From Geoalkalibacter ferrihydriticus DSM 17813 (lineage in GTDB: Bacteria; Desulfobacterota; Desulfuromonadia; Desulfuromonadales; Geoalkalibacteraceae), in contig NZ_JWJD01000001.1 in the NCBI RefSeq assembly GCF_000820505.1, forward strand, positions 449,566 to 513,565: a stretch of 64,000 nucleotides of DNA, in the 5' to 3' direction. Under the pieces are notes generated by a model. It had not been told where the DNA came from and did no database searches. It worked only from the letters and a program-made list of their open reading frames with translations. The position numbers and the translations under genes were made by a program. Positions 1 to 64,000 of this stretch are shown in pieces. How positions within the stretch are numbered: the stretch's first letter is position 1; each line of letters starts with the position of its first letter.

Positions 1-166
1 GCGGCGGTTGAGCGCTGCGGCAAATGTTTGAGCCGCAGGTGAGTTTTTGCCGCACGCGATGCCGCCGGGTCCTGCGGTGCATGCTGAACAGTTACGTAAT
101 CGTTCAAAACAAACGCGGATTTTTGACCGATCCGATTTTTCTGCGGCTATCGGCGTCGCCTGGCTT
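1..166. other. Unassigned left edge
   Basis: This stretch lies beyond the stop codon of mltG. No complete reading frame, RNA gene or clear terminator was found. On the plus strand the first 42 bases read open to a TGA and contain a Cys-x2-Cys pair, so they could be the last few codons of a gene that begins outside the window, but this is too short to support. Confidence 0.3.
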
Positions 167-1186
167 TCAAGGGGATGAATTGCGCGGCGAGAGGATATAG
201 CGGCGCACCGCGCGGTTGTGTTCCTCCAGGGTGCGGGAGAAGACGTGACTGCCGTCACCGCGCGAAACGAAGTACAGGTAGTCGTCATCACTGGGAAACG
301 CCGTGGCTTCGAGGGCAGCGGCACCGGGATTGGCAATGGGGCCGGGCGGCAAGCCGGAAATGACATAGGTGTTGTAGGGGTGAGGATCGCGCAGATGGCG
401 GCGCGTGATACGCCCCGCATAATCCTCGACACCGTACACCACTGTCGGATCGGCTTGCAGACGCATACCCTGCTGCAGGCGGTTATGAAACACCGCGGAA
501 ATCACCGGCTTTTCCCCAGCCGAACCCGCTTCTTTCTGCACGATGGAAGCCAGCGTCACCCACTCATGCAGATCCAGCCCCAACTCTGCCGCGGCCTGTT
601 GCCATTGGGGCAAAGCACGGCGGCGGAATTCGCGCACCATGGCATTAATCAGACGCCGCTCGACGGCGCCGCGCTCCAGCAGGTAGGTCTCGGGAAACAG
701 ATACCCTTCCAAGGACTGCGCCTCAACCCCCAACTGTGTGATCAAATCCGGGTCCCGCGCCAGGGCAAGAAACGTCTCGGCACGGCCGAAGCCCTCGCGC
801 TCAAGGCGTGCGCCGATTTCCCACAGGGTCAGGCCTTCAGGCACCGTAAAAGCGTAACGCAGAACATCACCCACCACCAGCCGGTGCAATATCTCTAATG
901 GCCGCGCCGGCTCCTCGAACCGATAATCCCCCGCATGCACCCGCCCCTGCATTTCCTTGAAGCGTGCCAGGGCAATAAAATAAGCACTGCGACGAATCAC
1001 CTGTTGGTCTTCGAGGTCACGCGCGATACGGACAAAGCCGGTGCCGGGCGCAACCGTCACCACGCGCGGCTCGGAGGGCTGCACAGGCTGGACAAGAAAC
1101 AGGGCGATATCTGCCGTCACCAGCAGCAGCGGTAGAAGGACGGCCGCCGCCAGGGAGGCGAGAAGTATCCGGGTTCTTTTCTTCAT
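167..1186 (-). CDS. mltG: Endolytic murein transglycosylase MltG (YceG-like)
   Basis: Inner-membrane lytic transglycosylase that cuts nascent peptidoglycan strands and is thought to set glycan length. Seen in the sequence: a single N-terminal membrane helix directly after a KKRTR stretch, a LysM-like segment near residues 45-110, and the family core with LASIVQKEAG, whose Glu (about residue 219 from the chosen start) matches the catalytic Glu of MltG, followed by VFHNRLQQGM and the GLPPGPIANPG signature near the C-terminus. Length of about 339 aa is typical. The frame could start three codons earlier at a TTG (1195), but the ATG at 1186 gives the usual basic residues before the helix. It lies 27 bases downstream of plsY in the same direction and may be co-transcribed. 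Confidence 0.93.
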   Translation of the reverse strand: MKKRTRILLASLAAAVLLPLLLVTADIALFLVQPVQPSEPRVVTVAPGTGFVRIARDLEDQQVIRRSAYFIALARFKEMQGRVHAGDYRFEEPARPLEILHRLVVGDVLRYAFTVPEGLTLWEIGARLEREGFGRAETFLALARDPDLITQLGVEAQSLEGYLFPETYLLERGAVERRLINAMVREFRRRALPQWQQAAAELGLDLHEWVTLASIVQKEAGSAGEKPVISAVFHNRLQQGMRLQADPTVVYGVEDYAGRITRRHLRDPHPYNTYVISGLPPGPIANPGAAALEATAFPSDDDYLYFVSRGDGSHVFSRTLEEHNRAVRRYILSPRNSSP

Positions 1187-1213
1187 AAGGGCCAAAGCTT
1201 ACACATCGGGAAC

Positions 1214-1804
1214 TCAGGCACGAAAGCGATTTTCGCTCCCGCTCAAAAGCCGCTCGATATTAGCACGATGACGGAAAATCACTATCCCGCTGATAAGCAG
1301 GGTAACCAAAAACAGAGGCAGGGAGCGCTCAAAAACCACCACCAGCAGAGGAATAGCCCCGGCGGCACAGATAGAGGCCAGGGACACATAGCCCCACTTC
1401 CAGAGGACTCCGGCAAATACCCCCAGGGCCACCAGCACCGAGACGGGCGAGAGCACCAGGTAGATGCCAAGTCCCGTAGCCACACCCTTGCCCCCCTTAA
1501 AACCTATATACACGGGATAGCAGTGTCCCAGAAAGGCCGCCGCCGCGACCAGACTCACCTGCCAGAGCGATTCGGGGAAAACCTGCACGGCCAAAAGCAC
1601 CGGCAGCAGACCCTTGAAGGCATCGAGAATCAGGGTGGCCACCCCAAGACGCCGCCCGCCGACACGATAAACATTGGTGGCACCGATGTTGCCGCTGCCA
1701 ACGTTGCGGATGTCTCCCAGCCCCGCGAGCCGGGTCAGCACCAGTCCGCAGGGTATGGCGCCGATGAAATAGGCCGCCGCCAGCATCAAAATAAATCCGC
1801 TCAT
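1214..1804 (-). CDS. plsY: Acyl-phosphate:glycerol-3-phosphate acyltransferase PlsY
   Basis: Integral membrane enzyme that acylates glycerol-3-phosphate at position 1 from acyl phosphate, the first step of phospholipid synthesis in most bacteria. All three PlsY signatures are visible: GSGNIGATN near residue 38 in the first cytoplasmic loop, GFKGGKGVATGLG near residue 102, and HRANIERLLSGSENR at the C-terminus. The hydrophobic profile fits five to seven membrane helices and 196 aa is the family length. The ATG follows a GAGAGAGC purine stretch. The gene sits just downstream of the terminator that flanks the degenerate tRNA-Pro end, which suggests plsY marks the chromosomal left edge of the accessory region. 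Confidence 0.95.
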   Translation of the reverse strand: MSGFILMLAAAYFIGAIPCGLVLTRLAGLGDIRNVGSGNIGATNVYRVGGRRLGVATLILDAFKGLLPVLLAVQVFPESLWQVSLVAAAAFLGHCYPVYIGFKGGKGVATGLGIYLVLSPVSVLVALGVFAGVLWKWGYVSLASICAAGAIPLLVVVFERSLPLFLVTLLISGIVIFRHRANIERLLSGSENRFRA

Positions 1805-1842
1805 AAAGCTCTCTCGGCAGGGCGCTGTCCCCGCAAAGACAA

Positions 1843-1862
1843 AAAGCGGCCGAAGCCGCTTT
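1843..1862 (-). terminator. Intrinsic terminator beside displaced tRNA-Pro end
   Basis: An 8-bp perfect stem (AAAGCGGC / GCCGCTTT) closes a CGAA loop (TTCG on the minus strand) and is followed on the minus strand by a T-rich run. It lies directly downstream of the tRNA-Pro remnant at 1876-1921. It is therefore probably the original terminator of the tRNA-Pro gene, displaced from it by island insertion. It would also stop read-through into plsY. Confidence 0.8.
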
Positions 1863-1875
1863 GTCGCGCTGAAAA

Positions 1876-1921
1876 TAGTTGGGGCGCGAGGACTCGAACC
1901 TCCGCCCGCCCTGCTCCCGAA
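1876..1921 (-). repeat. Degenerate 3' half of tRNA-Pro (candidate att remnant)
   Basis: About 46 bases match the anticodon-arm-to-CCA half of the intact tRNA-Pro at 14534-14610 with a handful of substitutions and one inserted base. The T-arm and the acceptor 3' strand are recognisable. The CCA end is changed, and the 5' half of a tRNA is absent, so it is not a functional gene. Together with the similar copy at 5032-5076 it looks like an attachment-site duplicate left by element insertion into the tRNA 3' end. Confidence 0.8.
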
Positions 1922-2176
1922 CCCGGCGCATTACGGCGAGGGGTGGGGTTCAAGGTGCATTATTCCCGCAATTGCTTGAACGTTTCTAGCATATCCTCCC
2001 GAAAATGACAAGAATCTTCCTCGGCATGTACCTTGCGCGGGCCTGCTTCCAGAGACGACAAGGAAAGAGTTCATCATCTACTTACTCAGGATGAAACCCT
2101 CTACCATCTGAAGAGTTGGCTTGTTGCCAAAGACTCGCCGTTCCAGCAAAAATGGACCGGACTCTTGTAGAGTTGG
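1922..2176. other. Gap with a possible gene remnant
   Basis: No complete gene. A plus-strand frame open from 2009 to a TAG at 2168-2170 (53 codons, no start codon) has protein-like composition, including YHLKSWLVAKDSPFQQKW. It may be the C-terminal stub of a gene lost during island formation. The family was not recognised. Confidence 0.3.
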
Positions 2177-4105
2177 CTACGGTACCTCCTCTAAATAGGC
2201 TGGACGCGGCTCGAAGCTGGTTTGTTTTTGATCTTTTGTTTCTTTGACACCCTTCAACAGCAAAGCGGCATTCAACACCACCAGCACGGAGCTGACATTG
2301 TGCATCAGCGCGCCGCTGACCGGACCGAGGATGCCGAGAGCAGCAAGAGCAATGGCGCCGAAATTCATGCTCAGAGACAAAATGATATTCTGCTTTATCT
2401 TTTGCGAAACCGCAGTGGCCAGTGCCATGATATAGGGAAGCTTGGCAAGCTCATCCTTGACCAGGATAATGTCCGCGGCATCCGCTGCAATGTCGCTGCC
2501 GATTCCTGCCATGGCGATACCGATGCTCGCGGTTTTCAGCGCCGGTGCGTCATTGATCCCGTCCCCCACCATGCAGACCCTTTCGCCTGAACCCTCGTAC
2601 TCTTCAATCGCCTGCATCTTGCCTTCAGGCAGAAGATTGGCGCGGTAGTCCGCAATACCCACTTGCTGCGATATCTTTGCTGCTATCGCCTGGGCATCGC
2701 CGGTCAGCAGGGTGAGCTTCTTCCTGAACCCGGCCAGACGTTCGACGATTTCTTTGGCGTCAGGCCGCAAAGTATCGGCCAGGGCCAGGGCCCCGACAAC
2801 CTTCTGCTCTATTGCCGCAAAAACCACGCTACGGCCCTCTTCGTTCTGCCGCGTGACGAGATCGGCGAAGACGGGATCCAGAGACAGGCCATGGTCGTTC
2901 AGGATGGAGCGATTCCCTATAATGACCTCCTTGCCCTGCACAACGGCATCGACGCCTTTACCGGGAAGGACCGTGAACTTCTCCGGCTCGCGCACAGCGA
3001 TATTGCGATTTTTGGCGGCCTTGACGATGGCCATCCCCAGCGGATGCTCAGAGTGCATCTCGACCGAAGCGCACAGGTGCAGGAACTCTTCTTCCGTCAG
3101 TGATGAGCCCTCGGCCAGAAAGATCTCTTTGACCTTCGGTTCGCCGTGGGTCAGGGTGCCGGTTTTATCGAAGACGATGCGTTTGACGTGGGTCAGCTGC
3201 TCCAGCGCCGCCCCCGACTTGATGATGACTCCATGCTTGGTCGCATTGCCGATCCCTGCCGCAATAGCCGTGGGCGTTGCCAGAACGAGGGCGCAGGGAC
3301 AAAAGACCACCAGCACGGTAATGGCGCGGATAATGTCGCCGGTGGCGAAGCCGACGACGACCGAGAGCACCAGCGCGACGACAACCAAATAGCTGGCCCA
3401 CTTGTCCATGGTGCGCACAATGGGAGCCTTCTTGTTTTCGGCTTCACTGATCATGGCGATCATGCGCGCGATCGTAGAATCCGCGCCTACCTTGGTCGCC
3501 CGCACCAGGATGCTGCCGTGAATGTTGGTCGTGGCGCTGTACACCTCATCGCCTGCGACTTTATCCACGGGAACGGATTCCCCTGTCATGAGCGCCTGGT
3601 CGACGTTGGTGGCCCCTTCGATCACCACACCGTCGACGGGGATGGTCTCACCGGCGATGATCCGCACGATATCGCCTGCGACCACGTCCTTGGCGGCGAT
3701 CACGGCATATTCGCCGTTTCTTTGTACACGCGCCGTGGCGGGTTTCATGTTCATCAGAGATTTCAGTCCGGCTTTGGATCGCCTCACGGTGTAATCCTCG
3801 AGAAGCCCCCCGATGGCCATGATGAACACCACTTCGCCGGCCGCGAAAAACTCTCCCACCGCCACACAGGCGATGACGGCGATGGAAATGAGCAGGCCGG
3901 CCCGGACATTGCCGTGAAAAATAAGCTTGTAAAAACTGTTGTAGATAACGGGTGCGCCGGAGATGAGGATGGCGCCCCAGGCGGGGTCGATTCCCAACGG
4001 AGCGACATCGGTGGCGATACTCAACAGCAGAAAGACACCGGAAATTGCAGTCAGAAAGATGGCTCGTCTTTCTTCGGCCTCCATCACTGCCCTGAAAAAT
4101 TTCAT
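2177..4105 (-). CDS. P1B-type heavy-metal-translocating ATPase
   Basis: Membrane pump that exports a transition-metal ion using ATP. All core P-type motifs are present: TGES (about residues 174-177, actuator), the CPC metal-site motif in a membrane helix (269-271), DKTGT with the phosphorylated Asp at about 313, the SEHPLG motif of the nucleotide-binding domain, and GDGINDAP near the end. There is no N-terminal metal-binding (HMA) domain with CxxC; the protein begins almost at the first membrane helix. The last helices contain HNVSSVLVVLN rather than the usual Cu(I)-pump pattern, so Zn/Cd/Co or another divalent metal is at least as likely as copper. A good AGGAG lies 5 bases before the ATG. 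A MarR-type gene lies 132 bases upstream on the same strand and probably controls it. Substrate is not determined. Confidence 0.92.
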   Translation of the reverse strand: MKFFRAVMEAEERRAIFLTAISGVFLLLSIATDVAPLGIDPAWGAILISGAPVIYNSFYKLIFHGNVRAGLLISIAVIACVAVGEFFAAGEVVFIMAIGGLLEDYTVRRSKAGLKSLMNMKPATARVQRNGEYAVIAAKDVVAGDIVRIIAGETIPVDGVVIEGATNVDQALMTGESVPVDKVAGDEVYSATTNIHGSILVRATKVGADSTIARMIAMISEAENKKAPIVRTMDKWASYLVVVALVLSVVVGFATGDIIRAITVLVVFCPCALVLATPTAIAAGIGNATKHGVIIKSGAALEQLTHVKRIVFDKTGTLTHGEPKVKEIFLAEGSSLTEEEFLHLCASVEMHSEHPLGMAIVKAAKNRNIAVREPEKFTVLPGKGVDAVVQGKEVIIGNRSILNDHGLSLDPVFADLVTRQNEEGRSVVFAAIEQKVVGALALADTLRPDAKEIVERLAGFRKKLTLLTGDAQAIAAKISQQVGIADYRANLLPEGKMQAIEEYEGSGERVCMVGDGINDAPALKTASIGIAMAGIGSDIAADAADIILVKDELAKLPYIMALATAVSQKIKQNIILSLSMNFGAIALAALGILGPVSGALMHNVSSVLVVLNAALLLKGVKETKDQKQTSFEPRPAYLEEVP

Positions 4106-4237
4106 AAAATTCTCCTGTCCCGCCTCTACCTGCGTAATTCGGTGCCGGGAAAACGTTCATGGTTGTCGTTTTCAATCAAAGGAAAGAGATATCCATCCAT
4201 TGTCGTCCCAGGGCGGATTCCCCCTATTCTTCCCTGG

Positions 4238-4660
4238 TCAGAACCGTTGAACCAGACGCTCCAGATAACCTTTCAGTCTGTCCATCTCCTCATCGTCGAA
4301 GGACGCCGTGATCTCGGCGGTGAGAAGGCAGTGCATCTGATGGTGCTCTTCAAACTGTTCGCGCCCATTCTCGGTCAAAACGATGACATAGGAGCGACGG
4401 TCCGTCGGATGCGGCTGTCGGCTGACCAGACCTTCCCTTTCCAGCCGGTCGACCATGACTGTCAGCGTGCCGGTGGTAATCCCCATCTTTTCGGCCAACT
4501 CTTTCATGCGCAGTTTCTCGTGGTGACCAACGATTTCCACCGCATGCATCTGGGCCGGCGACAGGCCGCTTTTGCGCACCACGGCATGCTCCCAGGAAGA
4601 AATCTTGTCATACAATTCGATAAGAATTTGCGAAAGTTCGATCTGTCGCTGATCGACCAT
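4238..4660 (-). CDS. MarR-family transcriptional regulator
   Basis: About 140 aa with the winged helix-turn-helix of the MarR family: LSPAQMHAVEIVGHHEKLRMKELAEK-type helices, ITTGTLTVMVDRLEREGLV as recognition helix region, and the conserved wing DRRSYVIVLTENG. The start is placed at the ATG at 4660 (MVDQRQIEL), preceded by AGG at 7 bases; an in-frame ATG at 4708 would add 16 residues with no family support. It precedes the P1B ATPase in the same direction, so the likely role is metal- or ligand-responsive control of the pump. No extra cysteine cluster points to a specific metal. Confidence 0.88.
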   Translation of the reverse strand: MVDQRQIELSQILIELYDKISSWEHAVVRKSGLSPAQMHAVEIVGHHEKLRMKELAEKMGITTGTLTVMVDRLEREGLVSRQPHPTDRRSYVIVLTENGREQFEEHHQMHCLLTAEITASFDDEEMDRLKGYLERLVQRF

Positions 4661-4684
4661 GAAGAAACCTTTGCGAATATTAGT

Positions 4685-4727
4685 TTGAAATTCAAGCAAT
4701 CCAAGCATGAAATATCTTGACTGTCAA
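4685..4727. promoter_or_regulatory. Two inverted repeats upstream of marR (candidate operator)
   Basis: TTGAA-A-TTCAA (4685-4695) and TTGAC-T-GTCAA (4717-4727) are 11-bp dyads whose centres are 32 bp apart, about three helical turns. On the minus strand the upstream dyad contains TTGACA, a match to a -35 box, but the sequence 17 bp further on (TTGGAT) is a poor -10. The arrangement fits autoregulation by the MarR protein; no experiment supports it. Confidence 0.45.
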
Positions 4728-4867
4728 ACATTTTCTCACTGGTGCAGGAGAGCCTCGCCTTTTGTCGGATCGACACGGGTTTCTTCCAGCAGGCGAAAAG
4801 ACCGGGTTGTGGGCAGCAAGGACCTGCGAAAAAGTCCCCGGCGTCCCTGTATTCCGCCCGGCGTCGC

Positions 4868-4990
4868 TCAGCCCTGGGCGCAGAGCGCGATGATCTCCGA
4901 ACCGAGAATGCCCGGCACGACCAGGAATTTGCGGTACGATGGCTCTTCGCGATATTGATCGTCGGCAAGGGATATCGCACGTGGACCGGA
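4868..4990 (-). pseudogene. C-terminal remnant of an unidentified gene
   Basis: Reading the minus strand, a frame without a start codon ends at a TGA (4868-4870) and has convincing protein character over about 40 codons, including YRKFLVVPGILGSEIIALC. No complete gene can be built: the frame remains open upstream into the tRNA fragment without a start. The family was not recognised. It lies just left of the second tRNA-Pro fragment and is probably a gene end truncated at an island boundary. Confidence 0.35.
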
Positions 4991-5031
4991 GACGGACCGG
5001 AAACAGAAAATGAAAACTAAAGAGAAAGAGA

Positions 5032-5076
5032 TGGTCGGGGCGAAAGGATTTGAACCTCCGCCCCCCTGCTACCGAA
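5032..5076 (-). repeat. 3' half of tRNA-Pro (candidate att site)
   Basis: Forty-five bases, including the CCA end, match the 3' half of the intact tRNA-Pro (14534-14610) at 41 positions. Similarity stops abruptly at the anticodon loop, and no 5' half follows. This is the expected footprint of tRNA 3'-end integration and splits the accessory region into a 3.1-kb and a 9.5-kb segment. Confidence 0.85.
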
Positions 5077-5412
5077 TTCGGTGAACTCACCTGGGTTACG
5101 ACTGTTTATTTTTGAATAAGCCTATGTGCTAGAAGGGGCTTTCATGAGGGGATGAAATCATCGCTGGTGGAGCAAAACTTGAAGAATGAAGGAAAGGGAT
5201 CATCTTTCATACACCCCCAACGGTAAGAAACCTTGGGTTTTTGAGTTGCGTTCCGAAAACACGGCGGAAGATGATCTCCGGTCTCCGGACCGTAGGTTTA
5301 CCGTAGGGATTTGAAAGCAGCAACACGTGGAACTGGTCTCCGATCAAAGAGGGTATCATGAGACAAAATCAACTTTTCCGGTGGAAGAATGTCAGTATTT
5401 TAGATTTAAGCG
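5077..5412. other. Non-coding gap at island start
   Basis: About 335 bases with no credible gene, RNA or terminator on either strand; every frame is broken by stops. An imperfect dyad (CGGTCTCCGGACCG) lies near 5280. The stretch may hold decayed element sequence. Confidence 0.3.
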
Positions 5413-5441
5413 TTGACAATGTCAGAAACGTGATCTAACCT
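5413..5441 (+). promoter_or_regulatory. Candidate sigma-70 promoter with overlapping dyad
   Basis: TTGACA at 5413-5418 is a perfect -35 box; 17 bp on lies TAACCT (5436-5441), a moderate -10. An inverted repeat TGACA-A-TGTCA (5414-5424) overlaps the -35 box, a plausible operator for the XRE-type regulator encoded third in this gene block. The first gene starts at 5463 behind AGGGGG. Confidence 0.5.
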
Positions 5442-5462
5442 TTACGACGATAGGGGGTTGAT

Positions 5463-6038
5463 ATGTCTGACGGACCATTCAAGAACCTGAGGCTCACTAA
5501 GCGTTGGAGGAAGTTTACCGAGGCAGCCTATAACGATGCATTCGACCAGATCGAATATTGTGCTATGGCTTCGGATGCAGTTGTTCAAGATGCGCTCACC
5601 GATTCCGTTCGGGCCTTGGTGTCAGCACTCAACTCTTATGTGACTCAAAACCAAATGGACATTGATCCATTGTCATCTTTAGAAAGAATTTTTAACGAAC
5701 ACAGCAAGGATCAATTCGCGGACACCTTGCAGAGAGAGATGAGGTTTCACTTGAGTGAAAAGTGCCTTCCTGGTGAGGCATTGGAACAGGCTTTGGCCGC
5801 ATCAGTTGATGATCAGATCAATATAGCTCGTAACCGCATCCAAGAAGAATGCATTCATTCCTCTGAAATAGGACAAATGAGGCAAGATCAGCTTGATCGA
5901 ACTATCGAGAGAGCCAACTCGGCATTCGAATCCTTAGACAGGCAAAGTATCTGTGAAGCGATAATCGCAGGGAACAAGCAAGCTTTTAAGGGAGCCGTTG
6001 CTAAAAAAGACGGCCTTGAAGAGGGGCCAAGCCTTTGA
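5463..6038 (+). CDS. Hypothetical protein, first gene of QueC-like block
   Basis: 191 aa, mostly predicted helical from composition, acidic, with no signal peptide, membrane helix or recognised catalytic motif. The ATG has a strong AGGGGG at 5452-5457. Its stop overlaps the TTG start of the QueC-like gene, so the two are translationally coupled and the products probably act together. In Qat-type defence loci a protein of unknown function (QatB) precedes the QueC-like QatC; similarity to QatB was not recognised by eye, so this is only a positional analogy. Confidence 0.7.
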   Translation: MSDGPFKNLRLTKRWRKFTEAAYNDAFDQIEYCAMASDAVVQDALTDSVRALVSALNSYVTQNQMDIDPLSSLERIFNEHSKDQFADTLQREMRFHLSEKCLPGEALEQALAASVDDQINIARNRIQEECIHSSEIGQMRQDQLDRTIERANSAFESLDRQSICEAIIAGNKQAFKGAVAKKDGLEEGPSL

Positions 6039-7420
6039 ATTACAATGGGAAAAATAGCTACGGCCTCACCTTGTTGCTCGTTGAAAACAACAATAAGAAA
6101 GCACAAATCGGCCAGAACGGTGCCACTGTTGCTGAGATCGGGAAAGAGATAACCTTCAATCCCGCCATTCTTGATACCTACAACTATGAGGGTTGGAAGC
6201 CGCTACATTATGACTTGTTAGTAGTATGTGCCGCTGTCGAGTTTGCCGATTGCCGCTGTCAACGTCGCCCTACGCAATGGCATCGTCCTTTTCAAATTAC
6301 CGTCCCTGTGTGGGAGTTGGAACGTTGGCAACAGCCAGAAGTCAAAAAGTATCTCGTCGAGACCCTGCGTCATCTGACGGGTGATGATTGGCAATTTTCT
6401 TTTGTTCAAGCTATGTCCTCTGGCCCTAATGAGCACCGCCAACACTCTCTCCCTTTCGCTAATAATAAAGACTTCGCCATAGCCTATAGCGAGGGGCTCG
6501 ACTCACGGTGTGTGTCTGGTATTTACGACCAAGGGGATATAGCCGTTCGAGTCCGGGTTTCGAAACACAAGGACAAGATCAACAAAACCGAGCGCCCGTT
6601 TGACCGGATTCCTTTCGATGCCAAACCCAGGCCATCACCAGAGAGCAGCGTACGTTCCAGAGGATTTAAGTTCGCGGCAATAACCGCAATAGCTGGGCAG
6701 CTTTCCGGTGTTAGCAAAATAATTGTCCCTGAGAGTGGTCAGGGGGCCCTCGGCCCGGTGTTGGTGCCGCTACACAATATCTACTCAGACTACCGAAATC
6801 ATCCAACCTTCTTTCGAAGGATGGAGAAATTTCTTGACGCACTTCTGGAGTACTCAGTCATTTACAAGCAACCCCGTCTCTGGTTCACCAAAGGGCAAAC
6901 TATTTCGGCCTTTCTGGCCCAAACGGGGAGGCCCGAAAAGGACCTATTTGATACGCGCTCCTGCTGGCAAACGCGGCACAATGTCCAGGTGGATGGAAAA
7001 CGCCGGCAGTGCGGCATTTGCGCAGCCTGCTTGCTTCGGCGAATGAGCATGCACGCCGCAGGCGTTGTCGAGCCCGATGATACCTATGCTTTCGCTAATT
7101 TAATGACGACCGACTTCAAGGATGCCTTGCCACAAAACTTCCACGGAAAACCGACCAAATCCATCATCGAGTATGGCAGTGTTGGGTCAAGGCATTTACA
7201 GCAGCTATCAGAATTAGCAGCTCAGCCCGATAACATCTTGCTCCGAGACGCATTTGAGATTTCCCGGGCAACCGGCATGTCACAACAGGAGACAATGACT
7301 AAATTGAAAACTCTTTTGTCGAAACATTCTCAAGAATGGTTCGATTTTATTAACGCCCAAGGAGAGAAAAGCTTTTTACACATTTGGACCAAAGGAGGGC
7401 GTTATGGCCGATCTAAATGA
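6035..7420 (+). CDS. QueC-like (QatC-like) ATP-pyrophosphatase family protein
   Basis: 461 aa, about twice the length of housekeeping QueC, with an added N-terminal region. Two hallmarks support the assignment: a PP-loop SEGLDSR at residues 152-158 (QueC proteins usually have SGGxDS) and a zinc-type cluster with Cys310, Cys326, Cys329 and Cys332 in QCGICAACLLRR, close to the C-terminal Cys motif of QueC. Housekeeping QueC makes 7-cyano-7-deazaguanine; long QueC-like proteins occur instead in anti-phage loci such as Qat and some CBASS types. No queD, queE or queF lies nearby, which argues against queuosine synthesis. Translation seems to begin at a TTG (6035) overlapping the preceding stop, with GAGGGG upstream. 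The substrate is unknown. Confidence 0.75.
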   Translation: MNYNGKNSYGLTLLLVENNNKKAQIGQNGATVAEIGKEITFNPAILDTYNYEGWKPLHYDLLVVCAAVEFADCRCQRRPTQWHRPFQITVPVWELERWQQPEVKKYLVETLRHLTGDDWQFSFVQAMSSGPNEHRQHSLPFANNKDFAIAYSEGLDSRCVSGIYDQGDIAVRVRVSKHKDKINKTERPFDRIPFDAKPRPSPESSVRSRGFKFAAITAIAGQLSGVSKIIVPESGQGALGPVLVPLHNIYSDYRNHPTFFRRMEKFLDALLEYSVIYKQPRLWFTKGQTISAFLAQTGRPEKDLFDTRSCWQTRHNVQVDGKRRQCGICAACLLRRMSMHAAGVVEPDDTYAFANLMTTDFKDALPQNFHGKPTKSIIEYGSVGSRHLQQLSELAAQPDNILLRDAFEISRATGMSQQETMTKLKTLLSKHSQEWFDFINAQGEKSFLHIWTKGGRYGRSK

Positions 7421-8594
7421 ACTCAGTGCACAAGAAATTGGTCGCCGCCTTCGACTTGCTCGCGAAAATGCGGGCATCCGCCAAGACGAAGCAGCACAGG
7501 TCATCGACACGTCGCGTCCGACTCTGGTGTCCATCGAAAAAGGCACGCGGCGCGTTCGCATCCAGGAACTTCAAAAACTTGCGCATCACTATGGGGTGTC
7601 TGTGAATGCTCTGCTGCGTCGCGAAGCCGTGCATACTGACTTGATTCCACGTTTCCGAAAAATGAAGGAAACCGAAGATCACCACGCCGCCGAAGCCGTT
7701 CAATTATTGAATGATCTGGTGAAAGCGGAAGTCGAGCTAGAAAACATCCTTGGCATTGAGCGCCGTAGAAATTATCCCCCGGAACGAGGTGTGAACACCG
7801 GCAATGTAATCGAACTTGCAGAGCAGCATGCACAAGAGTTGCGAGATTGGTTAGGCCTTGGTTCAGGGCCAGTAGCCGACCTATTTACCCTTATAGAACT
7901 GGACCTGGGTATCCGCCTCTATCAGCGGCGGTTGTCCTCGGGTTCAAGAGTAGCGGGGTTATTCACTTATGACTCAGAGATTGGGGCATGCATACTGCTA
8001 AACGCAAATCATCCCTTAGAACGACGTGAACAGTCTGCCGTGCATGAACTAGGTCACTTCTATGGAACGAGGCGCTCGCCTGAGGTTCTTGAAGAGGATG
8101 AACGCTTTCAGTCTCGGGAAGAGCGGTACGCTCATGCATTTGGTCGCTCCTTTATATCGCCGAGAAGAAGTTTCGAAATGAGCTTCCGTCAGTTAACTGC
8201 CGGCGCGGATAAGCTCACGAGACGGCATGTCATACTCCTAGCTCATCAATATCATATCTCACGTGAAGCCTGCATTCGTCGACTCGAAGAACTTAGCCTA
8301 GTTAAAAAAGGGACTTGGGACTGGTTTGAGATGAATGGCGGGATTAAGGACAAGGACGCGAAAATGGTACTCGGTGAGGCAGCCCTTAGGCCTGACCCTG
8401 CAAAGGAGGAAGCCAATCAGCCGCTGTCACACCGAATGAGCTTAATGGCCTATGAAGTTTGGAATCGCGATCTTATGTCTGAGGGGCAACTTGCAGAATT
8501 GTTAAAAATGGGTCGTATTGAGCTTCGGGAACTACTTGATCAAATGGCGCAGGGGGAGAGTAATTCGGATGACCTACTCAAGCTCAATAGCTAA
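7404..8594 (+). CDS. XRE helix-turn-helix regulator fused to ImmA/IrrE metallopeptidase
   Basis: 396 aa. Residues about 10-65 form an XRE-type helix-turn-helix (RRLRLARENAGIRQDEAA then TSRPTLVSIEKG). Residues about 135-260 are an ImmA/IrrE-like zinc peptidase domain with HELGH (His214, Glu215, His218) and a downstream EERYAHAFG that could supply the third ligand. Such fusions act as regulators of mobile elements and toxin-antitoxin-like loci; the peptidase may cleave a repressor. A textbook AGGAGG precedes the ATG, which overlaps the end of the QueC-like gene by 17 bases, and the PIN gene overlaps its own end. This protein is the likely controller of the block and may bind the dyad at 5414-5424. 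Confidence 0.88.
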   Translation: MADLNELSAQEIGRRLRLARENAGIRQDEAAQVIDTSRPTLVSIEKGTRRVRIQELQKLAHHYGVSVNALLRREAVHTDLIPRFRKMKETEDHHAAEAVQLLNDLVKAEVELENILGIERRRNYPPERGVNTGNVIELAEQHAQELRDWLGLGSGPVADLFTLIELDLGIRLYQRRLSSGSRVAGLFTYDSEIGACILLNANHPLERREQSAVHELGHFYGTRRSPEVLEEDERFQSREERYAHAFGRSFISPRRSFEMSFRQLTAGADKLTRRHVILLAHQYHISREACIRRLEELSLVKKGTWDWFEMNGGIKDKDAKMVLGEAALRPDPAKEEANQPLSHRMSLMAYEVWNRDLMSEGQLAELLKMGRIELRELLDQMAQGESNSDDLLKLNS

Positions 8595-9207
8595 CGAGCT
8601 CTCACCGCTGGTGCTTGATACGAGTGTTCTGATAAATCTTCATGCGTGTAAAAGTGGGGGACGTATTCTCAGTGCCCTGCCGAACGAAATTCTGGTGCCA
8701 GAGATTGTGGTTTCAGAATTGAAGCATGAAACGAGCAGGAGCAATGGAGAGCATCAATTTCTTCAGAACTTGATTGCTGCCGAAATAGTGGAAGTGTTCG
8801 ATCTGGATGAGAAGGGATATGAGGTCTACGGCGAGCTTGTATTGGGTCGCTTTTCACTGGATGACGGCGAGGCGGCGACTATTGCTACGGCGGCGCGATT
8901 AAGTTGTTTGCCCGTTATTGACGATCAAAAGGGACGGAACCTCTGCCAATCTCACTTGCCAGATCGAGAGCCGGCCTGGTCACTTGATCTTTTCTGCCAT
9001 CCGCATGTGGTTGCAATCTTGGGAGAAGAGCTGTCAGTAAATGCCATATATCTTGCTTTACACGACGGTCGGATGAGGATTCACAAGGAACATTGTGACT
9101 ATGTCGTCAGCCTTATTGGCGCTCAACGTGCCATCGAGTGTCCCAGCCTTCCGGGCTACAAGGCGAAGAAGCCTCAGTGGGGAAGGGCAACGCATAGCGG
9201 GTTATAG
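8569..9207 (+). CDS. PIN-domain protein, putative RNase
   Basis: About 212 aa. The PIN fold is indicated by LVLDTSVLINL near the N-terminus (first acidic residue), a conserved Glu in VPEIVVSELKHE, and the SLDDGEAATIATAA and VIDDQKGR motifs that carry the remaining acidic residues. PIN proteins are metal-dependent ribonucleases, often toxins. The chosen ATG (8569) lies inside the end of the XRE-ImmA gene and is preceded by AGGGGGAG; an in-frame upstream ATG at 8518 would add 17 residues of doubtful value. Tight overlap with the XRE-ImmA gene suggests a toxin-antitoxin-like pair. It ends 8 bases before the convergent kinase-like gene, with no terminator between. Confidence 0.85.
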   Translation: MTYSSSIANELSPLVLDTSVLINLHACKSGGRILSALPNEILVPEIVVSELKHETSRSNGEHQFLQNLIAAEIVEVFDLDEKGYEVYGELVLGRFSLDDGEAATIATAARLSCLPVIDDQKGRNLCQSHLPDREPAWSLDLFCHPHVVAILGEELSVNAIYLALHDGRMRIHKEHCDYVVSLIGAQRAIECPSLPGYKAKKPQWGRATHSGL

Positions 9208-9215
9208 CAGTGACC

Positions 9216-9887
9216 TCACTGACATTTTTCACCAACTGCCAAGGCTGTCGTTACCATCTCCAGCATCTTCTTTTTCACTGTCTCATCAAAGGCAAAATTA
9301 TTTTTTGCACTATCAATCGTCAGAATCGGTGTTGTCATTTTTGCTTTTTCAATTTGTTTAGAAACGGCATCATTTAAGGCTCTGAGAAAGTTGAGTGTGA
9401 TGTTCTTTTCGACATTCCTGCCACGAGAGCAGATACGATCTAATTCAATTTCAGAATCACACTGAAGATGAACGACCAGAGCAGGTGCGCTTAACTCCTT
9501 CTCAATTTCTAAATACACTGCTTTAAAGGCGGATAGCTGCGAATCTTTCAAACCCATTTCAGCGTAAGCCATATCCAGCAGAAAAGAATAGTCACAAGCT
9601 AAAAATTTGTTTGATGCAGGATGTTTCTTTATTTGATGATAATGCTGAAGGGTAAAGGTTATTTCTGTCTCAAATGCATATTTGACGGGGTCGGCATAAA
9701 ATGCCTTCCAAAAAGGAACCTCGCGAAACGCTTCATAAATGCTTATGAAGCCTGCATTGGCCAATAAAGTTGCAAAAGTAGTTTTACCCGAAGCTATTCC
9801 ACCGCAGATCTCTATTCTTCTATTTATTTTATTAATCTGAGTTGCGTCCTTGCAAATTCTCATACAACAGATTGATCCTTTGATCAT
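9216..9887 (-). CDS. Deoxynucleoside-kinase-like P-loop protein
   Basis: 223 aa. A Walker A motif GGIASGKTT lies at residues 29-37, an acidic CDYSFLLDMAYAE segment near 98-110 resembles the DRS-type motif of deoxynucleoside kinases, and SRGRNVE near 154-160 resembles their arginine-rich lid. The family phosphorylates deoxynucleosides using ATP; the specific base is not readable. The ATG at 9887 has AAGGA 8 bases upstream and lies inside the preceding gene (overlap of 56 bases), so it is the last gene of a coupled four-gene operon. Base composition is markedly AT-richer than the flanking chromosome. It could instead be a P-loop protein that senses nucleotides. Confidence 0.7.
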   Translation of the reverse strand: MIKGSICCMRICKDATQINKINRRIEICGGIASGKTTFATLLANAGFISIYEAFREVPFWKAFYADPVKYAFETEITFTLQHYHQIKKHPASNKFLACDYSFLLDMAYAEMGLKDSQLSAFKAVYLEIEKELSAPALVVHLQCDSEIELDRICSRGRNVEKNITLNFLRALNDAVSKQIEKAKMTTPILTIDSAKNNFAFDETVKKKMLEMVTTALAVGEKCQ

Positions 9888-11085
9888 ATTTTTTTCCTTC
9901 GATTGAACCTAAAATATTTTCTAAACTATTGATCTCTCTTAAAAGGTCATTTTTAAAGCTTTCGGCTTTGTCTGATTCATGAGTAATTCTGTTCGCTAAG
10001 TGCTCTAGCCTTTGATCGATTTGTCTATATTGCCTATTTTGAGCTTCAGTAAATTTAGCGAAATCCTCTTTGTTTTGCTGTATAAGATCTTTTCTAAGCT
10101 CGTTAATGGCCCTATCGAACCCTTCAGGGTCAAATGACTTCTTTATATTGCCTTGCAAGGCATTTGATGAACTCGAGACATAATTATTAGCATCGCTGAC
10201 AACTGATTTTGCCTGGAAAAATACAGCCATCATTGCCCCGACAAGAGCGATAGCACTAATAATACCTAGTACGGTATATAAATTTCTAGATCTATCGGCG
10301 GCTGCTTTGATATCATTGATTTCTTTAATTGATTTTTCTTCTATTTTTTTGATGTGTGTCTCTGACTTTGCCACATATTCCTCGGCGCGCTCTACGGTTT
10401 GCTCTAATGAGCTTTGTACAGAATCGATGCCATCAGGAAGCGCCCTTTTAAAATAGTCATCGAATTTTGGGTCAGCTTTTTTAACGTTACGAGACATTTT
10501 ATCAAAGTCAATATTGTGCTCATCTCCTTCGTCAAACCAAATCTTTGTAAACTCAACAGCGATCAAAGGGTCCCCAGGTCTGATTGAGTAATCATTGTTT
10601 GTAAGGTTGTGGATGGGTATCATTATTTTGCCAACGAATGTTGGATCAATAAGAGGTCCTGTACCCAAGAGCAATCCACGGTGTACATGTGTAATCGAAA
10701 GGTTGAATCTTAATGCAATGTAATATGGCACCAAGAATTTAGGCTCGACTCCGACGAATGTAATTGAATTTCTTTTAAATATAATATGGTCGGTGTTCTT
10801 TAGATCTATTTTATGTTGTTTGTTTTCATGTTTATCCCAGTAAAAAATTTCATTTCCAATTTTCACTTCATACGATGCAGCTTTAAGATCATCAGGGTAG
10901 AATGGGAAAATCATACCCGTTGCAGAAACATACTTTGCTATGTCACGCTTATTAAGGAGTGTTGCCTTAATGCCCGACAAGGGGTCTTTTATTTTTGACT
11001 CATCAAACTTTTTCTTTGCTTCATCTAAAGAGGCAGCAAAATCAAATCGGTCTATTTCTTGCGGAAATATCATGTCAATATCCAA
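9832..11085 (-). CDS. dCTP deaminase/dUTPase-fold protein with coiled coil and membrane helix
   Basis: 417 aa. Residues about 40-185 carry the dCTP deaminase/dUTPase trimer fold: ASYEVKIG near 70 (compare the SYDLRLG type), HRGLLLGTGPLIDPTFVGKI near 135-153, and YSIRPGDPLIAVEF near 166-179. Classical catalytic residues are hard to place by eye, so activity is uncertain. Residues 220-268 are charged and coiled-coil-like, 269-290 form one hydrophobic helix, and 300-417 are another Gln/Glu/Lys-rich coiled coil. This layout is unlike housekeeping Dcd, a soluble enzyme of about 190 aa. The frame starts with a TTG (11085) directly after the purA-like stop; an in-frame ATG at 11073 is an equal candidate. 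dCTP deaminases are established anti-phage effectors that deplete dCTP. Confidence 0.75.
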   Translation of the reverse strand: MDIDMIFPQEIDRFDFAASLDEAKKKFDESKIKDPLSGIKATLLNKRDIAKYVSATGMIFPFYPDDLKAASYEVKIGNEIFYWDKHENKQHKIDLKNTDHIIFKRNSITFVGVEPKFLVPYYIALRFNLSITHVHRGLLLGTGPLIDPTFVGKIMIPIHNLTNNDYSIRPGDPLIAVEFTKIWFDEGDEHNIDFDKMSRNVKKADPKFDDYFKRALPDGIDSVQSSLEQTVERAEEYVAKSETHIKKIEEKSIKEINDIKAAADRSRNLYTVLGIISAIALVGAMMAVFFQAKSVVSDANNYVSSSSNALQGNIKKSFDPEGFDRAINELRKDLIQQNKEDFAKFTEAQNRQYRQIDQRLEHLANRITHESDKAESFKNDLLREINSLENILGSIEGKKYDQRINLLYENLQGRNSD

Positions 11086-12102
11086 TCAATTTGGCGTTTT
11101 GACAAGAGAACTATTAGACGTCCCGACATAATCTATTTTTTTTCTTATGTTGAATTCAACAGATTTAATAAATTCAGAAGCTTTTATTTCAAAACAGTCT
11201 TTTTTAATATTGCTGCAAATATAATCTAGATGATTCATTACAATTCTCGATGGATTATTACACTCGATGGCATTTATTACAATTTTAGGGTCAAATATTG
11301 CTACACGTCTTTTTGTTTTTGTGACAGAGGTTAGTTCTAGTAGACTTTTTCCACTACCAGAGCTCAAAGATACAACATTCCAATCGACCTCATTTTTTAG
11401 TGGCCCAGAATTGCCCCCTACTCTTATTGGGTAAGTCCTAATAACAAGAACAACATCATCCACATCTAAAGGGCTTAGACCTGCCTCAGAAACAAATGCT
11501 GCTGCAGATGTATCTCTACTAGTAGCATAGGGATAGTATTGCGAATGAAGCACTGATAAGCCAAAGCCTTGGGTGCCTTCAATTATTATTCGCTTCCCCT
11601 TAGAAAGGAGATCGCGCATATAGAGGACAACCGGGGCCACATAGCTCTTTAAGCGCTCATCATCTTTTGCCAAGCGTGTAGATCCATCTCTACTAATCCT
11701 TCTAGCTAAGGCGGCGCCCGTTCCGCTGAGTGTGGAACCAATAGATTTTCGTAGGCAACTGTTTTCTTCAGCCCTCTTATCATTGTCAGTGACTATCACC
11801 GCGTTCGGATCGATATGCAGGCGATCGTCGGATAGGCCTGTTTTGGCAATCTCATCAAATAAAATATCTATATCAATGTAACTGCCAGCACCCAAGACAC
11901 AATGAACGTCCGGTAGGATGGAAGGTGTTGGCAGTTGCCTAAGAATCAAAGGGTTTCCATCTGGAGTAATGACCGTGTGCCCAGAATTGGAACCACCTAC
12001 TCGAACGGCAACCTTAGCCCCCATTTCACGGGCAAGGTAATGAGCTACCTTCCCTTTGCCTTCTCCTCCGAATTGTCCACCAACAATGACCGTGACCGGC
12101 AT
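11086..12102 (-). CDS. Short adenylosuccinate-synthetase (PurA/PurZ-like) homologue lacking the catalytic Asp
   Basis: 338 aa, versus about 430 aa for housekeeping PurA; archaeal and phage forms are of this shorter class. Family landmarks are clear: GGQFGGEGKGK at residues 8-18, GGSNSGHTV around His42, an EGTQGFGLS segment, YPYATSRDTSAA, and MNHLDYI at the position of the base-recognising LTKLD. In E. coli PurA the first loop reads GDEGK with catalytic Asp13; here that position is Gly. Phage PurZ, which joins aspartate to dGMP on the way to 2-aminoadenine DNA, is as I recall also altered at this Asp, which should be confirmed. ATG with GGAG upstream; follows the fusion gene by 18 bases. Housekeeping purine synthesis is unlikely in this context. 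Confidence 0.85.
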   Translation of the reverse strand: MPVTVIVGGQFGGEGKGKVAHYLAREMGAKVAVRVGGSNSGHTVITPDGNPLILRQLPTPSILPDVHCVLGAGSYIDIDILFDEIAKTGLSDDRLHIDPNAVIVTDNDKRAEENSCLRKSIGSTLSGTGAALARRISRDGSTRLAKDDERLKSYVAPVVLYMRDLLSKGKRIIIEGTQGFGLSVLHSQYYPYATSRDTSAAAFVSEAGLSPLDVDDVVLVIRTYPIRVGGNSGPLKNEVDWNVVSLSSGSGKSLLELTSVTKTKRRVAIFDPKIVINAIECNNPSRIVMNHLDYICSNIKKDCFEIKASEFIKSVEFNIRKKIDYVGTSNSSLVKTPN

Positions 12103-12120
12103 AGAAAATCTCCAAATGAA

Positions 12121-14160
12121 TTATTGGGCGATCTCATCCACTGAGGACTGCAAAGATTTCAAATCTCCATTGTTGCGGATGGTTCTATGCGCCAATAGAG
12201 CAAGTTTACTAATATCTTTCTCTGCAGGGTGGTTACAGGCTACCTTGAATTCCTCGACTGAATGTCCATCAGCAACATATCTTGTAGTGCGAACTGACTC
12301 TGAGGATTCAATATGGGCATGCATAAAAGCTGGCCCGAAGGATTCGATCATAAAGGCGTGATCCTCGGGATGGCGTAACCCATCAATAACGAGTTTGCCT
12401 TGCTCGGGCAGCATTTTAAGTAGTTGTGTGCATAACCAACGCTGACCAGGAGTTTTATTCACCTTCTCACCTATTTCCTGCAGCGTTTCCCTGTTAACGT
12501 CTTCCCCTCGGTCAATCAACATTTGCTTCAATATCTGACTGAACCTACCGTAGGCAAAACCTGCCTCCTCAATAAATTTCGCTGCAGTTGTTTTGCCGGT
12601 GGCAATTGGACCACTGAGGCCAATCACTTTGCGTTCAAGCCAGTTTGTCGTATCCACCTCCAGGTCTGGGATGATGAGGTAATCTTCCTCTTCATTGCCG
12701 ATTGCCTCAAACTTACCGCTCCAGAAGAAAAGCCCAACGACAGCCGAAGTGATGGCGTCGAGTTCATCGTGACAAACTTGTTCGGTCAGATAATTGCCTT
12801 TGACGCCAAAGAGCTCCAGCCCTTTAGATAAATAATCAAGACTTGCCCCTTTGCGCGGTATGCCCATGATGTCCTGGGCCGCACCGGGGTAGCTTTCTAT
12901 CACCGGGACACCCAGTTTGCGAAAACGTTCCGCAAGACGCATTCCCCGGGCCGTTAATTGCTGCATGCTGGGAATCAGCGAGGGGTAAACATTCACCCCG
13001 CGTTTTTTCAACAACCGCTCACACTTACGCATGATGCCGAATTCGTGACGGCCGGGGTCGCTGTCATCTACAGAGGTTCGGCCAAACGGAATCGACAGTG
13101 GTGAGTCAATAGAGACTAGGTCGGGTTTCACCTTCAGGGTTTCGTTTATCAGATCCTCATCCGGCCCAAGGCATTTTGTTTCAGCTAAGTCATGATTGAG
13201 AAAACACCAACCAGAGGGACGGCCTTCGCTCCCGGTCAGATCAATCCCCACGACCCTAAGACCTTGCTGTTTTGGGAGCGCCAGTTCGTCAAGGAAGACG
13301 AGAGGACCTATTTTGCCTCCGTATGGGCGAATAACAATGCCATCTGGTTTGTCGGTTTTCTTGTTTGCCCAATTGATTTTGCTTCTTCTTTTTGCGAATT
13401 TTGGAAGAGTAATTTTACTGGTTGGAAGCTGATAGTTTTTTAGCAGGATCTTCGCAACCTTGTCGAAGATCACCTTCATCCCCTCAACATCCGCATGATT
13501 GTAAACAATCAGCTGGCGAAGAGCCTTTTCATCGCCCCATTTGTATTTGTGCCAGAGAAGCGTCGCCTTCAATCCATCAACTTCAGCGGCCTTGGCTGAT
13601 CGTTTTAGGCCCAGTTGTTCCTCAATGACCTTTTGTCCACCACTGAAACCAGCGCGTTTAGACATAAAACGTAGATCGACGTGACAGGCAGGGAAGCGAA
13701 TATCTTCAAACTCATTTCTGATAAACGGTAAGTCAAAAATTGATCCATTAAACGTTACTATTGCCTTTGCAGAGGACAATGCTTTGCGAAATTCTGAATC
13801 GTCATCACCTTGAAGATAGACACCGTATTCGGTACCGATACTCCAACCAATTAAAGTAATCTTGTCGTAGTACTTGCTTAGACCCGTTGTCTCGATATCG
13901 AGAAACATGGTGTCTTCAGGGTAGGTCAGGGCAATCCGGAAATGCTCTTGGTGCGGCAGGGATGTTGCAAAATACTCAACATCGCCTGCTTCAAGTGCAA
14001 GCCTTGATTCTTGAAGGAACGAAGCAGTATGTTCAAAAAGCGATAGCTGGGAGTTGTACGCGTTTTCGAAATCATCCCAAGTGAAGGTATAGGCGCGCCA
14101 AAGCTCAGCCTCCTTTTTTGCCCCAAATCCCTTGAGATGTCGAAACGTATACTGGAGCAT
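12121..14160 (-). CDS. Fusion: DEDD exonuclease - DUF429 - P-loop (deoxy)nucleotide kinase-like
   Basis: 679 aa with three readable parts. Residues 80-240 resemble YprB-type RNase H-like 3'-5' exonucleases: FLDIETTG (Asp88, Glu90), FNGSIFDLPF (Asp143) and NHADVEGM (Asp224) supply a DEDD set. Residues about 300-487 match DUF429, a predicted RNase H-fold domain: GIDLTGS (Asp307), SIDSPLSIP (Asp352), VYPSLIPSMQ, ESYPGAAQDIMG and HDELDA. Residues 511-679 form a P-loop domain with GPIATGKTT (517-525) and VIDGLRHPED, like dephospho-CoA or phage dNMP kinases. It is the first gene of the four-gene operon: AGAGGA precedes the ATG, and a good promoter lies 69 bp upstream. The joining of two nuclease folds to a kinase fold suggests processing of nucleic acid into nucleotides or guarding of nucleotide pools. 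Function is unknown. Confidence 0.82.
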   Translation of the reverse strand: MLQYTFRHLKGFGAKKEAELWRAYTFTWDDFENAYNSQLSLFEHTASFLQESRLALEAGDVEYFATSLPHQEHFRIALTYPEDTMFLDIETTGLSKYYDKITLIGWSIGTEYGVYLQGDDDSEFRKALSSAKAIVTFNGSIFDLPFIRNEFEDIRFPACHVDLRFMSKRAGFSGGQKVIEEQLGLKRSAKAAEVDGLKATLLWHKYKWGDEKALRQLIVYNHADVEGMKVIFDKVAKILLKNYQLPTSKITLPKFAKRRSKINWANKKTDKPDGIVIRPYGGKIGPLVFLDELALPKQQGLRVVGIDLTGSEGRPSGWCFLNHDLAETKCLGPDEDLINETLKVKPDLVSIDSPLSIPFGRTSVDDSDPGRHEFGIMRKCERLLKKRGVNVYPSLIPSMQQLTARGMRLAERFRKLGVPVIESYPGAAQDIMGIPRKGASLDYLSKGLELFGVKGNYLTEQVCHDELDAITSAVVGLFFWSGKFEAIGNEEEDYLIIPDLEVDTTNWLERKVIGLSGPIATGKTTAAKFIEEAGFAYGRFSQILKQMLIDRGEDVNRETLQEIGEKVNKTPGQRWLCTQLLKMLPEQGKLVIDGLRHPEDHAFMIESFGPAFMHAHIESSESVRTTRYVADGHSVEEFKVACNHPAEKDISKLALLAHRTIRNNGDLKSLQSSVDEIAQ

Positions 14161-14228
14161 TCAATCCTCTATCAGTGAGCATCGGCGGTTTGCAATTTGA
14201 TGTAAATAGGGAGGGAACTTATCCCTGA

Positions 14229-14257
14229 TTTATAACATTTTTGACGTTTTACGCCAA
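14229..14257 (-). promoter_or_regulatory. Candidate sigma-70 promoter for the nucleotide operon
   Basis: On the minus strand TTGGCG (14257-14252) and TATAAA (14234-14229) are separated by exactly 17 bp, a good -35/-10 pair, about 70 bp upstream of the fusion gene start. An imperfect dyad TGGCG-TAAAA-CGTCA (14256-14242) sits between the boxes, a natural place for a repressor to bind. Confidence 0.6.
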
Positions 14258-14436
14258 ACATGAAATGTATTCGCAATCTGGTGATATTGTAACAGGGTAC
14301 ATTGGGGACAAAGGGCACATTGGGTCAGGTCTTCCCGTACCACAATTTCGCTTGCCCGTAGAAGGGGGCGGACGTCAGGCCTGATGGAGCCTCTTACCCG
14401 TTTTTTGGCAAAAAAAATCGAGGACGAAGCACAAAA
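14258..14436. other. Non-coding island edge
   Basis: No gene was found between the nucleotide-operon promoter and the tRNA terminator. Two similar short units (TACATTGGGGACAAA and CACATTGGGTCAG) occur near 14300-14325; they may be traces of a mobile element end but this cannot be supported further. Confidence 0.25.
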
Positions 14437-14472
14437 AAGCGCCTACGGACCGTACTGGGACCGAAGGCGCTT
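14437..14472 (-). terminator. Intrinsic terminator downstream of tRNA-Pro
   Basis: An 8-bp stem AAGCGCCT / AGGCGCTT with a 20-base loop is followed on the minus strand by TTTTTT. It lies about 60 bases beyond the CCA end of the intact tRNA-Pro and would end its transcript before the island operon promoter. Confidence 0.75.
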
Positions 14473-14533
14473 ATTTTGTCTTTTTCGGCTTCCGCACTCG
14501 AGATCGAAAGCCTATGAAACGCAAGGAGGAAAA

Positions 14534-14610
<77 letters not shown>

Positions 14611-14706
14611 ACGTGGTCTTTGCCATTGTTTATGCGGCGGACAGATTTAGCACGGATGGGGGTGAAACGCAAGGTCTTTTGCGCTGCTGCTCCTGGTGCC
14701 GCACCT

Positions 14707-15888
14707 CTAAATCTCGACCTCGGGCAGATCATCGAGCCAGCCACCGGAATCGGTGAGCTGACGCACCAACATGCGTGAGGCTTCCTCGCGATGACCGGGA
14801 CGCGCGTGCAATTGCTTGAAGAACACTTTATCGTCGATGCGTCCGCAGACTTCGAGCTTGCCGATATCGTGACCGAGGATGAATTTGAAGCGCTTGGCGT
14901 AGCCGTCCATGCGCCGCCGGGCGCGGTCAATGATGTCGATACCCTCCTTAAGGGGCACCTGGAAGTGATGCCGCACCCGCGACACGGGCATGCACTGATA
15001 CAGATAGTAGGGGCTCACACCCATGCGCAGCAGCCCGTTCATCAGCTCGACGAGGGTGTCTTCATCGTCGTTGACGCCACGCAGAAAGACGGCCTGATTA
15101 TTGACCGTGATGCCGGCGCTGCGCAGATTCTGTACGGCCTGTCGCGCCACCGGGGTCATCTCATTCGGGTGATTGAAGTGGGTCGGCACATAGAGCGCTT
15201 TGTGCTGATTGAAATCGGCAAGCAGTTCGAGGAGTTCCTCATCGAAAAAACGCATGGGGAAAACCACCGGCGCCCGTGACCCGATGCGCACATAATTGAG
15301 GTGCGGGATGCCGCGCAGCGCGTCGAGCATGGGTCGCAGCACCTCGTTGGGCAGCAGAAAGGGGTCGCCGCCACTGATCACGACGTTGGTGATTTCCGGG
15401 TGTTCGGCAATGTAGCGCGCCGCGCCGCGAAAGTTCTGTACGGTCTGCTCATTGGGCAGGCCGACCATGCGCTTGCGGAAGCAATGACGGCAGTACATGG
15501 AGCAGTATTCGGTGGCGACCACCAGGGCGGTATAGGAGTATTTGTGCAGAATACCATTGCCCTTGTCGTGCTTGTCGTCGCCGTAAGGGTCACCGGTGGT
15601 TTCGCCCATGGCGCCGGCGACAATAAGCTCATCGGCTTCGGGCACACACATCTTGCGGATAGGATCCTGTGGATTACCGGTATCGACAAGATCCAGATAA
15701 TAGCGGGGGATGTTCATGGGGTGGTTGTCGACGATGCGCCGCATGTCCGCCTCTTCCTCGGCTGACAGGGTCACGTATTTCTTGAGTTCATCGACGTTGG
15801 TGACGTTGTTTTTCAGTTCTTCCCGCCAGTCAATCCGGCTCCAGTCAGTATTGGGGGCGATAGTCTCTTTTTTCCTGGTTTCAAGCAT
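14707..15888 (-). CDS. kamA: Lysine 2,3-aminomutase (KamA family)
   Basis: Radical-SAM, PLP-dependent enzyme that shifts the alpha-amino group of lysine to the beta position. Visible: CSMYCRHC (Cys129, Cys133, Cys136), the CX3CX2C cluster motif that binds the iron-sulfur centre, SGGDPFLLPNE nearby, and a YLYQCMPVSRVRHHF segment near the C-terminus. At 393 aa it is longer than EpmB (about 340 aa), favouring a KamA-type enzyme. Beta-lysine can be acetylated to the osmolyte N-epsilon-acetyl-beta-lysine by AblB, but no acetyltransferase gene adjoins it, and no efp or epmA either. It follows the tRNA-Pro at 97 bases on the same strand and marks the right chromosomal edge of the accessory region. 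Confidence 0.88.
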   Translation of the reverse strand: MLETRKKETIAPNTDWSRIDWREELKNNVTNVDELKKYVTLSAEEEADMRRIVDNHPMNIPRYYLDLVDTGNPQDPIRKMCVPEADELIVAGAMGETTGDPYGDDKHDKGNGILHKYSYTALVVATEYCSMYCRHCFRKRMVGLPNEQTVQNFRGAARYIAEHPEITNVVISGGDPFLLPNEVLRPMLDALRGIPHLNYVRIGSRAPVVFPMRFFDEELLELLADFNQHKALYVPTHFNHPNEMTPVARQAVQNLRSAGITVNNQAVFLRGVNDDEDTLVELMNGLLRMGVSPYYLYQCMPVSRVRHHFQVPLKEGIDIIDRARRRMDGYAKRFKFILGHDIGKLEVCGRIDDKVFFKQLHARPGHREEASRMLVRQLTDSGGWLDDLPEVEI

Positions 15889-16033
15889 GCCTCTCCCTGG
15901 GGCAAGGGTTGAAGTTGTGATTCACGGAAACAGGGTCCGCAACCATTTCCTAACGCCCTTTTATACCAAGAGCTGCCGCTGAGGTCAAATCCGGGGGCCC
16001 GCCGGAGCCGCAGCAGGCACACCGCCCGCTTCT

Positions 16034-16573
16034 TCAGCCACCGCTGAAAAGCTGCACCAGCAGAATCAGCACCATCAACCCCACGGCCACCCAACAGGAA
16101 ACGATATCCGTGCTCTTTGTCGGGGGATTGGTCGCCAGAGTGCGCGCATCGGCGCTGATCGTCTCATCGGGTGCCTGGGCCAGCAGGGATCTCACGAGTT
16201 GCGGAAAATCCTCGTAGGCATTGGAGAAGATCACAAAGTGATCAAGGGTGCTGAGGCTCAAAAACGCGCGTTTGCGCACCAGGGTTGCCTCCACGGCGGT
16301 GAGTTCGGCAAAGGGCAGATGTCGGCGGCGCATGAACTTGTGCACGGTGACTCCACCCGCCTCGATTTCCGTGCGCCGCGCCATACTTTCCACAAACAGG
16401 CCACCGATGGGCAGCAGCATCAGACCGAGGATGACAACCTTGCCGCCGGTCTGGCCTTGCAGCAGACAAACGAGCAGCAGCAGCAGGGTCAGCGCCAGCA
16501 GCAGACCCAGAGGCAGCAGAAAAGCGCGGCGGATACGGAACTGTAGTGGAGTGCCAAGGGTATTCAGGGTCAT
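16034..16573 (-). CDS. Membrane protein with PH-like cytoplasmic segment, unknown function
   Basis: 179 aa. Two hydrophobic helices near residues 15-62, a soluble middle (about 65-140) beginning RRTEIEAGGVTVHKF with the strand-rich pattern of bacterial PH-like domains, and a final helix at about 157-177. No catalytic motif. It lies 6 bases downstream of moaC and may share its transcript, but nothing links it to molybdopterin synthesis. About 145 bases without a gene separate it from kamA. Confidence 0.7.
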   Translation of the reverse strand: MTLNTLGTPLQFRIRRAFLLPLGLLLALTLLLLLVCLLQGQTGGKVVILGLMLLPIGGLFVESMARRTEIEAGGVTVHKFMRRRHLPFAELTAVEATLVRKRAFLSLSTLDHFVIFSNAYEDFPQLVRSLLAQAPDETISADARTLATNPPTKSTDIVSCWVAVGLMVLILLVQLFSGG

Positions 16574-16579
16574 GGCGCG

Positions 16580-17095
16580 CTACTCCTGAGCTGAAGATGC
16601 CGCGCCACCCGCGTCCGCACCGCGCACGAAGGAACCGCTTTTACCGCCATGCTTTTCAAGCAGGCGGATTTCGCCGATAACCATTTCCTTGTCCACCGCC
16701 TTGCACATGTCGTAGATGGTCAGCGCCGCCACCGACACGGCGGTGAGGGCCTCCATTTCGACTCCCGTCTTGCCGTCGACCCTGACCCGCGCCTCGACCT
16801 CCACCCGCCCCTGGCCGGGATGGGGCACGAAATCAAGGGTCACCGCGTTGAGCATCAGAGGATGACACAGGGGAATCAACCCCGCGGTCTGCTTGGCCGC
16901 CATGATGCCGGCGATGCGCGCCACGGCGAACACATCGCCCTTTTCCAGGGTGCGGTCGAGAATGCGCTGCAGGGTCGCCTCGCGCATACGGATTTCGCCA
17001 CGGGCCACGGCCAGCCGCTGGGTATCGGCCTTGGCGCCGACATCGACCATGACGGCCTGGCCTTCTTCGTCAAAATGGGTCAAACGCTCTGTCAT
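16580..17095 (-). CDS. moaC: Cyclic pyranopterin monophosphate synthase MoaC
   Basis: Second enzyme of molybdenum-cofactor synthesis, converting the MoaA product to cyclic pyranopterin monophosphate. Signatures: [11 protein letters not shown] near the start, LIPLCHPL, and [19 protein letters not shown] followed by YDMCKAVDK with the conserved acid-base Lys region. Length of 171 aa is typical (about 160). The start is the ATG at 17095 (MTERLTHF) with AAGGA 8 bases upstream; a longer reading starting inside radA is not needed. It follows radA by 10 bases. moaA is not adjacent. Confidence 0.95.
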
Positions 17096-17105
17096 CTCAG
17101 CATCC

Positions 17106-18461
17106 TTAATCAAAGATTCCATCCATGACCTCACCAGCGCTCTTCACCCCGATGAGCTGCAACCCCGCCGGGGCGGTAACACTCTTGAGGCTGCCGGCGG
17201 GCAGAAAACAACGGTCAAAACCCAGGCGCGCGGCTTCCTTGACGCGCAGCTCAGGGTGCGATACGGCGCGCACCTCACCCGCCAGGCCAACTTCGCCAAA
17301 GACGATGGTGCGTGCGGCAATGGGTCGGTTGAGATGGCTGGAGGCCAGCGCCGCCATCACGCCGAGATCGATAGCCGGCTCGTCGAGACGCACGCCGCCG
17401 GCGACATTGAGAAAGATGTCCTGGGAGAGCAGCGACAGGCCCACCTTCTTTTCCAGCACCGCCACCAACAGCGACACCCGATTGTGATCGATGCCCATGG
17501 TAGTGCGGCGCGGCGTACCGAAGGATGAGCCCGACACCAGGGCCTGCAATTCCACCAGAATCGGGCGGCTGCCTTCCATGGCCGGTACCACGGCGCTGCC
17601 CGCCGCCCCTTCGGGGCGCTCGGAGAGAAACAACTCGGACGGGTTGCCGACTTCGGCGAGGCCCGAGTCCTTCATCTGAAACACGCCGATTTCATTGGTG
17701 GAACCAAAACGATTCTTGACCGCGCGCAGAATCCGGTAGGGATGGCCGGGCTCGCCCTCGAAATAGAGAACCGTATCGACCATGTGCTCGAGCATGCGCG
17801 GCCCGGCGATGGCGCCATCCTTGGTCACATGACCGACTAGAAAGGTCGGGATGGCGTCACCCTTGGCGACCTGCATGAGGCGCCCGGCGCACTCGCGCAC
17901 CTGGCTGACGCTGCCCGGCGCCGAATCCAGGGCGGCGGTGAAGATGGTCTGAATGGAGTCGATGACGAGAAAACCGGGCTTGAGCGCCCGCACCTGCTCA
18001 AGCACCGCCTCCAGAGAGGTCTCGGCGAGCAGATAGAGATTTTCGGCGCGCACCCCGAGGCGATCGGCCCGCATCCTCACCTGACGCGTCGATTCTTCCG
18101 CCGTTACGTACAAAGCGCCCCCCTGTTCGGAGAGGCGGCTGATGGCCTGCAGCAACAGCGTTGACTTGCCGATGCCGGGATCGCCGCCGATGAGAATCAG
18201 CGAGCCCGCCACGACCCCGCCGCCCAGCACCTGATCAAACTCGCCGATACCGCACAACAGGCGATCTTCTTTGCTCGTCGCCACTTCGGTCAGGCGCTGC
18301 GGCGTGCTGCTCGCGGTGGCCGTGCCGCGCGCCGCGCCGCGCTGCGGCGTGACGCTTTCTTCCACCAGGGAGTTCCATTGACCGCAGTCCGGACAGCGCC
18401 CCAGCCATTTGGGGCTCTGGCAGCCGCATTGCTGACAGGTAAAAAGGGTGCGTTTTTTCAT
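17106..18461 (-). CDS. radA: DNA repair protein RadA
   Basis: RecA-like ATPase with a Lon-like C-terminal domain that promotes branch migration in recombinational repair. In order: C4 zinc finger (CQQCG then CPDCG), Walker [13 protein letters not shown], the RadA-specific KNRFG motif, and the C-terminal Lon-like part including [10 protein letters not shown] and [12 protein letters not shown]-type sequence. The start is set at MKKRTLF (18461), the family norm, giving 451 aa; the frame extends 14 codons further upstream without support. Confidence 0.96.
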
Positions 18462-18592
18462 GGATAGAGAGCCACGGAGGTTGTGCTGCCGGTTGCTGAG
18501 CATTCAGCGCGAATACAGCGAAAACAATCGGCATTCTATGCCGCGGCAGGGAGAACTGTCAACGCAGGTATGGCCCGGTTGCACACAGACCA

Positions 18593-18647
18593 ACGACGAA
18601 AGGCCCAGGGGCACATTATTCGCGCCTCTGAGCCCTTTCGCTGTCGT
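18593..18647. other. Strong imperfect hairpin in the radA-fliW gap
   Basis: Within a 298-base gap without genes (18462-18759), the left arm ACGACGAAAGGCCC... (18593-18612) pairs with the right arm ...GGGCTCAG/CCCTTTCGCTGTCGT (18624-18647) apart from a 3-base bulge and a few mismatches, around an 11-base loop. There is no T-run directly after either side. It could be a weak terminator, an mRNA leader element or part of a small RNA such as 6S; none of these is supported beyond the fold. Confidence 0.35.
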
Positions 18648-18759
18648 GGTTTTGTGCGGACTGGCAGAAAAAAAGATGCAAACTTTTCAGCACGCACCTC
18701 AGGGTGCAGGGGCAGCGTGCGGCACTGTCGGAGGTTGCAACTGAATAATTACGAAAAGA

Positions 18760-19185
18760 TCAAGCCGCCGGCAGGGGTGTGCGGGTCTGCCAGGAAGTTT
18801 TTTCGAGAATCACCTGAACGGCCCGATTGTTTTTCGGCGAAAACAGGATGGGCGCGGCCAGATTGAGAGTAATTTTGCGATCGGGGGGCACAGTGGCCAC
18901 CGCCAGCACCAGGCATTCGTCTTGTTCGTCGATTCCGAGTTTGCGCAGCTCAACAGCATCGGGAGTGACGGCATAGTCGAGAAAGAACCCCTGGGGGTCG
19001 GTCAGGATAAAAGCCAGGGCCGGATCCTCGACGCTTTGCATCCAGAACAGGGGTCCGGGCTTGCGCTGCGGCATGACCACGAAATCGCGCAGATGGCCGA
19101 AGCCGATGAGCCCTTCGGGGAAATGCAGGGTCTTGTCCGGCTCGTATTCGATATCGCCGAAGCGGGTGCCGATAATTTTATTCAT
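18760..19185 (-). CDS. fliW: Flagellar assembly factor FliW
   Basis: Protein that binds CsrA and relieves its repression of flagellin translation; flagellin in turn binds FliW, making a partner switch. 141 aa with the family pattern GTRFGDIEYEPDKTLHFPEGLIGFG at the N-terminus, VEDPALAFILTDP in the middle and LNLAAPILFSPKNNRAVQVIL near the end. The ATG overlaps the csrA stop (ATGA), so the pair is translationally coupled in the order csrA-fliW. A longer frame reaching back to 19242 lies inside csrA and is rejected. Confidence 0.95.
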   Translation of the reverse strand: MNKIIGTRFGDIEYEPDKTLHFPEGLIGFGHLRDFVVMPQRKPGPLFWMQSVEDPALAFILTDPQGFFLDYAVTPDAVELRKLGIDEQDECLVLAVATVPPDRKITLNLAAPILFSPKNNRAVQVILEKTSWQTRTPLPAA

Positions 19186-19421
19186 GGGCGCCTGCGCTTC
19201 TGCAGGCTCTCGCTCAAGGCATCCAGATCGGACGGGTTCCACTGTGTGGCCTCCTGATTTTCACGGCAGATGCGCTCAAAGATTTCCTGCCGGTAGATTT
19301 TTTTGTCGGCGGGAGCATCGATGCCGATACGGATCGCGCCCCCCTTGATTTCGACCACGGTGATCCGGATGTCCTCACCGATAACGATTCCTTCTCCGGC
19401 CTTGCGGGTCAGTACCAGCAT
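19182..19421 (-). CDS. csrA: Carbon storage regulator CsrA
   Basis: Small RNA-binding translational regulator. 79 aa with the canonical start MLVLTRKAGEGIVIG and the RNA-contacting GGAIRIGIDAP and IYRQEIFERI segments. Coupled to fliW and placed just after flgL, the usual arrangement in bacteria where CsrA controls flagellin synthesis. The 65-base gap upstream contains a weak sigma-54-like site (19467-19482). Confidence 0.97.
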   Translation of the reverse strand: MLVLTRKAGEGIVIGEDIRITVVEIKGGAIRIGIDAPADKKIYRQEIFERICRENQEATQWNPSDLDALSESLQKRRRP

Positions 19422-19466
19422 ATTCTCGCCCTCCCTGGCTGTGATGTGTTGCTGTCCTTCCTGGAC

Positions 19467-19482
19467 TGCAAGAAGCGTGCAA
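19467..19482 (-). promoter_or_regulatory. Weak sigma-54-like site upstream of csrA
   Basis: On the minus strand TTGCACGCTTCTTGCA has a perfect -12 TTGCA and correct spacing, but the -24 element is TTGCACG instead of TGGCACG, losing one of the two near-invariant G residues. It lies 46 bases before the csrA start. It may be fortuitous. Confidence 0.3.
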
Positions 19483-19486
19483 ACCT

Positions 19487-20377
19487 CTAGCGCATATAAT
19501 CGAGAATCGAGAGCCGCGACACCCGCGAGGTGATGTCGAGCGCAGCCTTGAAGGCGGTTTCCTGCATGGTCATGTTGGTGATGGTTTCAACCAGGTCGGC
19601 ATCCTCGTAACGCGAGAGCATGGCCATCATGTCGATGCGCATGTCTGCCATGTTGAGCTGGGCATTGTCGACACGCTGGGCGATGTTGCCCATCTGCGAG
19701 CGCTGCGCACGCATATGGTCGGCGGCCTGATCGAGATCGTCCATCTCCGCCAGGGCGGCGCCGCTGTCGCCGGCGGCGAGAGCGGCGATCATGTTGTCAA
19801 AAAGCTGCCAGATGTCCTTGCCCGTGCCCGGGTCACCGAACACGGCGTCACCGGACAGACTGACAGGAACCTTCTCGCCTGGGCCGATTTCGAGCTCAAT
19901 AAGCTGGGTATCGCCTTCAAACTCACCGGGTGTGCCGGTCGGATAGGGCCGCATGTTCTCTTTGTAGCCGGAAAACAAATACTTGCCGTCAACATTGGCG
20001 TTGGCCACGGCGAGCAGTTCGTCCTTCATCAGGCGTACCTGGTCGCCCAGGGTCGCCAGATCCTGCTGCGAGAGGCTACCGTTGCCGGCGTAGACCAGGG
20101 TTTCCTTGGTGCGCACCATGAGGTTATCGACCCGGTCCAGGTGTGTATCGAGAATCCCCAGTCGATCGGCGGAGGTGCCCAGGGTGCGCAGGAATCGTTC
20201 GGAGGAGCGGATCTGGCCGCGGCTGTCGAGGACCGGGCGGATCGCCGAAGGATCATCCGAGGGCTTGTTCATACGTTTGCCGGTCGCCGCTTGAATGCGC
20301 AGATCCTCAAGCCGGTTGGTGGACTGCGAGAGATTGGCCAGCAAGCTGCGATAAGTCGTGGTCAAAGTGGCGCGCAT
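19487..20377 (-). CDS. flgL: Flagellar hook-filament junction protein FlgL
   Basis: Second junction protein (HAP3) between hook and filament, exported through the flagellar apparatus. 296 aa. N-terminal flagellin-like helix with NLSQSTNRLEDLRIQAATGKRMNKPSDDP and C-terminal helix with ETAFKAALDITSRVSRLSILDYMR-type ending are the D0/D1 signatures shared with flagellin. It starts 3 bases after flgK, indicating one transcript flgM-flgN-flgK-flgL. Confidence 0.94.
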   Translation of the reverse strand: MRATLTTTYRSLLANLSQSTNRLEDLRIQAATGKRMNKPSDDPSAIRPVLDSRGQIRSSERFLRTLGTSADRLGILDTHLDRVDNLMVRTKETLVYAGNGSLSQQDLATLGDQVRLMKDELLAVANANVDGKYLFSGYKENMRPYPTGTPGEFEGDTQLIELEIGPGEKVPVSLSGDAVFGDPGTGKDIWQLFDNMIAALAAGDSGAALAEMDDLDQAADHMRAQRSQMGNIAQRVDNAQLNMADMRIDMMAMLSRYEDADLVETITNMTMQETAFKAALDITSRVSRLSILDYMR

Positions 20378-20380
20378 GGC

Positions 20381-21829
20381 TTACCTCTTGAGGTTCAGGA
20401 TGGATTCCATCAGTTCGTCGACCACCGCCAGAAATTTCGCCGAGGCCTCGAAACCCTTCTGGAACTGAATGAGGTCGATCATCTCCTCTTCCAGTGAGAC
20501 CCCCACCGTGGCGTCACGCATATTTTTGATCTGCACCATGGCATCCTCCATCCCCTGGGCGGCCAGCGCACCGCGACTCGCTTCAGTGCCCACCTTGGAA
20601 GTAATCTTGGAGAAGTAGCCGATGAAAGAGTCATTACCGTCCACGGCCTGCAGATTGTCGGCGAGAGACGCCAGGGCCAAAGCGTTGCGGTTGTCGCCGA
20701 TGAGCGGGTCGCCGGGCACTCCGCCCTGGGCCGCCGCGACCTGACGGGTATCGCTCAGGGCCACGGCCAGGCTCTTGGCGAAACCCTTTTCATGGGCCGC
20801 CAAAGGCACAGCCGGGGGGTTGGGTGCCGCTCCCGGCGGGTCGGGCGTCGCAATGAAGAAATCCAGCCCGGCCTGCCCGTCGAGGTCGGTGCCGGCGCGA
20901 TGCAGATCGTTGACCTGATACGCCAGGCTGTAGGCCAGGTGATCAAGCTCTTCCATGCGCTGCGGGATGAACTCGTCGCGCACACTCAGCAGCCCTTTGA
21001 ATTCCCCGCCGAGCATGTTGGTACTCAAGTCGGTGGTGGTATTGGGGCCGGTGCGCAGCACCAGTTGCAGATTGAGCGCGCTGTCCATCTGCGTTTCGAT
21101 GCTCATGGCCTGGGTGCCTTGGACCAGGGGCAAACCACCGGGCAATTGGACCGAGACCTGGCCTTTTTCTTCGTAATAGGTGACGCCGAGCTGCTTGGAA
21201 AGATCCTCCAGCAGCATATCGCGCCGGTCGCGGTCGGAGTTGGCGGTCTGCCCCGAAATCTCCAAAGTGGAGATGCGCAGGTTGAGATCGGCAATCTCCC
21301 GCAGCACGGGATTGACACCCGTCACCTTGGATTCCACCGAGGCGTTGATGTTGCGCTGCGCTCCGGTCAGGCTGGTGACAGCGTCTTCGAAGGAACGCGC
21401 CAGCAGATCGCCGCGCTGCAGCACGATCTGACGCTCGGTCTGACCGCTGGGATTGGTGGAAAGTTCCTTCCATGAATCGAAAAAACGGTCGATCTCCGTG
21501 GCCAGATTGTTTTCGGCGACGCTGAAAATACGCTCCAGCTCGGCCATGGGCGCCAAGCGCGCGCTTTCCTCGCCGAGAGTACCGCTTTTGTCGTGAATCT
21601 GGCGCGTCAAAAAAACGTCGTGCTCGCGGGCGATATTGTTGATATTGACGCCCTGGCCGATGAAAAAGCCGCGCAACTCCAAGGAGGGCACCGGCTGGAA
21701 CACCGCCACCTGCCGCGAATAACCCGGGGTGTTGACGTTGGCGATGTTGTTGCCGGCGATTTCCACCGCCTTCTGGCTGGTGCGCAAACTGGTCTTGCCG
21801 GCGCTGAGGGCGCTGAGGAGTCCGGCCAT
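20381..21829 (-). CDS. flgK: Flagellar hook-associated protein FlgK
   Basis: First junction protein (HAP1) capping the hook. 482 aa. N-terminal rod/hook motif (SQKAVEIAGNNIANVNTPGY) and C-terminal EEMIDLIQFQKGFEASAKFLAVVDELM match the axial-protein family, and the central region contains the FlgK-specific stretch around residues 85-130. Starts 3 bases downstream of flgN. Exported with FlgN as chaperone. Confidence 0.95.
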   Translation of the reverse strand: MAGLLSALSAGKTSLRTSQKAVEIAGNNIANVNTPGYSRQVAVFQPVPSLELRGFFIGQGVNINNIAREHDVFLTRQIHDKSGTLGEESARLAPMAELERIFSVAENNLATEIDRFFDSWKELSTNPSGQTERQIVLQRGDLLARSFEDAVTSLTGAQRNINASVESKVTGVNPVLREIADLNLRISTLEISGQTANSDRDRRDMLLEDLSKQLGVTYYEEKGQVSVQLPGGLPLVQGTQAMSIETQMDSALNLQLVLRTGPNTTTDLSTNMLGGEFKGLLSVRDEFIPQRMEELDHLAYSLAYQVNDLHRAGTDLDGQAGLDFFIATPDPPGAAPNPPAVPLAAHEKGFAKSLAVALSDTRQVAAAQGGVPGDPLIGDNRNALALASLADNLQAVDGNDSFIGYFSKITSKVGTEASRGALAAQGMEDAMVQIKNMRDATVGVSLEEEMIDLIQFQKGFEASAKFLAVVDELMESILNLKR

Positions 21830-21832
21830 GGC

Positions 21833-22198
21833 TCAGATCCTCCCCGAGAGCAGGCGTCCACCGGGGCGCGTCTGAGTCATGAGGCCCGCGGCGCCGTAGC
21901 CCGGCGGCGGCACCTGTTTTTCGAAAAAAGCCATGGTGTCGCGCACCAGATTGAGTCCGGTCCAGAACAGATAGGCGTTACGCCGGTTCTCCTCGCGCAC
22001 GCGCTCGGCAAGCCCCGCCAGTTCATCATCCGCATAAGCATCCAGTGATCCTTGCTCATGCAGGGCCTGAATCAGTTCTTCCTTTTCCCGGACCACCGCA
22101 TTGAGCGCCGACATATCGAGACCGCGCGCCGCCGCACGCTCCTGCAGGATCAGCTCATGCAAACGCTGCAAGCTCGCGTAGGGATCATGACTGGCCAT
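21833..22198 (-). CDS. flgN: FlgN-type export chaperone for FlgK/FlgL
   Basis: About 121 aa, helical, with REKEELIQALHEQ in the middle and ERVREENRRNAYLFWTGL towards the end, matching FlgN family layout. FlgN binds the C-termini of FlgK and FlgL and keeps them export-competent. Start at the ATG at 22198 with GGAGGG 9 bases upstream; an ATG at 22219 is in frame but lacks a ribosome-binding site. Overlaps the end of flgM by 14 bases and precedes flgK by 3. Confidence 0.85.
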   Translation of the reverse strand: MASHDPYASLQRLHELILQERAAARGLDMSALNAVVREKEELIQALHEQGSLDAYADDELAGLAERVREENRRNAYLFWTGLNLVRDTMAFFEKQVPPPGYGAAGLMTQTRPGGRLLSGRI

Positions 22199-22490
22199 GG
22201 TTTCCGCCCTCCGTGACATACTTCAAAAGACTTGCGGCAACTTTGTGCAGATCAGGCTGATAGCTCCCGCTGGCGATCTGCGCCTTGAGCGCGGCGACTT
22301 TCTCGGCGCGTTGCACATCGGCCATGCCCTTGGACTCCTTGGCTTTGTTGACCTGTTGCAGCACAGAAGAGAAGTCGACCTTGTCCGTCGCCCGCGCCGC
22401 ACCCGCCTTGTTGGCGCCCGCTTTTTGCGCTCCGCGCGCGGGGGCCGGCGGAGGCACGATCTGATTGCCGAAAATTTTCTTGATACTCAT
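22185..22490 (-). CDS. flgM: Anti-sigma-28 factor FlgM
   Basis: Holds the flagellar sigma factor FliA inactive until it is exported through the completed hook. 101 aa, with a disordered Ala/Pro-rich first half, DKVDFSSVLQQV, and the FliA-binding C-terminal part RAEKVAALKAQIASGSYQPDLHKVAASLLKYV, which is diagnostic. The start MSIKKIFGN (22490) has AAGGA 8 bases before it. First gene of the late unit, preceded by a sigma-28-like site. Confidence 0.93.
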   Translation of the reverse strand: MSIKKIFGNQIVPPPAPARGAQKAGANKAGAARATDKVDFSSVLQQVNKAKESKGMADVQRAEKVAALKAQIASGSYQPDLHKVAASLLKYVTEGGNHGQS

Positions 22491-22591
22491 GGGGGCCATC
22501 CTTCCGGTCGGCCGCATGCGGCCTTATTTTCGAGCGCAGCGCAGTGCGGCAGTTATTCGCCGCAGCGCCATCTACTTATCGTCCTGCCCTC

Positions 22592-22619
22592 TTTTCGGCA
22601 ACCGCAGCAATATCCTTTA
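22592..22619 (-). promoter_or_regulatory. Candidate sigma-28 (FliA) promoter for flgM-flgN-flgK-flgL
   Basis: Minus strand TAAA (22619-22616), 16 bases, then GCCGAAAA (22599-22592), one mismatch to the -10 consensus GCCGATAA; the usual spacing is 15. It lies about 100 bp upstream of the flgM start, directly after a strong terminator, so a promoter is needed here. Confidence 0.5.
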
Positions 22620-22621
22620 GC

Positions 22622-22660
22622 AAAAAAAACCGGGGTCCGCCTCCGGACCCCGGTTTTTTT
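22622..22660 (-). terminator. Bidirectional intrinsic terminator after flgJ
   Basis: Perfect 10-bp GC-rich stem CCGGGGTCCG / CGGACCCCGG with a 4-base loop, flanked by A8 and T7, so it works in both directions. It ends the flgF-flgG-flgA-flgH-flgI-flgJ unit and separates it from flgM. Confidence 0.95.
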
Positions 22661-22701
22661 AATTGAAATCTGACGGCCCCGGCAGTAGCCGGGGAATCCA
22701 G

Positions 22702-23013
22702 TTACTTTTTACCTTCACCGCCCAATTGCCGAAACAACGCCTCGCCTATGCCCAGACTGCTGGTGCGCGAGGTCTGCTGCGCCAGCTCCCAATCCATCAT
22801 CTCCTGAAAGGCATCTTCACCCATGCCACGGGGCAGCAGGCCGTCCTGGGGGATGGTTTTGCGCATTTCCTTGAACATGGCGTGCACGAACAGGGCTTCA
22901 AAATCCTGACAGGCGGCGCGCAGCTGCTCCGGGTTCTTGTTTTTGGTGGACGACTCGGGCGCGTTGGGCAGAGTCGCGGTAACCAGCAGGCGCGGATCGA
23001 TGTTGGTGCTCAT
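22702..23013 (-). CDS. flgJ: Rod-binding protein FlgJ (N-terminal domain only)
   Basis: 103 aa: equivalent to the rod-capping half of FlgJ (CQDFEALFVHAMFKEMRKT and a GEDAFQEMMDWELAQQTS segment). The muramidase half found in enterobacterial FlgJ is absent, which is normal in deltaproteobacteria, where a separate lytic enzyme is used. Last gene of the rod/ring unit, following flgI by 27 bases and followed by a strong terminator. Confidence 0.92.
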   Translation of the reverse strand: MSTNIDPRLLVTATLPNAPESSTKNKNPEQLRAACQDFEALFVHAMFKEMRKTIPQDGLLPRGMGEDAFQEMMDWELAQQTSRTSSLGIGEALFRQLGGEGKK

Positions 23014-23040
23014 AGGGCCTCGTCAGTGCGGATGGTCTGT

Positions 23041-24147
23041 TTAGAGAATCACCAGTTCGGCATGCAGGGAGCCGCTCGCCTTGATCGCCTGAAAGATGGC
23101 GATGAGGTCGCGTGGCGTGGCGCCGATGGCGTTGAGGGCACGGGCGATATCGCCTAGGGACACCCCGGGCTCGACCACCACCAGATTGCCCTGCTCTTCG
23201 AGCACCTCAATGCCGGTCTGCGGCACCACCACCGTCTCTCCCTCGGAGAAGGGACCGGGCTGGGAAACCTGGGCCGATTCGCTGATCACCAGGTTGAGGT
23301 TGCCGTGACTCACCGCCACCCGCTGGATGCGCACATTGTCGCCCATGACGATGGTGCCGGTTTTTTCGTTAATGACCACGCGCGCCACCGTATCGGGAGT
23401 GACGGAAAGCTCTTCCATGGCGGCGATGAATTCAATGAGCCGGCCGCTGTAAGACGCCGGAAGTCGCACGCGCACGCTACCGCCGTCGACGGCGGCGGCG
23501 ACGCCCTCGCCGAAGCGCTGATTGATGCTCCGGCTCATGCGCGAAATGGTGGTAAAGTCGGGATTCTGGATCCGGTAGGTAAGAATGTCTCCCGCACCCA
23601 GGGCCAGGGGCACCTCACGCTCGACAAGGGCTCCGCCGGGGATGCGCCCCACGGTGGGATGATTCTTCTGCACGGTGGCCGCCTTGCCGCCGAACGCCAG
23701 AGCTCCGACCACCAGCGGTCCCTGGGCCACCGCATAGACGCTGCCGTCGGGGCCGTTGAGAGGCGTCATAAGCAGGGTACCGCCAAGCAGGCTGTCCGCG
23801 TCGCCGATGGAGGAAACCAGCACGTCGATGGTGCCGCCGGCTTTGGCAAAGGGCGGCAATTGAGCGGTCACCATGACCGCCGCGACATTGTCGACGCGTA
23901 CCTGACGGCGATCGACAGACACACCGAGACGCTCCATCATGCTCACCAGCGACTGCACGGTAAACTGCGTGCTCTGGCTGTCGCCGGTACCGTTGAGACC
24001 CACCACCAGGCCGTAACCCACCAACTGGTTGTCGCGCACTCCTTCGAGGCGCGCGATGTCCTTGATGCGGGTGGCCTGGGAGAGACTGGGGGCCAGGCAT
24101 AGGCAGAGGACGAGGAGGATGTATGCGACGTATGAAAATCGTTTCAT
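23041..24147 (-). CDS. flgI: Flagellar P-ring protein FlgI
   Basis: Periplasmic P-ring subunit around the rod in the peptidoglycan layer. 368 aa with a cleavable signal peptide (hydrophobic stretch then LSQATRIKDIA). Signatures: RDNQLVGYGLVVGLNGTGD, VAAVMVTAQLPPFAKAG, VSSIGDADSLLGGTLL and the ending SLHAELVIL. Follows flgH by 15 bases. Confidence 0.97.
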   Translation of the reverse strand: MKRFSYVAYILLVLCLCLAPSLSQATRIKDIARLEGVRDNQLVGYGLVVGLNGTGDSQSTQFTVQSLVSMMERLGVSVDRRQVRVDNVAAVMVTAQLPPFAKAGGTIDVLVSSIGDADSLLGGTLLMTPLNGPDGSVYAVAQGPLVVGALAFGGKAATVQKNHPTVGRIPGGALVEREVPLALGAGDILTYRIQNPDFTTISRMSRSINQRFGEGVAAAVDGGSVRVRLPASYSGRLIEFIAAMEELSVTPDTVARVVINEKTGTIVMGDNVRIQRVAVSHGNLNLVISESAQVSQPGPFSEGETVVVPQTGIEVLEEQGNLVVVEPGVSLGDIARALNAIGATPRDLIAIFQAIKASGSLHAELVIL

Positions 24148-24162
24148 GCCTGTAAAGTCCTC

Positions 24163-24861
24163 TTAGAAGGGCGTGATGGTGTCGAGGATGCGCACCAGCC
24201 AGCCCTGGCGCTGCTTGTCGCTAATCACGCCCTTGCCGGTGTAGGCGATGCGCGCGTCGAGAATGTGCTGGGAGTCGACCACATTGCCGGCGTTGATGTC
24301 AGCGGGCCGCACGATGCCGGCCAGGCGGATGACCTGCTCTTCGTTGTTGACAATGACGTTCTTGCTGCCGTCGATGCGCAGGTTGCCGTTAGGCAGCACC
24401 TCCACCACCTGAGTGGTGATCGTCGCTACCAAGTCCTCGCGACGCGTGGTGGAACCCGACCCCTGGAAGTTGTTTTCGTAGTTGGCGCTGATCAGGCGCT
24501 CAGGATCGATGGCGCTGTTGATGGTGCCAATGGACTTTTCCAGGCCGAAGAGGCGCGAGATGCCGGCCGAGGCGCTGCTGCTGCGCCCGGTGGAAGTTGT
24601 CGCTTCGCGGCTGGCGCTGGCCCGCTCGAAAATCGCCACGGTGATGATGTCGCCGACATAGCGACCCTTGACGTCATAGAGCAAACCGCCCTGACTGGTG
24701 GTCCACAGGGAACCCGGCGTCGCGGGCCGCTCCGGAACAATGACCACCTCAGTCGGGGCAAAGCCCGTTTCCGACATATGGCTGCCCGAGCGCCCCGCGC
24801 AGCCACCGGAAAGGGCGGCAATAAGCAACAGCGCCGCAAGGCGCCAGACAAGTTCTTTCAT
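24163..24861 (-). CDS. flgH: Flagellar L-ring lipoprotein FlgH
   Basis: Outer-membrane ring subunit. The start MKELVWRLAALLL (24861) gives a lipoprotein signal peptide ending LSGGC, so the mature protein is lipidated. GRYVGDIITVAIFERASASRE and GNLRIDGSKNVIVNNEEQ are typical FlgH segments. About 232 aa. GGTGGAG lies 7 bases upstream, and the gene begins 1 base after the flgA stop. A longer frame reaching 24927 runs through flgA and is rejected. Confidence 0.96.
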   Translation of the reverse strand: MKELVWRLAALLLIAALSGGCAGRSGSHMSETGFAPTEVVIVPERPATPGSLWTTSQGGLLYDVKGRYVGDIITVAIFERASASREATTSTGRSSSASAGISRLFGLEKSIGTINSAIDPERLISANYENNFQGSGSTTRREDLVATITTQVVEVLPNGNLRIDGSKNVIVNNEEQVIRLAGIVRPADINAGNVVDSQHILDARIAYTGKGVISDKQRQGWLVRILDTITPF

Positions 24862-24862
24862 G

Positions 24863-25594
24863 TCAAAACTCCACCGTGACGGTGGCCGGAGCCACCACCT
24901 CGCAGAGGATTTCCTTCTGCGAAGCACTGTTGCGAATGCGGATGGTATCGCCCAACTTGCCCTCGTCGCGTGCCACGCCCGTTGCGTTCAACTGCAGGGC
25001 GCCGCGCTTGGCGATGATGGTCACCACCTCGCCGCGCCGCACCAGGGAGGGCTCCTCAACGAAGCTGCGGTCAAGAACATCACCCAGGCGCACCGTGCGC
25101 CGCAGCACTTTTCCAACCAGCTCCTCGGCGGAAAATGCCGGATTGCGCACCCGCGCCAGATCCATCTCGACAAAGTTGATGTCGCGCTCGGTCAGGGTCA
25201 CCCCGCGTGACAGGTCCAGCGCAGCCACCGCCACCGGGGCGAGGGCTTCTAGCACGACACGGTAGGACTGGTTGTGCTGAGTACGCCCATCCACCTGGAA
25301 AATGAAGGTAAAGCGGCGACTGGTGAGAATCTGCGGATCCGAGGGAATGATCTCGTGGCTCACCCGCCCCGGGGGCAGGGTGAAGCTGTTGTTGACGTCA
25401 AGGGTTCGGATGCGGATCTCGCCCTGGGGCAGCAAACCCCGCTTCTCCTCAAGGTAGTCCTCAAGCAATGCGCGGATCTGCTCAGGCCCGATGTAGGTGC
25501 CCTTGGCGGGTGCGGAGGCGACGGCGAAAGCGGCGCCGCTCAGCAGCACCAGGCACAGAAAAATGGTGGTTATCAAAGGTTTCATAACATCCAT
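24863..25594 (-). CDS. flgA: P-ring assembly chaperone FlgA
   Basis: Periplasmic chaperone for FlgI polymerisation. 243 aa with an N-terminal signal peptide ending around VASA, and a C-terminal SAF-type domain (LDLSRGVTLTERDINFVEMDLARV, GDVLDRSFVEEPSLVRRGEVVTI, GKLGDTIRIRN). Two starts are possible, at 25594 or three codons on at 25585; neither has a strong ribosome-binding site. Confidence 0.93.
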   Translation of the reverse strand: MDVMKPLITTIFLCLVLLSGAAFAVASAPAKGTYIGPEQIRALLEDYLEEKRGLLPQGEIRIRTLDVNNSFTLPPGRVSHEIIPSDPQILTSRRFTFIFQVDGRTQHNQSYRVVLEALAPVAVAALDLSRGVTLTERDINFVEMDLARVRNPAFSAEELVGKVLRRTVRLGDVLDRSFVEEPSLVRRGEVVTIIAKRGALQLNATGVARDEGKLGDTIRIRNSASQKEILCEVVAPATVTVEF

Positions 25595-25625
25595 TCACTG
25601 CAAGCTTTGCGCCCAACAATGCTCA

Positions 25626-26411
25626 TCAGGCCAGATTGTTGACCATCTGCAACATTTCGTCGGCAGAACGAATGGCTTTGGAATTGATTTCGTAAGCGCG
25701 CTGGGTGGCGATCATGCTCACCATCTCTTCCATGACGCTGACGTTGGAACCTTCGAGAAAGCCCTGGGCCAAGCCACCGAAGCCTTCCAGACCGGGAGTG
25801 CCGAGTACTGCGGGACCCGAGGCCGGGGTCTCAAGAAACAGGCTGCGGCCCATGGCATGGAGCCCGGCGGGATTGCTGAATTTGGCCAGCTCGAGATCCC
25901 CGATCTGGTTGGGCTGGTTGTTGCCGTCGAGGAACACGTTGACCGCACCGTCCTCGGTGATGGCCAGGCGCGTGGTGTTTTCGGGAACAATGATCTGCGG
26001 CAACAACGGATAGCCGTCGGAGGTAACCAGCCGTCCGGTGCCGTCTTTTTTGAAGGCTCCGGCGCGGGTGTAGGCCTCTTCGCCGCCGGGCAGCTGGACA
26101 CGGAAAAAGCCCGCGCCTTCAATCGCCACGTCCAGATCATTGCCGGTCTGCATCAGGTCACCAACGGTGAAGACCTTCTGCACAGCTGCGGCGCGCGCAC
26201 CGAGGCCGACCTGAATGCCGGTGGGCACCTCGTTGCCTTCCACCGATTCGGCACCGGCGGTCCGGCTGGTCTGGTAGAGCAGGTCCTGGAAGTCGGCGCG
26301 GCTCTTCTTGAAGCCCGCGGTGTTGACATTGGCCAGATTGTTGGAAATGACGTCCATGTTGAGCTGCTGGGCGGTCATGCCGGTCGCTGCGGTCCAAAGT
26401 GCTCTGATCAT
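25626..26411 (-). CDS. flgG: Distal rod protein FlgG
   Basis: Forms the distal part of the flagellar rod. 261 aa from [12 protein letters not shown], the family start, with AAGGAG upstream. N-terminal [21 protein letters not shown] and C-terminal [19 protein letters not shown] are the axial-protein signatures; length matches FlgG (about 260). An upstream extension to 26465 is not supported. Lies between flgF and flgA. Confidence 0.96.
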
Positions 26412-26468
26412 TGCTGTATATCTCCTTATTCTGTGCGCAACCGACCCAGCCGGTGCGCATATCACTTA

Positions 26469-27191
26469 TCAACCGAGGCTGCCGAGCTCGTCGGCCTTGC
26501 TGTTGACGTCCGAGTAGATTTTCATCATTTTGGTATAGGCCTCGAAGCTGCGATGGGCCTCCATCAGCAGGGTCATTTCCTGCAGAGGATTGACGTTGGA
26601 CCCTTCGATCTGTCCCTGAACCAGATTGGGGCGCAACACCGGAACCTCAATGGTTTCGGGAGCCGGTGCAAACAAGCCGTCGGCCCGTTTTTGCAGCGCG
26701 CGCGGATCATTCACCTCGACAACCGCCAAGCGTCCCGCCTCGACTTCGCCAGCCCAGATGCGGCCGTCTTCGTCGATGCGCACCTCTTCGTCACCAAGCT
26801 GGATGGGACCATTTTCGCCAAGCACACGATTGCCGCTACTGTTGACCAGGAAACCTTCGGCATCCAGACGAAAATTGCCCTGGCGGGTGTAGAAATCACC
26901 GCCCTGCCCTTCTATCTTGAAAAAACCCGGACCATCAATGGCCACATCAAAAGGGTTGCCCGTGGCCTGAAACAGCCCCTGGGAAAGATCGGTGTAACCT
27001 TCGGCGCTGCGATTGAAGTTCACGCCTTTGGCGAGGCTGCGCTGGCGCGCGCCGTCGATGAGGGACTCAAAGCACAGCCGGTCCTTCTTGTACCCGGCGG
27101 TGTGGGCATTGGCCAGGTTGTTGCTGACCACTTCGAGCAACTGCATGCGCGAGCGGGCACCGGAAAGGGCACTGTACACACCTGAACTCAT
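26469..27191 (-). CDS. flgF: Proximal rod protein FlgF
   Basis: 240 aa axial protein, shorter and more divergent than FlgG. Signatures: MQLLEVVSNNLANAHTAGYKK at the N-terminus and LQEMTLLMEAHRSFEAYTKMMK at the C-terminus. Position directly before flgG supports FlgF. The 110-base gap upstream holds a small dyad (CCCGCA / TGCGGG near 27253-27267) without a T-run; whether a promoter lies here is unclear. Confidence 0.9.
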   Translation of the reverse strand: MSSGVYSALSGARSRMQLLEVVSNNLANAHTAGYKKDRLCFESLIDGARQRSLAKGVNFNRSAEGYTDLSQGLFQATGNPFDVAIDGPGFFKIEGQGGDFYTRQGNFRLDAEGFLVNSSGNRVLGENGPIQLGDEEVRIDEDGRIWAGEVEAGRLAVVEVNDPRALQKRADGLFAPAPETIEVPVLRPNLVQGQIEGSNVNPLQEMTLLMEAHRSFEAYTKMMKIYSDVNSKADELGSLG

Positions 27192-27301
27192 AAGACTCTC
27201 TCTGCGTTAGGAGCGGCGGCCGCGCCAGGCGCGCGCTGTTCCAGTGAATAATCCCGCACCGTGCGGGCTGTTGTTCGTTTCGACCTTTCGTCAGGCGATC
27301 T

Positions 27302-27736
27302 TTAGCTTTTTTTACGCCCCACCTCGGCCAAACGCACGAGCTGCTGGGCTTCGGCCGAAGACACCTGCAAAACACGGGCGATCTCTTCGGGCGCAAGACC
27401 CTTGTCTGCCAGGGTCACCACATGGCGGTAGCGCTCGGGCGCTTCGCCGGCACCGGCAGCCTGCTGCAGGCGTTCTCGGATCTGTTCCTCGCTCAAGGGT
27501 TGCGGGGCGGGTGCCATCGGAGCGCCCTGGGCCTGAGAGGGTCGCGCGTCCGGCTCCGCTGCCGCGACGGCGCGCGGGGCATGCAAACCCGCCTTTTGCC
27601 ACAGGGCCAGCTCTTCGCGCAGCTGCGTCAACTCAGCCCGCAACTTGCGCTGGCTCAGATGCACCACAATCAGCGTCACACCGATGACCGCGGCCAGCAC
27701 GGCGACGGCAAAAAAATTGACGTATTGCAGATCCAT
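27302..27736 (-). CDS. SwrB-like (DUF2802/DUF6115-type) motility-associated protein
   Basis: 144 aa: one N-terminal membrane helix (about residues 7-27), a coiled-coil-like stretch, an Ala/Pro-rich linker, and a C-terminal small helix-turn-helix-like end (LADKGLAPEEIARVLQVSSAEAQQLVRL). The same layout and position, directly after the flagellar sigma gene, is seen for SwrB in Bacillus, which helps activate the flagellar export apparatus, and for DUF2802 proteins in Pseudomonas. Assignment is by architecture and context; sequence identity to SwrB was not checked. Starts 27 bases after fliA. Confidence 0.65.
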   Translation of the reverse strand: MDLQYVNFFAVAVLAAVIGVTLIVVHLSQRKLRAELTQLREELALWQKAGLHAPRAVAAAEPDARPSQAQGAPMAPAPQPLSEEQIRERLQQAAGAGEAPERYRHVVTLADKGLAPEEIARVLQVSSAEAQQLVRLAEVGRKKS

Positions 27737-27763
27737 AATTTCGAATTTCTGGTGAGGGGCGAC

Positions 27764-28510
27764 TCAGCGCCGCTTCTTGAGATTGCTGCTCAGGCGCGCC
27801 TTGAGCTTGTGCAGCGCCTGGCTGTGCAACTGCGAAACCCGCCCCTCGGTTACCGAGAGCACCTCGGCAATCTCTTTTTGGGTGAGTTCCTCGTAATAGT
27901 AGAGCGAAACCACCAGCCGCTCTTTTTCCGAAAGCCGCTCCAGATGCTCGGCCAACTCACGGGTCAGCTCGCGACGCTCGACGTTTTCCAGGGGCGTGGC
28001 GGCATCGGTATCGGGCAGATTGTCGATGAAGCTGCGGCCCTCATCGTATTCGTCGATGGTCTGATGCAGACTGACACAGCCCAGATGACTGACTTCGGTG
28101 AGCAGATTGCGGTAGCTCTCCAAGTCGAGATCCAGGGCGGCGGCGACTTCGTGTTCTTCCGGCGAGCGCCCAAGTTGCTGCTCAAGCCTCTCCAGGGTAC
28201 GCGTCAGGCGGGTCTGCTTTTCCCGCAAGGAGCGTGAAAACCAGTCGTTGCGGCGCGCCTCGTCAAGCATGGCGCCGCGCATCCGATGCTCGGCGAAGGT
28301 TTTGAACAGGATGCCGCGAGACGGGTCATAGCGATTGGCCGCATCGAGCAGCCCCATCATGGCGGCGCTGGCCAGATCGTCGCGGGTCAGCGAAGCCGGC
28401 ACCTGGGTGATCATGCGTTCCACCAGAAAATTAACCAGCGGCAGATGATCCTCCACCAGACGGGTACGGATATCGGTTTGCGGCTGAAAATAGGGATCGG
28501 GAGGATTCAT
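27764..28510 (-). CDS. fliA: Flagellar sigma factor FliA (sigma-28)
   Basis: RNA polymerase sigma factor for late flagellar genes. 248 aa. Region 2 reads LASAAMMGLLDAANRYDPSRG and FKTFAEHRMRGAMLDEAR, region 3 RSPEEHEVAAAL, and region 4 LVVSLYYYEELTQKEIAEVLSVTEGRVSQLHSQAL, all typical of FliA. The start MNPPDPYFQ (28510) has AGGGG 8 bases upstream. It lies 16 bases after flhG. Its inhibitor FlgM is encoded about 5.3 kb further along the same strand. Confidence 0.96.
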   Translation of the reverse strand: MNPPDPYFQPQTDIRTRLVEDHLPLVNFLVERMITQVPASLTRDDLASAAMMGLLDAANRYDPSRGILFKTFAEHRMRGAMLDEARRNDWFSRSLREKQTRLTRTLERLEQQLGRSPEEHEVAAALDLDLESYRNLLTEVSHLGCVSLHQTIDEYDEGRSFIDNLPDTDAATPLENVERRELTRELAEHLERLSEKERLVVSLYYYEELTQKEIAEVLSVTEGRVSQLHSQALHKLKARLSSNLKKRR

Positions 28511-28526
28511 GATCATCGCCCCTAAC

Positions 28527-29432
28527 TCAGGCTCCCTGCCCGAAGGACAGCAGACGCCGCCAGAAAAACTGCAGGCTGCCCTTGGGCGCGGCTTGCTGCT
28601 GGCCATTAACCAGATTGCGCGCGATATCCTCGAAGGCGCCGCTGACCTTGGTCTTGGGGAACAGATCGACCATCACCCGCTGGCGTCGTACCGATTCGCG
28701 CATACGCTTGTCATGAGGGATGCAACCGAGATAATCGATGGAGATATCCAGGTAGCGGTTGGATACCATGGTCAGCTTGCGATAGACATCGAGCGCCTCG
28801 TCGCTGCTGGTCACCGAGTTGACAATGAGATTGAAGCGCTTTTCGTGATACTGCACGGAGAGCAGCTTCATCAGCGCATAGGCATCGGTAATGGCGGTCG
28901 GCTCGGGCGTGGTGACCACCAGGATATCCTGGGCGGCGACGTTGAAATAGGTGACATTCTCCGAAATACCCGCTTCGGTATCGATGATGACGATCTCAAA
29001 ATCACCATGGAGAGCGTCGAGTTCGTCGAGAAATCTCATTTTCTGGTCGGAACTCAGGCGCGTGACGGTCTGCATGCCCGAGCCGGCGGGAAGAATCTTG
29101 ATGCCCGCGGGACCCTCGACCATGATTTCCACCAGGGAGCGCTCACCGCTGAAGAAGTGGTTGAGGTTGTATTGCGGCGCCAGGCCGAAGACCACGTCGA
29201 TATTGGCCAGGCCTAGATCGGCATCGATGATCAGTACTTTCTTGCCCAGCTGCGCCAGGGCCAGGGCCACGTTGGACACCACCGCGGTCTTGCCCACCCC
29301 GCCCTTGCCGCTGGTCACCGACAGTACGCGCGCCGCCTGACGCGGCTCAACGTCCTTGCGCGCCGGCCCGAAGCGTTCGCTCAGCGATCTGAGGGTTCCG
29401 GCCTGATCCTCTCGTTCCTGCAACATTTCCAT
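28527..29432 (-). CDS. flhG: Flagellar number regulator FlhG (MinD-like ATPase)
   Basis: MinD/ParA-type ATPase that limits flagellar number and, in polar flagellates, antagonises FlhF and the master sigma-54 activator. 301 aa from the ATG at 29432 (AAGGA 6 bases upstream). Deviant Walker A SGKGGVGKT, IIDADLGLANIDVVFGL switch region, and IIDTEAGISENVTYF are visible. The N-terminal 25 residues contain the basic/Gln stretch used by FlhG homologues to stimulate FlhF. Starts 13 bases after flhF. Confidence 0.94.
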   Translation of the reverse strand: MEMLQEREDQAGTLRSLSERFGPARKDVEPRQAARVLSVTSGKGGVGKTAVVSNVALALAQLGKKVLIIDADLGLANIDVVFGLAPQYNLNHFFSGERSLVEIMVEGPAGIKILPAGSGMQTVTRLSSDQKMRFLDELDALHGDFEIVIIDTEAGISENVTYFNVAAQDILVVTTPEPTAITDAYALMKLLSVQYHEKRFNLIVNSVTSSDEALDVYRKLTMVSNRYLDISIDYLGCIPHDKRMRESVRRQRVMVDLFPKTKVSGAFEDIARNLVNGQQQAAPKGSLQFFWRRLLSFGQGA

Positions 29433-29445
29433 CTCCGTCCTTCCT

Positions 29446-30786
29446 CTATCTCTGCCCCAGAATGAGTTGGGCGATTTTCTTCGCATCGGCCACCAGGATA
29501 TCTTCCGGCACACGCTGACCGTTGGTCAGATAGGCCAGAGGAAAGTTGTGGCGCAGATGAACATTGAGCAGCACGCCGAGGTTGGCGCACTCGTCGATCT
29601 TGGTGAAAACCAGGTTGTGCAGCGGCACGCGCCCGAAGCGCGTCACCGCCTCGTAGAGATCCTCGTCGCGGGTGGCGGCCGAGAGCACCAGATGATTCTC
29701 CGTGGCCAGATCCGGGGCGAGAATCTCTTCCAGGTTTTTGAGGTTGACCTCGTCGCGCGGGCTGCGGCCGGCCGTGTCGATGAGGATCAAATCTTTGTCG
29801 TTGTGCCTGTTGAGCACCCCGCGCATCTGTTTGGGCGAGACCACCACCTCGACGGGCAGGTTCATGATTTCGCCGTACACCTTGAGCTGCTCCACGGCAG
29901 CGATACGGAAGGTGTCGATGGTCACCAGCGCCACGCTCTGACCGCCGCCGAGAAGGTGTTCGGCGGCCAGCTTGGCGATGGTGGTGGTCTTGCCGACTCC
30001 GGTGGGCCCGATCAGCGCCAGGCGCCGCTGCCGCCGCTGTCCGACGGGACGCCGGCTCACCTGAATGAGATCGCCGATGACATCGCTGAAAATCGCGCGC
30101 ATCACCTCGGGATTCTGCTGCTGCTCGGGCGCCGCGCGCTGTGCAGCAAAGCGTACGATGGTTTCGGCCGCCTCTTCGTCGATTCCGCGCGCGCGCAGCA
30201 ATTGCACCAGGGAATTGAGTTCGCGACCCTCGCCGGACCCTGCCGCGGCGCGCCGCCGCCCGGTACGCGGCGCGGATACGGGCGCGGGCAAGGGCGTCAC
30301 CGGCAGCGTTTGCCCCACGGCGGCGGCCGGTTGCACCGCGGTTGCGCCGACGCGCGTTTCGCTGAGAAAATTGCGCATCAGGCTCTTGAGTTCATCGATC
30401 TCACCGCGCAACGCGTGGATTTCGCCGGTTTCGCGCGGTGCCGCTTCACTTCGCGGCGGCCTTGGCGCCGGGTCTTGGCGGCCGGGGTTCCAGATGTCTT
30501 CATAGCTGATTTCATCGCTTTTTGCTTCGTTGCCGGATCGGTTGCGGCGCTGCGCGCCCTGATAGGGATCCGCGCGACGCGGCGCGGCGGAACTGCGGGC
30601 CGCCCCGCCGGCAACCGCGGCGGGTTCGATGGCGGCGGTCACCTCGAGAATCGGCTTGCCCAGCACCCCCAGCCCACCTTTGCGGATAGTACGGGTGGAG
30701 ATGATCAGAGCGTCGGGTCCAAGCGTTTCCTTGACCTTTTTCAGAGCCGAGGCCATGTCTTCGGATTCAAATACCTTAACCAGCAT
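29446..30786 (-). CDS. flhF: Flagellar placement GTPase FlhF
   Basis: SRP-type GTPase that sets the site of flagellar assembly. 446 aa: an N-terminal B domain (MLVKVFESEDMASALKKVKE), a long low-complexity Arg/Ala/Pro linker, the NG domain with GPTGVGKTTTIAKLAAE (G1), DTAGRSP (G3) and FTKIDECANLG (G4). Overlaps the flhA end by 11 bases. Together with flhG this suggests controlled, probably polar, flagellation. Confidence 0.96.
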   Translation of the reverse strand: MLVKVFESEDMASALKKVKETLGPDALIISTRTIRKGGLGVLGKPILEVTAAIEPAAVAGGAARSSAAPRRADPYQGAQRRNRSGNEAKSDEISYEDIWNPGRQDPAPRPPRSEAAPRETGEIHALRGEIDELKSLMRNFLSETRVGATAVQPAAAVGQTLPVTPLPAPVSAPRTGRRRAAAGSGEGRELNSLVQLLRARGIDEEAAETIVRFAAQRAAPEQQQNPEVMRAIFSDVIGDLIQVSRRPVGQRRQRRLALIGPTGVGKTTTIAKLAAEHLLGGGQSVALVTIDTFRIAAVEQLKVYGEIMNLPVEVVVSPKQMRGVLNRHNDKDLILIDTAGRSPRDEVNLKNLEEILAPDLATENHLVLSAATRDEDLYEAVTRFGRVPLHNLVFTKIDECANLGVLLNVHLRHNFPLAYLTNGQRVPEDILVADAKKIAQLILGQR

Positions 30787-32860
30787 TGGCCTTCACCGTT
30801 CCCACCGCCCGGATCTTCAGATCCGGGGCCACTTCGTTATGAGAAATCACCATCAGATTGGGCAGATAGCGCTCGGTCAACCTTTTGACATGAGGACGGA
30901 TGGTCGGCGGACACAACAGCACCGGATCACCGCCGGCGTATTGTTGAATCACTTCGCCGAGACCGCTCAGGATGTTCTGCGCGGTGGTCGGATCCAGGGC
31001 CAGATAGCTGCCCTGGCCGCTGTGCTGCACCGCCTCCTGAATGCGCGCTTCGATGTCGCGAGCCAAAGTCAGCACCGGCAGCACGCCGTCCTGGGCGACC
31101 ACGCCCGCACAGATGGCACGTGCCATGGTGCGGCGCACGTGCTCGGTGAGCACGTCGGGATCCTGACTGACCGGCGCCCAGTCGGCCAGGGTCTCCAGAA
31201 TCGAGCGTAGATCGCGGATCGAAACATGTTCTCGCAACAGATTTTGCAGCACGCGCATCACCGTTCCCAGGTTGAGCAGATCAGGTACCAGCTCTTCCAC
31301 CACCTTGGGGTGGCTCTTGCGGAAGTTATCCAGCAAGTTCTGTACCTCCTGACGGCCAAGCAGCTCATGGGCGTGTCTTTTTATGATTTCGCTGATATGG
31401 GTGGCGACCACCGTGGTGCAGTCGACCACCGTATAACCGGCGATCTGCGCGCGATCCTTCTTGTCATCGGAAATCCACACCGCGGGCAGGCCGAAGGCTG
31501 GTTCGGTGGTCTGCACGCCCTTGAGAGTTTCGGTCGCGGTGCCGGGGTTCATGGCCAGGAAATGTCCGGGCAGCATCTCGCCGCCGGCCAGAGCCACGCC
31601 CTTGAGCAGGATGTTGTACTCGTTGGGTTTGAGTTGCAGATTGTCCTTGATGTGCACCGGCGGCACGATAAAACCCATCTCCAGGGCGAACTGCTTGCGA
31701 ATCGACTTGATGCGCGGCAAAAGGTCCCCCTCCTGGCTGGCATCGACCAGGGGAATCAGACCGTAGCCCACTTCAAGTTCGAGCAGATCGATGGAAAGCA
31801 TTTCTTCGTAATTATCGCTCTGCTCCGGCAGCAGGTCGCGCTCTTCCTGGTCTTCGCTCTCCCGTTGGGCCGCCTTACCCTGCTGCACCCGGTAGGCGAC
31901 ATAACCCAGGCTCAGCGACAGCACCATGAAGGGCAAGGTGGGCAGGCCCGGAATCAGAGCGAAGCCGCCAAGAATCCCCGCAACCACCCAGAGAGCGCGC
32001 GGGTGCAGGGTAAATTGACCTTTTAGCTCGCTGCCGAAATCCCCCATGCCCGAGGTGCGGGTCACGAGAATACCGGCGGCGGTGGAAATGATCAGCGCTG
32101 GGATCTGCCCGACCAGCCCGTCGCCGACGGTGAGAATCGTATAGGTCTGGGCCGCCTCGGCCGCCGGCATACCCTTTTGCAGCACACCGATGACAAAACC
32201 GGCTCCGATGTTGATCAGGGTGATGATGATGCCGGCGACGGCGTCGCCACGCACGAATTTGCTGGCCCCGTCCATGGCGCCGTAGAAGTCGGATTCTTGA
32301 CCGATTTCCTTGCGCCGCTGGCGCGCCTCGTCTTCTGTGATGGAACCCGCGTTGAGGTCGGCATCGATGGCCATCTGCTTGCCCGGCATGGCGTCCAGGG
32401 TGAAACGCGCCGCCACCTCGGCGACGCGCCCGGCACCCTTGGTGATGACCATGAAGTTAATCACCACCAGGATCGTGAAGATGACGATACCGACCACGTA
32501 GTTGCCGCCCACCACGAACTGCCCGAAGGAAGCGATCACGTTGCCGGCGGCATCGGTCCCCTGATCGCCGTTGAGCAAAATCAGGCGCGTCGAGGCGACG
32601 TTCAAGGACAGGCGAAACAGGGTGGTCGCCAGCAGAATCGCGGGAAACACGGCAAAATCGAGAACCCGCACGGTGTAGAGGCCGATGACCAGAATCAGCA
32701 GCGATACGGTGATGTTGAGGGACAGAAACAGATCGAGCAGAATGGTCGGCAGGGGAATGATCATCACCAGCAGGATGGACACCAGCCCCAGGGCCACCAT
32801 CACGTCGCTGCGCACGACCGTTTCGACGAAACGAAAATTTTTCAAGTTATCCAGAATCAC
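30776..32860 (-). CDS. flhA: Flagellar export apparatus protein FlhA
   Basis: Major membrane component of the flagellar type III export gate. 694 aa. The N-terminal half has eight membrane helices, with the FHIPEP-type cytoplasmic loop around GRVAEVAARFTLDAMPGKQMAIDADLNAG; the C-terminal half is the soluble ring domain that docks chaperones. A GTG start (32860) overlaps the flhB stop by 4 bases, with AAAGGA upstream. Confidence 0.98.
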   Translation of the reverse strand: MILDNLKNFRFVETVVRSDVMVALGLVSILLVMIIPLPTILLDLFLSLNITVSLLILVIGLYTVRVLDFAVFPAILLATTLFRLSLNVASTRLILLNGDQGTDAAGNVIASFGQFVVGGNYVVGIVIFTILVVINFMVITKGAGRVAEVAARFTLDAMPGKQMAIDADLNAGSITEDEARQRRKEIGQESDFYGAMDGASKFVRGDAVAGIIITLINIGAGFVIGVLQKGMPAAEAAQTYTILTVGDGLVGQIPALIISTAAGILVTRTSGMGDFGSELKGQFTLHPRALWVVAGILGGFALIPGLPTLPFMVLSLSLGYVAYRVQQGKAAQRESEDQEERDLLPEQSDNYEEMLSIDLLELEVGYGLIPLVDASQEGDLLPRIKSIRKQFALEMGFIVPPVHIKDNLQLKPNEYNILLKGVALAGGEMLPGHFLAMNPGTATETLKGVQTTEPAFGLPAVWISDDKKDRAQIAGYTVVDCTTVVATHISEIIKRHAHELLGRQEVQNLLDNFRKSHPKVVEELVPDLLNLGTVMRVLQNLLREHVSIRDLRSILETLADWAPVSQDPDVLTEHVRRTMARAICAGVVAQDGVLPVLTLARDIEARIQEAVQHSGQGSYLALDPTTAQNILSGLGEVIQQYAGGDPVLLCPPTIRPHVKRLTERYLPNLMVISHNEVAPDLKIRAVGTVKANAG

Positions 32861-33921
32861 GATTGCTGTCCTTTGAGGCTATAGACATAAGCGAGGATTT
32901 CCGCCACCGCCTTGAACATATCTTCGGGAATATCCTGCCCCAGCTCCACCTGAAAGAGGGCGCGCGCCACCGGCACGTTCTCCACCAGGGGCACATCGTT
33001 TTCGCGGGCGATTTCGCGAATGCGCAGCGCCACGCGATCCGCGCCCTTGGCCACCACCCGCGGTGCGTCCATGCGCCCGCGCTCATAACGCAGCGCCACC
33101 GAAAGGTGGGTGGGATTGGTCACCACCACATCGGCCGTGGGAACCTCGGCCATCATGCGCTTGCGCGCCATCTCCATCTGCACCCCGCGGATCTTGGCCT
33201 TGAGATGCGGATCGCCCTCGGTCTGCTTGTGCTCATCCTTGGTTTCCTGCTTGGTCATCTTCATCTTTTCCTCCATCTCGTAGCGCGTGAAGGCGTAGTC
33301 GAAGATGGCCAGGACAATGAGGACCCCGCAGGTTTTGAGCAGCACCAGGAAGGTGACGCGCGCGACGAAATTAAGGGTTTCGTGCAAATCCATGTCAAGC
33401 AGATAGAGAGCGTTCTCGAACTCGCCCGCCACGGTGCGGTAAGCCACGAATCCGACGACCCCGACCTTGGTCAGCGACTTGACCAGCTCCACCAGCATGC
33501 GCTTGGAAACGAACTTCTTCATTCCGGTGATGGGGTTGAGCTTGGTCAGATCGGGCTCCATGGGCTTGGTGGTGAACAACCAGCCGATCTGCAACACCGA
33601 GGCGGCCATGCCCAGAATCATGGTGAGGGCCAGCAAGGGCATCAGCAACAAGCCCATCTTGCCCAGCACGGTGCGCATCAGTCCGGGCACGGAACCGACG
33701 GTCACCTCCAATTCGCTCGAGCGTCCCCAGATGGAGGTCAGCAGCGTTTCAAGCTCTTTGTAGAAATGGGGCGCGTAGAAAAACCACAGAATAACCGCGC
33801 CGATCATGATGACGGCGGTATTGACTTCGCGGCTCTGCGCCACCTGACCTTTCTTGCGAAAGTCATCGCGGCGCTTGGCTGTCGCTTTCTCTGTCTTTTC
33901 CTGACCGCTTTCCGCCGACAT
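32857..33921 (-). CDS. flhB: Flagellar export switch protein FlhB
   Basis: Export-gate protein that switches substrate class when the hook is complete. 354 aa. N-terminal SGQEKTEKATAKRRDDFRKKGQ, four membrane helices, and the autocleavage site NPTH in VVVTNPTHLSVALRYE, followed by DRVALRIREIARENDVPLVEN. FliK, the hook-length ruler that triggers the switch, is encoded 9 kb upstream. A sigma-54-like site lies 143 bases before the start. Confidence 0.97.
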   Translation of the reverse strand: MSAESGQEKTEKATAKRRDDFRKKGQVAQSREVNTAVIMIGAVILWFFYAPHFYKELETLLTSIWGRSSELEVTVGSVPGLMRTVLGKMGLLLMPLLALTMILGMAASVLQIGWLFTTKPMEPDLTKLNPITGMKKFVSKRMLVELVKSLTKVGVVGFVAYRTVAGEFENALYLLDMDLHETLNFVARVTFLVLLKTCGVLIVLAIFDYAFTRYEMEEKMKMTKQETKDEHKQTEGDPHLKAKIRGVQMEMARKRMMAEVPTADVVVTNPTHLSVALRYERGRMDAPRVVAKGADRVALRIREIARENDVPLVENVPVARALFQVELGQDIPEDMFKAVAEILAYVYSLKGQQS

Positions 33922-34063
33922 GCCGTATCGCTCCGCTGTTCAAACAAATCCCCGGGGGACCGAAATCCATCCGCGGATTCCGGAAAAACACCGCGGCCGC
34001 AGAGGCAGGCAAGTCAAATCTTTGCCTGTTTTCTCTCTGGCAGCCCACGCACCCTAAGGCGAA

Positions 34064-34079
34064 AGCAGGTTTCGTGCCT
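34064..34079 (-). promoter_or_regulatory. Candidate sigma-54 promoter for flhB-flhA-flhF-flhG-fliA
   Basis: Minus strand AGGCACG-AAAC-CTGCT keeps the near-invariant GG and GC ten bases apart and matches the rest of TGGCACG-N4-TTGCW except at two positions. It lies just after the fliR stop, at the start of the 161-base gap before flhB, the only sizeable gap in this part of the cluster. Confidence 0.6.
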
Positions 34080-34082
34080 TAT

Positions 34083-34859
34083 TTACAACAAGCTGAGAAT
34101 GTTAAGGAAATGCTCGCTCAGGCCGTTGAACTCACGAATCAGGATCGCCGCCGTCAGGTTCATGGTGGCGCTGATGATGAGCAGTGACAGGGCGATCTTG
34201 ATGGGAAAGGAGAGGAAAAACACATTGAGCTGGGGAAACACGCGCGCCATCACGCCCAGCACCACGCTGAGCAGGATCAACACCGCCAGCACCGGCGCGG
34301 CCAGCTTGACGCCGAGCACGAAAATATCGCTGGAGAGCTGGATCACATAGCCCAGCGCCCCCTGCGAGAGGTTCGCCTGTCCAGGTGCCAGCAGCGCGTA
34401 GGATTCGGCCAGAACGCGCAGAAACATGTGATGCAGATCGAGGGAGAGGAAAATCAGAATCGCAAGAATGTTCTGAAACTGGGGCACCACCGAAATCTGC
34501 CGCTGCGTCTGAGGATCGAAGACATTGGCGGCGGCAAAGCCCATCTGATAGCTGATGATGGTACCGCCCAACTCCACCGCGCTGAACACGAACTGCGCAA
34601 CAAAGCCGAACAGCAGGCCGATAAGCGCTTCGCTGAGGATCAGCAGGGCGAGGCTCAGAGGATCGAAGGACATCTCCGGGATATGCATCAGCGCCCGGGG
34701 AAACACCACCAGCGAAAGGATCACCGCCAGCCCGACCCGCACCTGGGCCGGGACCTGCCCACCGCTGAACACCGGCAGCACCGCCACCAGGGTACCGACG
34801 CGGGCCAGGCATACCAGAAAACTCTGGAAGCGCTCGACGGGCAACAGCAGCAGTTCCAC
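34083..34859 (-). CDS. fliR: Flagellar export gate protein FliR
   Basis: 258 aa integral membrane protein with about six hydrophobic segments, GVLVAVLPVFSGGQVPAQVRVGLA-type first loop and EALIGLLFGFVAQFVFSAVELGGTIISYQMGFA, which is the family hallmark. Forms the export gate with FliP and FliQ. The start is a GTG at 34859, 7 bases after fliQ. Confidence 0.94.
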   Translation of the reverse strand: MELLLLPVERFQSFLVCLARVGTLVAVLPVFSGGQVPAQVRVGLAVILSLVVFPRALMHIPEMSFDPLSLALLILSEALIGLLFGFVAQFVFSAVELGGTIISYQMGFAAANVFDPQTQRQISVVPQFQNILAILIFLSLDLHHMFLRVLAESYALLAPGQANLSQGALGYVIQLSSDIFVLGVKLAAPVLAVLILLSVVLGVMARVFPQLNVFFLSFPIKIALSLLIISATMNLTAAILIREFNGLSEHFLNILSLL

Positions 34860-34866
34860 AGGACGC

Positions 34867-35136
34867 CTAGCCGCCCACCAGATGAATGGATTCGTAAATA
34901 CGGGTGGTGAAGGCCAGCAAGACCTTGATCATCCACGGCGCCATAATCAACAAAGTGACCAGCACCGCGACGATTTTGGGAATAAAGGTCATGGTCTGTT
35001 CGTTGATCTGGGTCGCGGCCTGAAAGATGGCGATGCTCAGGCCCGTGACCAGGGCCACGATGAGCAGCGGCCCGGCGACCATCAGCACCGTTTCCACGGC
35101 CTGTCGGCCGATATCAACGACAAATTCGGGAGTCAT
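34867..35136 (-). CDS. fliQ: Flagellar export gate protein FliQ
   Basis: 89 aa, two membrane helices, with GLSIAIFQAATQINEQTMTFIPK as the conserved loop of FliQ. Lies 9 bases after fliP and 7 before fliR, the standard fliPQR order. Confidence 0.97.
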   Translation of the reverse strand: MTPEFVVDIGRQAVETVLMVAGPLLIVALVTGLSIAIFQAATQINEQTMTFIPKIVAVLVTLLIMAPWMIKVLLAFTTRIYESIHLVGG

Positions 35137-35145
35137 GAGTCATCC

Positions 35146-35883
35146 TCAGCCGAAACTTCTGACCAAAGAGGCCAGAACCAGCTCCCAGCCGTCCACCAGG
35201 ACGAACAGCAGCAACTTGAAAGGCAGCGAAATGATAATCGGCGGCAGCATCATCATGCCCATCCCCATGAGCACCGAAGCGATGACCATGTCGATCACCA
35301 AAAAGGGAATGTAGATGAGAAAGCCGATCTGAAAGGCGCGCTTAAGCTCGGACAGCATGAATGCCGGGATCAGGGTGGTGGTGGCCAGTTCCTCGACGTT
35401 GTTGGGCGCCGGGCGGCCGCTGATGTCGATCATCAGGGCCAGATCCTTTTCGCTGGTCTGGCCGAGCATGAAGCCGCGCATGGGGATCAAGGCCTCCTCC
35501 ACCGCCTCGTTGAAGCCGATCTCCTCGGCCATGTAGGGCTGCAAAGCGCGCTCGTTGATCTCCCCGAACACCGGCGCCATAATGAAAAAAGTCAAAAACA
35601 GAGCCAGTCCGATGATCACCTGATTGGGCGGCGCCTGCTGGGTGCCCATGGCGTTGCGCACAAAGCCCAGCACGATGACGATGCGGGTGAAACTGGTGGT
35701 CATGAGCAGAATCGCCGGCGCCACCGAAAGCACGGTGAAAACAAACAGTACCTGCAGGGCCGTAGCGACTTCCTGCGGCCCGCTAGCTTCGCCGATGCCG
35801 AGGGTAATGCTGGGCAGGCTCTGCGCCGCCGCGACGGCGGGCAGAAGAACCAGGGCCGCCAGGGCCGCAAACACCCTTATCAT
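35146..35883 (-). CDS. fliP: Flagellar export gate protein FliP
   Basis: 245 aa from MIRVFAALAAL (35883), with GAGAAGGGG upstream. A cleavable N-terminal signal peptide is followed by SITLGIG, then TSFTRIVIVLGFVRNAMGTQQAPPNQVI and KRAFQIGFLIYIPFLVIDMVIASVLMGMGMMMLPP, all FliP signatures. The ATG overlaps the fliO stop (ATGA). A much longer frame reaching 36210 runs through fliO and is rejected. Confidence 0.97.
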   Translation of the reverse strand: MIRVFAALAALVLLPAVAAAQSLPSITLGIGEASGPQEVATALQVLFVFTVLSVAPAILLMTTSFTRIVIVLGFVRNAMGTQQAPPNQVIIGLALFLTFFIMAPVFGEINERALQPYMAEEIGFNEAVEEALIPMRGFMLGQTSEKDLALMIDISGRPAPNNVEELATTTLIPAFMLSELKRAFQIGFLIYIPFLVIDMVIASVLMGMGMMMLPPIIISLPFKLLLFVLVDGWELVLASLVRSFG

Positions 35884-36257
35884 GACCCCTTCTCCAGCTC
35901 CGTGCGCAGATTGCGGTCGAACGCGCCCGGTTGCGCCTGCCCGAGGCTCACCAGCAGCTCTACACGCTCGGCGCCAACGCCGAGCAGCAGTTCCTGGCCG
36001 CCAACCTCGACCAGATACAAGCCCTTTTTCGGCCCGAGGCTGCGCATTTCCAGCACCTTGATACGCCCGTTGCGCGTACCCGGCATGAGGTTGAGGCCGC
36101 GCCGCGAGAGCGCGTAGAGCAAAAACACCAGCCCCAGAACCAGCGCCAGGCCGCTCAAAGCCTTGAGCAGCGTCGCGGTGGTGGTTGCCGCGCCGCTTTC
36201 GGCGGCCCACGCCAGGGTGGGCGACAGCAGCACAATGGTCAAAACTTTTTTCATCAT
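35880..36257 (-). CDS. fliO: Flagellar export accessory protein FliO
   Basis: About 125 aa: signal-like N-terminus, one membrane helix (LSGLALVLGLVFLLYAL), then a basic loop and the RIKVLEMRSLGPKKGLYLVEVGGQELLLGV motif typical of FliO, which stabilises FliP. Two adjacent ATG codons (36257 and 36254) are equally possible starts. Between fliN (7 bases) and fliP (overlap). Confidence 0.9.
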   Translation of the reverse strand: MMKKVLTIVLLSPTLAWAAESGAATTTATLLKALSGLALVLGLVFLLYALSRRGLNLMPGTRNGRIKVLEMRSLGPKKGLYLVEVGGQELLLGVGAERVELLVSLGQAQPGAFDRNLRTELEKGS

Positions 36258-36264
36258 GACGGGG

Positions 36265-36585
36265 TTACCCCAGCTTTTCCAGACGCTCGGCGGGACTGAC
36301 CACATCGGTCAGGCGCAGCCCGAACTTGTCGTTGACCAGCACCGCTTCGCCACGCGCGATCAGGCGCTGATTGACATAGACATCGAGGGTTTCACCGGCG
36401 AGCTTGTCCAGCTCGACGACATAGCCCTCGCGCATCTGCAGCAGATCCTTGATCAGGATACGGGTGCGGCCGACTTCCACCGAGACCTGCAGGGGCACGT
36501 CCAGCAAAAAATCGAGGTTGCGCATTTCTCCCGCCGCGCCGGTTGCTGACGCTGCGGATTGACTGTTGGCCTTGCTGTTTTCCAT
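36265..36585 (-). CDS. fliN: Flagellar motor switch protein FliN
   Basis: 106 aa from the ATG at 36585 with AGGAG 8 bases upstream. The C-terminal SpoA fold is clear: FLLDVPLQVSVEVGRTRILIKDLLQM and ARGEAVLVNDKFGLRLTDVVSPAERL. Forms the C-ring bottom with FliM and FliG. Confidence 0.97.
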   Translation of the reverse strand: MENSKANSQSAASATGAAGEMRNLDFLLDVPLQVSVEVGRTRILIKDLLQMREGYVVELDKLAGETLDVYVNQRLIARGEAVLVNDKFGLRLTDVVSPAERLEKLG

Positions 36586-36633
36586 GGCGCTATCTCCTGC
36601 CGGTTGATTTAGTGTCAAGGGATGAGGGTCGGG

Positions 36634-37617
36634 TCACATCTGTCCGGTGATACGCACGGCTTTCTTGCCGTTCTTGACGCCGGGCAGGCCCGCGAACTTG
36701 GGCCGTTCCTCGACGTGGATCTGGAGAGGCGAATGGGGTTCGCAACCCAGATCGATGATGTCGCCGACCTGGAAGTTGAGAATGTCGCGCACGCTTAGAG
36801 TAACTTTGCCCAGAGAGGCGGCAAGGGTCACCTCGGTTTCGCCCATTTCTTCCTGCAGACGTCGCGACCACAGGGACTCGCGCCGTCCGCCGCCGCTGCC
36901 CAAGGCACTCTCCTTGAGCTTTTCCCGCAGGGGATCCAGGGTGGCATGGGGAATGGCCAGGGTCAGCTTGCCCTGCAAATTGTCGACCCGCACCGTGAGC
37001 CGGGTGACGAGCATCGCCGAATCAGGCGGCACGATGGTCACCAGGCGCGGGTTGGTTTCAACCTTGACCAGCGAGCAGTCAAGATTCTCCAGGGGCGCAA
37101 AGGCCTTTTTCAGATCCGGACAGGCATCGGCGATAATGCCTTTAATGACGTTGATCTCAATGGCGGTCATGGCCCGCTCGAAAATGGTGAACTTATTGCG
37201 GGTGGTGCCGCCAAGCATCAACTCAAGCAGCGAGAAAGAAAGTTGATCATCCAGAATCAGCAGGCCACCGGCCTTGAGAGGATCAAGGCGCAGAATCCCG
37301 ATCAAACCATTTTTCGGCAGATTATTCAGAAATGTCTCAAATTCGACGGTCTCCAGATCGTTGCGCTTGACCGACACGGACGATTGCAGGCGGTTGGTCA
37401 GGGACATGCCGTAATTGCGCGCAAAACCGTCGAGGAGGATATCGATATTCTGGAAACGCCAGCGCCCGGAATCCTGCAGGCGCAGCAGGTCAAGCCGACT
37501 GGGCTCGCCGCGCTCGGGCAGATCGATCTCGCCGCCGAATTCTTCGGTGTCGATTTCGCCCTCGTTGACCGCCGAGAGCAATTCGGCGATTTCTTCTTTG
37601 GTCAGTATCCGTTCCAA
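36634..37617 (-). CDS. fliM: Flagellar motor switch protein FliM
   Basis: C-ring protein that binds phosphorylated CheY. About 327 aa. N-terminal ILTKEEIAELLSAV is the CheY-binding peptide; the middle domain contains NYGMSLTNRLQSSVSV and LELMLGGTTRNKFTIFERAMTAIE; the C-terminal SpoA domain follows from about 250. The best start is a TTG at 37617, five bases after GGGGGG, which places the CheY peptide at the very N-terminus as in the family; upstream codons are unsupported. Confidence 0.95.
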   Translation of the reverse strand: MERILTKEEIAELLSAVNEGEIDTEEFGGEIDLPERGEPSRLDLLRLQDSGRWRFQNIDILLDGFARNYGMSLTNRLQSSVSVKRNDLETVEFETFLNNLPKNGLIGILRLDPLKAGGLLILDDQLSFSLLELMLGGTTRNKFTIFERAMTAIEINVIKGIIADACPDLKKAFAPLENLDCSLVKVETNPRLVTIVPPDSAMLVTRLTVRVDNLQGKLTLAIPHATLDPLREKLKESALGSGGGRRESLWSRRLQEEMGETEVTLAASLGKVTLSVRDILNFQVGDIIDLGCEPHSPLQIHVEERPKFAGLPGVKNGKKAVRITGQM

Positions 37618-37685
37618 GCAATCCCCCCGTGGGCTTCGAAAAGCCCGGACCCAGGTCAAATTCGCGGGCGCAGCGCGCTGCGTCC

Positions 37686-38180
37686 CTACTGAACGACGAA
37701 TTCGGTGAAGTAGATGCGTCGTACCCGATCGCGCTTCAGGATCTCGTTGACCCGGCCGAGCAGCTCGGCGCGCAATTGCAGCTTACCTTGCAGGTCGTTG
37801 AGTTCATCGAAGGTCTTGTTGCCGGTCACCAGCAGAATGGCGTCGCGCAATTGCGGCATACGTTCAATCACCTCCTGGCGCCCGGCCACGGTTTCCACCT
37901 CCAGGGTGAGCGCCGCCTTGAGGTAACGGGTTCCGTCATTGTCGAGGATGTTGACGATAAACGGCTCGATTTCAATCATCGGCCCGACGGCATCGGATGC
38001 CAGATTCGATGAACCCGCCGCCGCGGCACCTCCCGCGCCGGGCAGGGCGCCTTTGCTGCCCATGAAGTAGGCGCCGGCGCCAATGCCGGCGGCCAGCAGA
38101 ACCACCACCGCGATGATCAGCCCCTTCTTGCCGCCGGATTTCTTGCCGCCTTCCTGCTCGTCCTTCTTCTTTTCCGCCAT
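37686..38180 (-). CDS. fliL: Flagellar basal body protein FliL
   Basis: 164 aa from the ATG at 38180 (GGAG upstream). A Lys-rich cytoplasmic start, one membrane helix (LIIAVVVLLAAGIGAGAYF), a Gly/Ala linker and a periplasmic FliL domain (MIEIEPFIVNILDNDGTRYLKAALTLEVE ... RVRRIYFTEFVVQ). FliL surrounds the stator and supports torque; its place next to motB fits. Confidence 0.95.
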   Translation of the reverse strand: MAEKKKDEQEGGKKSGGKKGLIIAVVVLLAAGIGAGAYFMGSKGALPGAGGAAAAGSSNLASDAVGPMIEIEPFIVNILDNDGTRYLKAALTLEVETVAGRQEVIERMPQLRDAILLVTGNKTFDELNDLQGKLQLRAELLGRVNEILKRDRVRRIYFTEFVVQ

Positions 38181-38217
38181 GATCAATCTCCAAAGATGTT
38201 GAAAAATCCAAAAACCC

Positions 38218-38985
38218 TTAAAACGGCATCTGCTCACGCGCATCGATGAGATAGGGAAGTTCTTCGCGTGACGAGCTGGTGCTCTCGAGCACGAATTCGA
38301 CGCGCCGGTTCAGGGCGCGGCCCTCGGCAGTGTCGTTGGAGCCCAGGGGGCGCTTTTCGCCATAGCCGACCGCCGCGAGCCGCTCCAGGGGCAACAGGTC
38401 TTCGTTGCCGAAAAACTTGAGCACCGACACGGCACGGGCGACGGAATAATCCCAGTTGCTCAATCCGGGTCGGCTTACCGGCACTGAATCCGTGTGCCCC
38501 TCGATACGCAGATTGAAAGGCAGTGGCCGAACCATTTCGGCCACCTTGCGCAAGACCGGGTAGGCCTCGGAGCGCACCTCGGTCTGCCCCGCCTCGAACA
38601 GCACCGCGTCGTTGACCCGCAGAACCACCGCGCCGCGATCCTGCACCAGGGTGATGTCGCGATCGAGCTTGAGGCGCTGCATCTGTACAATGAGCCGTTT
38701 GTAGAGCCGCGCGGTATAATCATCCTCGATGGGCAGGAATTCGACGATGCGCGGTCGCTCAACGGTGGTCAGGTTGGAGCTGGCCATGACCCCGAAAGCC
38801 CCCTGAAGAGAACCCAACACTTCCTTGAACTTCATCTGGTCGAGCTGTGCCATGGACAGCAGCAGCACGAAGAAGGTCAGCAACAGGGTCACCATGTCGC
38901 TGTAGGTCACCATCCACAGGGGAGCGCCTGCGGCGACAGGGCGCTTTTTCTTTTTCGCTCCGCCGTTGTTATTTTCTTCGGCCAC
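38218..38985 (-). CDS. motB: Flagellar stator protein MotB
   Basis: 255 aa. One membrane helix with the proton-carrying Asp (Asp30 in TYSDMVTLLLTFFVLLLSM), a plug/linker region, and an OmpA-type peptidoglycan-binding domain (LRIEGHTDSVPV, NWDYSVARAVSVLKFF, EGRALNRRVEFVLE). Starts with GTG at 38985 behind GGGGTAGG, immediately after motA. The residues around the Asp fit an ion-conducting stator, but H+ versus Na+ cannot be read with certainty. Confidence 0.96.
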   Translation of the reverse strand: MAEENNNGGAKKKKRPVAAGAPLWMVTYSDMVTLLLTFFVLLLSMAQLDQMKFKEVLGSLQGAFGVMASSNLTTVERPRIVEFLPIEDDYTARLYKRLIVQMQRLKLDRDITLVQDRGAVVLRVNDAVLFEAGQTEVRSEAYPVLRKVAEMVRPLPFNLRIEGHTDSVPVSRPGLSNWDYSVARAVSVLKFFGNEDLLPLERLAAVGYGEKRPLGSNDTAEGRALNRRVEFVLESTSSSREELPYLIDAREQMPF

Positions 38986-38988
38986 GGC

Positions 38989-39765
38989 CTACCCCTTTTT
39001 CTTGTTGAAAAAGCTTTCGCGGAACTTAGGCGCCACGAAGGCATGGAGCTTCTGCTCCATGATGCGCGGGTTCTCGCCGGCCAGGATCGACTTCATGCCT
39101 TCGGAGATCAGGGTCTTTTTGAGGATTTCCGACTGCGAGCGGTTGCGCAGCTTGCCCGACATGGGAATGAAAAGCACGTTGGCCATGACCGCGCCGTAAA
39201 AAGTCGTGAGCAGCGCCATGGCCATGGCCGGGCCGATGGTTGAGGGGTCTTCCATGGTCTGGAGCATCTGCACCAGCCCGATGAGGGTGCCGATCATGCC
39301 CATGGCCGGAGCGTAAGTGCCCATGGCGACAAAAATGTCGGCGCCTTCGCCGTGGCGCTCCATGATATATTCGATCTCGCGGTCGAGCATTTCCTTCATC
39401 GCCTCGGGTTCCTGGCCGTCCACCGCCATTTGCACCCCCTTGACGAAAAAGGGGTCCCGGATTTCGGAAACCACCGCTTGCAGCGAAAGAATGCCTTCCT
39501 TGCGCGCCTTATTCGAGTAGCGGATCAGCGCCTCGATCGTTTCCGTGGGCGACTCGTCGGTGTGGAAAAACGTCTTCTTGAGTACGGCAAAGGCCCGCAT
39601 CACCTCACGGAAAGGATAATGCACCAGGGTCGCGCCCATAGTGCCGCCGGCCACCACGGTCAAGGCCGCGAAGTCGATAAAAAGCGTGATGCCGCTGCCG
39701 GAAGTGATGGCCATGATCATCAGGCCAAAGGCGGCGATGATGCCCAGAATGGTGGAGAGATCCAT
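38989..39765 (-). CDS. motA: Flagellar stator protein MotA
   Basis: 258 aa with four membrane helices. MDLSTILGIIAAFGLMI start, TVVAGGTMGATLVHYP, the cytoplasmic charged loop (about 80-160), and GTYAPAMGMIGTLIGLVQML with the functional Pro. The start at 39765 follows GAGG; the longer upstream frame to 39993 is non-coding in composition and crosses a perfect sigma-54 site. First gene of the motA-fliR unit. Confidence 0.96.
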   Translation of the reverse strand: MDLSTILGIIAAFGLMIMAITSGSGITLFIDFAALTVVAGGTMGATLVHYPFREVMRAFAVLKKTFFHTDESPTETIEALIRYSNKARKEGILSLQAVVSEIRDPFFVKGVQMAVDGQEPEAMKEMLDREIEYIMERHGEGADIFVAMGTYAPAMGMIGTLIGLVQMLQTMEDPSTIGPAMAMALLTTFYGAVMANVLFIPMSGKLRNRSQSEILKKTLISEGMKSILAGENPRIMEQKLHAFVAPKFRESFFNKKKG

Positions 39766-39838
39766 GATGGAAAACCTCGATTCGGTCGTGTTCTCATTAT
39801 GCCGGGCTTCAACCTGCGAGCCCCGGCAACCCTGATTG

Positions 39839-39854
39839 AGCAAATGCCGTGCCA
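39839..39854 (-). promoter_or_regulatory. Sigma-54 promoter upstream of motA
   Basis: Minus strand TGGCACG-GCAT-TTGCT matches the sigma-54 consensus TGGCACG-N4-TTGCW at every position. It lies 74 bases before motA and downstream of the terminator that ends the flgE unit, so it should drive motA-motB-fliL-fliM-fliN-fliO-fliP-fliQ-fliR. Confidence 0.85.
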
Positions 39855-39884
39855 CGAAGGCGGGAAATGCCACGAATTGCTTTA

Positions 39885-40022
39885 GCGCCCCTCTGTCGGG
39901 GCGCATTGGATGCGCCCTGGGCGGACGCAGTCCGCCCCTACGAATTCTCCGTTCATGCAGGGGCGAGGCACTGCCTCGCCCAGGGCGACCCACCGGGTCG
40001 CCCCTACGTCAAGGGGCGCCCC
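39885..40022. repeat. Cluster of intergenic palindromes
   Basis: Five GC-rich dyads in about 140 bases: GCGCCCC/GGGGCGC (39885-39904), GGGCGGA/TCCGCCC (39919-39937), GGGCGAGGC/GCCTCGCCC (39961-39981), GGGCGACCC/GGGTCGCCC (39983-40003) and GGGGCGCCCC (40013-40022). The second and fourth share flanks, CC(T/A)GGGCG at the left and CGCCCCTACG at the right, so they look like two copies of one dispersed palindromic unit. Such elements are common in intergenic space and may have been mobilised by REP-type transposases; none is present here. Confidence 0.75.
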
Positions 40023-40025
40023 GTC

Positions 40026-40055
40026 AAAAAAAAGGCCGCCTCCGAAGAGACGGCC
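40026..40055 (-). terminator. Intrinsic terminator after flgE
   Basis: On the minus strand GGCCGTCTC-TTCG-GAGGCGGCC, a 9-bp stem with one G-T pair and a stable TTCG loop, is followed by T8. It lies 26 bases after the flgE stop and ends the unit that begins upstream of flgB. Confidence 0.93.
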
Positions 40056-40080
40056 CGTGCGGTCAACTTTTTGACTCGAA

Positions 40081-41343
40081 TTAGCGTTTGAGATTGATCA
40101 GTTCCCCGAGCATCTCGTCGGTGGTGGTAATGATGCGCGAGTTGGCCTGAAAGCCGCGCTGGGTGGTGATCATCTTGACAAATTCCTGCGCCAGGTCGAC
40201 GTTGGACTGCTCCAGGGCATTGGTGAAGATTTTGCCCAACTCGGCACCGGGAACTCCGACGCGCGGATCGCCCGAATTGGCCGAAGAGGCGTAGAGGTTG
40301 CTGCCCTCCTTGGTCAGACCGTTGGTATTGGGAAATTTGGCCAGAGCGATCTGAGCGACACGAATGCGCTCGCCGTTGGAGTAGTTGGCGGTGACGATGC
40401 CATCGCCGTCGATGGCGATGCGCACCAGACTGCCGGCGCCGAAGCCGTTCTGGCCCTGAGAGATGACGATGGAGTCACTGCTGTACTGGGTGGTGTTGAA
40501 ACTCAGGTCGATATCCTGAGTGCTGGCGCCGTTGACCCAGGTGAGAACACCGGGGATGAGGGATCCGCTCTGGCCGCTGGTGAGATTGCCACCGGTATCG
40601 AATTCCAGGGTGCCGGTGCCAACCACCGTCAGATCGCCCGGAGTGCCGCCGATTTCCGCACCATCCACCACGGTATTCCACTGCCACTCATTGGCATCGG
40701 TCTTGGTGAAATACGTCGAAAGCAGATGGGTATTGCCGAGAGTATCGTAAACCGGTATCGAGGTCGCGTAGCTCGAAGTCCCCATGGGATTGAGAGGATC
40801 AAAGCCGCCCGCGACGACGGGCGCATTGGAATCGAGGTTGGTGGTCAGATTGATCTCGCTGGTGGGCCGCGCCGGAATCAGCGTTCCGGTATCGACGCGA
40901 ATCTCCGCGGGATCGCCGATGCCCAGGGTGCCGTCGGCCTCAAAGGCCTTGCCCTGCACGCGAAAGCCTTCGGGATTGACCAGAAAGCCCTGCTCGTTAA
41001 AACGGAACGCCCCGGCGCGGGTGTAGAAATCCTGCTGACCGCCGGGCGCCTTGACGATGAAGAAGCCGTCACCCTCGATGGCCAGATCGGTGTTGGATTC
41101 GGTATTTTCGAAGGTGCCCTGGCTGAAGATGTTGTCGACCACCGAAAGCTGGGTGCCGCGACCGACCTGGGAGGCGCCGCCCGAACCCGAGATGTTGGCC
41201 GAGAGCAGATCGGAGAAAATGGTACGGCTCGACTTGAAGCCGATGGTGTTGGTGTTGGCGATGTTGTTGCCGAGTACGCTCATGGCGTTGCCATTGGTGT
41301 TGAGGCCGGAAACGCCGGTGTACAGTGCGCTGGAAATACCCAT
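40081..41343 (-). CDS. flgE: Flagellar hook protein FlgE
   Basis: Hook subunit, 420 aa. N-terminal ISSALYTGVSGLNTNGNAMSVLGNNIANTNTIGFK, variable central domain (about 140-340), and C-terminal LAQEFVKMITTQRGFQANSRIITTTDEMLGELINLKR-type ending are characteristic. The ATG follows CGGAGGAT. The 134-base gap before it contains a strong hairpin (41367-41392). Confidence 0.96.
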   Translation of the reverse strand: MGISSALYTGVSGLNTNGNAMSVLGNNIANTNTIGFKSSRTIFSDLLSANISGSGGASQVGRGTQLSVVDNIFSQGTFENTESNTDLAIEGDGFFIVKAPGGQQDFYTRAGAFRFNEQGFLVNPEGFRVQGKAFEADGTLGIGDPAEIRVDTGTLIPARPTSEINLTTNLDSNAPVVAGGFDPLNPMGTSSYATSIPVYDTLGNTHLLSTYFTKTDANEWQWNTVVDGAEIGGTPGDLTVVGTGTLEFDTGGNLTSGQSGSLIPGVLTWVNGASTQDIDLSFNTTQYSSDSIVISQGQNGFGAGSLVRIAIDGDGIVTANYSNGERIRVAQIALAKFPNTNGLTKEGSNLYASSANSGDPRVGVPGAELGKIFTNALEQSNVDLAQEFVKMITTQRGFQANSRIITTTDEMLGELINLKR

Positions 41344-41366
41344 TTTTCTTTATCCTCCGTGGTGAG

Positions 41367-41392
41367 GGGCCACCTCTGTCGGTCGGTGGCCC
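41367..41392. promoter_or_regulatory. Leader hairpin upstream of flgE
   Basis: GGGCCACC and GGTGGCCC pair perfectly around a 10-base loop, 24 bases before the flgE start on the minus strand. There is no T-run, so it is not a terminator; it may stabilise the flgE message or mark a processing site. Confidence 0.45.
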
Positions 41393-41477
41393 GCGAACCT
41401 CCTCAATGAGGACCGGTTCGGTTCGGTTAAAAGCTGGTCAGTTGTCCGTTGTTCGTTGTTTAAAACCAAATGCACTT

Positions 41478-41870
41478 TCAGGCGATGATTGCGCTGTCGA
41501 TGTTGGTGAAGACGTTGTTTTTGAGGCTTTGCTGATCGACAACGGTGACGACGGTGGAATTTTTTACGCTGACCACCAGGGCGTTGCCGTCGAGCATGAC
41601 CAGCGAATCGCGTCCGCCCTTGGCCTGGACGGATTGGACGGCGCTTTCGATGCGCCCCATCTCCGCAGGGCCGAAGTTGATGCCGCGGCTTTCCATGCGC
41701 GCCAGGGCGTGACGGGAGAACTGCAGTTCCTGCGGGCCCTTGAGTTGACCGCGCAACACCTCGTCGAAGGACGTCCCCTGCGGCTTGGCCGGCTGCCGGG
41801 CACCTGGGGGCGGCGGTTGGGGCGCCGTCGGATAGACCGGCGGGGTATACAGTGTAAATTTATCGCTCAT
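41478..41870 (-). CDS. Flagellar operon protein, TIGR02530-type
   Basis: 130 aa. The middle and end (QFSRHALARMESRGINFGPAEMGRIESAVQSVQAKGGRDSLVMLDGNALVVSV then STVVTVVDQQSLKNNVFTNID) match the small protein that lies between flgD and flgE in many Gram-positive and deltaproteobacterial flagellar operons. Its exact role is not established; position suggests hook assembly. Two bases separate it from flgD. Confidence 0.85.
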   Translation of the reverse strand: MSDKFTLYTPPVYPTAPQPPPPGARQPAKPQGTSFDEVLRGQLKGPQELQFSRHALARMESRGINFGPAEMGRIESAVQSVQAKGGRDSLVMLDGNALVVSVKNSTVVTVVDQQSLKNNVFTNIDSAIIA

Positions 41871-41872
41871 GG

Positions 41873-42535
41873 TTAGAGGTCCCTTACGCTGACGATATCC
41901 TTGAGACGGAAATTGCCGTTGTCGGAAACCAGCCAGTTGGTGCCGCCGAGCATATCGACCCCGGTGATGACGCTTTTGACCAGGGGTTTGGTGGGGATCG
42001 TCTCCTCGTTTGCATTGAGGGCACGGGCCACCACCTGGTATTCGCCGGGGGCGACTTTCTGGCCGTTGAGTCCGGTGCCGTCCCAGGTGAGGAAGTGTTC
42101 GCCGGGATTGGTGCCGGATGCCGGCAGATTGGCGACATTGCGCCCGGTAGCGTCGAGCACATGCAGGCTCGCCTCGTGGGCGCCAACTTCGAGCTGGTAA
42201 CCGAGGGTTGCCGAAGAACCGTTGAAGTTAAAAAATCCGCCGCCGGACACAGCTTCTTTGCCGATCATGGAGAGGGCCGAGAGCCGTTCCATCTCAATGG
42301 AGCTGCCGGCCATCAGGCCGAGGTTGTCGTTGATGGCGAAGAGCTGCTCCAGGGAGCTGAACTGCGCCAACTGCGCGGTGAACTCGGTGGGATCCTGAGG
42401 ATCCATGGGATCCTGGTTCTGCAACTGGGTCACGAGCAGGAGCAGAAAGTCGTCCTTGCCCATGACCGAGCCGCCCGCGAGGGATTTGGTCAGGCTGCCG
42501 GTCGCGACGGCCTGGGTATCCGCGATCATTGTCAT
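41873..42535 (-). CDS. flgD: Flagellar hook cap / assembly protein FlgD
   Basis: 220 aa. N-terminal signature GKDDFLLLLVTQLQNQDPMDPQDPTEFTAQLAQFSSLEQL is diagnostic, and the C-terminal part has the FlgD Ig-like layout (FLTWDGTGLNGQKVAPGEYQV). Acts as a temporary cap for hook polymerisation and is shed when the hook is complete. Confidence 0.96.
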   Translation of the reverse strand: MTMIADTQAVATGSLTKSLAGGSVMGKDDFLLLLVTQLQNQDPMDPQDPTEFTAQLAQFSSLEQLFAINDNLGLMAGSSIEMERLSALSMIGKEAVSGGGFFNFNGSSATLGYQLEVGAHEASLHVLDATGRNVANLPASGTNPGEHFLTWDGTGLNGQKVAPGEYQVVARALNANEETIPTKPLVKSVITGVDMLGGTNWLVSDNGNFRLKDIVSVRDL

Positions 42536-42558
42536 GAAGGTCTTGTCTCCTGATTCTT

Positions 42559-44037
42559 TCAGATACGCAGGTTGATGCCTGCGCCCGCGCCGGTAACCGC
42601 TGCCGGGCGTTCAGATTCTCTTTCCAGATCTGCCGCCACGCGGACGGCCTTGCGCGGTTCCTCGAAAGCCTGCTCGGGGCGCTGTTCGAAGCCGTGCTGC
42701 CCACCGTTGCGCCGGCCGTCGTCAAGACCGACCTCGAAGCTCTCGATTTTGACGCCCTGCCCTTCCAGAGCTTCACGCAGACGGAACAGGTTGCGCTCCA
42801 GCACCTCTTGAACCTGGGTGTTCTGAGCCAGGATCTGGGCTTTGAGAACACCTTTTTCCATCACCAGTTCCATACGCAGTTCCCCGAGCTCCTTGGGATT
42901 GAGCCGCAGTGTCATGACGCTGCGCTCACCTGTGTTGCGCACCTGGAGCCGCTCCATGACTTGGTTGAGGACATGGTTTTCGGGGACCGTGGCTCCCGAA
43001 GGCAGCTTGAGTCCCTGGGACGGAGTCGGGTCGACACCTGCCGTCTGGGCGCGCTGGGCTTCGACGGAAAAGGCCGTACCGGTTTCCGCAGGCGGCGCTG
43101 CGGCGGGCAACGGAAACGACTGGGGCGCGCCACGATGAAGCAGTGATCCCAGATCGGATTGCCCCTGGCGAGAAGCGGCACCCTGCACCCGACTGCTGTC
43201 CTCACCGGCGGCCTCTGCCTGGGAGAGAAACGCGTCGAGACGGCTCCCTTCACCCACGCGGGGGGCTTCGCCCTGCAGGGTACGTGGAGCAATCAGTGCG
43301 GCGAATCGCGCATCCGTGAGTTCACGCTCCGCCCTGCCGCCCAGATCCTGGCGCAAGGTTCGCAAAGGAGCCGCTTCCGGCTCGAGTCGGCGACCTTGGT
43401 CCGCCGTCGGCTCAAGGACAACCGCGCGCGCCTCGGGGAACAGAACATCTCCCGGGCGCCGACCAACAGGGATTACCGCGCCGGGCGCGGTCGTTTCCCC
43501 ATTTGTGCCGGAAACCTGCCCACGAGGGACGGACTCAGCCTGCGCCATTTCAGCCTGAGGAGCAGGATCCGGCCGCGCGGCACCGCCGAAGGGATGTTGT
43601 GCGGTGAACTGCGCCCCGGGAGCCGGCGGAGCTGCGGCGTACTTAGAACCAAGCACCGGCGCGGGAACAACCTCTTGGTTTTGTTGCTGCGCTGGAGCAT
43701 TCAGTGCTTGCGCCACCGGCATTTCCGGCAAGACACCCTGCTGCAGGAGGAAAAACAGTTCCTGCAATTCTGGACTCTGCGCTTGCAGCTCCTGCGGAAG
43801 ATCCGCCAACTGCGCCTGCAGAAGATCCGCCAGGGGCGCGAACAGGTCCGTCGGCAGCCCGCCCTGATTCTGCTCGTGAAAGACAAAGGGCGAAAGCAAT
43901 TCCGCGGCCTGCCCCTGAGAATCCGCGAACAGCTGCAACATCTGGGCAAAGTCCGTCTTGCCCGCCCCGGGACCGGGCGCCTGAACAGCGTTTGCCATGG
44001 GCAGAAGCTGTGCCATATCGATCATCAGAGTTTGCAT
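42559..44037 (-). CDS. fliK: Flagellar hook-length control protein FliK
   Basis: 492 aa, with a long Gln/Ala/Pro-rich, poorly conserved first part and the conserved C-terminal domain (VMTLRLNPKELGELRMELVMEKGVLKAQILAQ followed by LREALEGQGVKIESFEV) that contacts FlhB. The length and low complexity fit the ruler function. Starts 53 bases after motE. Confidence 0.92.
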   Translation of the reverse strand: MQTLMIDMAQLLPMANAVQAPGPGAGKTDFAQMLQLFADSQGQAAELLSPFVFHEQNQGGLPTDLFAPLADLLQAQLADLPQELQAQSPELQELFFLLQQGVLPEMPVAQALNAPAQQQNQEVVPAPVLGSKYAAAPPAPGAQFTAQHPFGGAARPDPAPQAEMAQAESVPRGQVSGTNGETTAPGAVIPVGRRPGDVLFPEARAVVLEPTADQGRRLEPEAAPLRTLRQDLGGRAERELTDARFAALIAPRTLQGEAPRVGEGSRLDAFLSQAEAAGEDSSRVQGAASRQGQSDLGSLLHRGAPQSFPLPAAAPPAETGTAFSVEAQRAQTAGVDPTPSQGLKLPSGATVPENHVLNQVMERLQVRNTGERSVMTLRLNPKELGELRMELVMEKGVLKAQILAQNTQVQEVLERNLFRLREALEGQGVKIESFEVGLDDGRRNGGQHGFEQRPEQAFEEPRKAVRVAADLERESERPAAVTGAGAGINLRI

Positions 44038-44090
44038 GTTTTTTCACCTCCTTTCATTGCGAAATGGTCGTGCCGTCCCTGCCGAAGCCC

Positions 44091-44561
44091 TTATTGCTCC
44101 AGCGAGGAATAGGAAATTGTCAGTTGCGAGGCGACTTCGTAGTCCATTGTCGCCAGAATGCGCCCGGCGGATTTGGCGCGCATGCCCTCCAGGATGGCCA
44201 CGGCCAGATCCTTGTCGAGGGTGGTAATGATGCGCGCGGCGCTGGCGGGGTCCATACGTTCGTACATTTTGCTCAGCTCTTGGGCTTTGGCGATTTCCGC
44301 GGCGTCCTTCTGCGCGAGCATGCCGGCCAGTTCCTCGCGCCACTGCCGCAGCTCATCGAGTTTCTTATCGACTTCGGCCTGCAGAGTCTTTAGCTCGATT
44401 TCGCGCTGATCGAGCTTCTTGTCTCTTTCTTGCAGGGCGCGGCGCTGCTCCTGCAGTTCCGTAAGGATGCGGCGCTCCTCCACCGAGCCGGCCTGACCGC
44501 TCGCTGGCGTCAGCATCAGCAGGCCGCACATCAAAATCGACAGTATCAGCAAAGGGTTCAT
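44091..44561 (-). CDS. MotE/YlxF-type flagellar accessory protein
   Basis: 156 aa from MNPLLILSILMCG (44561, CAGGAG upstream): an N-terminal signal or membrane helix, a long coiled coil (EERRILTELQEQRRALQERDKKLDQREIELKTLQ), and a C-terminal MgtE-N-like repeat (MYERMDPASAARIITTLDKDLAVAILEGMRAKSAGRILATMD). MotE in Sinorhizobium chaperones MotC; the Bacillus counterpart YlxF lies in the same place between fliJ and fliK. A longer upstream frame is the shadow of fliJ. Confidence 0.8.
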   Translation of the reverse strand: MNPLLILSILMCGLLMLTPASGQAGSVEERRILTELQEQRRALQERDKKLDQREIELKTLQAEVDKKLDELRQWREELAGMLAQKDAAEIAKAQELSKMYERMDPASAARIITTLDKDLAVAILEGMRAKSAGRILATMDYEVASQLTISYSSLEQ

Positions 44562-44565
44562 GGTC

Positions 44566-45000
44566 TTATCTCCTGTGAAACTGAACCGCGATCTCATCGA
44601 GCACAATAGCTTCTCGGCGTTTGCTTTCCTCCTCGAATTCCAGGCGTTTTTTCTCCTTGAGCTTTTCCAGAAGCTTTTTGTCGCGGCCAGCTTCGGTGAG
44701 GTGGCGGCGCTTGCGCAGGATCTGCTGCTGCAGACGCTCCATGTCTTCGACCAGTTGCGCAAGAGTCTCCACCTTGTGACTAATGCGGTTCTGGAACAAC
44801 AACAGGTGCTCGCAGCGGATGCCGGCGCGCTGGCGCTCCTCCAATTCACGATAAAGGTCGCCCAGTTCCTGCTCTTCGCGGGTGAGCTTGAGCAAAAGGT
44901 CGGCCTCCTGTTGCAGGCTGCGCGCAAGGTCTTGTTTCGCCTGATCTTCGAGAATTTGCCGATAGTTGAGTACGGGTTGCAGTTTGAACGAGTTTTTCAT
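44566..45000 (-). CDS. fliJ: Flagellar export protein FliJ
   Basis: 144 aa, almost all antiparallel coiled coil: KNSFKLQPVLNYRQILEDQAKQDLA at the start, central REEQELGDLYRELEERQRAG and Lys/Glu-rich end. FliJ links the FliI ATPase ring to FlhA. Position between fliI and the MotE-like gene is standard. Confidence 0.93.
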   Translation of the reverse strand: MKNSFKLQPVLNYRQILEDQAKQDLARSLQQEADLLLKLTREEQELGDLYRELEERQRAGIRCEHLLLFQNRISHKVETLAQLVEDMERLQQQILRKRRHLTEAGRDKKLLEKLKEKKRLEFEEESKRREAIVLDEIAVQFHRR

Positions 45001-45038
45001 AGATCAGCCTCCAGGCTGTTCAAACACGCGGTGGGTTT

Positions 45039-46361
45039 TCAGCGCAGCTCTTTGCGGCGGTCGAGCACCAAAGCCTCCATTTCGGCCAGGGTGGTCTCCA
45101 GGTCGACCTTTTCGTCCATGCTCTGGCGCAGAAATTCGATCACCGCATCGATGCGGGTCAGGGCGTAGTCGATCTTGGCGTTGCTTCCCTTGGCGTAGGC
45201 ACCGATGTTGACCAGATCCTCCGCCTCTTTATAGGTGGCGAGAATTTCGCGCACCTGCCCGGCGTATTTGAGGTGATCGGCGGAGATGATGTCGCGCATG
45301 ACGCGGCTGGCCGAGGCCAGGATATCAATGCAGGGATAGTGATTTTTCGCCGCCAGCGCGCGCGAGAGCACAATGTGGCCGTCGAGAATGGAGCGCACCG
45401 AATCAGCGATGGGCTCGTTCATGTCGTCGCCTTCGACCAACACGGTATAAAGACCGGTGATGCTGCCGCGGCCACGAAAGGAGCCGGCGCGCTCGAGAAG
45501 TTTGGGCAGGGTGGCGAAGACCGAAGGGGTGTAGCCTTTGGTGGTAGGCGGTTCGCCGACGGCCAGGCCGACTTCGCGCATGGCCATGGCAAAACGCGTC
45601 ACCGAGTCCATCATCAGCAGCACCTCGGCGCCCTGGCCGCAGAAATATTCGGCCACGGTGGTGGCGACAAAGGCGCCGCGCATGCGCAGCAGCGGCGATT
45701 GATCGGAGGTGGCGACCACCACCACCGAGCGCGCCAGACCCTCGGGCCCCAGATCGCGTTCCATGAATTCCATGACCTCGCGACCACGCTCGCCGATGAG
45801 GGCGATCACATTGACGTCGGCGCGGGCATGCTTGGCCATCATGCCGAGCAGCACGCTTTTACCAACGCCCGACCCGGCCATGATGCCCATGCGCTGCCCC
45901 AGGCCGCTGGTCAGCAGAGCATTGATGGAGCGCACTCCCAGATCCAGAGGTTGCTCTATTTTCTTTCGCTCCATGGGTCCGGGCGGCAGGGAATAAAGAG
46001 GCATTTCGCTCCCCCCCGTCAGGGCCGGGCCCCCGTCGAGAGGCTCGCCCATGGCGCCGATGACCCGCCCCAGCAGTCCCTCATGAACCGCCAGCGTCGC
46101 GCTGGAGCGGCGCACGCGGATCAGACTGCCGGGCCCCAGGCCGCGCAGTTCGCCCAAGGGCATGAGCAGCGCCTGGGAGTCGCGAAAACCCACCACCTCG
46201 GCGGGTACGCCGGGGCCGCCGTCAAGGGGTTGGATTTCACAGAGAGTGCCCACCGAGGCCTGCGGGCAGGATCCCTCGACAATCAGGCCGACGATGCGCG
46301 TCACCTTGCCGAGGACCCGCAGGGCCGGCACGGCGCGAATGCTATCGAGCAATGCTTCCAT
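45039..46361 (-). CDS. fliI: Flagellum-specific ATPase FliI
   Basis: 440 aa F1-beta-like ATPase of the export apparatus. Walker A GSGVGKSVLLGMMAKHA, Walker B region LLMMDSVTRFAMA, and ERGREVMEFMERDL. The N-terminal domain interacts with FliH. The start overlaps the fliH stop by one base. Confidence 0.97.
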   Translation of the reverse strand: MEALLDSIRAVPALRVLGKVTRIVGLIVEGSCPQASVGTLCEIQPLDGGPGVPAEVVGFRDSQALLMPLGELRGLGPGSLIRVRRSSATLAVHEGLLGRVIGAMGEPLDGGPALTGGSEMPLYSLPPGPMERKKIEQPLDLGVRSINALLTSGLGQRMGIMAGSGVGKSVLLGMMAKHARADVNVIALIGERGREVMEFMERDLGPEGLARSVVVVATSDQSPLLRMRGAFVATTVAEYFCGQGAEVLLMMDSVTRFAMAMREVGLAVGEPPTTKGYTPSVFATLPKLLERAGSFRGRGSITGLYTVLVEGDDMNEPIADSVRSILDGHIVLSRALAAKNHYPCIDILASASRVMRDIISADHLKYAGQVREILATYKEAEDLVNIGAYAKGSNAKIDYALTRIDAVIEFLRQSMDEKVDLETTLAEMEALVLDRRKELR

Positions 46362-47041
46362 CAGCGCGCTCCGAGATGCTCTTGCAAGCGACTGCGGATT
46401 TCGTCGAGACGACTGTCGATGGTTGCATCGACCTGACCGAGGCGCGATTCAACGATGCAGCCGCCGCGCGAGATCTTTGCGTCGGCGCCGAAACGCAATT
46501 CGCGAAGGCCGCTCACCGCCGCCAGAAACAGCGGTTTGTGTTCAACAACCTGCGCCAGATCATCGGGATGCACCCGCACCTCGTACTCGTCGGCCTTGAG
46601 GGCATTCTGCAGGGCGCTTTTCAGGGTATCAAAGACGAACTCGGGTCGCGTGGCGACCTCCGCGCCGATGACCTGCTCGGAAATCGCCATTACCAGCTGC
46701 ACCATGTCCTCGGTGCTGTTTTTAAGTAAGCTCGCGCGCAGGCGGGTGACCTCGTTGAGGGCCTGGCTCAAGGCGTCGGCCGCGCTCACCAGGGCGGCGG
46801 CGCCTTCATCAAGGGCCTGGCGGTACCCCGCGCTGCGCGCCTCTTCAAGCTGCTCACGGGTTATGGCTGCACCCGGCGCGCCGGAGCCCGGCGTGTCGAC
46901 CACCAGAGCGCGGGCGGCAGGCTCGTCTTCGACGAACACCCCGAGCCCCCCCTGACCTTCGCTCTGTTCATCGAAATCAAGAAAGCGCAGGGTTTTGAGA
47001 CCCGCGGGTTCGCTGACGCGAAAGACTCTAGACAAGAGCAT
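46361..47041 (-). CDS. fliH: Flagellar export regulator FliH
   Basis: 226 aa. N-terminal third is variable and acidic; AREQLEEARSAGYRQALDEGAA carries the coiled stretch, and the C-terminal domain contains MAISEQVIGAEVATRPEFVFDTLKSAL and LRFGADAKISRGGCIVESRLGQVDATIDSRLDEI, typical of FliH. Regulates FliI and anchors it to the C-ring. Overlaps fliG by 14 bases. Confidence 0.93.
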   Translation of the reverse strand: MLLSRVFRVSEPAGLKTLRFLDFDEQSEGQGGLGVFVEDEPAARALVVDTPGSGAPGAAITREQLEEARSAGYRQALDEGAAALVSAADALSQALNEVTRLRASLLKNSTEDMVQLVMAISEQVIGAEVATRPEFVFDTLKSALQNALKADEYEVRVHPDDLAQVVEHKPLFLAAVSGLRELRFGADAKISRGGCIVESRLGQVDATIDSRLDEIRSRLQEHLGAR

Positions 47042-48035
47042 CCTCCCCGCCGCGGCCCGGAATCACCAACTGGCCTTCTTCCTCGAGCTTGAGGGCGACC
47101 TGCAAAATGGTCTGCTGCATGGCCTCGACTTCCGAGACCCGCACCGGTCCCATGGCTTCGAGATCTTCCTCGATCATCTCCGCGGCACGCTGGGAGATGT
47201 TGCTGAAGATCTTTTCCTTGACGTCCTCGGAAGCCGATTTGAGGGCCAGGGTCAGAGTATCGTTGTTGATCTCGCGCAGCACCATCTGCAGCGAGCGGTT
47301 GTCGAGCTTGACCAGGTCGTCGAACGTGAACATTTTGCGCCGGATGGTTTCGGCCATCTCCGGATCGGTGACTTCCAGGGCGGCAAGAATCGCGCGATCC
47401 CCGCCCTTGTCGAGTCGCCCGAGAATCTCCACCACTTTGTCGATGCCGCCGACCTGCTTCTGCTCCTTGCTCACCACCACCCCGATCTCGCGCTGCAAGG
47501 CATCCTCGATCTGCGCGATGACCTCCGGCGACACCCGGTCGATCTTGGCCACGCGGTACATGACATCGGCCTGCAGTTCTTCAGGCAGAAAGGAGACGAC
47601 TTTGCTCGCATGTTCGGATTTCTGCGTCGAGAGAATCAGCGCGATGGTCTGGGGGTGTTCGCTTTCGAGAAGGCTTGCAACCATGCGCGGCTGCATCATG
47701 GAAATGGTTTCCAGGGGACGACCCTCGGTGCCGCTGGCCATCTGCTCAAGCAGGCTCTCGGCGCGCTCGTCATCGCCGGAACTGGCAATGGCGCGCCGCA
47801 TGAAGTCGTTGCCGTTGACAAATAAGCCGATACTTTTGTTCTGAACCTGCTTACATTCGTTGAGCACGTCGCGCGCGATATCCGAGGGAACATGATCGAT
47901 GGTCATCATGCAACGGCTGATCATGCGCACTTCGAGGTCATCGAGCTCGGCAAAGATGGCCGAGGAGGCCTCCTCGCCGAGACACAGCAGCAGGATTGCC
48001 GCTTTTTCCACACCGGAGAGTTTGGAATATTGCAT
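47028..48035 (-). CDS. fliG: Flagellar motor switch protein FliG
   Basis: 335 aa. N-terminal LSGVEKAAILLLCLGEEASSAIFAEL, middle domain with FLPEELQADVMYRVAKIDRVSPEVI (EHPQTIALILS motif nearby), and C-terminal torque domain FTFDDLVKLDNRSLQMVLREI followed by DVKEKIFSNISQRAAEMIEEDLEAMGPVRVSEVE, with the charged residues that meet MotA. Confidence 0.97.
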   Translation of the reverse strand: MQYSKLSGVEKAAILLLCLGEEASSAIFAELDDLEVRMISRCMMTIDHVPSDIARDVLNECKQVQNKSIGLFVNGNDFMRRAIASSGDDERAESLLEQMASGTEGRPLETISMMQPRMVASLLESEHPQTIALILSTQKSEHASKVVSFLPEELQADVMYRVAKIDRVSPEVIAQIEDALQREIGVVVSKEQKQVGGIDKVVEILGRLDKGGDRAILAALEVTDPEMAETIRRKMFTFDDLVKLDNRSLQMVLREINNDTLTLALKSASEDVKEKIFSNISQRAAEMIEEDLEAMGPVRVSEVEAMQQTILQVALKLEEEGQLVIPGRGGEDALV

Positions 48036-48051
48036 GCCCTTGCCTCAGTCC

Positions 48052-49614
48052 TCAGCTTTCTTTGAGCCAGGTCTTGATCACCTGAGCCGGTGTCGCCCTG
48101 CCGCCTAGCACATCGTTGCGAATCTGCGCCAGGGGATCCTTAGGACCGGGGAGCATACCGGTCTGGCTCATCTCCGACTCAAGTTCTTCCACCGTCTTGT
48201 AATGCTCGACGGCCTTGGCTTCGCTCTTGATGGTTCGCACCAGGGGCCGCAGCAGAATGAAATAGACCAGGGCCGCGGCCACGGCCAGCAGCGCGTATTT
48301 GATCAGCGGCCAGAACTGCCAGAAGGTATCCAGGGGGCTGGATTCCACGCCGGAAAAATCGGCTATGCCGTTTTCAAAAGGCATGGAGACGATCTGAATC
48401 TGATCGCCGCGGTTGCGGTCCAGGCCCAGGGCGCCGGCCACCATGTTCTCGATGGATCTCAGTTCGTTGTCGTTGCGCGGCACGAAGGCCGGGCCATCGC
48501 TGCCCGGGGGCGCCGGCCGGTCGCCGACCAGCACCGCCACCGAGAGATTTTTGAGTCCGCCGACGGAGCCGACAGTACGGCTGATGGATTTGCTGATTTC
48601 AAAATTGGTGGTTTCCTCGTTGCGGCTGGACGGAATTGCCCCACCCAGACCCATGGCCGGTCCTTCCAGATTGGCTTCCACCCCGGGCACGCCGCCGGCG
48701 TCCTGCTGGCCCGAGCGTTCTTCCATGACCTGTTCACTGCGCACCGCAGTGCGGTTGGGGTCGAAAATCTCCTCGGTCCGTTCAACCTGGGAAAAGTCCA
48801 GCTGCGCGGTGATGCGCACCAGAGAATTGCCGATTCCCAGGGCCCGATCCATAAGCGACTGGGCGCGCTCTTCAAGAGTCCGTTCAACGCGTTGCTGATA
48901 ATCAAGCATGCCCGGAGTCATGGGCCCGTCGATGCCGTCACCGGGTTTTTTCGACAGCACCCGCCCGGTGGAGTCAATGACCGTGACCTGTTGCGGATCA
49001 AGGCCCTCGATGCTGCTCGCCACCAGATGCACGATGCCCTGCACCTGGCCCTCATTGGGACTGCGCCCGGGCACCAGTTTGAGGATGACCGAGGCGGTGG
49101 CGACTTGCTGCTGCTCGCGAAACAGGCGCTTTTCCGGTAAAGCCAGATGCACCCGCGCGCCCTCGACCAGGGAGAGATTGGCGATGGTGCGCGCCAGCTC
49201 ACCCTGCAGGGCCCGCTGATAATTGACTTTCTGCGCAAAGTCGGTCATGCCGAAACTTTGTTTGTCGAAGAGCTCAAAACCGATGCCGCCGCCCTGGGGA
49301 ATCCCGGCACCGGCCAACTCCAAACGCGCTTCGTAGACCTGGGCCACCGGCAGATAGATGGAGCGCCCCTCGTTCTGCAGCCGATAAGGCACGCGGTTTT
49401 CCTTGAGCCAGGCCACCACCGCGGCGGCATCCGTCGCATCAAGATTATTGTAGAGCAGGCGATAGTCGCCGCCGCGCGCGGACAGAATAATGAGTCCGAA
49501 CAACACCACGCTGACAATGCCCACCCCGGCAAAGCTCAGCTTGCGCTTGAGGGGCCATTGCATGATGAGCTCGAACAAATTTTTCGGCGGCAATTTCTTA
49601 GCGTTTTCGGCCAT
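48052..49614 (-). CDS. fliF: Flagellar MS-ring protein FliF
   Basis: 520 aa with membrane helices near residues 28-50 and 435-457. YRLLYNNLDATDAAAVVAWLKENRVPYRL (ring-building motif), NYQRALQGELARTIANLSLVEGARVHLALPEKRLF and the FliG-binding C-terminus with a late KTWLKES tail are visible. Base of flagellar assembly. 17 bases upstream of fliG. Confidence 0.97.
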   Translation of the reverse strand: MAENAKKLPPKNLFELIMQWPLKRKLSFAGVGIVSVVLFGLIILSARGGDYRLLYNNLDATDAAAVVAWLKENRVPYRLQNEGRSIYLPVAQVYEARLELAGAGIPQGGGIGFELFDKQSFGMTDFAQKVNYQRALQGELARTIANLSLVEGARVHLALPEKRLFREQQQVATASVILKLVPGRSPNEGQVQGIVHLVASSIEGLDPQQVTVIDSTGRVLSKKPGDGIDGPMTPGMLDYQQRVERTLEERAQSLMDRALGIGNSLVRITAQLDFSQVERTEEIFDPNRTAVRSEQVMEERSGQQDAGGVPGVEANLEGPAMGLGGAIPSSRNEETTNFEISKSISRTVGSVGGLKNLSVAVLVGDRPAPPGSDGPAFVPRNDNELRSIENMVAGALGLDRNRGDQIQIVSMPFENGIADFSGVESSPLDTFWQFWPLIKYALLAVAAALVYFILLRPLVRTIKSEAKAVEHYKTVEELESEMSQTGMLPGPKDPLAQIRNDVLGGRATPAQVIKTWLKES

Positions 49615-49673
49615 CGGCCCGGAACCTCATTGCAGGATGTTGAATCACATTGCTTGCGAAATCGCTATAGACC

Positions 49674-49967
49674 CTAAACCTGCATGCGCATGACTTCGTG
49701 GTAGGCCTCGCTGACCTTGTTGCGCATCTGCACCATGAGGCGCAGGGAAATATCGGCTTCTTCCATGGCGATCATGACTTCGTGCAGATTCTTGGCCTGA
49801 CCGGTGTGCAGTTGCTCCACCTGGCGATCGGCATTGACCTGTGCATTGTTGACCTTGGTGATGGTGTCCGCAAGGATTTCACCAAACCCCGTGCCCTTAG
49901 CGTTGACCGGCTGGGCGGGCGGTGTTCCCAGACCCTGCAGATGGGTATTCAGGGTAATGTCTTTCAT
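49674..49967 (-). CDS. fliE: Hook-basal body complex protein FliE
   Basis: 97 aa adaptor between MS ring and rod. C-terminal LHEVMIAMEEADISLRLMVQMRNKVSEAYHEVMRMQV is the family signature. Six bases after flgC. Confidence 0.96.
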   Translation of the reverse strand: MKDITLNTHLQGLGTPPAQPVNAKGTGFGEILADTITKVNNAQVNADRQVEQLHTGQAKNLHEVMIAMEEADISLRLMVQMRNKVSEAYHEVMRMQV

Positions 49968-49973
49968 GATGAT

Positions 49974-50405
49974 TTACCTTCCTATTTCCAGGGCTTTTAG
50001 CGCCATGCGCTTAGATGCTTTGACCACGGTGACATTGGCTTCGTAGGCGCGGCTGGCCGATTTCATGTCCACCATTTCATCCATCAGATTGATGTTGGGC
50101 ATGGCCACGTAGCCGCTGTCCTCGGCATCGGGGTGCGCCGGATCGTAAACCATTTTCGGCTCACTGGTGTCGGCCAGAATGCGATCCACCCGAACACCTT
50201 GCACCGCGCCACGCAGGCTTCGATCTAGACGTTCTTCAAAAGACGTGCCCACCGGGCGAAAAACCACACTTTTCTTTTGATAAGGACCACCTTCCGGCGT
50301 GCGGGTCGTCTCCATGTTGGCCAGATTGGAGCTGATGGTGTCCAGACGCATGCGCTGGGCCTGTAACGCCGACGAACTGATTCTCAAACTATTGAAAAGA
50401 TCCAT
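49974..50405 (-). CDS. flgC: Proximal rod protein FlgC
   Basis: 143 aa. N-terminal SLRISSSALQAQRMRLDTISSNLANMETTRTPEGGPYQKK and C-terminal VDMKSASRAYEANVTVVKASKRMALKALEIGR match FlgC. Twelve bases after flgB. Confidence 0.97.
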   Translation of the reverse strand: MDLFNSLRISSSALQAQRMRLDTISSNLANMETTRTPEGGPYQKKSVVFRPVGTSFEERLDRSLRGAVQGVRVDRILADTSEPKMVYDPAHPDAEDSGYVAMPNINLMDEMVDMKSASRAYEANVTVVKASKRMALKALEIGR

Positions 50406-50417
50406 GCCGCCGACCTC

Positions 50418-50831
50418 CTAGCGCCCGTCCTGGGCCACATATTTAAGCAATCCCAGCTTCTTGCTCAACATCTGCGCCGCAGCTTCGTAGAGCAGCTGAT
50501 TTTCGGCCATGCTGAGCATCTCCTGATCGACGCTGACGTTGTTTGCATCGCCCACACCCGAGCGATCCGGAGTGCGCAACACGCGTCCGGACACCTGCTC
50601 AAGATTGCCTCCGGACAGGGGAAAATGCTGCGCATGGGTCGCCGACATCCTGCCGTCACGCCGACCGACGGCGGCACCGAGTTCGTCGGCGAACTCAAAA
50701 CGCGCCGCGCTGTAGCTCGGGGTGTGGGCATTGGCGATGTTGCTGGCGATGACCTGCTGATTCTGCTGCCGCAAATCCAGAACCTTGTGCAGCAACTGAC
50801 TGGTCTGGTCGAAAATTCCCAGGGTGGACAT
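50418..50831 (-). CDS. flgB: Proximal rod protein FlgB
   Basis: 137 aa. LDLRQQNQQVIASNIANAHTPSYSAARFEF at the N-terminus and NVSVDQEMLSMAENQLLYEAAAQMLSKKL at the C-terminus are FlgB signatures. GAAGGAGAG precedes the ATG. The 73-base gap upstream contains only a small dyad (TGTCA/TGACA); transcription probably continues from the TPR gene. Confidence 0.96.
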   Translation of the reverse strand: MSTLGIFDQTSQLLHKVLDLRQQNQQVIASNIANAHTPSYSAARFEFADELGAAVGRRDGRMSATHAQHFPLSGGNLEQVSGRVLRTPDRSGVGDANNVSVDQEMLSMAENQLLYEAAAQMLSKKLGLLKYVAQDGR

Positions 50832-50904
50832 GATTTACTCTCCTTCTGTTGACATCCGGCTCGGGCGCCCGTCGCGCAATGTCAGTCTTTTGACAGAAAC
50901 GGGC

Positions 50905-53334
50905 TCACAAAGCCAAAACAGCTATCTTCTCTTGACCCAATTTGCGCCACAGATCACTGCTCCCCTCATCGACCAGTTCGCGCAAAACCTTAAGGGCAAG
51001 GGCCCGCCGGCCCTGGTGCAGATAGATCTGGGCGCTGCGATAAGCAGCCTGGTCGGCAACCTCCGCCCGGGTGCGCAGGGACTCGAACAACTCCAGTGCC
51101 TCGGGCAGAAGCTCAGCCCGATACAGGGATTCCGCCAGCAGCAGAAGCTCCTCGGGCGTGGGCGCAATCGCCAAATCTTCAGCGAAGCGCTGCAGGCAAA
51201 CGACGGCATCCGCGTATCGTCCAAGCTTAAAGCAGATCCGCCCACCGAGAAGGTCAAGCGCGCGCCCCGCGGGGCGGTCAGGCGCCGTCAGCAGAGCGGC
51301 GGCCTCTTCGTCGCGGCCGCTTGCCTGCAGCGCGCGCGCCTTGACCAGAAGCACCTCGACACGATCACGCCCGCGCGGATAGTCGCGCGCATAACGGCGG
51401 GCGTACTCGCCGACCAATTCATACTGCTCGCGCTGCAACAACAGACCCAGCAAGGGCAGATAGAGAGACTCTTCACGGCCGGGTTCGCGGTTGTTGTCGA
51501 GCATGAACAGATAGACCCGCGCGGCGCGCCCGAGCAACTCCATGTCGCGAAAAGCGCTGGCGAGGCGTTCCAGAAACTCCCAGTTGATGCGCTGATCCAA
51601 AAGGATTTCGCGGTGCCTCTCGACCAATACCAGCGCCTGCAGATGCTCTTGCCGGTCGATGAGCTCATCGATCACCAGCGGTAACAGATCTCCCAGCAGG
51701 GCTTCGGCCTGGGGACGCAGACGGCCGCTGAAATAGTTGCGGATGAATCGCTCAAGCAGCGCTATGCTGCCCACATTGTCATGACTCAGATGCAGCGCGA
51801 GCGCCTGCTTGAACGCCGCCTCTTCGCGCAACGGACGCTCGCCTGCCTCTTCGGCCATGCGCGCGTAATCCATAATGGCCCAGACCAGGGCCTTGTCTTC
51901 GCCGTTGAGCACGGCCAGGTCGATGAGCTTGAGAGTCGCACGGGGACCGCCCCTGCTGTCGGGAAATGCGACCAGCACGCGATCAAGCAGAATCCGCGCG
52001 GCGCGATTGTCGCCGGCACGCCAGGCCGCCTGAGCCTGAGCAAAATAGGCCGGCCCCTCTTCGCTGGTGCCGGCGCACAGCACCGCGAGGCGGGCGTAAG
52101 CCTCGGCCGCCTCGGCGAAGCGACCCAGCCCATAGAGGGCGCGCGCCAGGCGCTCCACGGCAAAAGCATTCCGCAATTGGCCGTAGCGCTCTTCCAACTC
52201 GCCAAACAGCCTCACCGCCTCGGCATGTCGACCCATCCCGCTGAGAGCGCCGGCGCGGGCCAGCTGCCGCAGGTCATCGGCGCCGCCCGCCAGCGCGACC
52301 TCCTCAAGCAGCGCCAGCACCTGGGTGTCGCGGCCCATGCCGAGTACAATCTCCGCCTCCAGCAAACTCACCTGGGACAGCAAGGGATGCCCCTCGGCAA
52401 GAATCGCGCGCGCCTGGCTGAGATGGAACAGGGCACCATAAGGATCACCCGTAGTCGCCTGGGCGTAGGCGCAAAGATAGCGCGCCCGGGGCTCAAGATC
52501 CGCGCCGGGGAAAGTTTCGACAAAACTCTGCAGGCGGCCGCGCGCCTCGTTCGCCGCGCCGCTACGCGCCAGAGCCTCGCTCGACAAAAGAGTGAACTGT
52601 TCGCGTGCAGCGCCCTGCAAGGAGGCCGCGGGCACTTCGCGCAACATTTCCAGTGCCCCCCGCCAGTCGCCGCCGTGGCCAAGATCCAGGGCCGCGTTGA
52701 GAACCCTGGTGATTTCTCCCGCGGCGTTTTCCGCCAGGGGCTGCAAGGGCGGCAGCGCGGGCAGGGAAAAGGTGGGTTGCAACTCGAAACGCAGCAGCGT
52801 TTCATATTCGGCAAAAAAACGCCGCCAATCACCGGCATAGACGGATTGGCGCTGACGCATGCTGGAGGCGCCGTCGGGTTGCACCACCAACGCGCCGCCG
52901 AGGTGCGACATGATGGCCGGTCGCCGCCCGTCGCCCTCCTCGTTCCAGAACACGTCCAAAACAACTTGATTACGCGCGCGGTCGTATGCGGCTTCGGCGC
53001 GCGTCGGTGGACGCCGGAACAGAAAGGAAACCACCAGATCACCACGGCGATTGATGAACATCACCCGGACCAAACCGGCGTCCTCAGGCAGATTCTGGAC
53101 ATTGGCGCCCAGGGCGGTGTCCCCCAAAGTCAGGTCAACTCTCTGACCAGATACCGCGACCTGGGGAGCCACTCGCGCCGAAACCTCCAGAGAGATGCGC
53201 ACCGCGCCAGGCGTCTCTTGCTTGGCCATGCCCAGGACCAGGGGGCCCGCAGGTTGTGCCGCGGCGGAAGTCGCCACCAGCAGCCAAGCGCAAAAGAAAA
53301 TCAGGGGTATTCGTAAAAAGTTTAATTTCTCCAA
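50905..53334 (-). CDS. Secreted or periplasmic TPR-repeat protein of the flagellar cluster
   Basis: About 809 aa. A signal peptide (FLRIPLIFFCAWLLVATSAAAQ) is followed by an AMIN-like beta-rich region (about 35-115) and then by many TPR-type helical repeats from about residue 200 to the end, for example ARGRLQSFVETFPGADLEPRARYLCAYA. The start is probably a TTG at 53334, eight bases after GGAGG; a GTG at 53343 overlaps that purine run and would lack a ribosome-binding site. It begins a unit that continues into flgB and has a sigma-54-like promoter. TPR proteins are found at this place in related flagellar clusters; a cell-envelope scaffold for the basal body is a reasonable guess, but no function is established. 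Confidence 0.75.
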   Translation of the reverse strand: MEKLNFLRIPLIFFCAWLLVATSAAAQPAGPLVLGMAKQETPGAVRISLEVSARVAPQVAVSGQRVDLTLGDTALGANVQNLPEDAGLVRVMFINRRGDLVVSFLFRRPPTRAEAAYDRARNQVVLDVFWNEEGDGRRPAIMSHLGGALVVQPDGASSMRQRQSVYAGDWRRFFAEYETLLRFELQPTFSLPALPPLQPLAENAAGEITRVLNAALDLGHGGDWRGALEMLREVPAASLQGAAREQFTLLSSEALARSGAANEARGRLQSFVETFPGADLEPRARYLCAYAQATTGDPYGALFHLSQARAILAEGHPLLSQVSLLEAEIVLGMGRDTQVLALLEEVALAGGADDLRQLARAGALSGMGRHAEAVRLFGELEERYGQLRNAFAVERLARALYGLGRFAEAAEAYARLAVLCAGTSEEGPAYFAQAQAAWRAGDNRAARILLDRVLVAFPDSRGGPRATLKLIDLAVLNGEDKALVWAIMDYARMAEEAGERPLREEAAFKQALALHLSHDNVGSIALLERFIRNYFSGRLRPQAEALLGDLLPLVIDELIDRQEHLQALVLVERHREILLDQRINWEFLERLASAFRDMELLGRAARVYLFMLDNNREPGREESLYLPLLGLLLQREQYELVGEYARRYARDYPRGRDRVEVLLVKARALQASGRDEEAAALLTAPDRPAGRALDLLGGRICFKLGRYADAVVCLQRFAEDLAIAPTPEELLLLAESLYRAELLPEALELFESLRTRAEVADQAAYRSAQIYLHQGRRALALKVLRELVDEGSSDLWRKLGQEKIAVLAL

Positions 53335-53362
53335 CCTTCGCACCTCCGCAAAAACCCATAAA

Positions 53363-53378
53363 AGCGAAATTCGTGCCA
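53363..53378 (-). promoter_or_regulatory. Candidate sigma-54 promoter for the TPR gene-flgB-...-flgE unit
   Basis: Minus strand TGGCACG-AATT-TCGCT: the -24 element is perfect and the -12 element differs only by C for T in TTGC. It lies 29 bases before the TTG start of the TPR gene, in the divergent control region shared with cheA. Confidence 0.7.
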
Positions 53379-53503
53379 GTCGTCATTGTCGGCATTTTGA
53401 CGGCGCCGCTGCCGATCCCTGGCCAATGCACAATGCGCCCAGGCCCCATAAGACCTACGCAGCCCGGAACAGCCAAATATTAATGCCGGCCCTGGTCAAT
53501 TTT

Positions 53504-53519
53504 TGGCGCGGTTTCTGCT
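53504..53519 (+). promoter_or_regulatory. Candidate sigma-54 promoter for the chemotaxis operon
   Basis: Plus strand TGGCGCG-GTTT-CTGCT has the GG and GC dinucleotides at the right distance and two mismatches to consensus. It lies 160 bases before the cheA start. A second possibility is a sigma-70-like pair, TTGCTA (53562-53567) and TATAAT (53583-53588), but with a short 15-bp spacer. Confidence 0.5.
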
Positions 53520-53680
53520 ATCCCTCTGCGGGGAACCCGTACGATTTTTGGAAATTAGGTATTGCTAATTACAATCCAATTATATAATCTACTACAACAT
53601 CCGGGCTCCGCCCGCCCATGTCAATCAGCTCGCACCACTCTCAAGCGAGCGTCTGCAAGAAACAAAGGGACAGGAAACCC

Positions 53681-56146
53681 ATGGTGAGCGACGACCAGAT
53701 TGAAATCATCCAGGAGTTCGTGCAGGAAAGCCGCGACATGATCGAACAGCTCGAGCCGACCATTATCGAGCTCGGACAAAGCGTGCATGACGTGCAATGC
53801 TGGGAAACCCTCAACTGCAGCGCAACGGACTGTGCCCGTCACGGCCGGCAACGCGATTTTCCCTGCTGGCTGGAGATGGGCCATATTGCTGATGGCAACG
53901 GCAGTTGCATTTTCACCGAATCCAAACAGGACTGCCTCAACTGCCGGGTATTTCAGTCGATCAACGGCGACGGAAAAACCATGAACGCCATCTTTCGCCT
54001 GTTTCATTCCATGAAGGGTAGCGCCGGCTTTCTCGAATTCGATGACATCACCCGCGTCGCCCACACCGCGGAAAATCTGCTCGACCTGATCCGCAACGGC
54101 GGCATCCGCATGCAACCCGAGCATGTGATGCTGCTGTGCGCCAGTTGCGATTTTGCCAAGGAAGCTCTGGATCTGGTGGAAGAGCATTTCAGCGACCAAG
54201 GCATGCGCGCAGCGGCCGAAGATATGGCCGCACGCCTCGATCAGGCCATCGAGCAGGCACGGAATCTGGCGCAGACCGCTTTGGCCACAACCGACGAGGC
54301 GGCCGCCCCTGAGGCGGCAGAAACGGCCCCGGCGGAAGAGCCGCCGTTCGAGCTGGCAATTTCCGCCGATATGCTCGAAAAATTCGTACAGGAGGGCGAT
54401 GAGCTGCTGCAAAACGCCGAGCAGGATCTGCTCAAATGGGAAGAGATCGGCGAAAACCCTGCTATCATCGCCAATCTGTTTCGCAGCGTGCACAGCTTTA
54501 AAGGCAACTGCGGTTTTTTTGGCGTGGCCGACATGGAGCGGCTCTCCCATCAGATGGAAACAGTGCTCGACGCTGTCAAGTCGGGGCAGGACTATGGCCT
54601 GCGGCCCGGCGAGATCATGCTGGGCCTCATTGATGTCCTGCGCGAAGCCCTCGCCGATCTCTCCCGCGGCGGCGGCGGGCGCATCGACAACCTCAATGCC
54701 TACCTGGAGCAACTCGCCGAAACGCTGGAGGAGGCAAATCCGGAACCCCAGGTTGCCGAAAAGCCGGTTGCGGAGGAACAGGAACGCGCCGTCCAACCGT
54801 CCGTGCCCGAGCCGCAACCGATTGCCGAACAACCATCCGTCACGCCGGCAGAACCCAGACCGGTCGCGCCCAAGACCAAACCTGCGGTGACCCCCGTCGC
54901 CGCGCCCAAAGCCAAGGCGGCTGAAGGCAAGTCCGCGCCCGCCGCAAGTGCGGCGCCCCTCAAGCGTCAGGATATCCGGGTCGATCTGGAAAAGCTCGAC
55001 AACCTGATCAATCTCATTGGCGAGATCGTCATTGCCGAGAACATGCTGGTGCGCAATCCCGACCTCGACGGCCTGGAGCTGGAAAATTTTTCCAAAGCCG
55101 GCCAGCACATGAGCAAATTGGTGCGCGAGCTGCAAGAAACAGCCATGATCATTCGCATGATTCCCGTCTCCGGCCTGTTCCGGCGCATGATCCGCCTGGT
55201 CCACGACATCTCGCTGAAGGCGGGAAAAAAAGTCGAACTACGTCTCTCCGGCGAAGAAACCGAGATGGACAAGACCGTCATCGAAACCATCACCGACCCC
55301 CTCGTCCACATTCTGCGCAATTCCTGTGACCACGGGGTCGAACCGCCCGCCGAGCGGCTCCAGGCGGGCAAGCCGGAAAAAGGCGTGGTCAAACTTTCGG
55401 CCTGTCACGAAGAGGGCGAGGTGTGGATCACCATCGAGGACGACGGTCGCGGCCTGGATCGCGACAAACTCCTGGCCAAAGCCATCAGCAAGGGTCTGGT
55501 GGAAGGCGATGGCTCGGACATGTCGGACAAGGCGATCTACAACCTGATCTTTGCGCCGGGCTTTTCCACGGCGGAGAAAATTACCGATATCTCCGGCCGC
55601 GGCGTGGGCATGGATGTGGTGCGTCAGAATCTCGACAAGATCAAGGGACGCGTGGATGTGCACAGCCGCAAGGGCCAGGGGACCCGGATCACCCTGCGCA
55701 TTCCCCTGACATTGGCGATCATCGACGGCATGCTGGTGCGCGTCGGGCAAACCAAGGCCATCGTCCCGACCCTGGCGATCCGCGAAGCCTTCCGTCCCCC
55801 GGCCGACGCCCTGACGATCACCCCCGACGGCGATCACCTGGTGCGCGTACGCGAACGCTTTCTGCCGGTGGTGCGTCTGCACGACATCCTGCGCAAGGAA
55901 CCCGATTCACGCCAGGTCGAAGACGGCATTCTCATCGTGCTGGAGAACCAGGACGCCAGCATCTGTCTACTCGTCGATGAGATTCTCGGTCAGCAGCAGA
56001 CGGTGATCAAGGGACTCTCCGATTACATCGGTTCGGTGGGCGCGGTTTCGGGCTGCACCATCATGGGCAACGGCGAAGTCTGCTTGATTCTCGATATCGG
56101 CAGCCTCATGGAAATCAGCCAGGGCGCAAGCCTGGCGGGCAACTGA
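53681..56146 (+). CDS. cheA: Chemotaxis histidine kinase CheA with two HPt domains and a Cys-rich insert
   Basis: 821 aa from the ATG at 53681 (AGGAAA upstream). Seen in order: an HPt domain whose phospho-His lies in FHSMKGSAGF (His109); inside it, residues 40-91 hold seven Cys and two CW pairs (CWETLNC, PCWLEMG, Cys76, CLNC at 85-88), the layout of a two-CW module; a second HPt with VHSFKGNCGFFG (His271); an Ala/Pro linker; the dimerisation domain; the HATPase with HILRNSCDHGVE, EDDGRGLD and GFSTAEKITDISGRGVGMDVV; and a CheW-like P5. It phosphorylates CheY and CheB. The insert could sense redox state or bind metal, which is unusual for CheA. Confidence 0.95.
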   Translation: MVSDDQIEIIQEFVQESRDMIEQLEPTIIELGQSVHDVQCWETLNCSATDCARHGRQRDFPCWLEMGHIADGNGSCIFTESKQDCLNCRVFQSINGDGKTMNAIFRLFHSMKGSAGFLEFDDITRVAHTAENLLDLIRNGGIRMQPEHVMLLCASCDFAKEALDLVEEHFSDQGMRAAAEDMAARLDQAIEQARNLAQTALATTDEAAAPEAAETAPAEEPPFELAISADMLEKFVQEGDELLQNAEQDLLKWEEIGENPAIIANLFRSVHSFKGNCGFFGVADMERLSHQMETVLDAVKSGQDYGLRPGEIMLGLIDVLREALADLSRGGGGRIDNLNAYLEQLAETLEEANPEPQVAEKPVAEEQERAVQPSVPEPQPIAEQPSVTPAEPRPVAPKTKPAVTPVAAPKAKAAEGKSAPAASAAPLKRQDIRVDLEKLDNLINLIGEIVIAENMLVRNPDLDGLELENFSKAGQHMSKLVRELQETAMIIRMIPVSGLFRRMIRLVHDISLKAGKKVELRLSGEETEMDKTVIETITDPLVHILRNSCDHGVEPPAERLQAGKPEKGVVKLSACHEEGEVWITIEDDGRGLDRDKLLAKAISKGLVEGDGSDMSDKAIYNLIFAPGFSTAEKITDISGRGVGMDVVRQNLDKIKGRVDVHSRKGQGTRITLRIPLTLAIIDGMLVRVGQTKAIVPTLAIREAFRPPADALTITPDGDHLVRVRERFLPVVRLHDILRKEPDSRQVEDGILIVLENQDASICLLVDEILGQQQTVIKGLSDYIGSVGAVSGCTIMGNGEVCLILDIGSLMEISQGASLAGN

Positions 56147-56153
56147 ACCCATC

Positions 56154-57035
56154 ATGACGGAACAAAGCCTCAAATCAGCATCCTCGGCCGAGGGTGGAAA
56201 CAGCGGCCTCATGTCCATCAGCGACGAAGAGTTCGAGCTGCTGCGGCGCCTCATCAAGAGCCGCTTCGGCATCAATCTCACCGACCAGAAAAAATCCCTG
56301 GTGGTGGGCCGTTTGCAGAAGCTGCTGCGCAGTACGGGTTTTCAATCCTTCCGCGCCTATTACGAGTATTTGACCGATGGCAAGAACGAGAGCGCCCTCT
56401 CGGAGCTGATCAACCGCATCTCCACCAACCACACCTATTTCAACCGGGAGAAGGCGCACTTCGATTACTTTCAGCAGGTCGCCCTTCCGGCGGTGACGGA
56501 AAACCTCAAGCGCCGCAACAGCCGCGATCTGCGCATTTGGTGCGCGGGCTGCTCGTCGGGCGAAGAGGCCTATACCCTGCAGATGCTCATGCTCGAATAT
56601 TTCGGCGGCGATTACGGGCGCTGGGACGCGGGCATCCTGGCCACGGATATTTCCGAGCGGGTGCTGAGCATTGCCGACCAGGGCATCTATGCCCAGGAAC
56701 GGGTCATGCAGCTGCCCGAAACCCTGCAACGCAAGTATTTTCGCCGTCTGCCCGACGGCAGCAGCCAGGTGATCGAAAGTGTGCGCAAAGAGGTGACCTT
56801 TCGCCGCTTCAACCTGATGAACCGGCAATTTCCCTTTAAGAAGCCCTTTGACATCATTTTCTGCCGCAATGTCATGATTTATTTCGACCAGCCGACCCGC
56901 GAGGAACTGGTCGGCAAGTTTCACCAACTCACCGTACCCGGTGGCTATCTGTTCATCGGCCACTCGGAAACCCTGGGCCGCAATCATTCCCTTTATCGCT
57001 ACGTGATGCCCGCGGTATTTCAGAAGGGAGCCTGA
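56154..57035 (+). CDS. cheR: Chemotaxis protein methyltransferase CheR
   Basis: 293 aa. Transfers methyl groups from SAM to receptor glutamates. N-terminal helical domain with LIKSRFGINLTDQKKSLVVGRL, then TNHTYFNREKAHFDYF, RIWCAGCSSGEEAYTL (SAM-binding), ILATDISERVL and IFCRNVMIYF. Starts 7 bases after cheA. Confidence 0.97.
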   Translation: MTEQSLKSASSAEGGNSGLMSISDEEFELLRRLIKSRFGINLTDQKKSLVVGRLQKLLRSTGFQSFRAYYEYLTDGKNESALSELINRISTNHTYFNREKAHFDYFQQVALPAVTENLKRRNSRDLRIWCAGCSSGEEAYTLQMLMLEYFGGDYGRWDAGILATDISERVLSIADQGIYAQERVMQLPETLQRKYFRRLPDGSSQVIESVRKEVTFRRFNLMNRQFPFKKPFDIIFCRNVMIYFDQPTREELVGKFHQLTVPGGYLFIGHSETLGRNHSLYRYVMPAVFQKGA

Positions 57036-57037
57036 TC

Positions 57038-58108
57038 ATGGTTTTGAACAAGGTCCGTGTGCTGGTGGTGGACGATTCGGCGCTGGTGCGCCAGATCCTC
57101 ACCCAGGGGCTCAATGCCGACCCCGCCATCGAGGTGGTGGGCTCTGCCGCCGACCCCTACCAGGCGCGCGACAAGATCATTCAGCTGCAACCCGACGTCC
57201 TGACGCTCGATGTGGAAATGCCGCGCATGGACGGGGTGGAGTTCCTGCGTCGCCTCATGCCGCAGCATCCCATGCCGGTGGTTATGGTCAGCTCTTTGAC
57301 GCAAAAGGGCAAGCAGATCACCATCGACGCCCTCGAAGCGGGCGCGGTGGATTTCGTCGCCAAGCCGACCGCCGATGTCGCGCGCGGCCTACAGGCGATG
57401 ATGCTGGAACTGCGCGTCAAGGTGAAAATTGCCTCCACCGCCAACGTTTCCCACTGGAAGGCGCAGCGCCTCGCCGCCGCACCCCCGCCGCGCCCGCCCC
57501 TGGCGACAACCGCAGCCCTGGCCGAATCGACGGACAAGGTCATCGCCATCGGCGCGTCTACCGGCGGCACCGAGGCGATCAAGAAGGTCATCACCCGGTT
57601 TCCCGCCACCAGTCCCGGCGTGGTAATCGTGCAGCACATGCCGGCCGGTTTCACCAAAATGTTCGCCGAGCGCCTCAACCAGCTCTGTCCCATGGAAGTC
57701 AAGGAGGCAAGCAGCGGCGACCGGGTCATGCCGGGCCGGATTCTGGTCGCCCCGGGAGAAAAGCAGATGCGGGTCATCCGTTCCGGAGGCTTTTATCAAG
57801 TGACCTGCGAGCTGGGAGAAAAGGTCAGCGGCCATTGCCCCTCCGTGGATGTGATGATGCATTCGGTGGCCAAGCATGTGGGTGCCAACGCCGTGGCGGC
57901 GATGCTCACCGGCATGGGCGCAGACGGCGCGGACGGCATGGCGGCCATGCGCCAGGCGGGGGCACGCTGCATTGCCCAGGACGAGGCGAGCTGCGTGGTG
58001 TTCGGCATGCCCAAGGTCGCCTATGAGCGTGGTGGCGCCGAAAAACTCCTACCAATCGACGATATCGCGCCGGCGCTGCTGCGCCTGCTGAGTGAGAGAC
58101 GCGCATGA
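57038..58108 (+). CDS. cheB: Protein-glutamate methylesterase CheB
   Basis: 356 aa: receiver domain with DD near 12-13 and phospho-Asp in TLDVEMPRMDG (about Asp58), and a methylesterase domain with catalytic Ser in GASTGGTEAI, His in VQHMPAGFT and Asp in GMGADGADGM. Starts 2 bases after cheR and overlaps cheD by 4. Confidence 0.97.
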   Translation: MVLNKVRVLVVDDSALVRQILTQGLNADPAIEVVGSAADPYQARDKIIQLQPDVLTLDVEMPRMDGVEFLRRLMPQHPMPVVMVSSLTQKGKQITIDALEAGAVDFVAKPTADVARGLQAMMLELRVKVKIASTANVSHWKAQRLAAAPPPRPPLATTAALAESTDKVIAIGASTGGTEAIKKVITRFPATSPGVVIVQHMPAGFTKMFAERLNQLCPMEVKEASSGDRVMPGRILVAPGEKQMRVIRSGGFYQVTCELGEKVSGHCPSVDVMMHSVAKHVGANAVAAMLTGMGADGADGMAAMRQAGARCIAQDEASCVVFGMPKVAYERGGAEKLLPIDDIAPALLRLLSERRA

Positions 58109-58593
58109 GTACTCTGATTCTGGGCATCGGCGATTTGGGCGCCACCAAGAATCCCGACGACCTGGTCAAGACCTTCGCTTTGGGTTCGTGCGTGGCCGTA
58201 ATCATGCTCGATCCCAAGACCCGCACCGCCGGCATGGTGCACTGCGCCCTGCCCGAGGCGCGCATCAATCCGGCCAAGGCCCAGGAACGCCCAGGCTATT
58301 TCGCCGACTCGGGAATTCCGGCTCTGCTGCGCGAGATGGCTCGCCACGGCTGCGATCCGTCGGGACGCGGATTTATCGTCAAGCTCGCCGGAGGCGCCAA
58401 GGTCATGGATCCCAACGACACGTTCAATATCGGCAAGCGCAATCTGCTCGCCGCCAAAAAAATCCTCTGGGCTCACGGCCTGGGGGCCGTAGCCGAAGAT
58501 GTCGGCGGCAACTTCAGTCGCACCGTCACCATCACCGTGCACAAAGGCGAGGTATGGCTCTCCTCGCCCGGCCGCCCCAACTGGAAACTTTAA
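58105..58593 (+). CDS. cheD: Chemoreceptor glutamine deamidase CheD
   Basis: 162 aa. GSCVAVIMLDPKTRTAGMVHCALPEA contains the catalytic Cys and His of CheD; GNFSRTVTITVHKGEVWL ends the fold. Deamidates receptor glutamines and can bind CheC-type phosphatases, several of which follow in this operon. Confidence 0.95.
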   Translation: MSTLILGIGDLGATKNPDDLVKTFALGSCVAVIMLDPKTRTAGMVHCALPEARINPAKAQERPGYFADSGIPALLREMARHGCDPSGRGFIVKLAGGAKVMDPNDTFNIGKRNLLAAKKILWAHGLGAVAEDVGGNFSRTVTITVHKGEVWLSSPGRPNWKL

Positions 58594-58602
58594 GAGGACG
58601 CC

Positions 58603-59484
58603 ATGGCAACCAAGGTCGATCGTCAAGCCATTCTCGAGGCCATCAAAAAGGCGCCCATGCTCTCCCCCAGCGCCTCGCGCCTGTTGCAGATCACTGCGGC
58701 CCGCGAGCATGAAATGGCGGAAGTCATCGCCGTGGTGCGCACCGACGCACAGCTCACCGCGCGGGTCTTGAAAACCGTCAACTCCGCCGCTTTCGGCCTG
58801 CTCTATGAAATCACCTCCATCGACCGCGCGGTGAATTACCTGGGCGAGCGCATGGTGGTCGGCATCGCCATCGGCGATTGCGCATCACAGCTCTTTCAAA
58901 AACCCCTGGTGGGATACGAGAGTGAAAAGGGCAGCCTCTGGCGCCACGATCTGCTCACCGCCATCGCGGCGCGCGAGGTGGCGACCAAATGCCGCACGCC
59001 CCTCAATCCCGATCTGGCCTTCACCGCCGGATTGCTGCACGACATCGGCAAGGCGCTGATTTCTGATTTTCTCAAGGGCACCCCCGAAGGCCTGCTGCGT
59101 GAACTCGAAGAGCACCTGCTCAACGACTATCTGGAGGGCGAGCGCGAAACCCTGGGCATCGATCATCCCGAGGCGGGATCGGAGCTGGCGCGTGCCTGGC
59201 ATCTGCCCCAGTCTCTGCAAGCAGCGATTCGCCATCACCATGCGCCCCAGGATGCGCCACCCGAACAGCGCCCCCTGGTGTATGCCGTGCACCTGGGCGA
59301 CATCATCGCCATGATGGCCGGCTGCGGCACCGGTGCCGACTCTCTGCGCTACCGCCTCGACCCAAGCTACCCGGAGTTCTTTGAACTGACCCAGGACGGG
59401 CTCTTCGAGATCATTCTCGAAGCCGACACGGAATTTCAAAAAATCACCCATTCAATGGCCGAAGCCAAGGAGAAGCTGGTGTGA
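58603..59484 (+). CDS. HDOD-domain signalling protein
   Basis: 293 aa. The HDOD fold is indicated by LSPSASRLLQITAAREHEMAEVIAVVRTDAQLTARVLKTVNSAAFG and AVNYLGERMVVGIAIGD; TAGLLHDIGKALISD keeps an HD pair. HDOD proteins are usually non-enzymatic regulators in signal transduction and are frequent in che operons of deltaproteobacteria. The specific partner is unknown. Overlaps the next gene by 4 bases. Confidence 0.88.
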   Translation: MATKVDRQAILEAIKKAPMLSPSASRLLQITAAREHEMAEVIAVVRTDAQLTARVLKTVNSAAFGLLYEITSIDRAVNYLGERMVVGIAIGDCASQLFQKPLVGYESEKGSLWRHDLLTAIAAREVATKCRTPLNPDLAFTAGLLHDIGKALISDFLKGTPEGLLRELEEHLLNDYLEGERETLGIDHPEAGSELARAWHLPQSLQAAIRHHHAPQDAPPEQRPLVYAVHLGDIIAMMAGCGTGADSLRYRLDPSYPEFFELTQDGLFEIILEADTEFQKITHSMAEAKEKLV

Positions 59485-59873
59485 ATCGCATTGTGATCGC
59501 CGACGACTCGGAAACCGCCCGCATGTTCATCCGCCGCTGCCTGGAAATCATCGGCCTGCGCGACGCTGAATTCATCGAGGCGGAAAACGGCCGCGAGGCC
59601 CTGCAGAGGGCCAAGGAAGCGCCCACCGACCTGCTGGTCTCCGACCTCAACATGCCGGTGATGGATGGCGCCACCCTGCTCAAGTGGGTCAAGACCAGCC
59701 CCAGGCTCACGGCATTGCCGGTCCTGATCATCACCAGCGCCGGCAACCCGGCCAAGGAAAAAGAACTGCTTGAATTGGGCGCCTTTGCCGTGCTCAACAA
59801 ACCCGTGGCGCCGGCGCCGTTGCTCAAGGTTCTTGCGCCCCTGCTGCCCCAGGAGAACAACGATGTCTCATGA
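59481..59873 (+). CDS. Single-domain response regulator (CheY-like)
   Basis: 130 aa receiver: acidic DD near residues 8-9, phospho-Asp in VSDLNMPVMDG, Thr/Ser in IITSAG and Lys in NKPVAP. GTG start overlapping the previous stop. Distinct from the canonical cheY at 60399; could be a phosphate sink or act on the CheX-like protein that follows and overlaps it by 11 bases. Confidence 0.9.
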   Translation: MNRIVIADDSETARMFIRRCLEIIGLRDAEFIEAENGREALQRAKEAPTDLLVSDLNMPVMDGATLLKWVKTSPRLTALPVLIITSAGNPAKEKELLELGAFAVLNKPVAPAPLLKVLAPLLPQENNDVS

Positions 59874-60345
59874 CATGCCCGCCCGCGTGGAGCAGGCCAT
59901 GCTCGAGGCGGTCAGCACCACCCTCGAAAACATGGCGTTCATGGACATTCAGCCACTGCGCGAACCGCATGACTGTCAGAGCCATGAACGGGTGTTCCGC
60001 GCCCGCCTGCTGGTCAAGGATCCCCTGCAGGGTGAGCTGTACCTGCTCATGCCCGAGGAGTTGCTGCGCGAAATCGCCGCGGGCATCTATGCCGCGCCGC
60101 CGCAGGACTTGGCGAGCGCGAAACTCTCCGACATTCTAACGGAACTGCTCAACACCATCGCCGGGTTGTTCCTCGCGCGAGTACTTCCCGCCAATCAGAC
60201 CTTTGAGCTGGGCCTGCCCGAGATCGGTGAAATCGAATGCAGAAAGCTCGAACCGACCCTTCTGCAATGGCACTTTCAGGCCGACCGGGGCCATTTCTGC
60301 CTGGGCGCCGAGGGCGATTCCTGGCGACGGCTCCTGAGCGAATAA
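59863..60345 (+). CDS. CheX/CheC-type protein (divergent)
   Basis: 160 aa from the ATG at 59863 with AGGAG upstream. The central SDILTELLNTIAGLFLARVLP has the E-x2-N pattern that in CheC and CheX positions the residues for CheY-P hydrolysis, and the surrounding layout fits the family. Likely a phosphatase or binder for the adjacent receiver. Activity is inferred only. Confidence 0.7.
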   Translation: MSHDMPARVEQAMLEAVSTTLENMAFMDIQPLREPHDCQSHERVFRARLLVKDPLQGELYLLMPEELLREIAAGIYAAPPQDLASAKLSDILTELLNTIAGLFLARVLPANQTFELGLPEIGEIECRKLEPTLLQWHFQADRGHFCLGAEGDSWRRLLSE

Positions 60346-60398
60346 ATCCTCACAACTCAATAACCCAAACCAAGAACCTAAACACCCAGGAGGTACCC

Positions 60399-60770
60399 AT
60401 GGCCACAAGCGTACTGATCATCGATGATTCCAACACCATGCGCAAAATCGTACAGCGCTCCCTGCGTCAGGCCGGTTTTGAATTCGGCAAGATCCTCGAA
60501 GCCGGCGACGGCCAGGAAGCCCTGTCGGTTCTGGCCGCCGAGCAGGTCGATCTGATTCTGTCCGACATCAACATGCCCAACATGGACGGGCTGGAGTTTT
60601 TGCGCCAGAAAGCGGCCAACGACGACATCAAGGACATTCCCGTGGTCATGATCACCACCGAGGCGGGCACTGACATCCTTGGCGAAGCCAAGGCGCTGGG
60701 CGCCAAAGGCAGCATCAAGAAACCCTTCACTGCCGACCAGGTACAGGACGTCCTCGGCGGTCTTATCTAA
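60399..60770 (+). CDS. cheY: Chemotaxis response regulator CheY
   Basis: 123 aa. LIIDDSNTMRKIVQRSL, phospho-Asp in ILSDINMPNMDGLEF, Thr in VMITTEAG and Lys in GSIKKPFTADQV match canonical CheY. ATG with CCAGGAGGT upstream. Output is FliM in the motor, whose CheY-binding peptide is present at 37.6 kb. Confidence 0.95.
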   Translation: MATSVLIIDDSNTMRKIVQRSLRQAGFEFGKILEAGDGQEALSVLAAEQVDLILSDINMPNMDGLEFLRQKAANDDIKDIPVVMITTEAGTDILGEAKALGAKGSIKKPFTADQVQDVLGGLI

Positions 60771-60792
60771 ACACTCGACAAAGGAGCCGACC

Positions 60793-61254
60793 GTGGATCT
60801 GGCAAAAACCATCAGCGACGCCACTCGGGAAATCTTCGAGACAATGATCATGACCGAGGTCATTCCCGGCGAACCCCGCAACGAGGGTTCGCAAAAATAC
60901 AGCTGCACGGTCTCAGGCATGGTCGGACTGGCGGGCCTGTTTAAAGGAATGATCGCCATTCACACCCCCGACGCCGTGGCCATGTCCATCACCAGCAGCT
61001 TTCTCGGCATGGATGTGGACGAAGTCAATGAAGATGTCACCGACGCCATCGGCGAGTTGGCCAACATGTTGGCGGGATCGGTGAAAATGGTCTTGTCGCA
61101 AAACGGCAAGGATATTACCCTGTCCATTCCCTCGACGATCACCGGCGAGGAGTATTGCATCAACTGCATTCTCGACACGGATCGCGTAATCATGCCTTTC
61201 ACCCTGGGCGAAGGACAGTTTTTGGTGGAAATTCAGGTGGAAAAACAGGCCTGA
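60793..61254 (+). CDS. CheX-family CheY-P phosphatase, copy 1
   Basis: 153 aa starting at GTG 60793 (AAGGAG upstream). DVTDAIGELANMLAGSVKMVL carries the E-x2-N phosphatase motif of CheX, with SSFLGMDVDE before it and the ISTIT-like strand region after. Placed 22 bases after cheY, as expected for a phosphatase of that regulator. Nearly the same length and pattern as the next gene. Confidence 0.88.
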   Translation: MDLAKTISDATREIFETMIMTEVIPGEPRNEGSQKYSCTVSGMVGLAGLFKGMIAIHTPDAVAMSITSSFLGMDVDEVNEDVTDAIGELANMLAGSVKMVLSQNGKDITLSIPSTITGEEYCINCILDTDRVIMPFTLGEGQFLVEIQVEKQA

Positions 61255-61326
61255 GCCCTGTTTTTTTACCCCCGGTATCAGGTGCACCATCTGCCGCCCG
61301 CAGCGCGGGCGGCCAGGGAGGAGAAT

Positions 61327-61788
61327 GTGGATCTCAAACCTTTGATCGTCACCGCAACCCGGTGCGTCTTTTCCACCATGCTCATGCTTGAGGTCAAGCC
61401 CGACCCGGAAGATGCATCCACGGAAGCCGCGTTCAAAGGCGGCATTACGGGCATGCTGGGCTTTTCCGGCGATTTCAGCGGGATGCTCAGCCTGCACTGC
61501 CCGGCCGAAGTGGCGACCGGCATCACCGGCAGCTTTCTCGGCATGGAAATCGAAGAAATCGATAATGATGTCAAAGACGCCATCGGTGAGATGGTCAACA
61601 TGCTCACCGGCAGCCTCAAGGAAGGTCTGGCCCATGTCGGCCAGGATATACGCCTGGCGATTCCTACCACCATCGTCGGGCGCTCCTTTCGCATCGCGAG
61701 CCAAAAAGCCGAAAACCGCATCTGCATTCCGTTTACTCTGGATGAAGGCAGGTTTTTCGTCGAAGTGAAATACCGGCAGACCACTTAA
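61327..61788 (+). CDS. CheX-family CheY-P phosphatase, copy 2
   Basis: 153 aa starting at GTG 61327 (AGGAGAAT upstream). DVKDAIGEMVNMLTGSLKEGL and GSFLGMEIEE correspond position for position to copy 1, so the two genes are a tandem duplication that has diverged. A 72-base gap separates them. Confidence 0.87.
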   Translation: MDLKPLIVTATRCVFSTMLMLEVKPDPEDASTEAAFKGGITGMLGFSGDFSGMLSLHCPAEVATGITGSFLGMEIEEIDNDVKDAIGEMVNMLTGSLKEGLAHVGQDIRLAIPTTIVGRSFRIASQKAENRICIPFTLDEGRFFVEVKYRQTT

Positions 61789-61807
61789 AAAAAGAAAGAA
61801 GCCTGAC

Positions 61808-63739
61808 GTGCAAAGGGCGGTAGTCGACAGCGTTCTCAAATCGGCGATGGCTAAAATCGCCGAAGAGGTCGCCAGCTTGATGGGCGAGGAATTCAAGCTT
61901 TCCGAACCTCGCTTTCAGGCGGTGACCAAGCCGGAGTTCTTTGCGACTCCGCGGGATAAGTGCGCCTACAGCCGGGTCAGCGGCAGCGGCGATTTCAGCG
62001 GCGAGGCGGCCATCATCCTGCCCCTCAAGGACGCCGTGCTGCTCGGCGGCACCCTGATCATGCTACCGGCCGACGAAGTGGCCGAAAAAATCAAGAATCC
62101 CACTCTGGATGGCGAGGAAGGCGATGCCTTCGGCGAGGTCGCCAACATCATCGTCGGCGCGGTGACGGCGGTTTTCGAAGATCTCTATCCGAAAAAGCTG
62201 CATTTCAAAAAAACCGAGAGCGAAGTTCTCATTCCCACCAAGGTCGACCTCGACGCCGATGCCCCCTTCCCTCCGGGCCATTATCATCTCAGCACCTCAA
62301 CCATGACTTTGGAAGGCAAGGCTCTCGGCGCCCTGGAGTTGCTGTTTCCCTTTGCGCTGCTCGGCCTGCCGGTGGCCGAAGAGAAAACCGCCGCCGCCCC
62401 ATCGCCGGCGGAACAGCCGGAAGCTGCGGCCGCCCAACGCAAAGCGCAAACCGAGGAGACCGCGACCAAGGCGGCGGCGCGCAAGGCACCGGACAGCTCG
62501 AACGAAGAGCGCCAGGCCGCGGCGCGCGTGGCCCAAAGCGCCGAGCCGGAATCCGCACCCGCTGAGCCCGCCGCAGCCGAGGCGCCTGAGCCAAGCGCGC
62601 CACCGGCGTCCGGAGTGGCCCGCAACATCGTCGACAACATCCTCGGCAACGCTTTCAAGGAAATCGCCAAGGATCTCTCAGATCTTACCGGCCAGCCGGT
62701 CAAATGCGCGGGCCCCGTCTTTCAACCCTTGACCAAGGCCGAATACCTGGCGCTACCCCGCGACAAGGGGGCTCTGGCGCGCATGGAAATCAACGGCGAC
62801 CATCAGGGCGAAGCCTTTCTCATCGTGCGTCAGCGTGATGCCATTCTGTTCGGCGGCACTCTCATCATGCTGCCCAACGAGGAGCTTGCGGCTAAAGTCA
62901 AGGCGAGTAAATTCGAGGGCGAGGAGGCCGATGCCTACGGTGAGGTCGCCAACATCATCACCGGCTCCTTGACCAAGATTCTTGAAGAACAGTACCCGCG
63001 CAAACTGCACCTCAAGCGTACCGAACTCGAGCCGTTGATCCCAACCAAGGTCGATCCCGAGGGTGCCACGCCCTTTGCCCCCGGCGAATACTACCTGGCC
63101 ACCTGTCAACTGGCCCTTGAAAAAAAGCCCCTGGGTGAACTCGACCTGCTCTTTCCCGCCGCAGCGCTCGATATCAAGTTTGACGAACCCAAAGCCCAGC
63201 CTGCGGCAAGCGCAACGCGCCAGGATCAGAGCAGCGCTTCGCGTCAGGCGGAAAACGCCGCCAGCGAGCGCGGCGTCACCCACGCCAATGCCATCAGCAG
63301 CTCGGATCTGGCTGCCTTGCAGGCGGCCGCAGCCGAGCCCGACGCTGAGGAGGCGGACCAGCAGCGGGGCACCGTTCTTGTTGTGGCCGAAACCGCCGAG
63401 GCCGGCGCCCCCTTTGGTCAGTTGCTGCAAACTCGGGGGCAGGAACACCAGATCATGCGCTTTCAGGACAATCTCAAACAGGTTATCAACGGCCACAAGG
63501 TTTACGGCGTTTTTCTGGTCATGAACCAGGTTTCCGAGCAGGGTTTCGCCACCGCCATCAAAATTAAATCGGCTCTGCCGAAAAATGTACCCCTGGTGAT
63601 GGCCGGCCCCGAGTGGACGCGCACCAGCGTCCTCAAGGCCGTGCGCTACGGGGTGCGCGACATCCTGGTGACCCCCGCCGACAGCAAGGAAATTGCCGAA
63701 AAACTCGGCCGCCACATGGTCGCGGCCACCGCACCCTGA
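61808..63739 (+). CDS. Duplicated CheC/CheX-like domains fused to a degenerate receiver
   Basis: 643 aa, GTG start at 61808 with a weak ribosome-binding site. Two similar halves: about residues 1-195 (DGEEGDAFGEVANIIVGAV) and 270-465 (EGEEADAYGEVANIITGSL), each with the E-x2-N motif, separated by an Ala/Pro/Glu-rich linker. Residues about 515-640 look like a receiver fold (GTVLVVAE, DILVTPAD) that lacks the acidic pair and phospho-Asp. A double phosphatase or CheY sponge tied to a pseudo-receiver is plausible. The last gene of the operon, ended by a terminator. Confidence 0.75.
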   Translation: MQRAVVDSVLKSAMAKIAEEVASLMGEEFKLSEPRFQAVTKPEFFATPRDKCAYSRVSGSGDFSGEAAIILPLKDAVLLGGTLIMLPADEVAEKIKNPTLDGEEGDAFGEVANIIVGAVTAVFEDLYPKKLHFKKTESEVLIPTKVDLDADAPFPPGHYHLSTSTMTLEGKALGALELLFPFALLGLPVAEEKTAAAPSPAEQPEAAAAQRKAQTEETATKAAARKAPDSSNEERQAAARVAQSAEPESAPAEPAAAEAPEPSAPPASGVARNIVDNILGNAFKEIAKDLSDLTGQPVKCAGPVFQPLTKAEYLALPRDKGALARMEINGDHQGEAFLIVRQRDAILFGGTLIMLPNEELAAKVKASKFEGEEADAYGEVANIITGSLTKILEEQYPRKLHLKRTELEPLIPTKVDPEGATPFAPGEYYLATCQLALEKKPLGELDLLFPAAALDIKFDEPKAQPAASATRQDQSSASRQAENAASERGVTHANAISSSDLAALQAAAAEPDAEEADQQRGTVLVVAETAEAGAPFGQLLQTRGQEHQIMRFQDNLKQVINGHKVYGVFLVMNQVSEQGFATAIKIKSALPKNVPLVMAGPEWTRTSVLKAVRYGVRDILVTPADSKEIAEKLGRHMVAATAP

Positions 63740-63764
63740 TTATTCCGGAAAGGCCCACGCAAAA

Positions 63765-63795
63765 AGCCCACTCCCTCGCGGGAATGGGCTTTGTT
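63765..63795. terminator. Bidirectional intrinsic terminator between the che operon and the convergent regulator
   Basis: AGCCCACTCCC / GGGAATGGGCT forms a stem with one internal mismatch around TCGC, flanked by AAAA and TTTG. It serves the chemotaxis operon on the plus strand and the convergent regulator gene on the minus strand. Confidence 0.85.
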
Positions 63796-63820
63796 ATTCG
63801 TCAAAATGGTTGCTGGTTGA

Positions 63821-64000
63821 TCAGTCTTTATTGCGCCCGACGCGAGCCAGAAAACTGTCGAGCTGCTTTTTCTTGATTTTTTCCAGAAGGGTGGTGCGCT
63901 TGAGATTCAGCAGCTCGGCCGCTTCTTTCTTGTTGCCGCCGGTACGGGTCAGAGCTTGCAGAATGAGGCGATCTTCAAAATCGCTCACCAGGGTATTGAA
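63821..64000 (-). CDS. C-terminus of a sigma-54-dependent activator (partial)
   Basis: Only the last 59 codons are in the window. SDFEDRLILQALTRTGGNKK and EAAELLNLKRTTLLEKIKKK form the Fis-type helix-turn-helix that ends NtrC-family activators; FleQ/FlrC-like flagellar regulators of this class have the same ending. Several sigma-54-like sites lie in the flagellar cluster, so a role as flagellar master activator is likely, but the receiver and AAA+ domains are outside the window. Partial at the start (5' end) of the gene. Confidence 0.85.
   Translation of the reverse strand, partial: FNTLVSDFEDRLILQALTRTGGNKKEAAELLNLKRTTLLEKIKKKQLDSFLARVGRNKD

Follow-up and report, generated by a model that had tools for sequence, protein, structure and literature searches.

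A PurZ-like adenylosuccinate synthetase homologue in a mobile cellular operon: a candidate module for 2-aminoadenine nucleotides

Introduction

What does an adenylosuccinate synthetase homologue do when the catalytic aspartate of PurA is replaced by glycine? The question is raised by a gene in a 64,000-nt stretch of the genome of Geoalkalibacter ferrihydriticus DSM 17813 (contig NZ_JWJD01000001.1; hereafter the window), the product of which is named PurX here, our own name for this PurZ-like protein. The initial annotation had proposed either a substrate other than that of PurA, with the guanine nucleotide of PurZ as an example, or a binding role for the protein. 2-Aminoadenine (Z) in DNA is known from phages; if the interpretation favoured below is true, a conserved, mobile, cell-encoded PurZ-type operon brings this letter into cellular genomes and points to a specific candidate for a cellular relative of whatever gave rise to phage PurZ.

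Sequence and active site of PurX

PurX is encoded by an intact open reading frame (Table 1), and the protein begins with MPVTVIVGGQFGGEGKGK. Alignment to PurA showed Gly at residue 13 in place of the Asp found in 9/9 Asp-type rows (eight PurA and one homologue from a deazapurine-type cluster), bearing out the reading of the loop in the initial annotation together with two further points made there, retention of the E. coli His41 equivalent (His42) and a short, archaeal-like length. A sequencing error at the loop was excluded because the Gly13 codon, GGA, is at least two base changes away from any Asp codon and Gly is present at this position in 15 other genomes. The equivalents of Lys16, Asn38, Thr129, Arg143, Gln224, Val273, Arg305 and Asp333 are also retained in PurX, and these residues and His41 were present in all 17 operon rows of the alignment.

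Table 1 Features of the PurX operon and of the island that carries it (positions are those of the window)
Feature	Position	Strand	Remarks
Gene 1, exonuclease / DUF429-like / kinase-like protein	12121-14160	-	679 aa
Gene 1, DEDDy 3'-5' exonuclease domain	about aa 85-234		Pfam RNase_H_2, 95 bits
Gene 1, DUF429-like RNase H-fold domain	about aa 304-498		DUF429, 13 bits, below cut-off
Gene 1, C-terminal dNMP-kinase-like P-loop domain	about aa 505-679		AAA_18, 24 bits, below cut-off
PurX (PurZ-like adenylosuccinate synthetase homologue)	11086-12102	-	338 aa, ATG start, intact ORF
Gly12 and Gly13 codons (GGA GGA), loop GGQFGGEGKGK	12062-12067	-	nucleotide sequence
Gene 3, dCTP-deaminase/dUTPase fold with a transmembrane segment in long coiled coils	9832-11085	-	417 aa from TTG start
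Gene 4, deoxynucleoside kinase (dNK)	9216-9887	-	223 aa as called; 56-nt overlap with gene 3
tRNA-Pro(CGG), island boundary	14534-14610	-	
Degenerate 53-nt direct copy of the tRNA-Pro end, att-like far end	5031-5083		87% to 14533-14585

The loop after Val273 reads IRVGGNSGP in the window PurX versus TRVGxGP in PurA, and its longer form was found in 17/17 operon rows, 3/3 PurZ0 and 4/4 PurZ rows and in 0/9 Asp-type rows. In S-2L PurZ an insertion after this Val pulls it towards the sugar C2', according to the accessible part of PMC8342488, which also reports that phage PurZ is active with Ser at position 13. Base-pocket residues of S-2L PurZ were taken from the same source and matched by motif, S-2L being outside the alignment; Gly12, Asn38, Thr129, Gln224 and Val273 are the same in PurX, and the differences are Ser for Ala39 and Gly for Ser at position 13.

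Position 303 is Thr in the window PurX and Arg in 9/9 Asp-type rows. In PurA, Arg303 contacts the ribose of IMP. It is lost in all eight rows of the window's clade and retained in 4/17 operon rows (L011, L012, L017 and L066), and for this reason a preference for deoxynucleotides might not extend to all PurX proteins. Asp333 is shared by the 17 operon rows, PurA and PurZ0, with Asn in all four PurZ rows, and because PurX retains it as PurA does, the residue suggests GTP as the probable phosphate donor. PurZ0 is said, in a 2023 paper, to use GTP; the portion of PMC12884076 available to us gives the nucleotide donors the other way round.

Gly13 itself, singled out in the initial annotation as the unusual point, did not prove distinctive, since operon relatives have Gly or Ser and phage PurZ has Ser. 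Gly was present in 14/14 loci of the pattern scan behind most of the relatives, but one of its six patterns was GQFGGEGK, which biased the list towards Gly, and a profile search without this bias recovered two operons (L186 and L187) with Ser at position 13; Gly was accordingly rejected as a hallmark of the operon. The accessible part of PMC12884076 reports Ser at this position in 147 phage sequences and Ser or Gly in four archaeal ones. As far as sequences can tell, the PurZ side of the family is recognized by a small residue at position 13 rather than by Gly as such, and Ser or Gly in place of Asp13 provides a practical flag for bacterial, archaeal and plasmid 'adenylosuccinate synthetases' that are probably not PurA.

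Phylogenetic placement

The superfamily model PF00709 matched PurX with 162.5 bits (cut-off 27), and the two best NCBIfam models both fell short of their cut-offs: the archaeal-type PurA model PRK04293 (267/368 bits) and the PurZ model NF038379 (233.5/300 bits). The other curated PurA cut-off was likewise unmet (TIGR00184, 171/396 bits). In a 45-row tree, 12 Asp13-type rows were split with support of 100/100 from 33 Ser/Gly rows (16 operon PurX, six viral-contig, three kinase-fused, three PurZ0, three PurZ and two other), and in a 53-row tree the nine Asp-type rows again stood apart at 100/100. A phylogeny, one of the checks proposed beforehand, thus placed PurX apart from all PurA rows. A first tree of 34 rows had weak deep forks (65/89) and put PurZ0 and the kinase-fused plasmid rows on the PurA side, an arrangement that changed when more rows were added. 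L013, in which the PurX frame holds a stop and lies in two pieces, was left out of alignment A1 and the trees, L007 was left out of alignment A1, and L030, which has a masked stretch, was left out of the trees; the last tree was additionally built without L007, L019, L024, L053, L057 and L096.

The tree is unrooted and runs from PurA through PurX to PurZ. The PurX rows, intermixed with Ser-type viral proteins, occupy the region between PurA and the phage clades, on the PurZ side yet outside the phage PurZ and PurZ0 clades. PurA, operon PurX, the viral rows and L048 together form one side of a branch supported at 94/93. A clade of PurA and operon PurX without the interleaved viral rows was rejected by the AU test (p 0.0001), a result that says little because viral rows sit among the operon rows. 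The states Asp, Ser and Gly at position 13 require at least five changes on the tree versus a minimum of two; Ser and Gly have therefore interchanged. Given the tree position and a separate full-length, normal PurA on another contig of the window's genome, PurX is not a miscalled PurA. Another PurA-family gene was present in 13/14 genomes of the pattern-scan relatives; a genome search of G014 found none.

Compared with known families, PurX resembles the Z-phage 2-amino-deoxyadenylosuccinate synthetases PurZ and PurZ0 (NF038379, PHROG 1211) in the small residue for Asp13, the base-pocket residues, the longer loop after Val273, the short archaeal-like length and the side of the tree (100/100). 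It differs from them in having Gly rather than Ser, in scoring below the NF038379 cut-off, in lying outside the phage clades and in being encoded by a cellular operon with other partner genes, not by a phage Z cluster. The archaeal-type PurA of P. horikoshii (2d7u, PRK04293) is similar in length and was the joint best single-sequence PDB match of PurX (161 bits), but PurX lacks Asp13 and Arg303, has the longer loop and falls on the other side of the tree. The four archaeal PurZ-related sequences of PMC12884076, reported as basal to phage PurZ, share the replacement of Asp13 and may belong to the PurX family (their identity is untested); unlike for PurX, no operon is described for them in the accessible part of that paper.

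Genes of the operon

PurX is the second of four minus-strand genes (Table 1); 18 nt separate it from gene 1, gene 3 follows it directly, and genes 3 and 4 overlap by 56 nt. Promoter- and terminator-like sites were no commoner than in shuffled sequence. In gene 1 the catalytic D-E-D-Y-D residues (D88, E90, D143, Y220 and D224) were invariant in 14/14 rows, and the predicted model (mean pLDDT 66, moderate confidence) is similar in structure to DEDD exonucleases, NrnC among them. A DUF429 match (E up to 0.01) was obtained for 5/14 members, and aa 510-678 of the window protein matched a PHROG annotated 'deoxynucleoside monophosphate kinase' (2.3e-10). Three parts of gene 1, an N-terminal stretch, the exonuclease region and the kinase domain, gave no match in PDB sequence searches. 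A Dyadobacter plasmid (L237:4432-6594) encodes a DUF429-like protein on its own, with 55% identity to the middle domain of gene 1, and the gene adjoins a DACNG/DACNH diadenylate cyclase.

Gene 3 scored below both relevant cut-offs (TIGR02274, 32/93 bits; Pfam DCD, 25.8/27 bits), and its predicted model aligned with the Mycobacterium tuberculosis dCTP deaminase:dUTPase 2qlp at a TM score of 0.82 by target, meeting the criterion for a shared fold. Alignment with 8y1w and 9ln0 and the family alignment showed that the phosphate motif, for which we assume the name RSS, and the deaminase Glu, at what we take to be its place, are absent. Arg126 and Asn128 were present in 14/14 rows of the DCD-like domain and the dUTPase-type Asp in 13/14. 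Because the RSS motif and the deaminase Glu are lost, functional DCD or dUTPase activity is doubted and dNTP hydrolysis by gene 3 appears doubtful. Hydropathy peaked at 2.56 at residue 272, and a membrane-type peak (>1.6) was found in 13/14 DCD-like A2 rows (not L048) as well as in L186 and L187. Gene 3 thus shares the fold and the dUTPase-type Asp with the dCTP deaminase/dUTPase superfamily, which includes phage DutZ, but differs from it by the two losses and by an added membrane and coiled-coil tail. Proteins of the dUTPase fold are known companions of PurZ, since DutZ of Z phages, a dUTPase relative, hydrolyses dATP and dGTP (PMC12884076, accessible part).

Gene 4 met the Pfam dNK cut-off (87.8 bits vs 27), and its family profile was closest to the deoxynucleoside kinase 8puu and the deoxyguanosine kinases 2jas and 2jaq. 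Profile searches of the window operon found no DatZ, MazZ or DpoZ match, and the operon lacks the partners typical of a Z cluster, DatZ, MazZ, DutZ/DmtZ or DpoZ.

Distribution across genomes

Including the window's own, 18 genomes encode PurX with a DCD-like gene, and 17 of these also have the exonuclease gene. The 14 loci of the pattern scan come from Thermodesulfobacteriota, Myxococcota, Nitrospirota, Chloroflexota, WOR-3, Acidobacteriota and two archaeal MAGs, the archaeal members being on short contigs (10 and 4.4 kb). All 14 have gene 3 after PurX, 13 have gene 1 (not L017) and nine have gene 4; the contigs of L007 and L015 stop short of the place where gene 4 would be expected. The kinase domain lies within gene 1 in seven A3 rows, the window among them, and is encoded separately in L015, L016, L186 and L187; searches turned up no kinase gene alongside the operon in L011 or L017. 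Three further genomes came from profile searches: G150, with genes for the exonuclease-DUF429 protein, PurX, DCD and dNK, and G511 and G529, in which exonuclease-DUF429 and kinase genes accompany those for PurX and DCD and there is no dNK match.

Sampling within larger groups showed a patchy distribution. The operon was present in 2/395 sampled genomes of the window's phylum, its own included. Around G013, 4/347 Acidobacteriota genomes gave matches, one of which (G694) was a PurX without the operon. Around G014, seven matches in 350 Chloroflexota genomes comprised one operon PurX (G014), one kinase-PurX fusion (G781) and five Asp13 proteins. Three of these five (L202, L203 and L204) have GDSGKGK and NAGAS, that is, Asp13 is present with Ala at the place of His41, a deviation from PurA of another kind. 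In the archaeal sample 198/392 genomes had a match, and the 25 loci inspected were two operon PurX and 23 Asp13 PurA. Directly upstream of the operon in three Acidobacteriota loci (L016:5318-5707, L186:5779-6180 and L187:5489-5941) are small divergent genes with weak helix-turn-helix matches, which could perhaps regulate it.

Island and mobility

The tRNA-Pro gene and the degenerate copy of its end bound an island of 9.5 kb, and the operon genes in it have a G+C content of 37-48% versus 58% for the window. A complete genome of the same genus, G339, gave no PurX match and has about 135 nt between the left-flank gene (window 164-1865) and tRNA-Pro; 45 nt of the 53-nt copy match the tRNA of this empty site at 93%. 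G339 also lacks 1866-5030, which holds a P-type ATPase gene, and the difference between the genomes therefore exceeds the island bounded by the repeats. Genes for tyrosine integrases are found close to PurX in L007, L015 and L231. Further cargo of the window island (5463-9207, plus strand) is defence-like and comprises an unassigned 191-aa gene, a QatC/QueC-like gene (NF041925, 117/280 bits), an HTH+M78 regulator and a PIN-domain gene.

Pathway links

The dNMP-kinase-like domain is fused to PurX on three Rhizobiaceae plasmids and in one Chloroflexota genome, with Ser at position 13 in the three fusions read (L049, L058 and L200), and this fusion ties the kinase to the product of PurX. Adenylosuccinate lyase (purB) adjoins the operon on the same strand in two MAGs (L011 and L013), upstream in one and downstream in the other and with different C-terminal domain matches; the L013 match itself reached 316/326 bits. 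Neither MAG is complete and neither has a second strong purB match, so that these may be housekeeping copies with the operon alongside. A Ser-type PurX and a DCD gene occur together on a Sinorhizobium plasmid, with a divergent YfbR-like deoxynucleotidase gene next to them. In L231 (4449-9374) and L058 the kinase-PurX fusion adjoins a DUF7002 gene, with M78 and integrase genes also present in L231, a possible second recurrent PurX cassette. Rhizobium plasmid pRL23b2 (L050) carries a PurA-like gene with purB, folE, queC, queE and genes for 6-carboxytetrahydropterin synthase, IMP dehydrogenase and a nitrile hydratase subunit, and the cluster looks like a 7-deazapurine cluster.

Proposed function

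With slightly better than even confidence, we interpret the operon as a mobile cellular module that converts dGMP to dZMP and dZTP, in which PurX is a PurZ-type enzyme and not an IMP-using PurA. The sequence, phylogeny, synteny, gene fusion, island and empty site are established by the analysis, and the reactions, the deoxy preference, the order of the steps and the benefit to the host are inferred. The suggestion of a substrate other than that of PurA, such as a guanine nucleotide, gained support from the 100/100 split of the tree, from the PurZ-type features of PurX (loss of Asp13, the longer IRVGGNSGP loop and, in the window's clade, loss of Arg303) and from the context (the dNMP-kinase-like domain, the deoxynucleoside kinase and purB in two loci), all of it evidence from sequence.

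In the proposed pathway, dNK would phosphorylate salvaged deoxyguanosine to dGMP, and PurX would join (d)GMP, most likely dGMP, to Asp at the expense of a purine triphosphate, probably GTP, yielding 2-amino-N6-succinyl-dAMP. Gly13, having no Asp carboxylate, would leave room for the 2-amino group of guanine, like Ser in phage PurZ. The PurB of the host, encoded next to the operon in two relatives, would convert the succinyl product to dZMP, which would be phosphorylated to dZDP by the dNMP-kinase-like domain and then to dZTP by host Ndk, for incorporation by host polymerases. The DNA itself would be the target of the DEDDy exonuclease/DUF429-like protein, and the DCD-like membrane protein might be a nucleotide-binding sensor or a divergent dNTP hydrolase; its role is the weakest point of this explanation. 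Three phage genes put significant Z into E. coli DNA, with toxicity, according to the accessible part of PMC8342488, and host enzymes can therefore complete such a path.

The presence of the operon in distant bacteria and in archaea suggests that cells, and not phages alone, may make Z. More tentatively, and in our view rather less likely true than not, several bacterial phyla and some archaea would carry a mobile host-side Z operon, with its own exonuclease/DUF429-like protein and a membrane nucleotide-sensing DCD protein, that marks or guards their own DNA or poisons invading replication, and would form a reservoir in cells that is related to the origin of phage PurZ. PurZ itself is known, and the accessible part of PMC12884076 reports four archaeal PurZ-related sequences with Ser or Gly; no published account of this cellular operon was found in the literature searched, which included few subscription journals and no preprints, and there is an appreciable chance that the operon represents a new cellular system. 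Its partners are open to direct assay, among them the kinase-PurX fusions, an exonuclease that possibly tells A from Z and the DCD-type membrane protein.

Alternative explanations

A sensor-effector system is a serious rival to the Z module, although we consider it unlikely. PurX and the kinases would then make an unusual (deoxy)nucleotide that is sensed by the altered DCD domain, the membrane segment would stop infected cells, and the exonuclease/DUF429-like protein would supply or remove DNA-derived nucleotides. A DCD-like domain that has lost the RSS motif and the deaminase Glu and yet keeps Arg126, Asn128 and, in 13/14 rows, the dUTPase-type Asp would suit a sensor, as would its recurrent membrane-type hydropathy peak. 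The surroundings point the same way, with the QatC-like, HTH+M78 and PIN genes of the window island, restriction-modification genes in L004, a SIR2-like gene in L005, an ion-channel gene downstream in L179, the diadenylate cyclase beside a DUF429-like domain, and the patchy distribution in the window's phylum. These neighbours were identified in some loci only and so provide no statistic for a defence context, PADLOC gave no match for PurX, and the kinases and the exonuclease fit a supply of nucleotides to DNA equally well.

The substrate of PurX might instead be another 2-substituted or a damaged purine nucleotide, with the operon serving sanitation or hypermodification, and this we regard as quite improbable. 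The pocket is roomier with Gly than with the Ser of phage PurZ, and the PurA homologue in the deazapurine-like cluster of L050 implies, by inference, that the family does move to other purines. Gly and Ser, however, both occur among otherwise similar operon rows, and with at least five changes at position 13 on the tree Gly alone is no mark of a new substrate.

There is little to recommend a PurA-like protein that has lost catalysis and serves in regulation or in binding, the latter being the second possibility raised in the initial annotation: the residue lost is the catalytic base of PurA, but the other active-site residues examined are present in 17/17 operon rows, phage PurZ is active with Ser at position 13 (PMC8342488, accessible part), a kinase domain is fused to relatives of PurX and the neighbouring genes look like those of pathway enzymes. 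That PurX should be an ordinary adenylosuccinate synthetase acting on IMP, its loop change being either tolerated or an error in the sequence, is hardly credible, for although PF00709 and the archaeal PurA models match and the length is of the archaeal type, the tree split, the GGA codon, Gly in 15 other genomes, Asp13 in 23/23 inspected archaeal PurA loci and the separate full-length PurA of the window's genome all oppose it.

Viral relatives and origin

A scan of viral sequences with the single PurX protein found no relative, and a scan with the PurX profile recovered 79 loci. With four cellular rows set aside, the viral-contig rows had Ser at position 13 in 75 cases and Gly in one (L096), seven rows being unaligned there. 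Weak dUTPase-type matches (19-30 bits) were found around the PurX homologue in 17 loci. DCD-like proteins with a C-terminal hydrophobic segment and a partly retained phosphate motif are encoded on four viral contigs (L173, L174, L177 and L178). A phage origin of the operon was considered and rejected: gene 1 had no match among 50,697 phage records, and the only further operon gene around the viral-scan homologues (E 1e-4) was a kinase fragment in L144. On this viral-labelled 5.9-kb contig (L144:5430-5857) the operon begins inside the kinase domain, from residue 590 on, the start of PurX is 84% identical to that of the window, and the sequence upstream has no match to gene 1, as if an element had been joined within gene 1.
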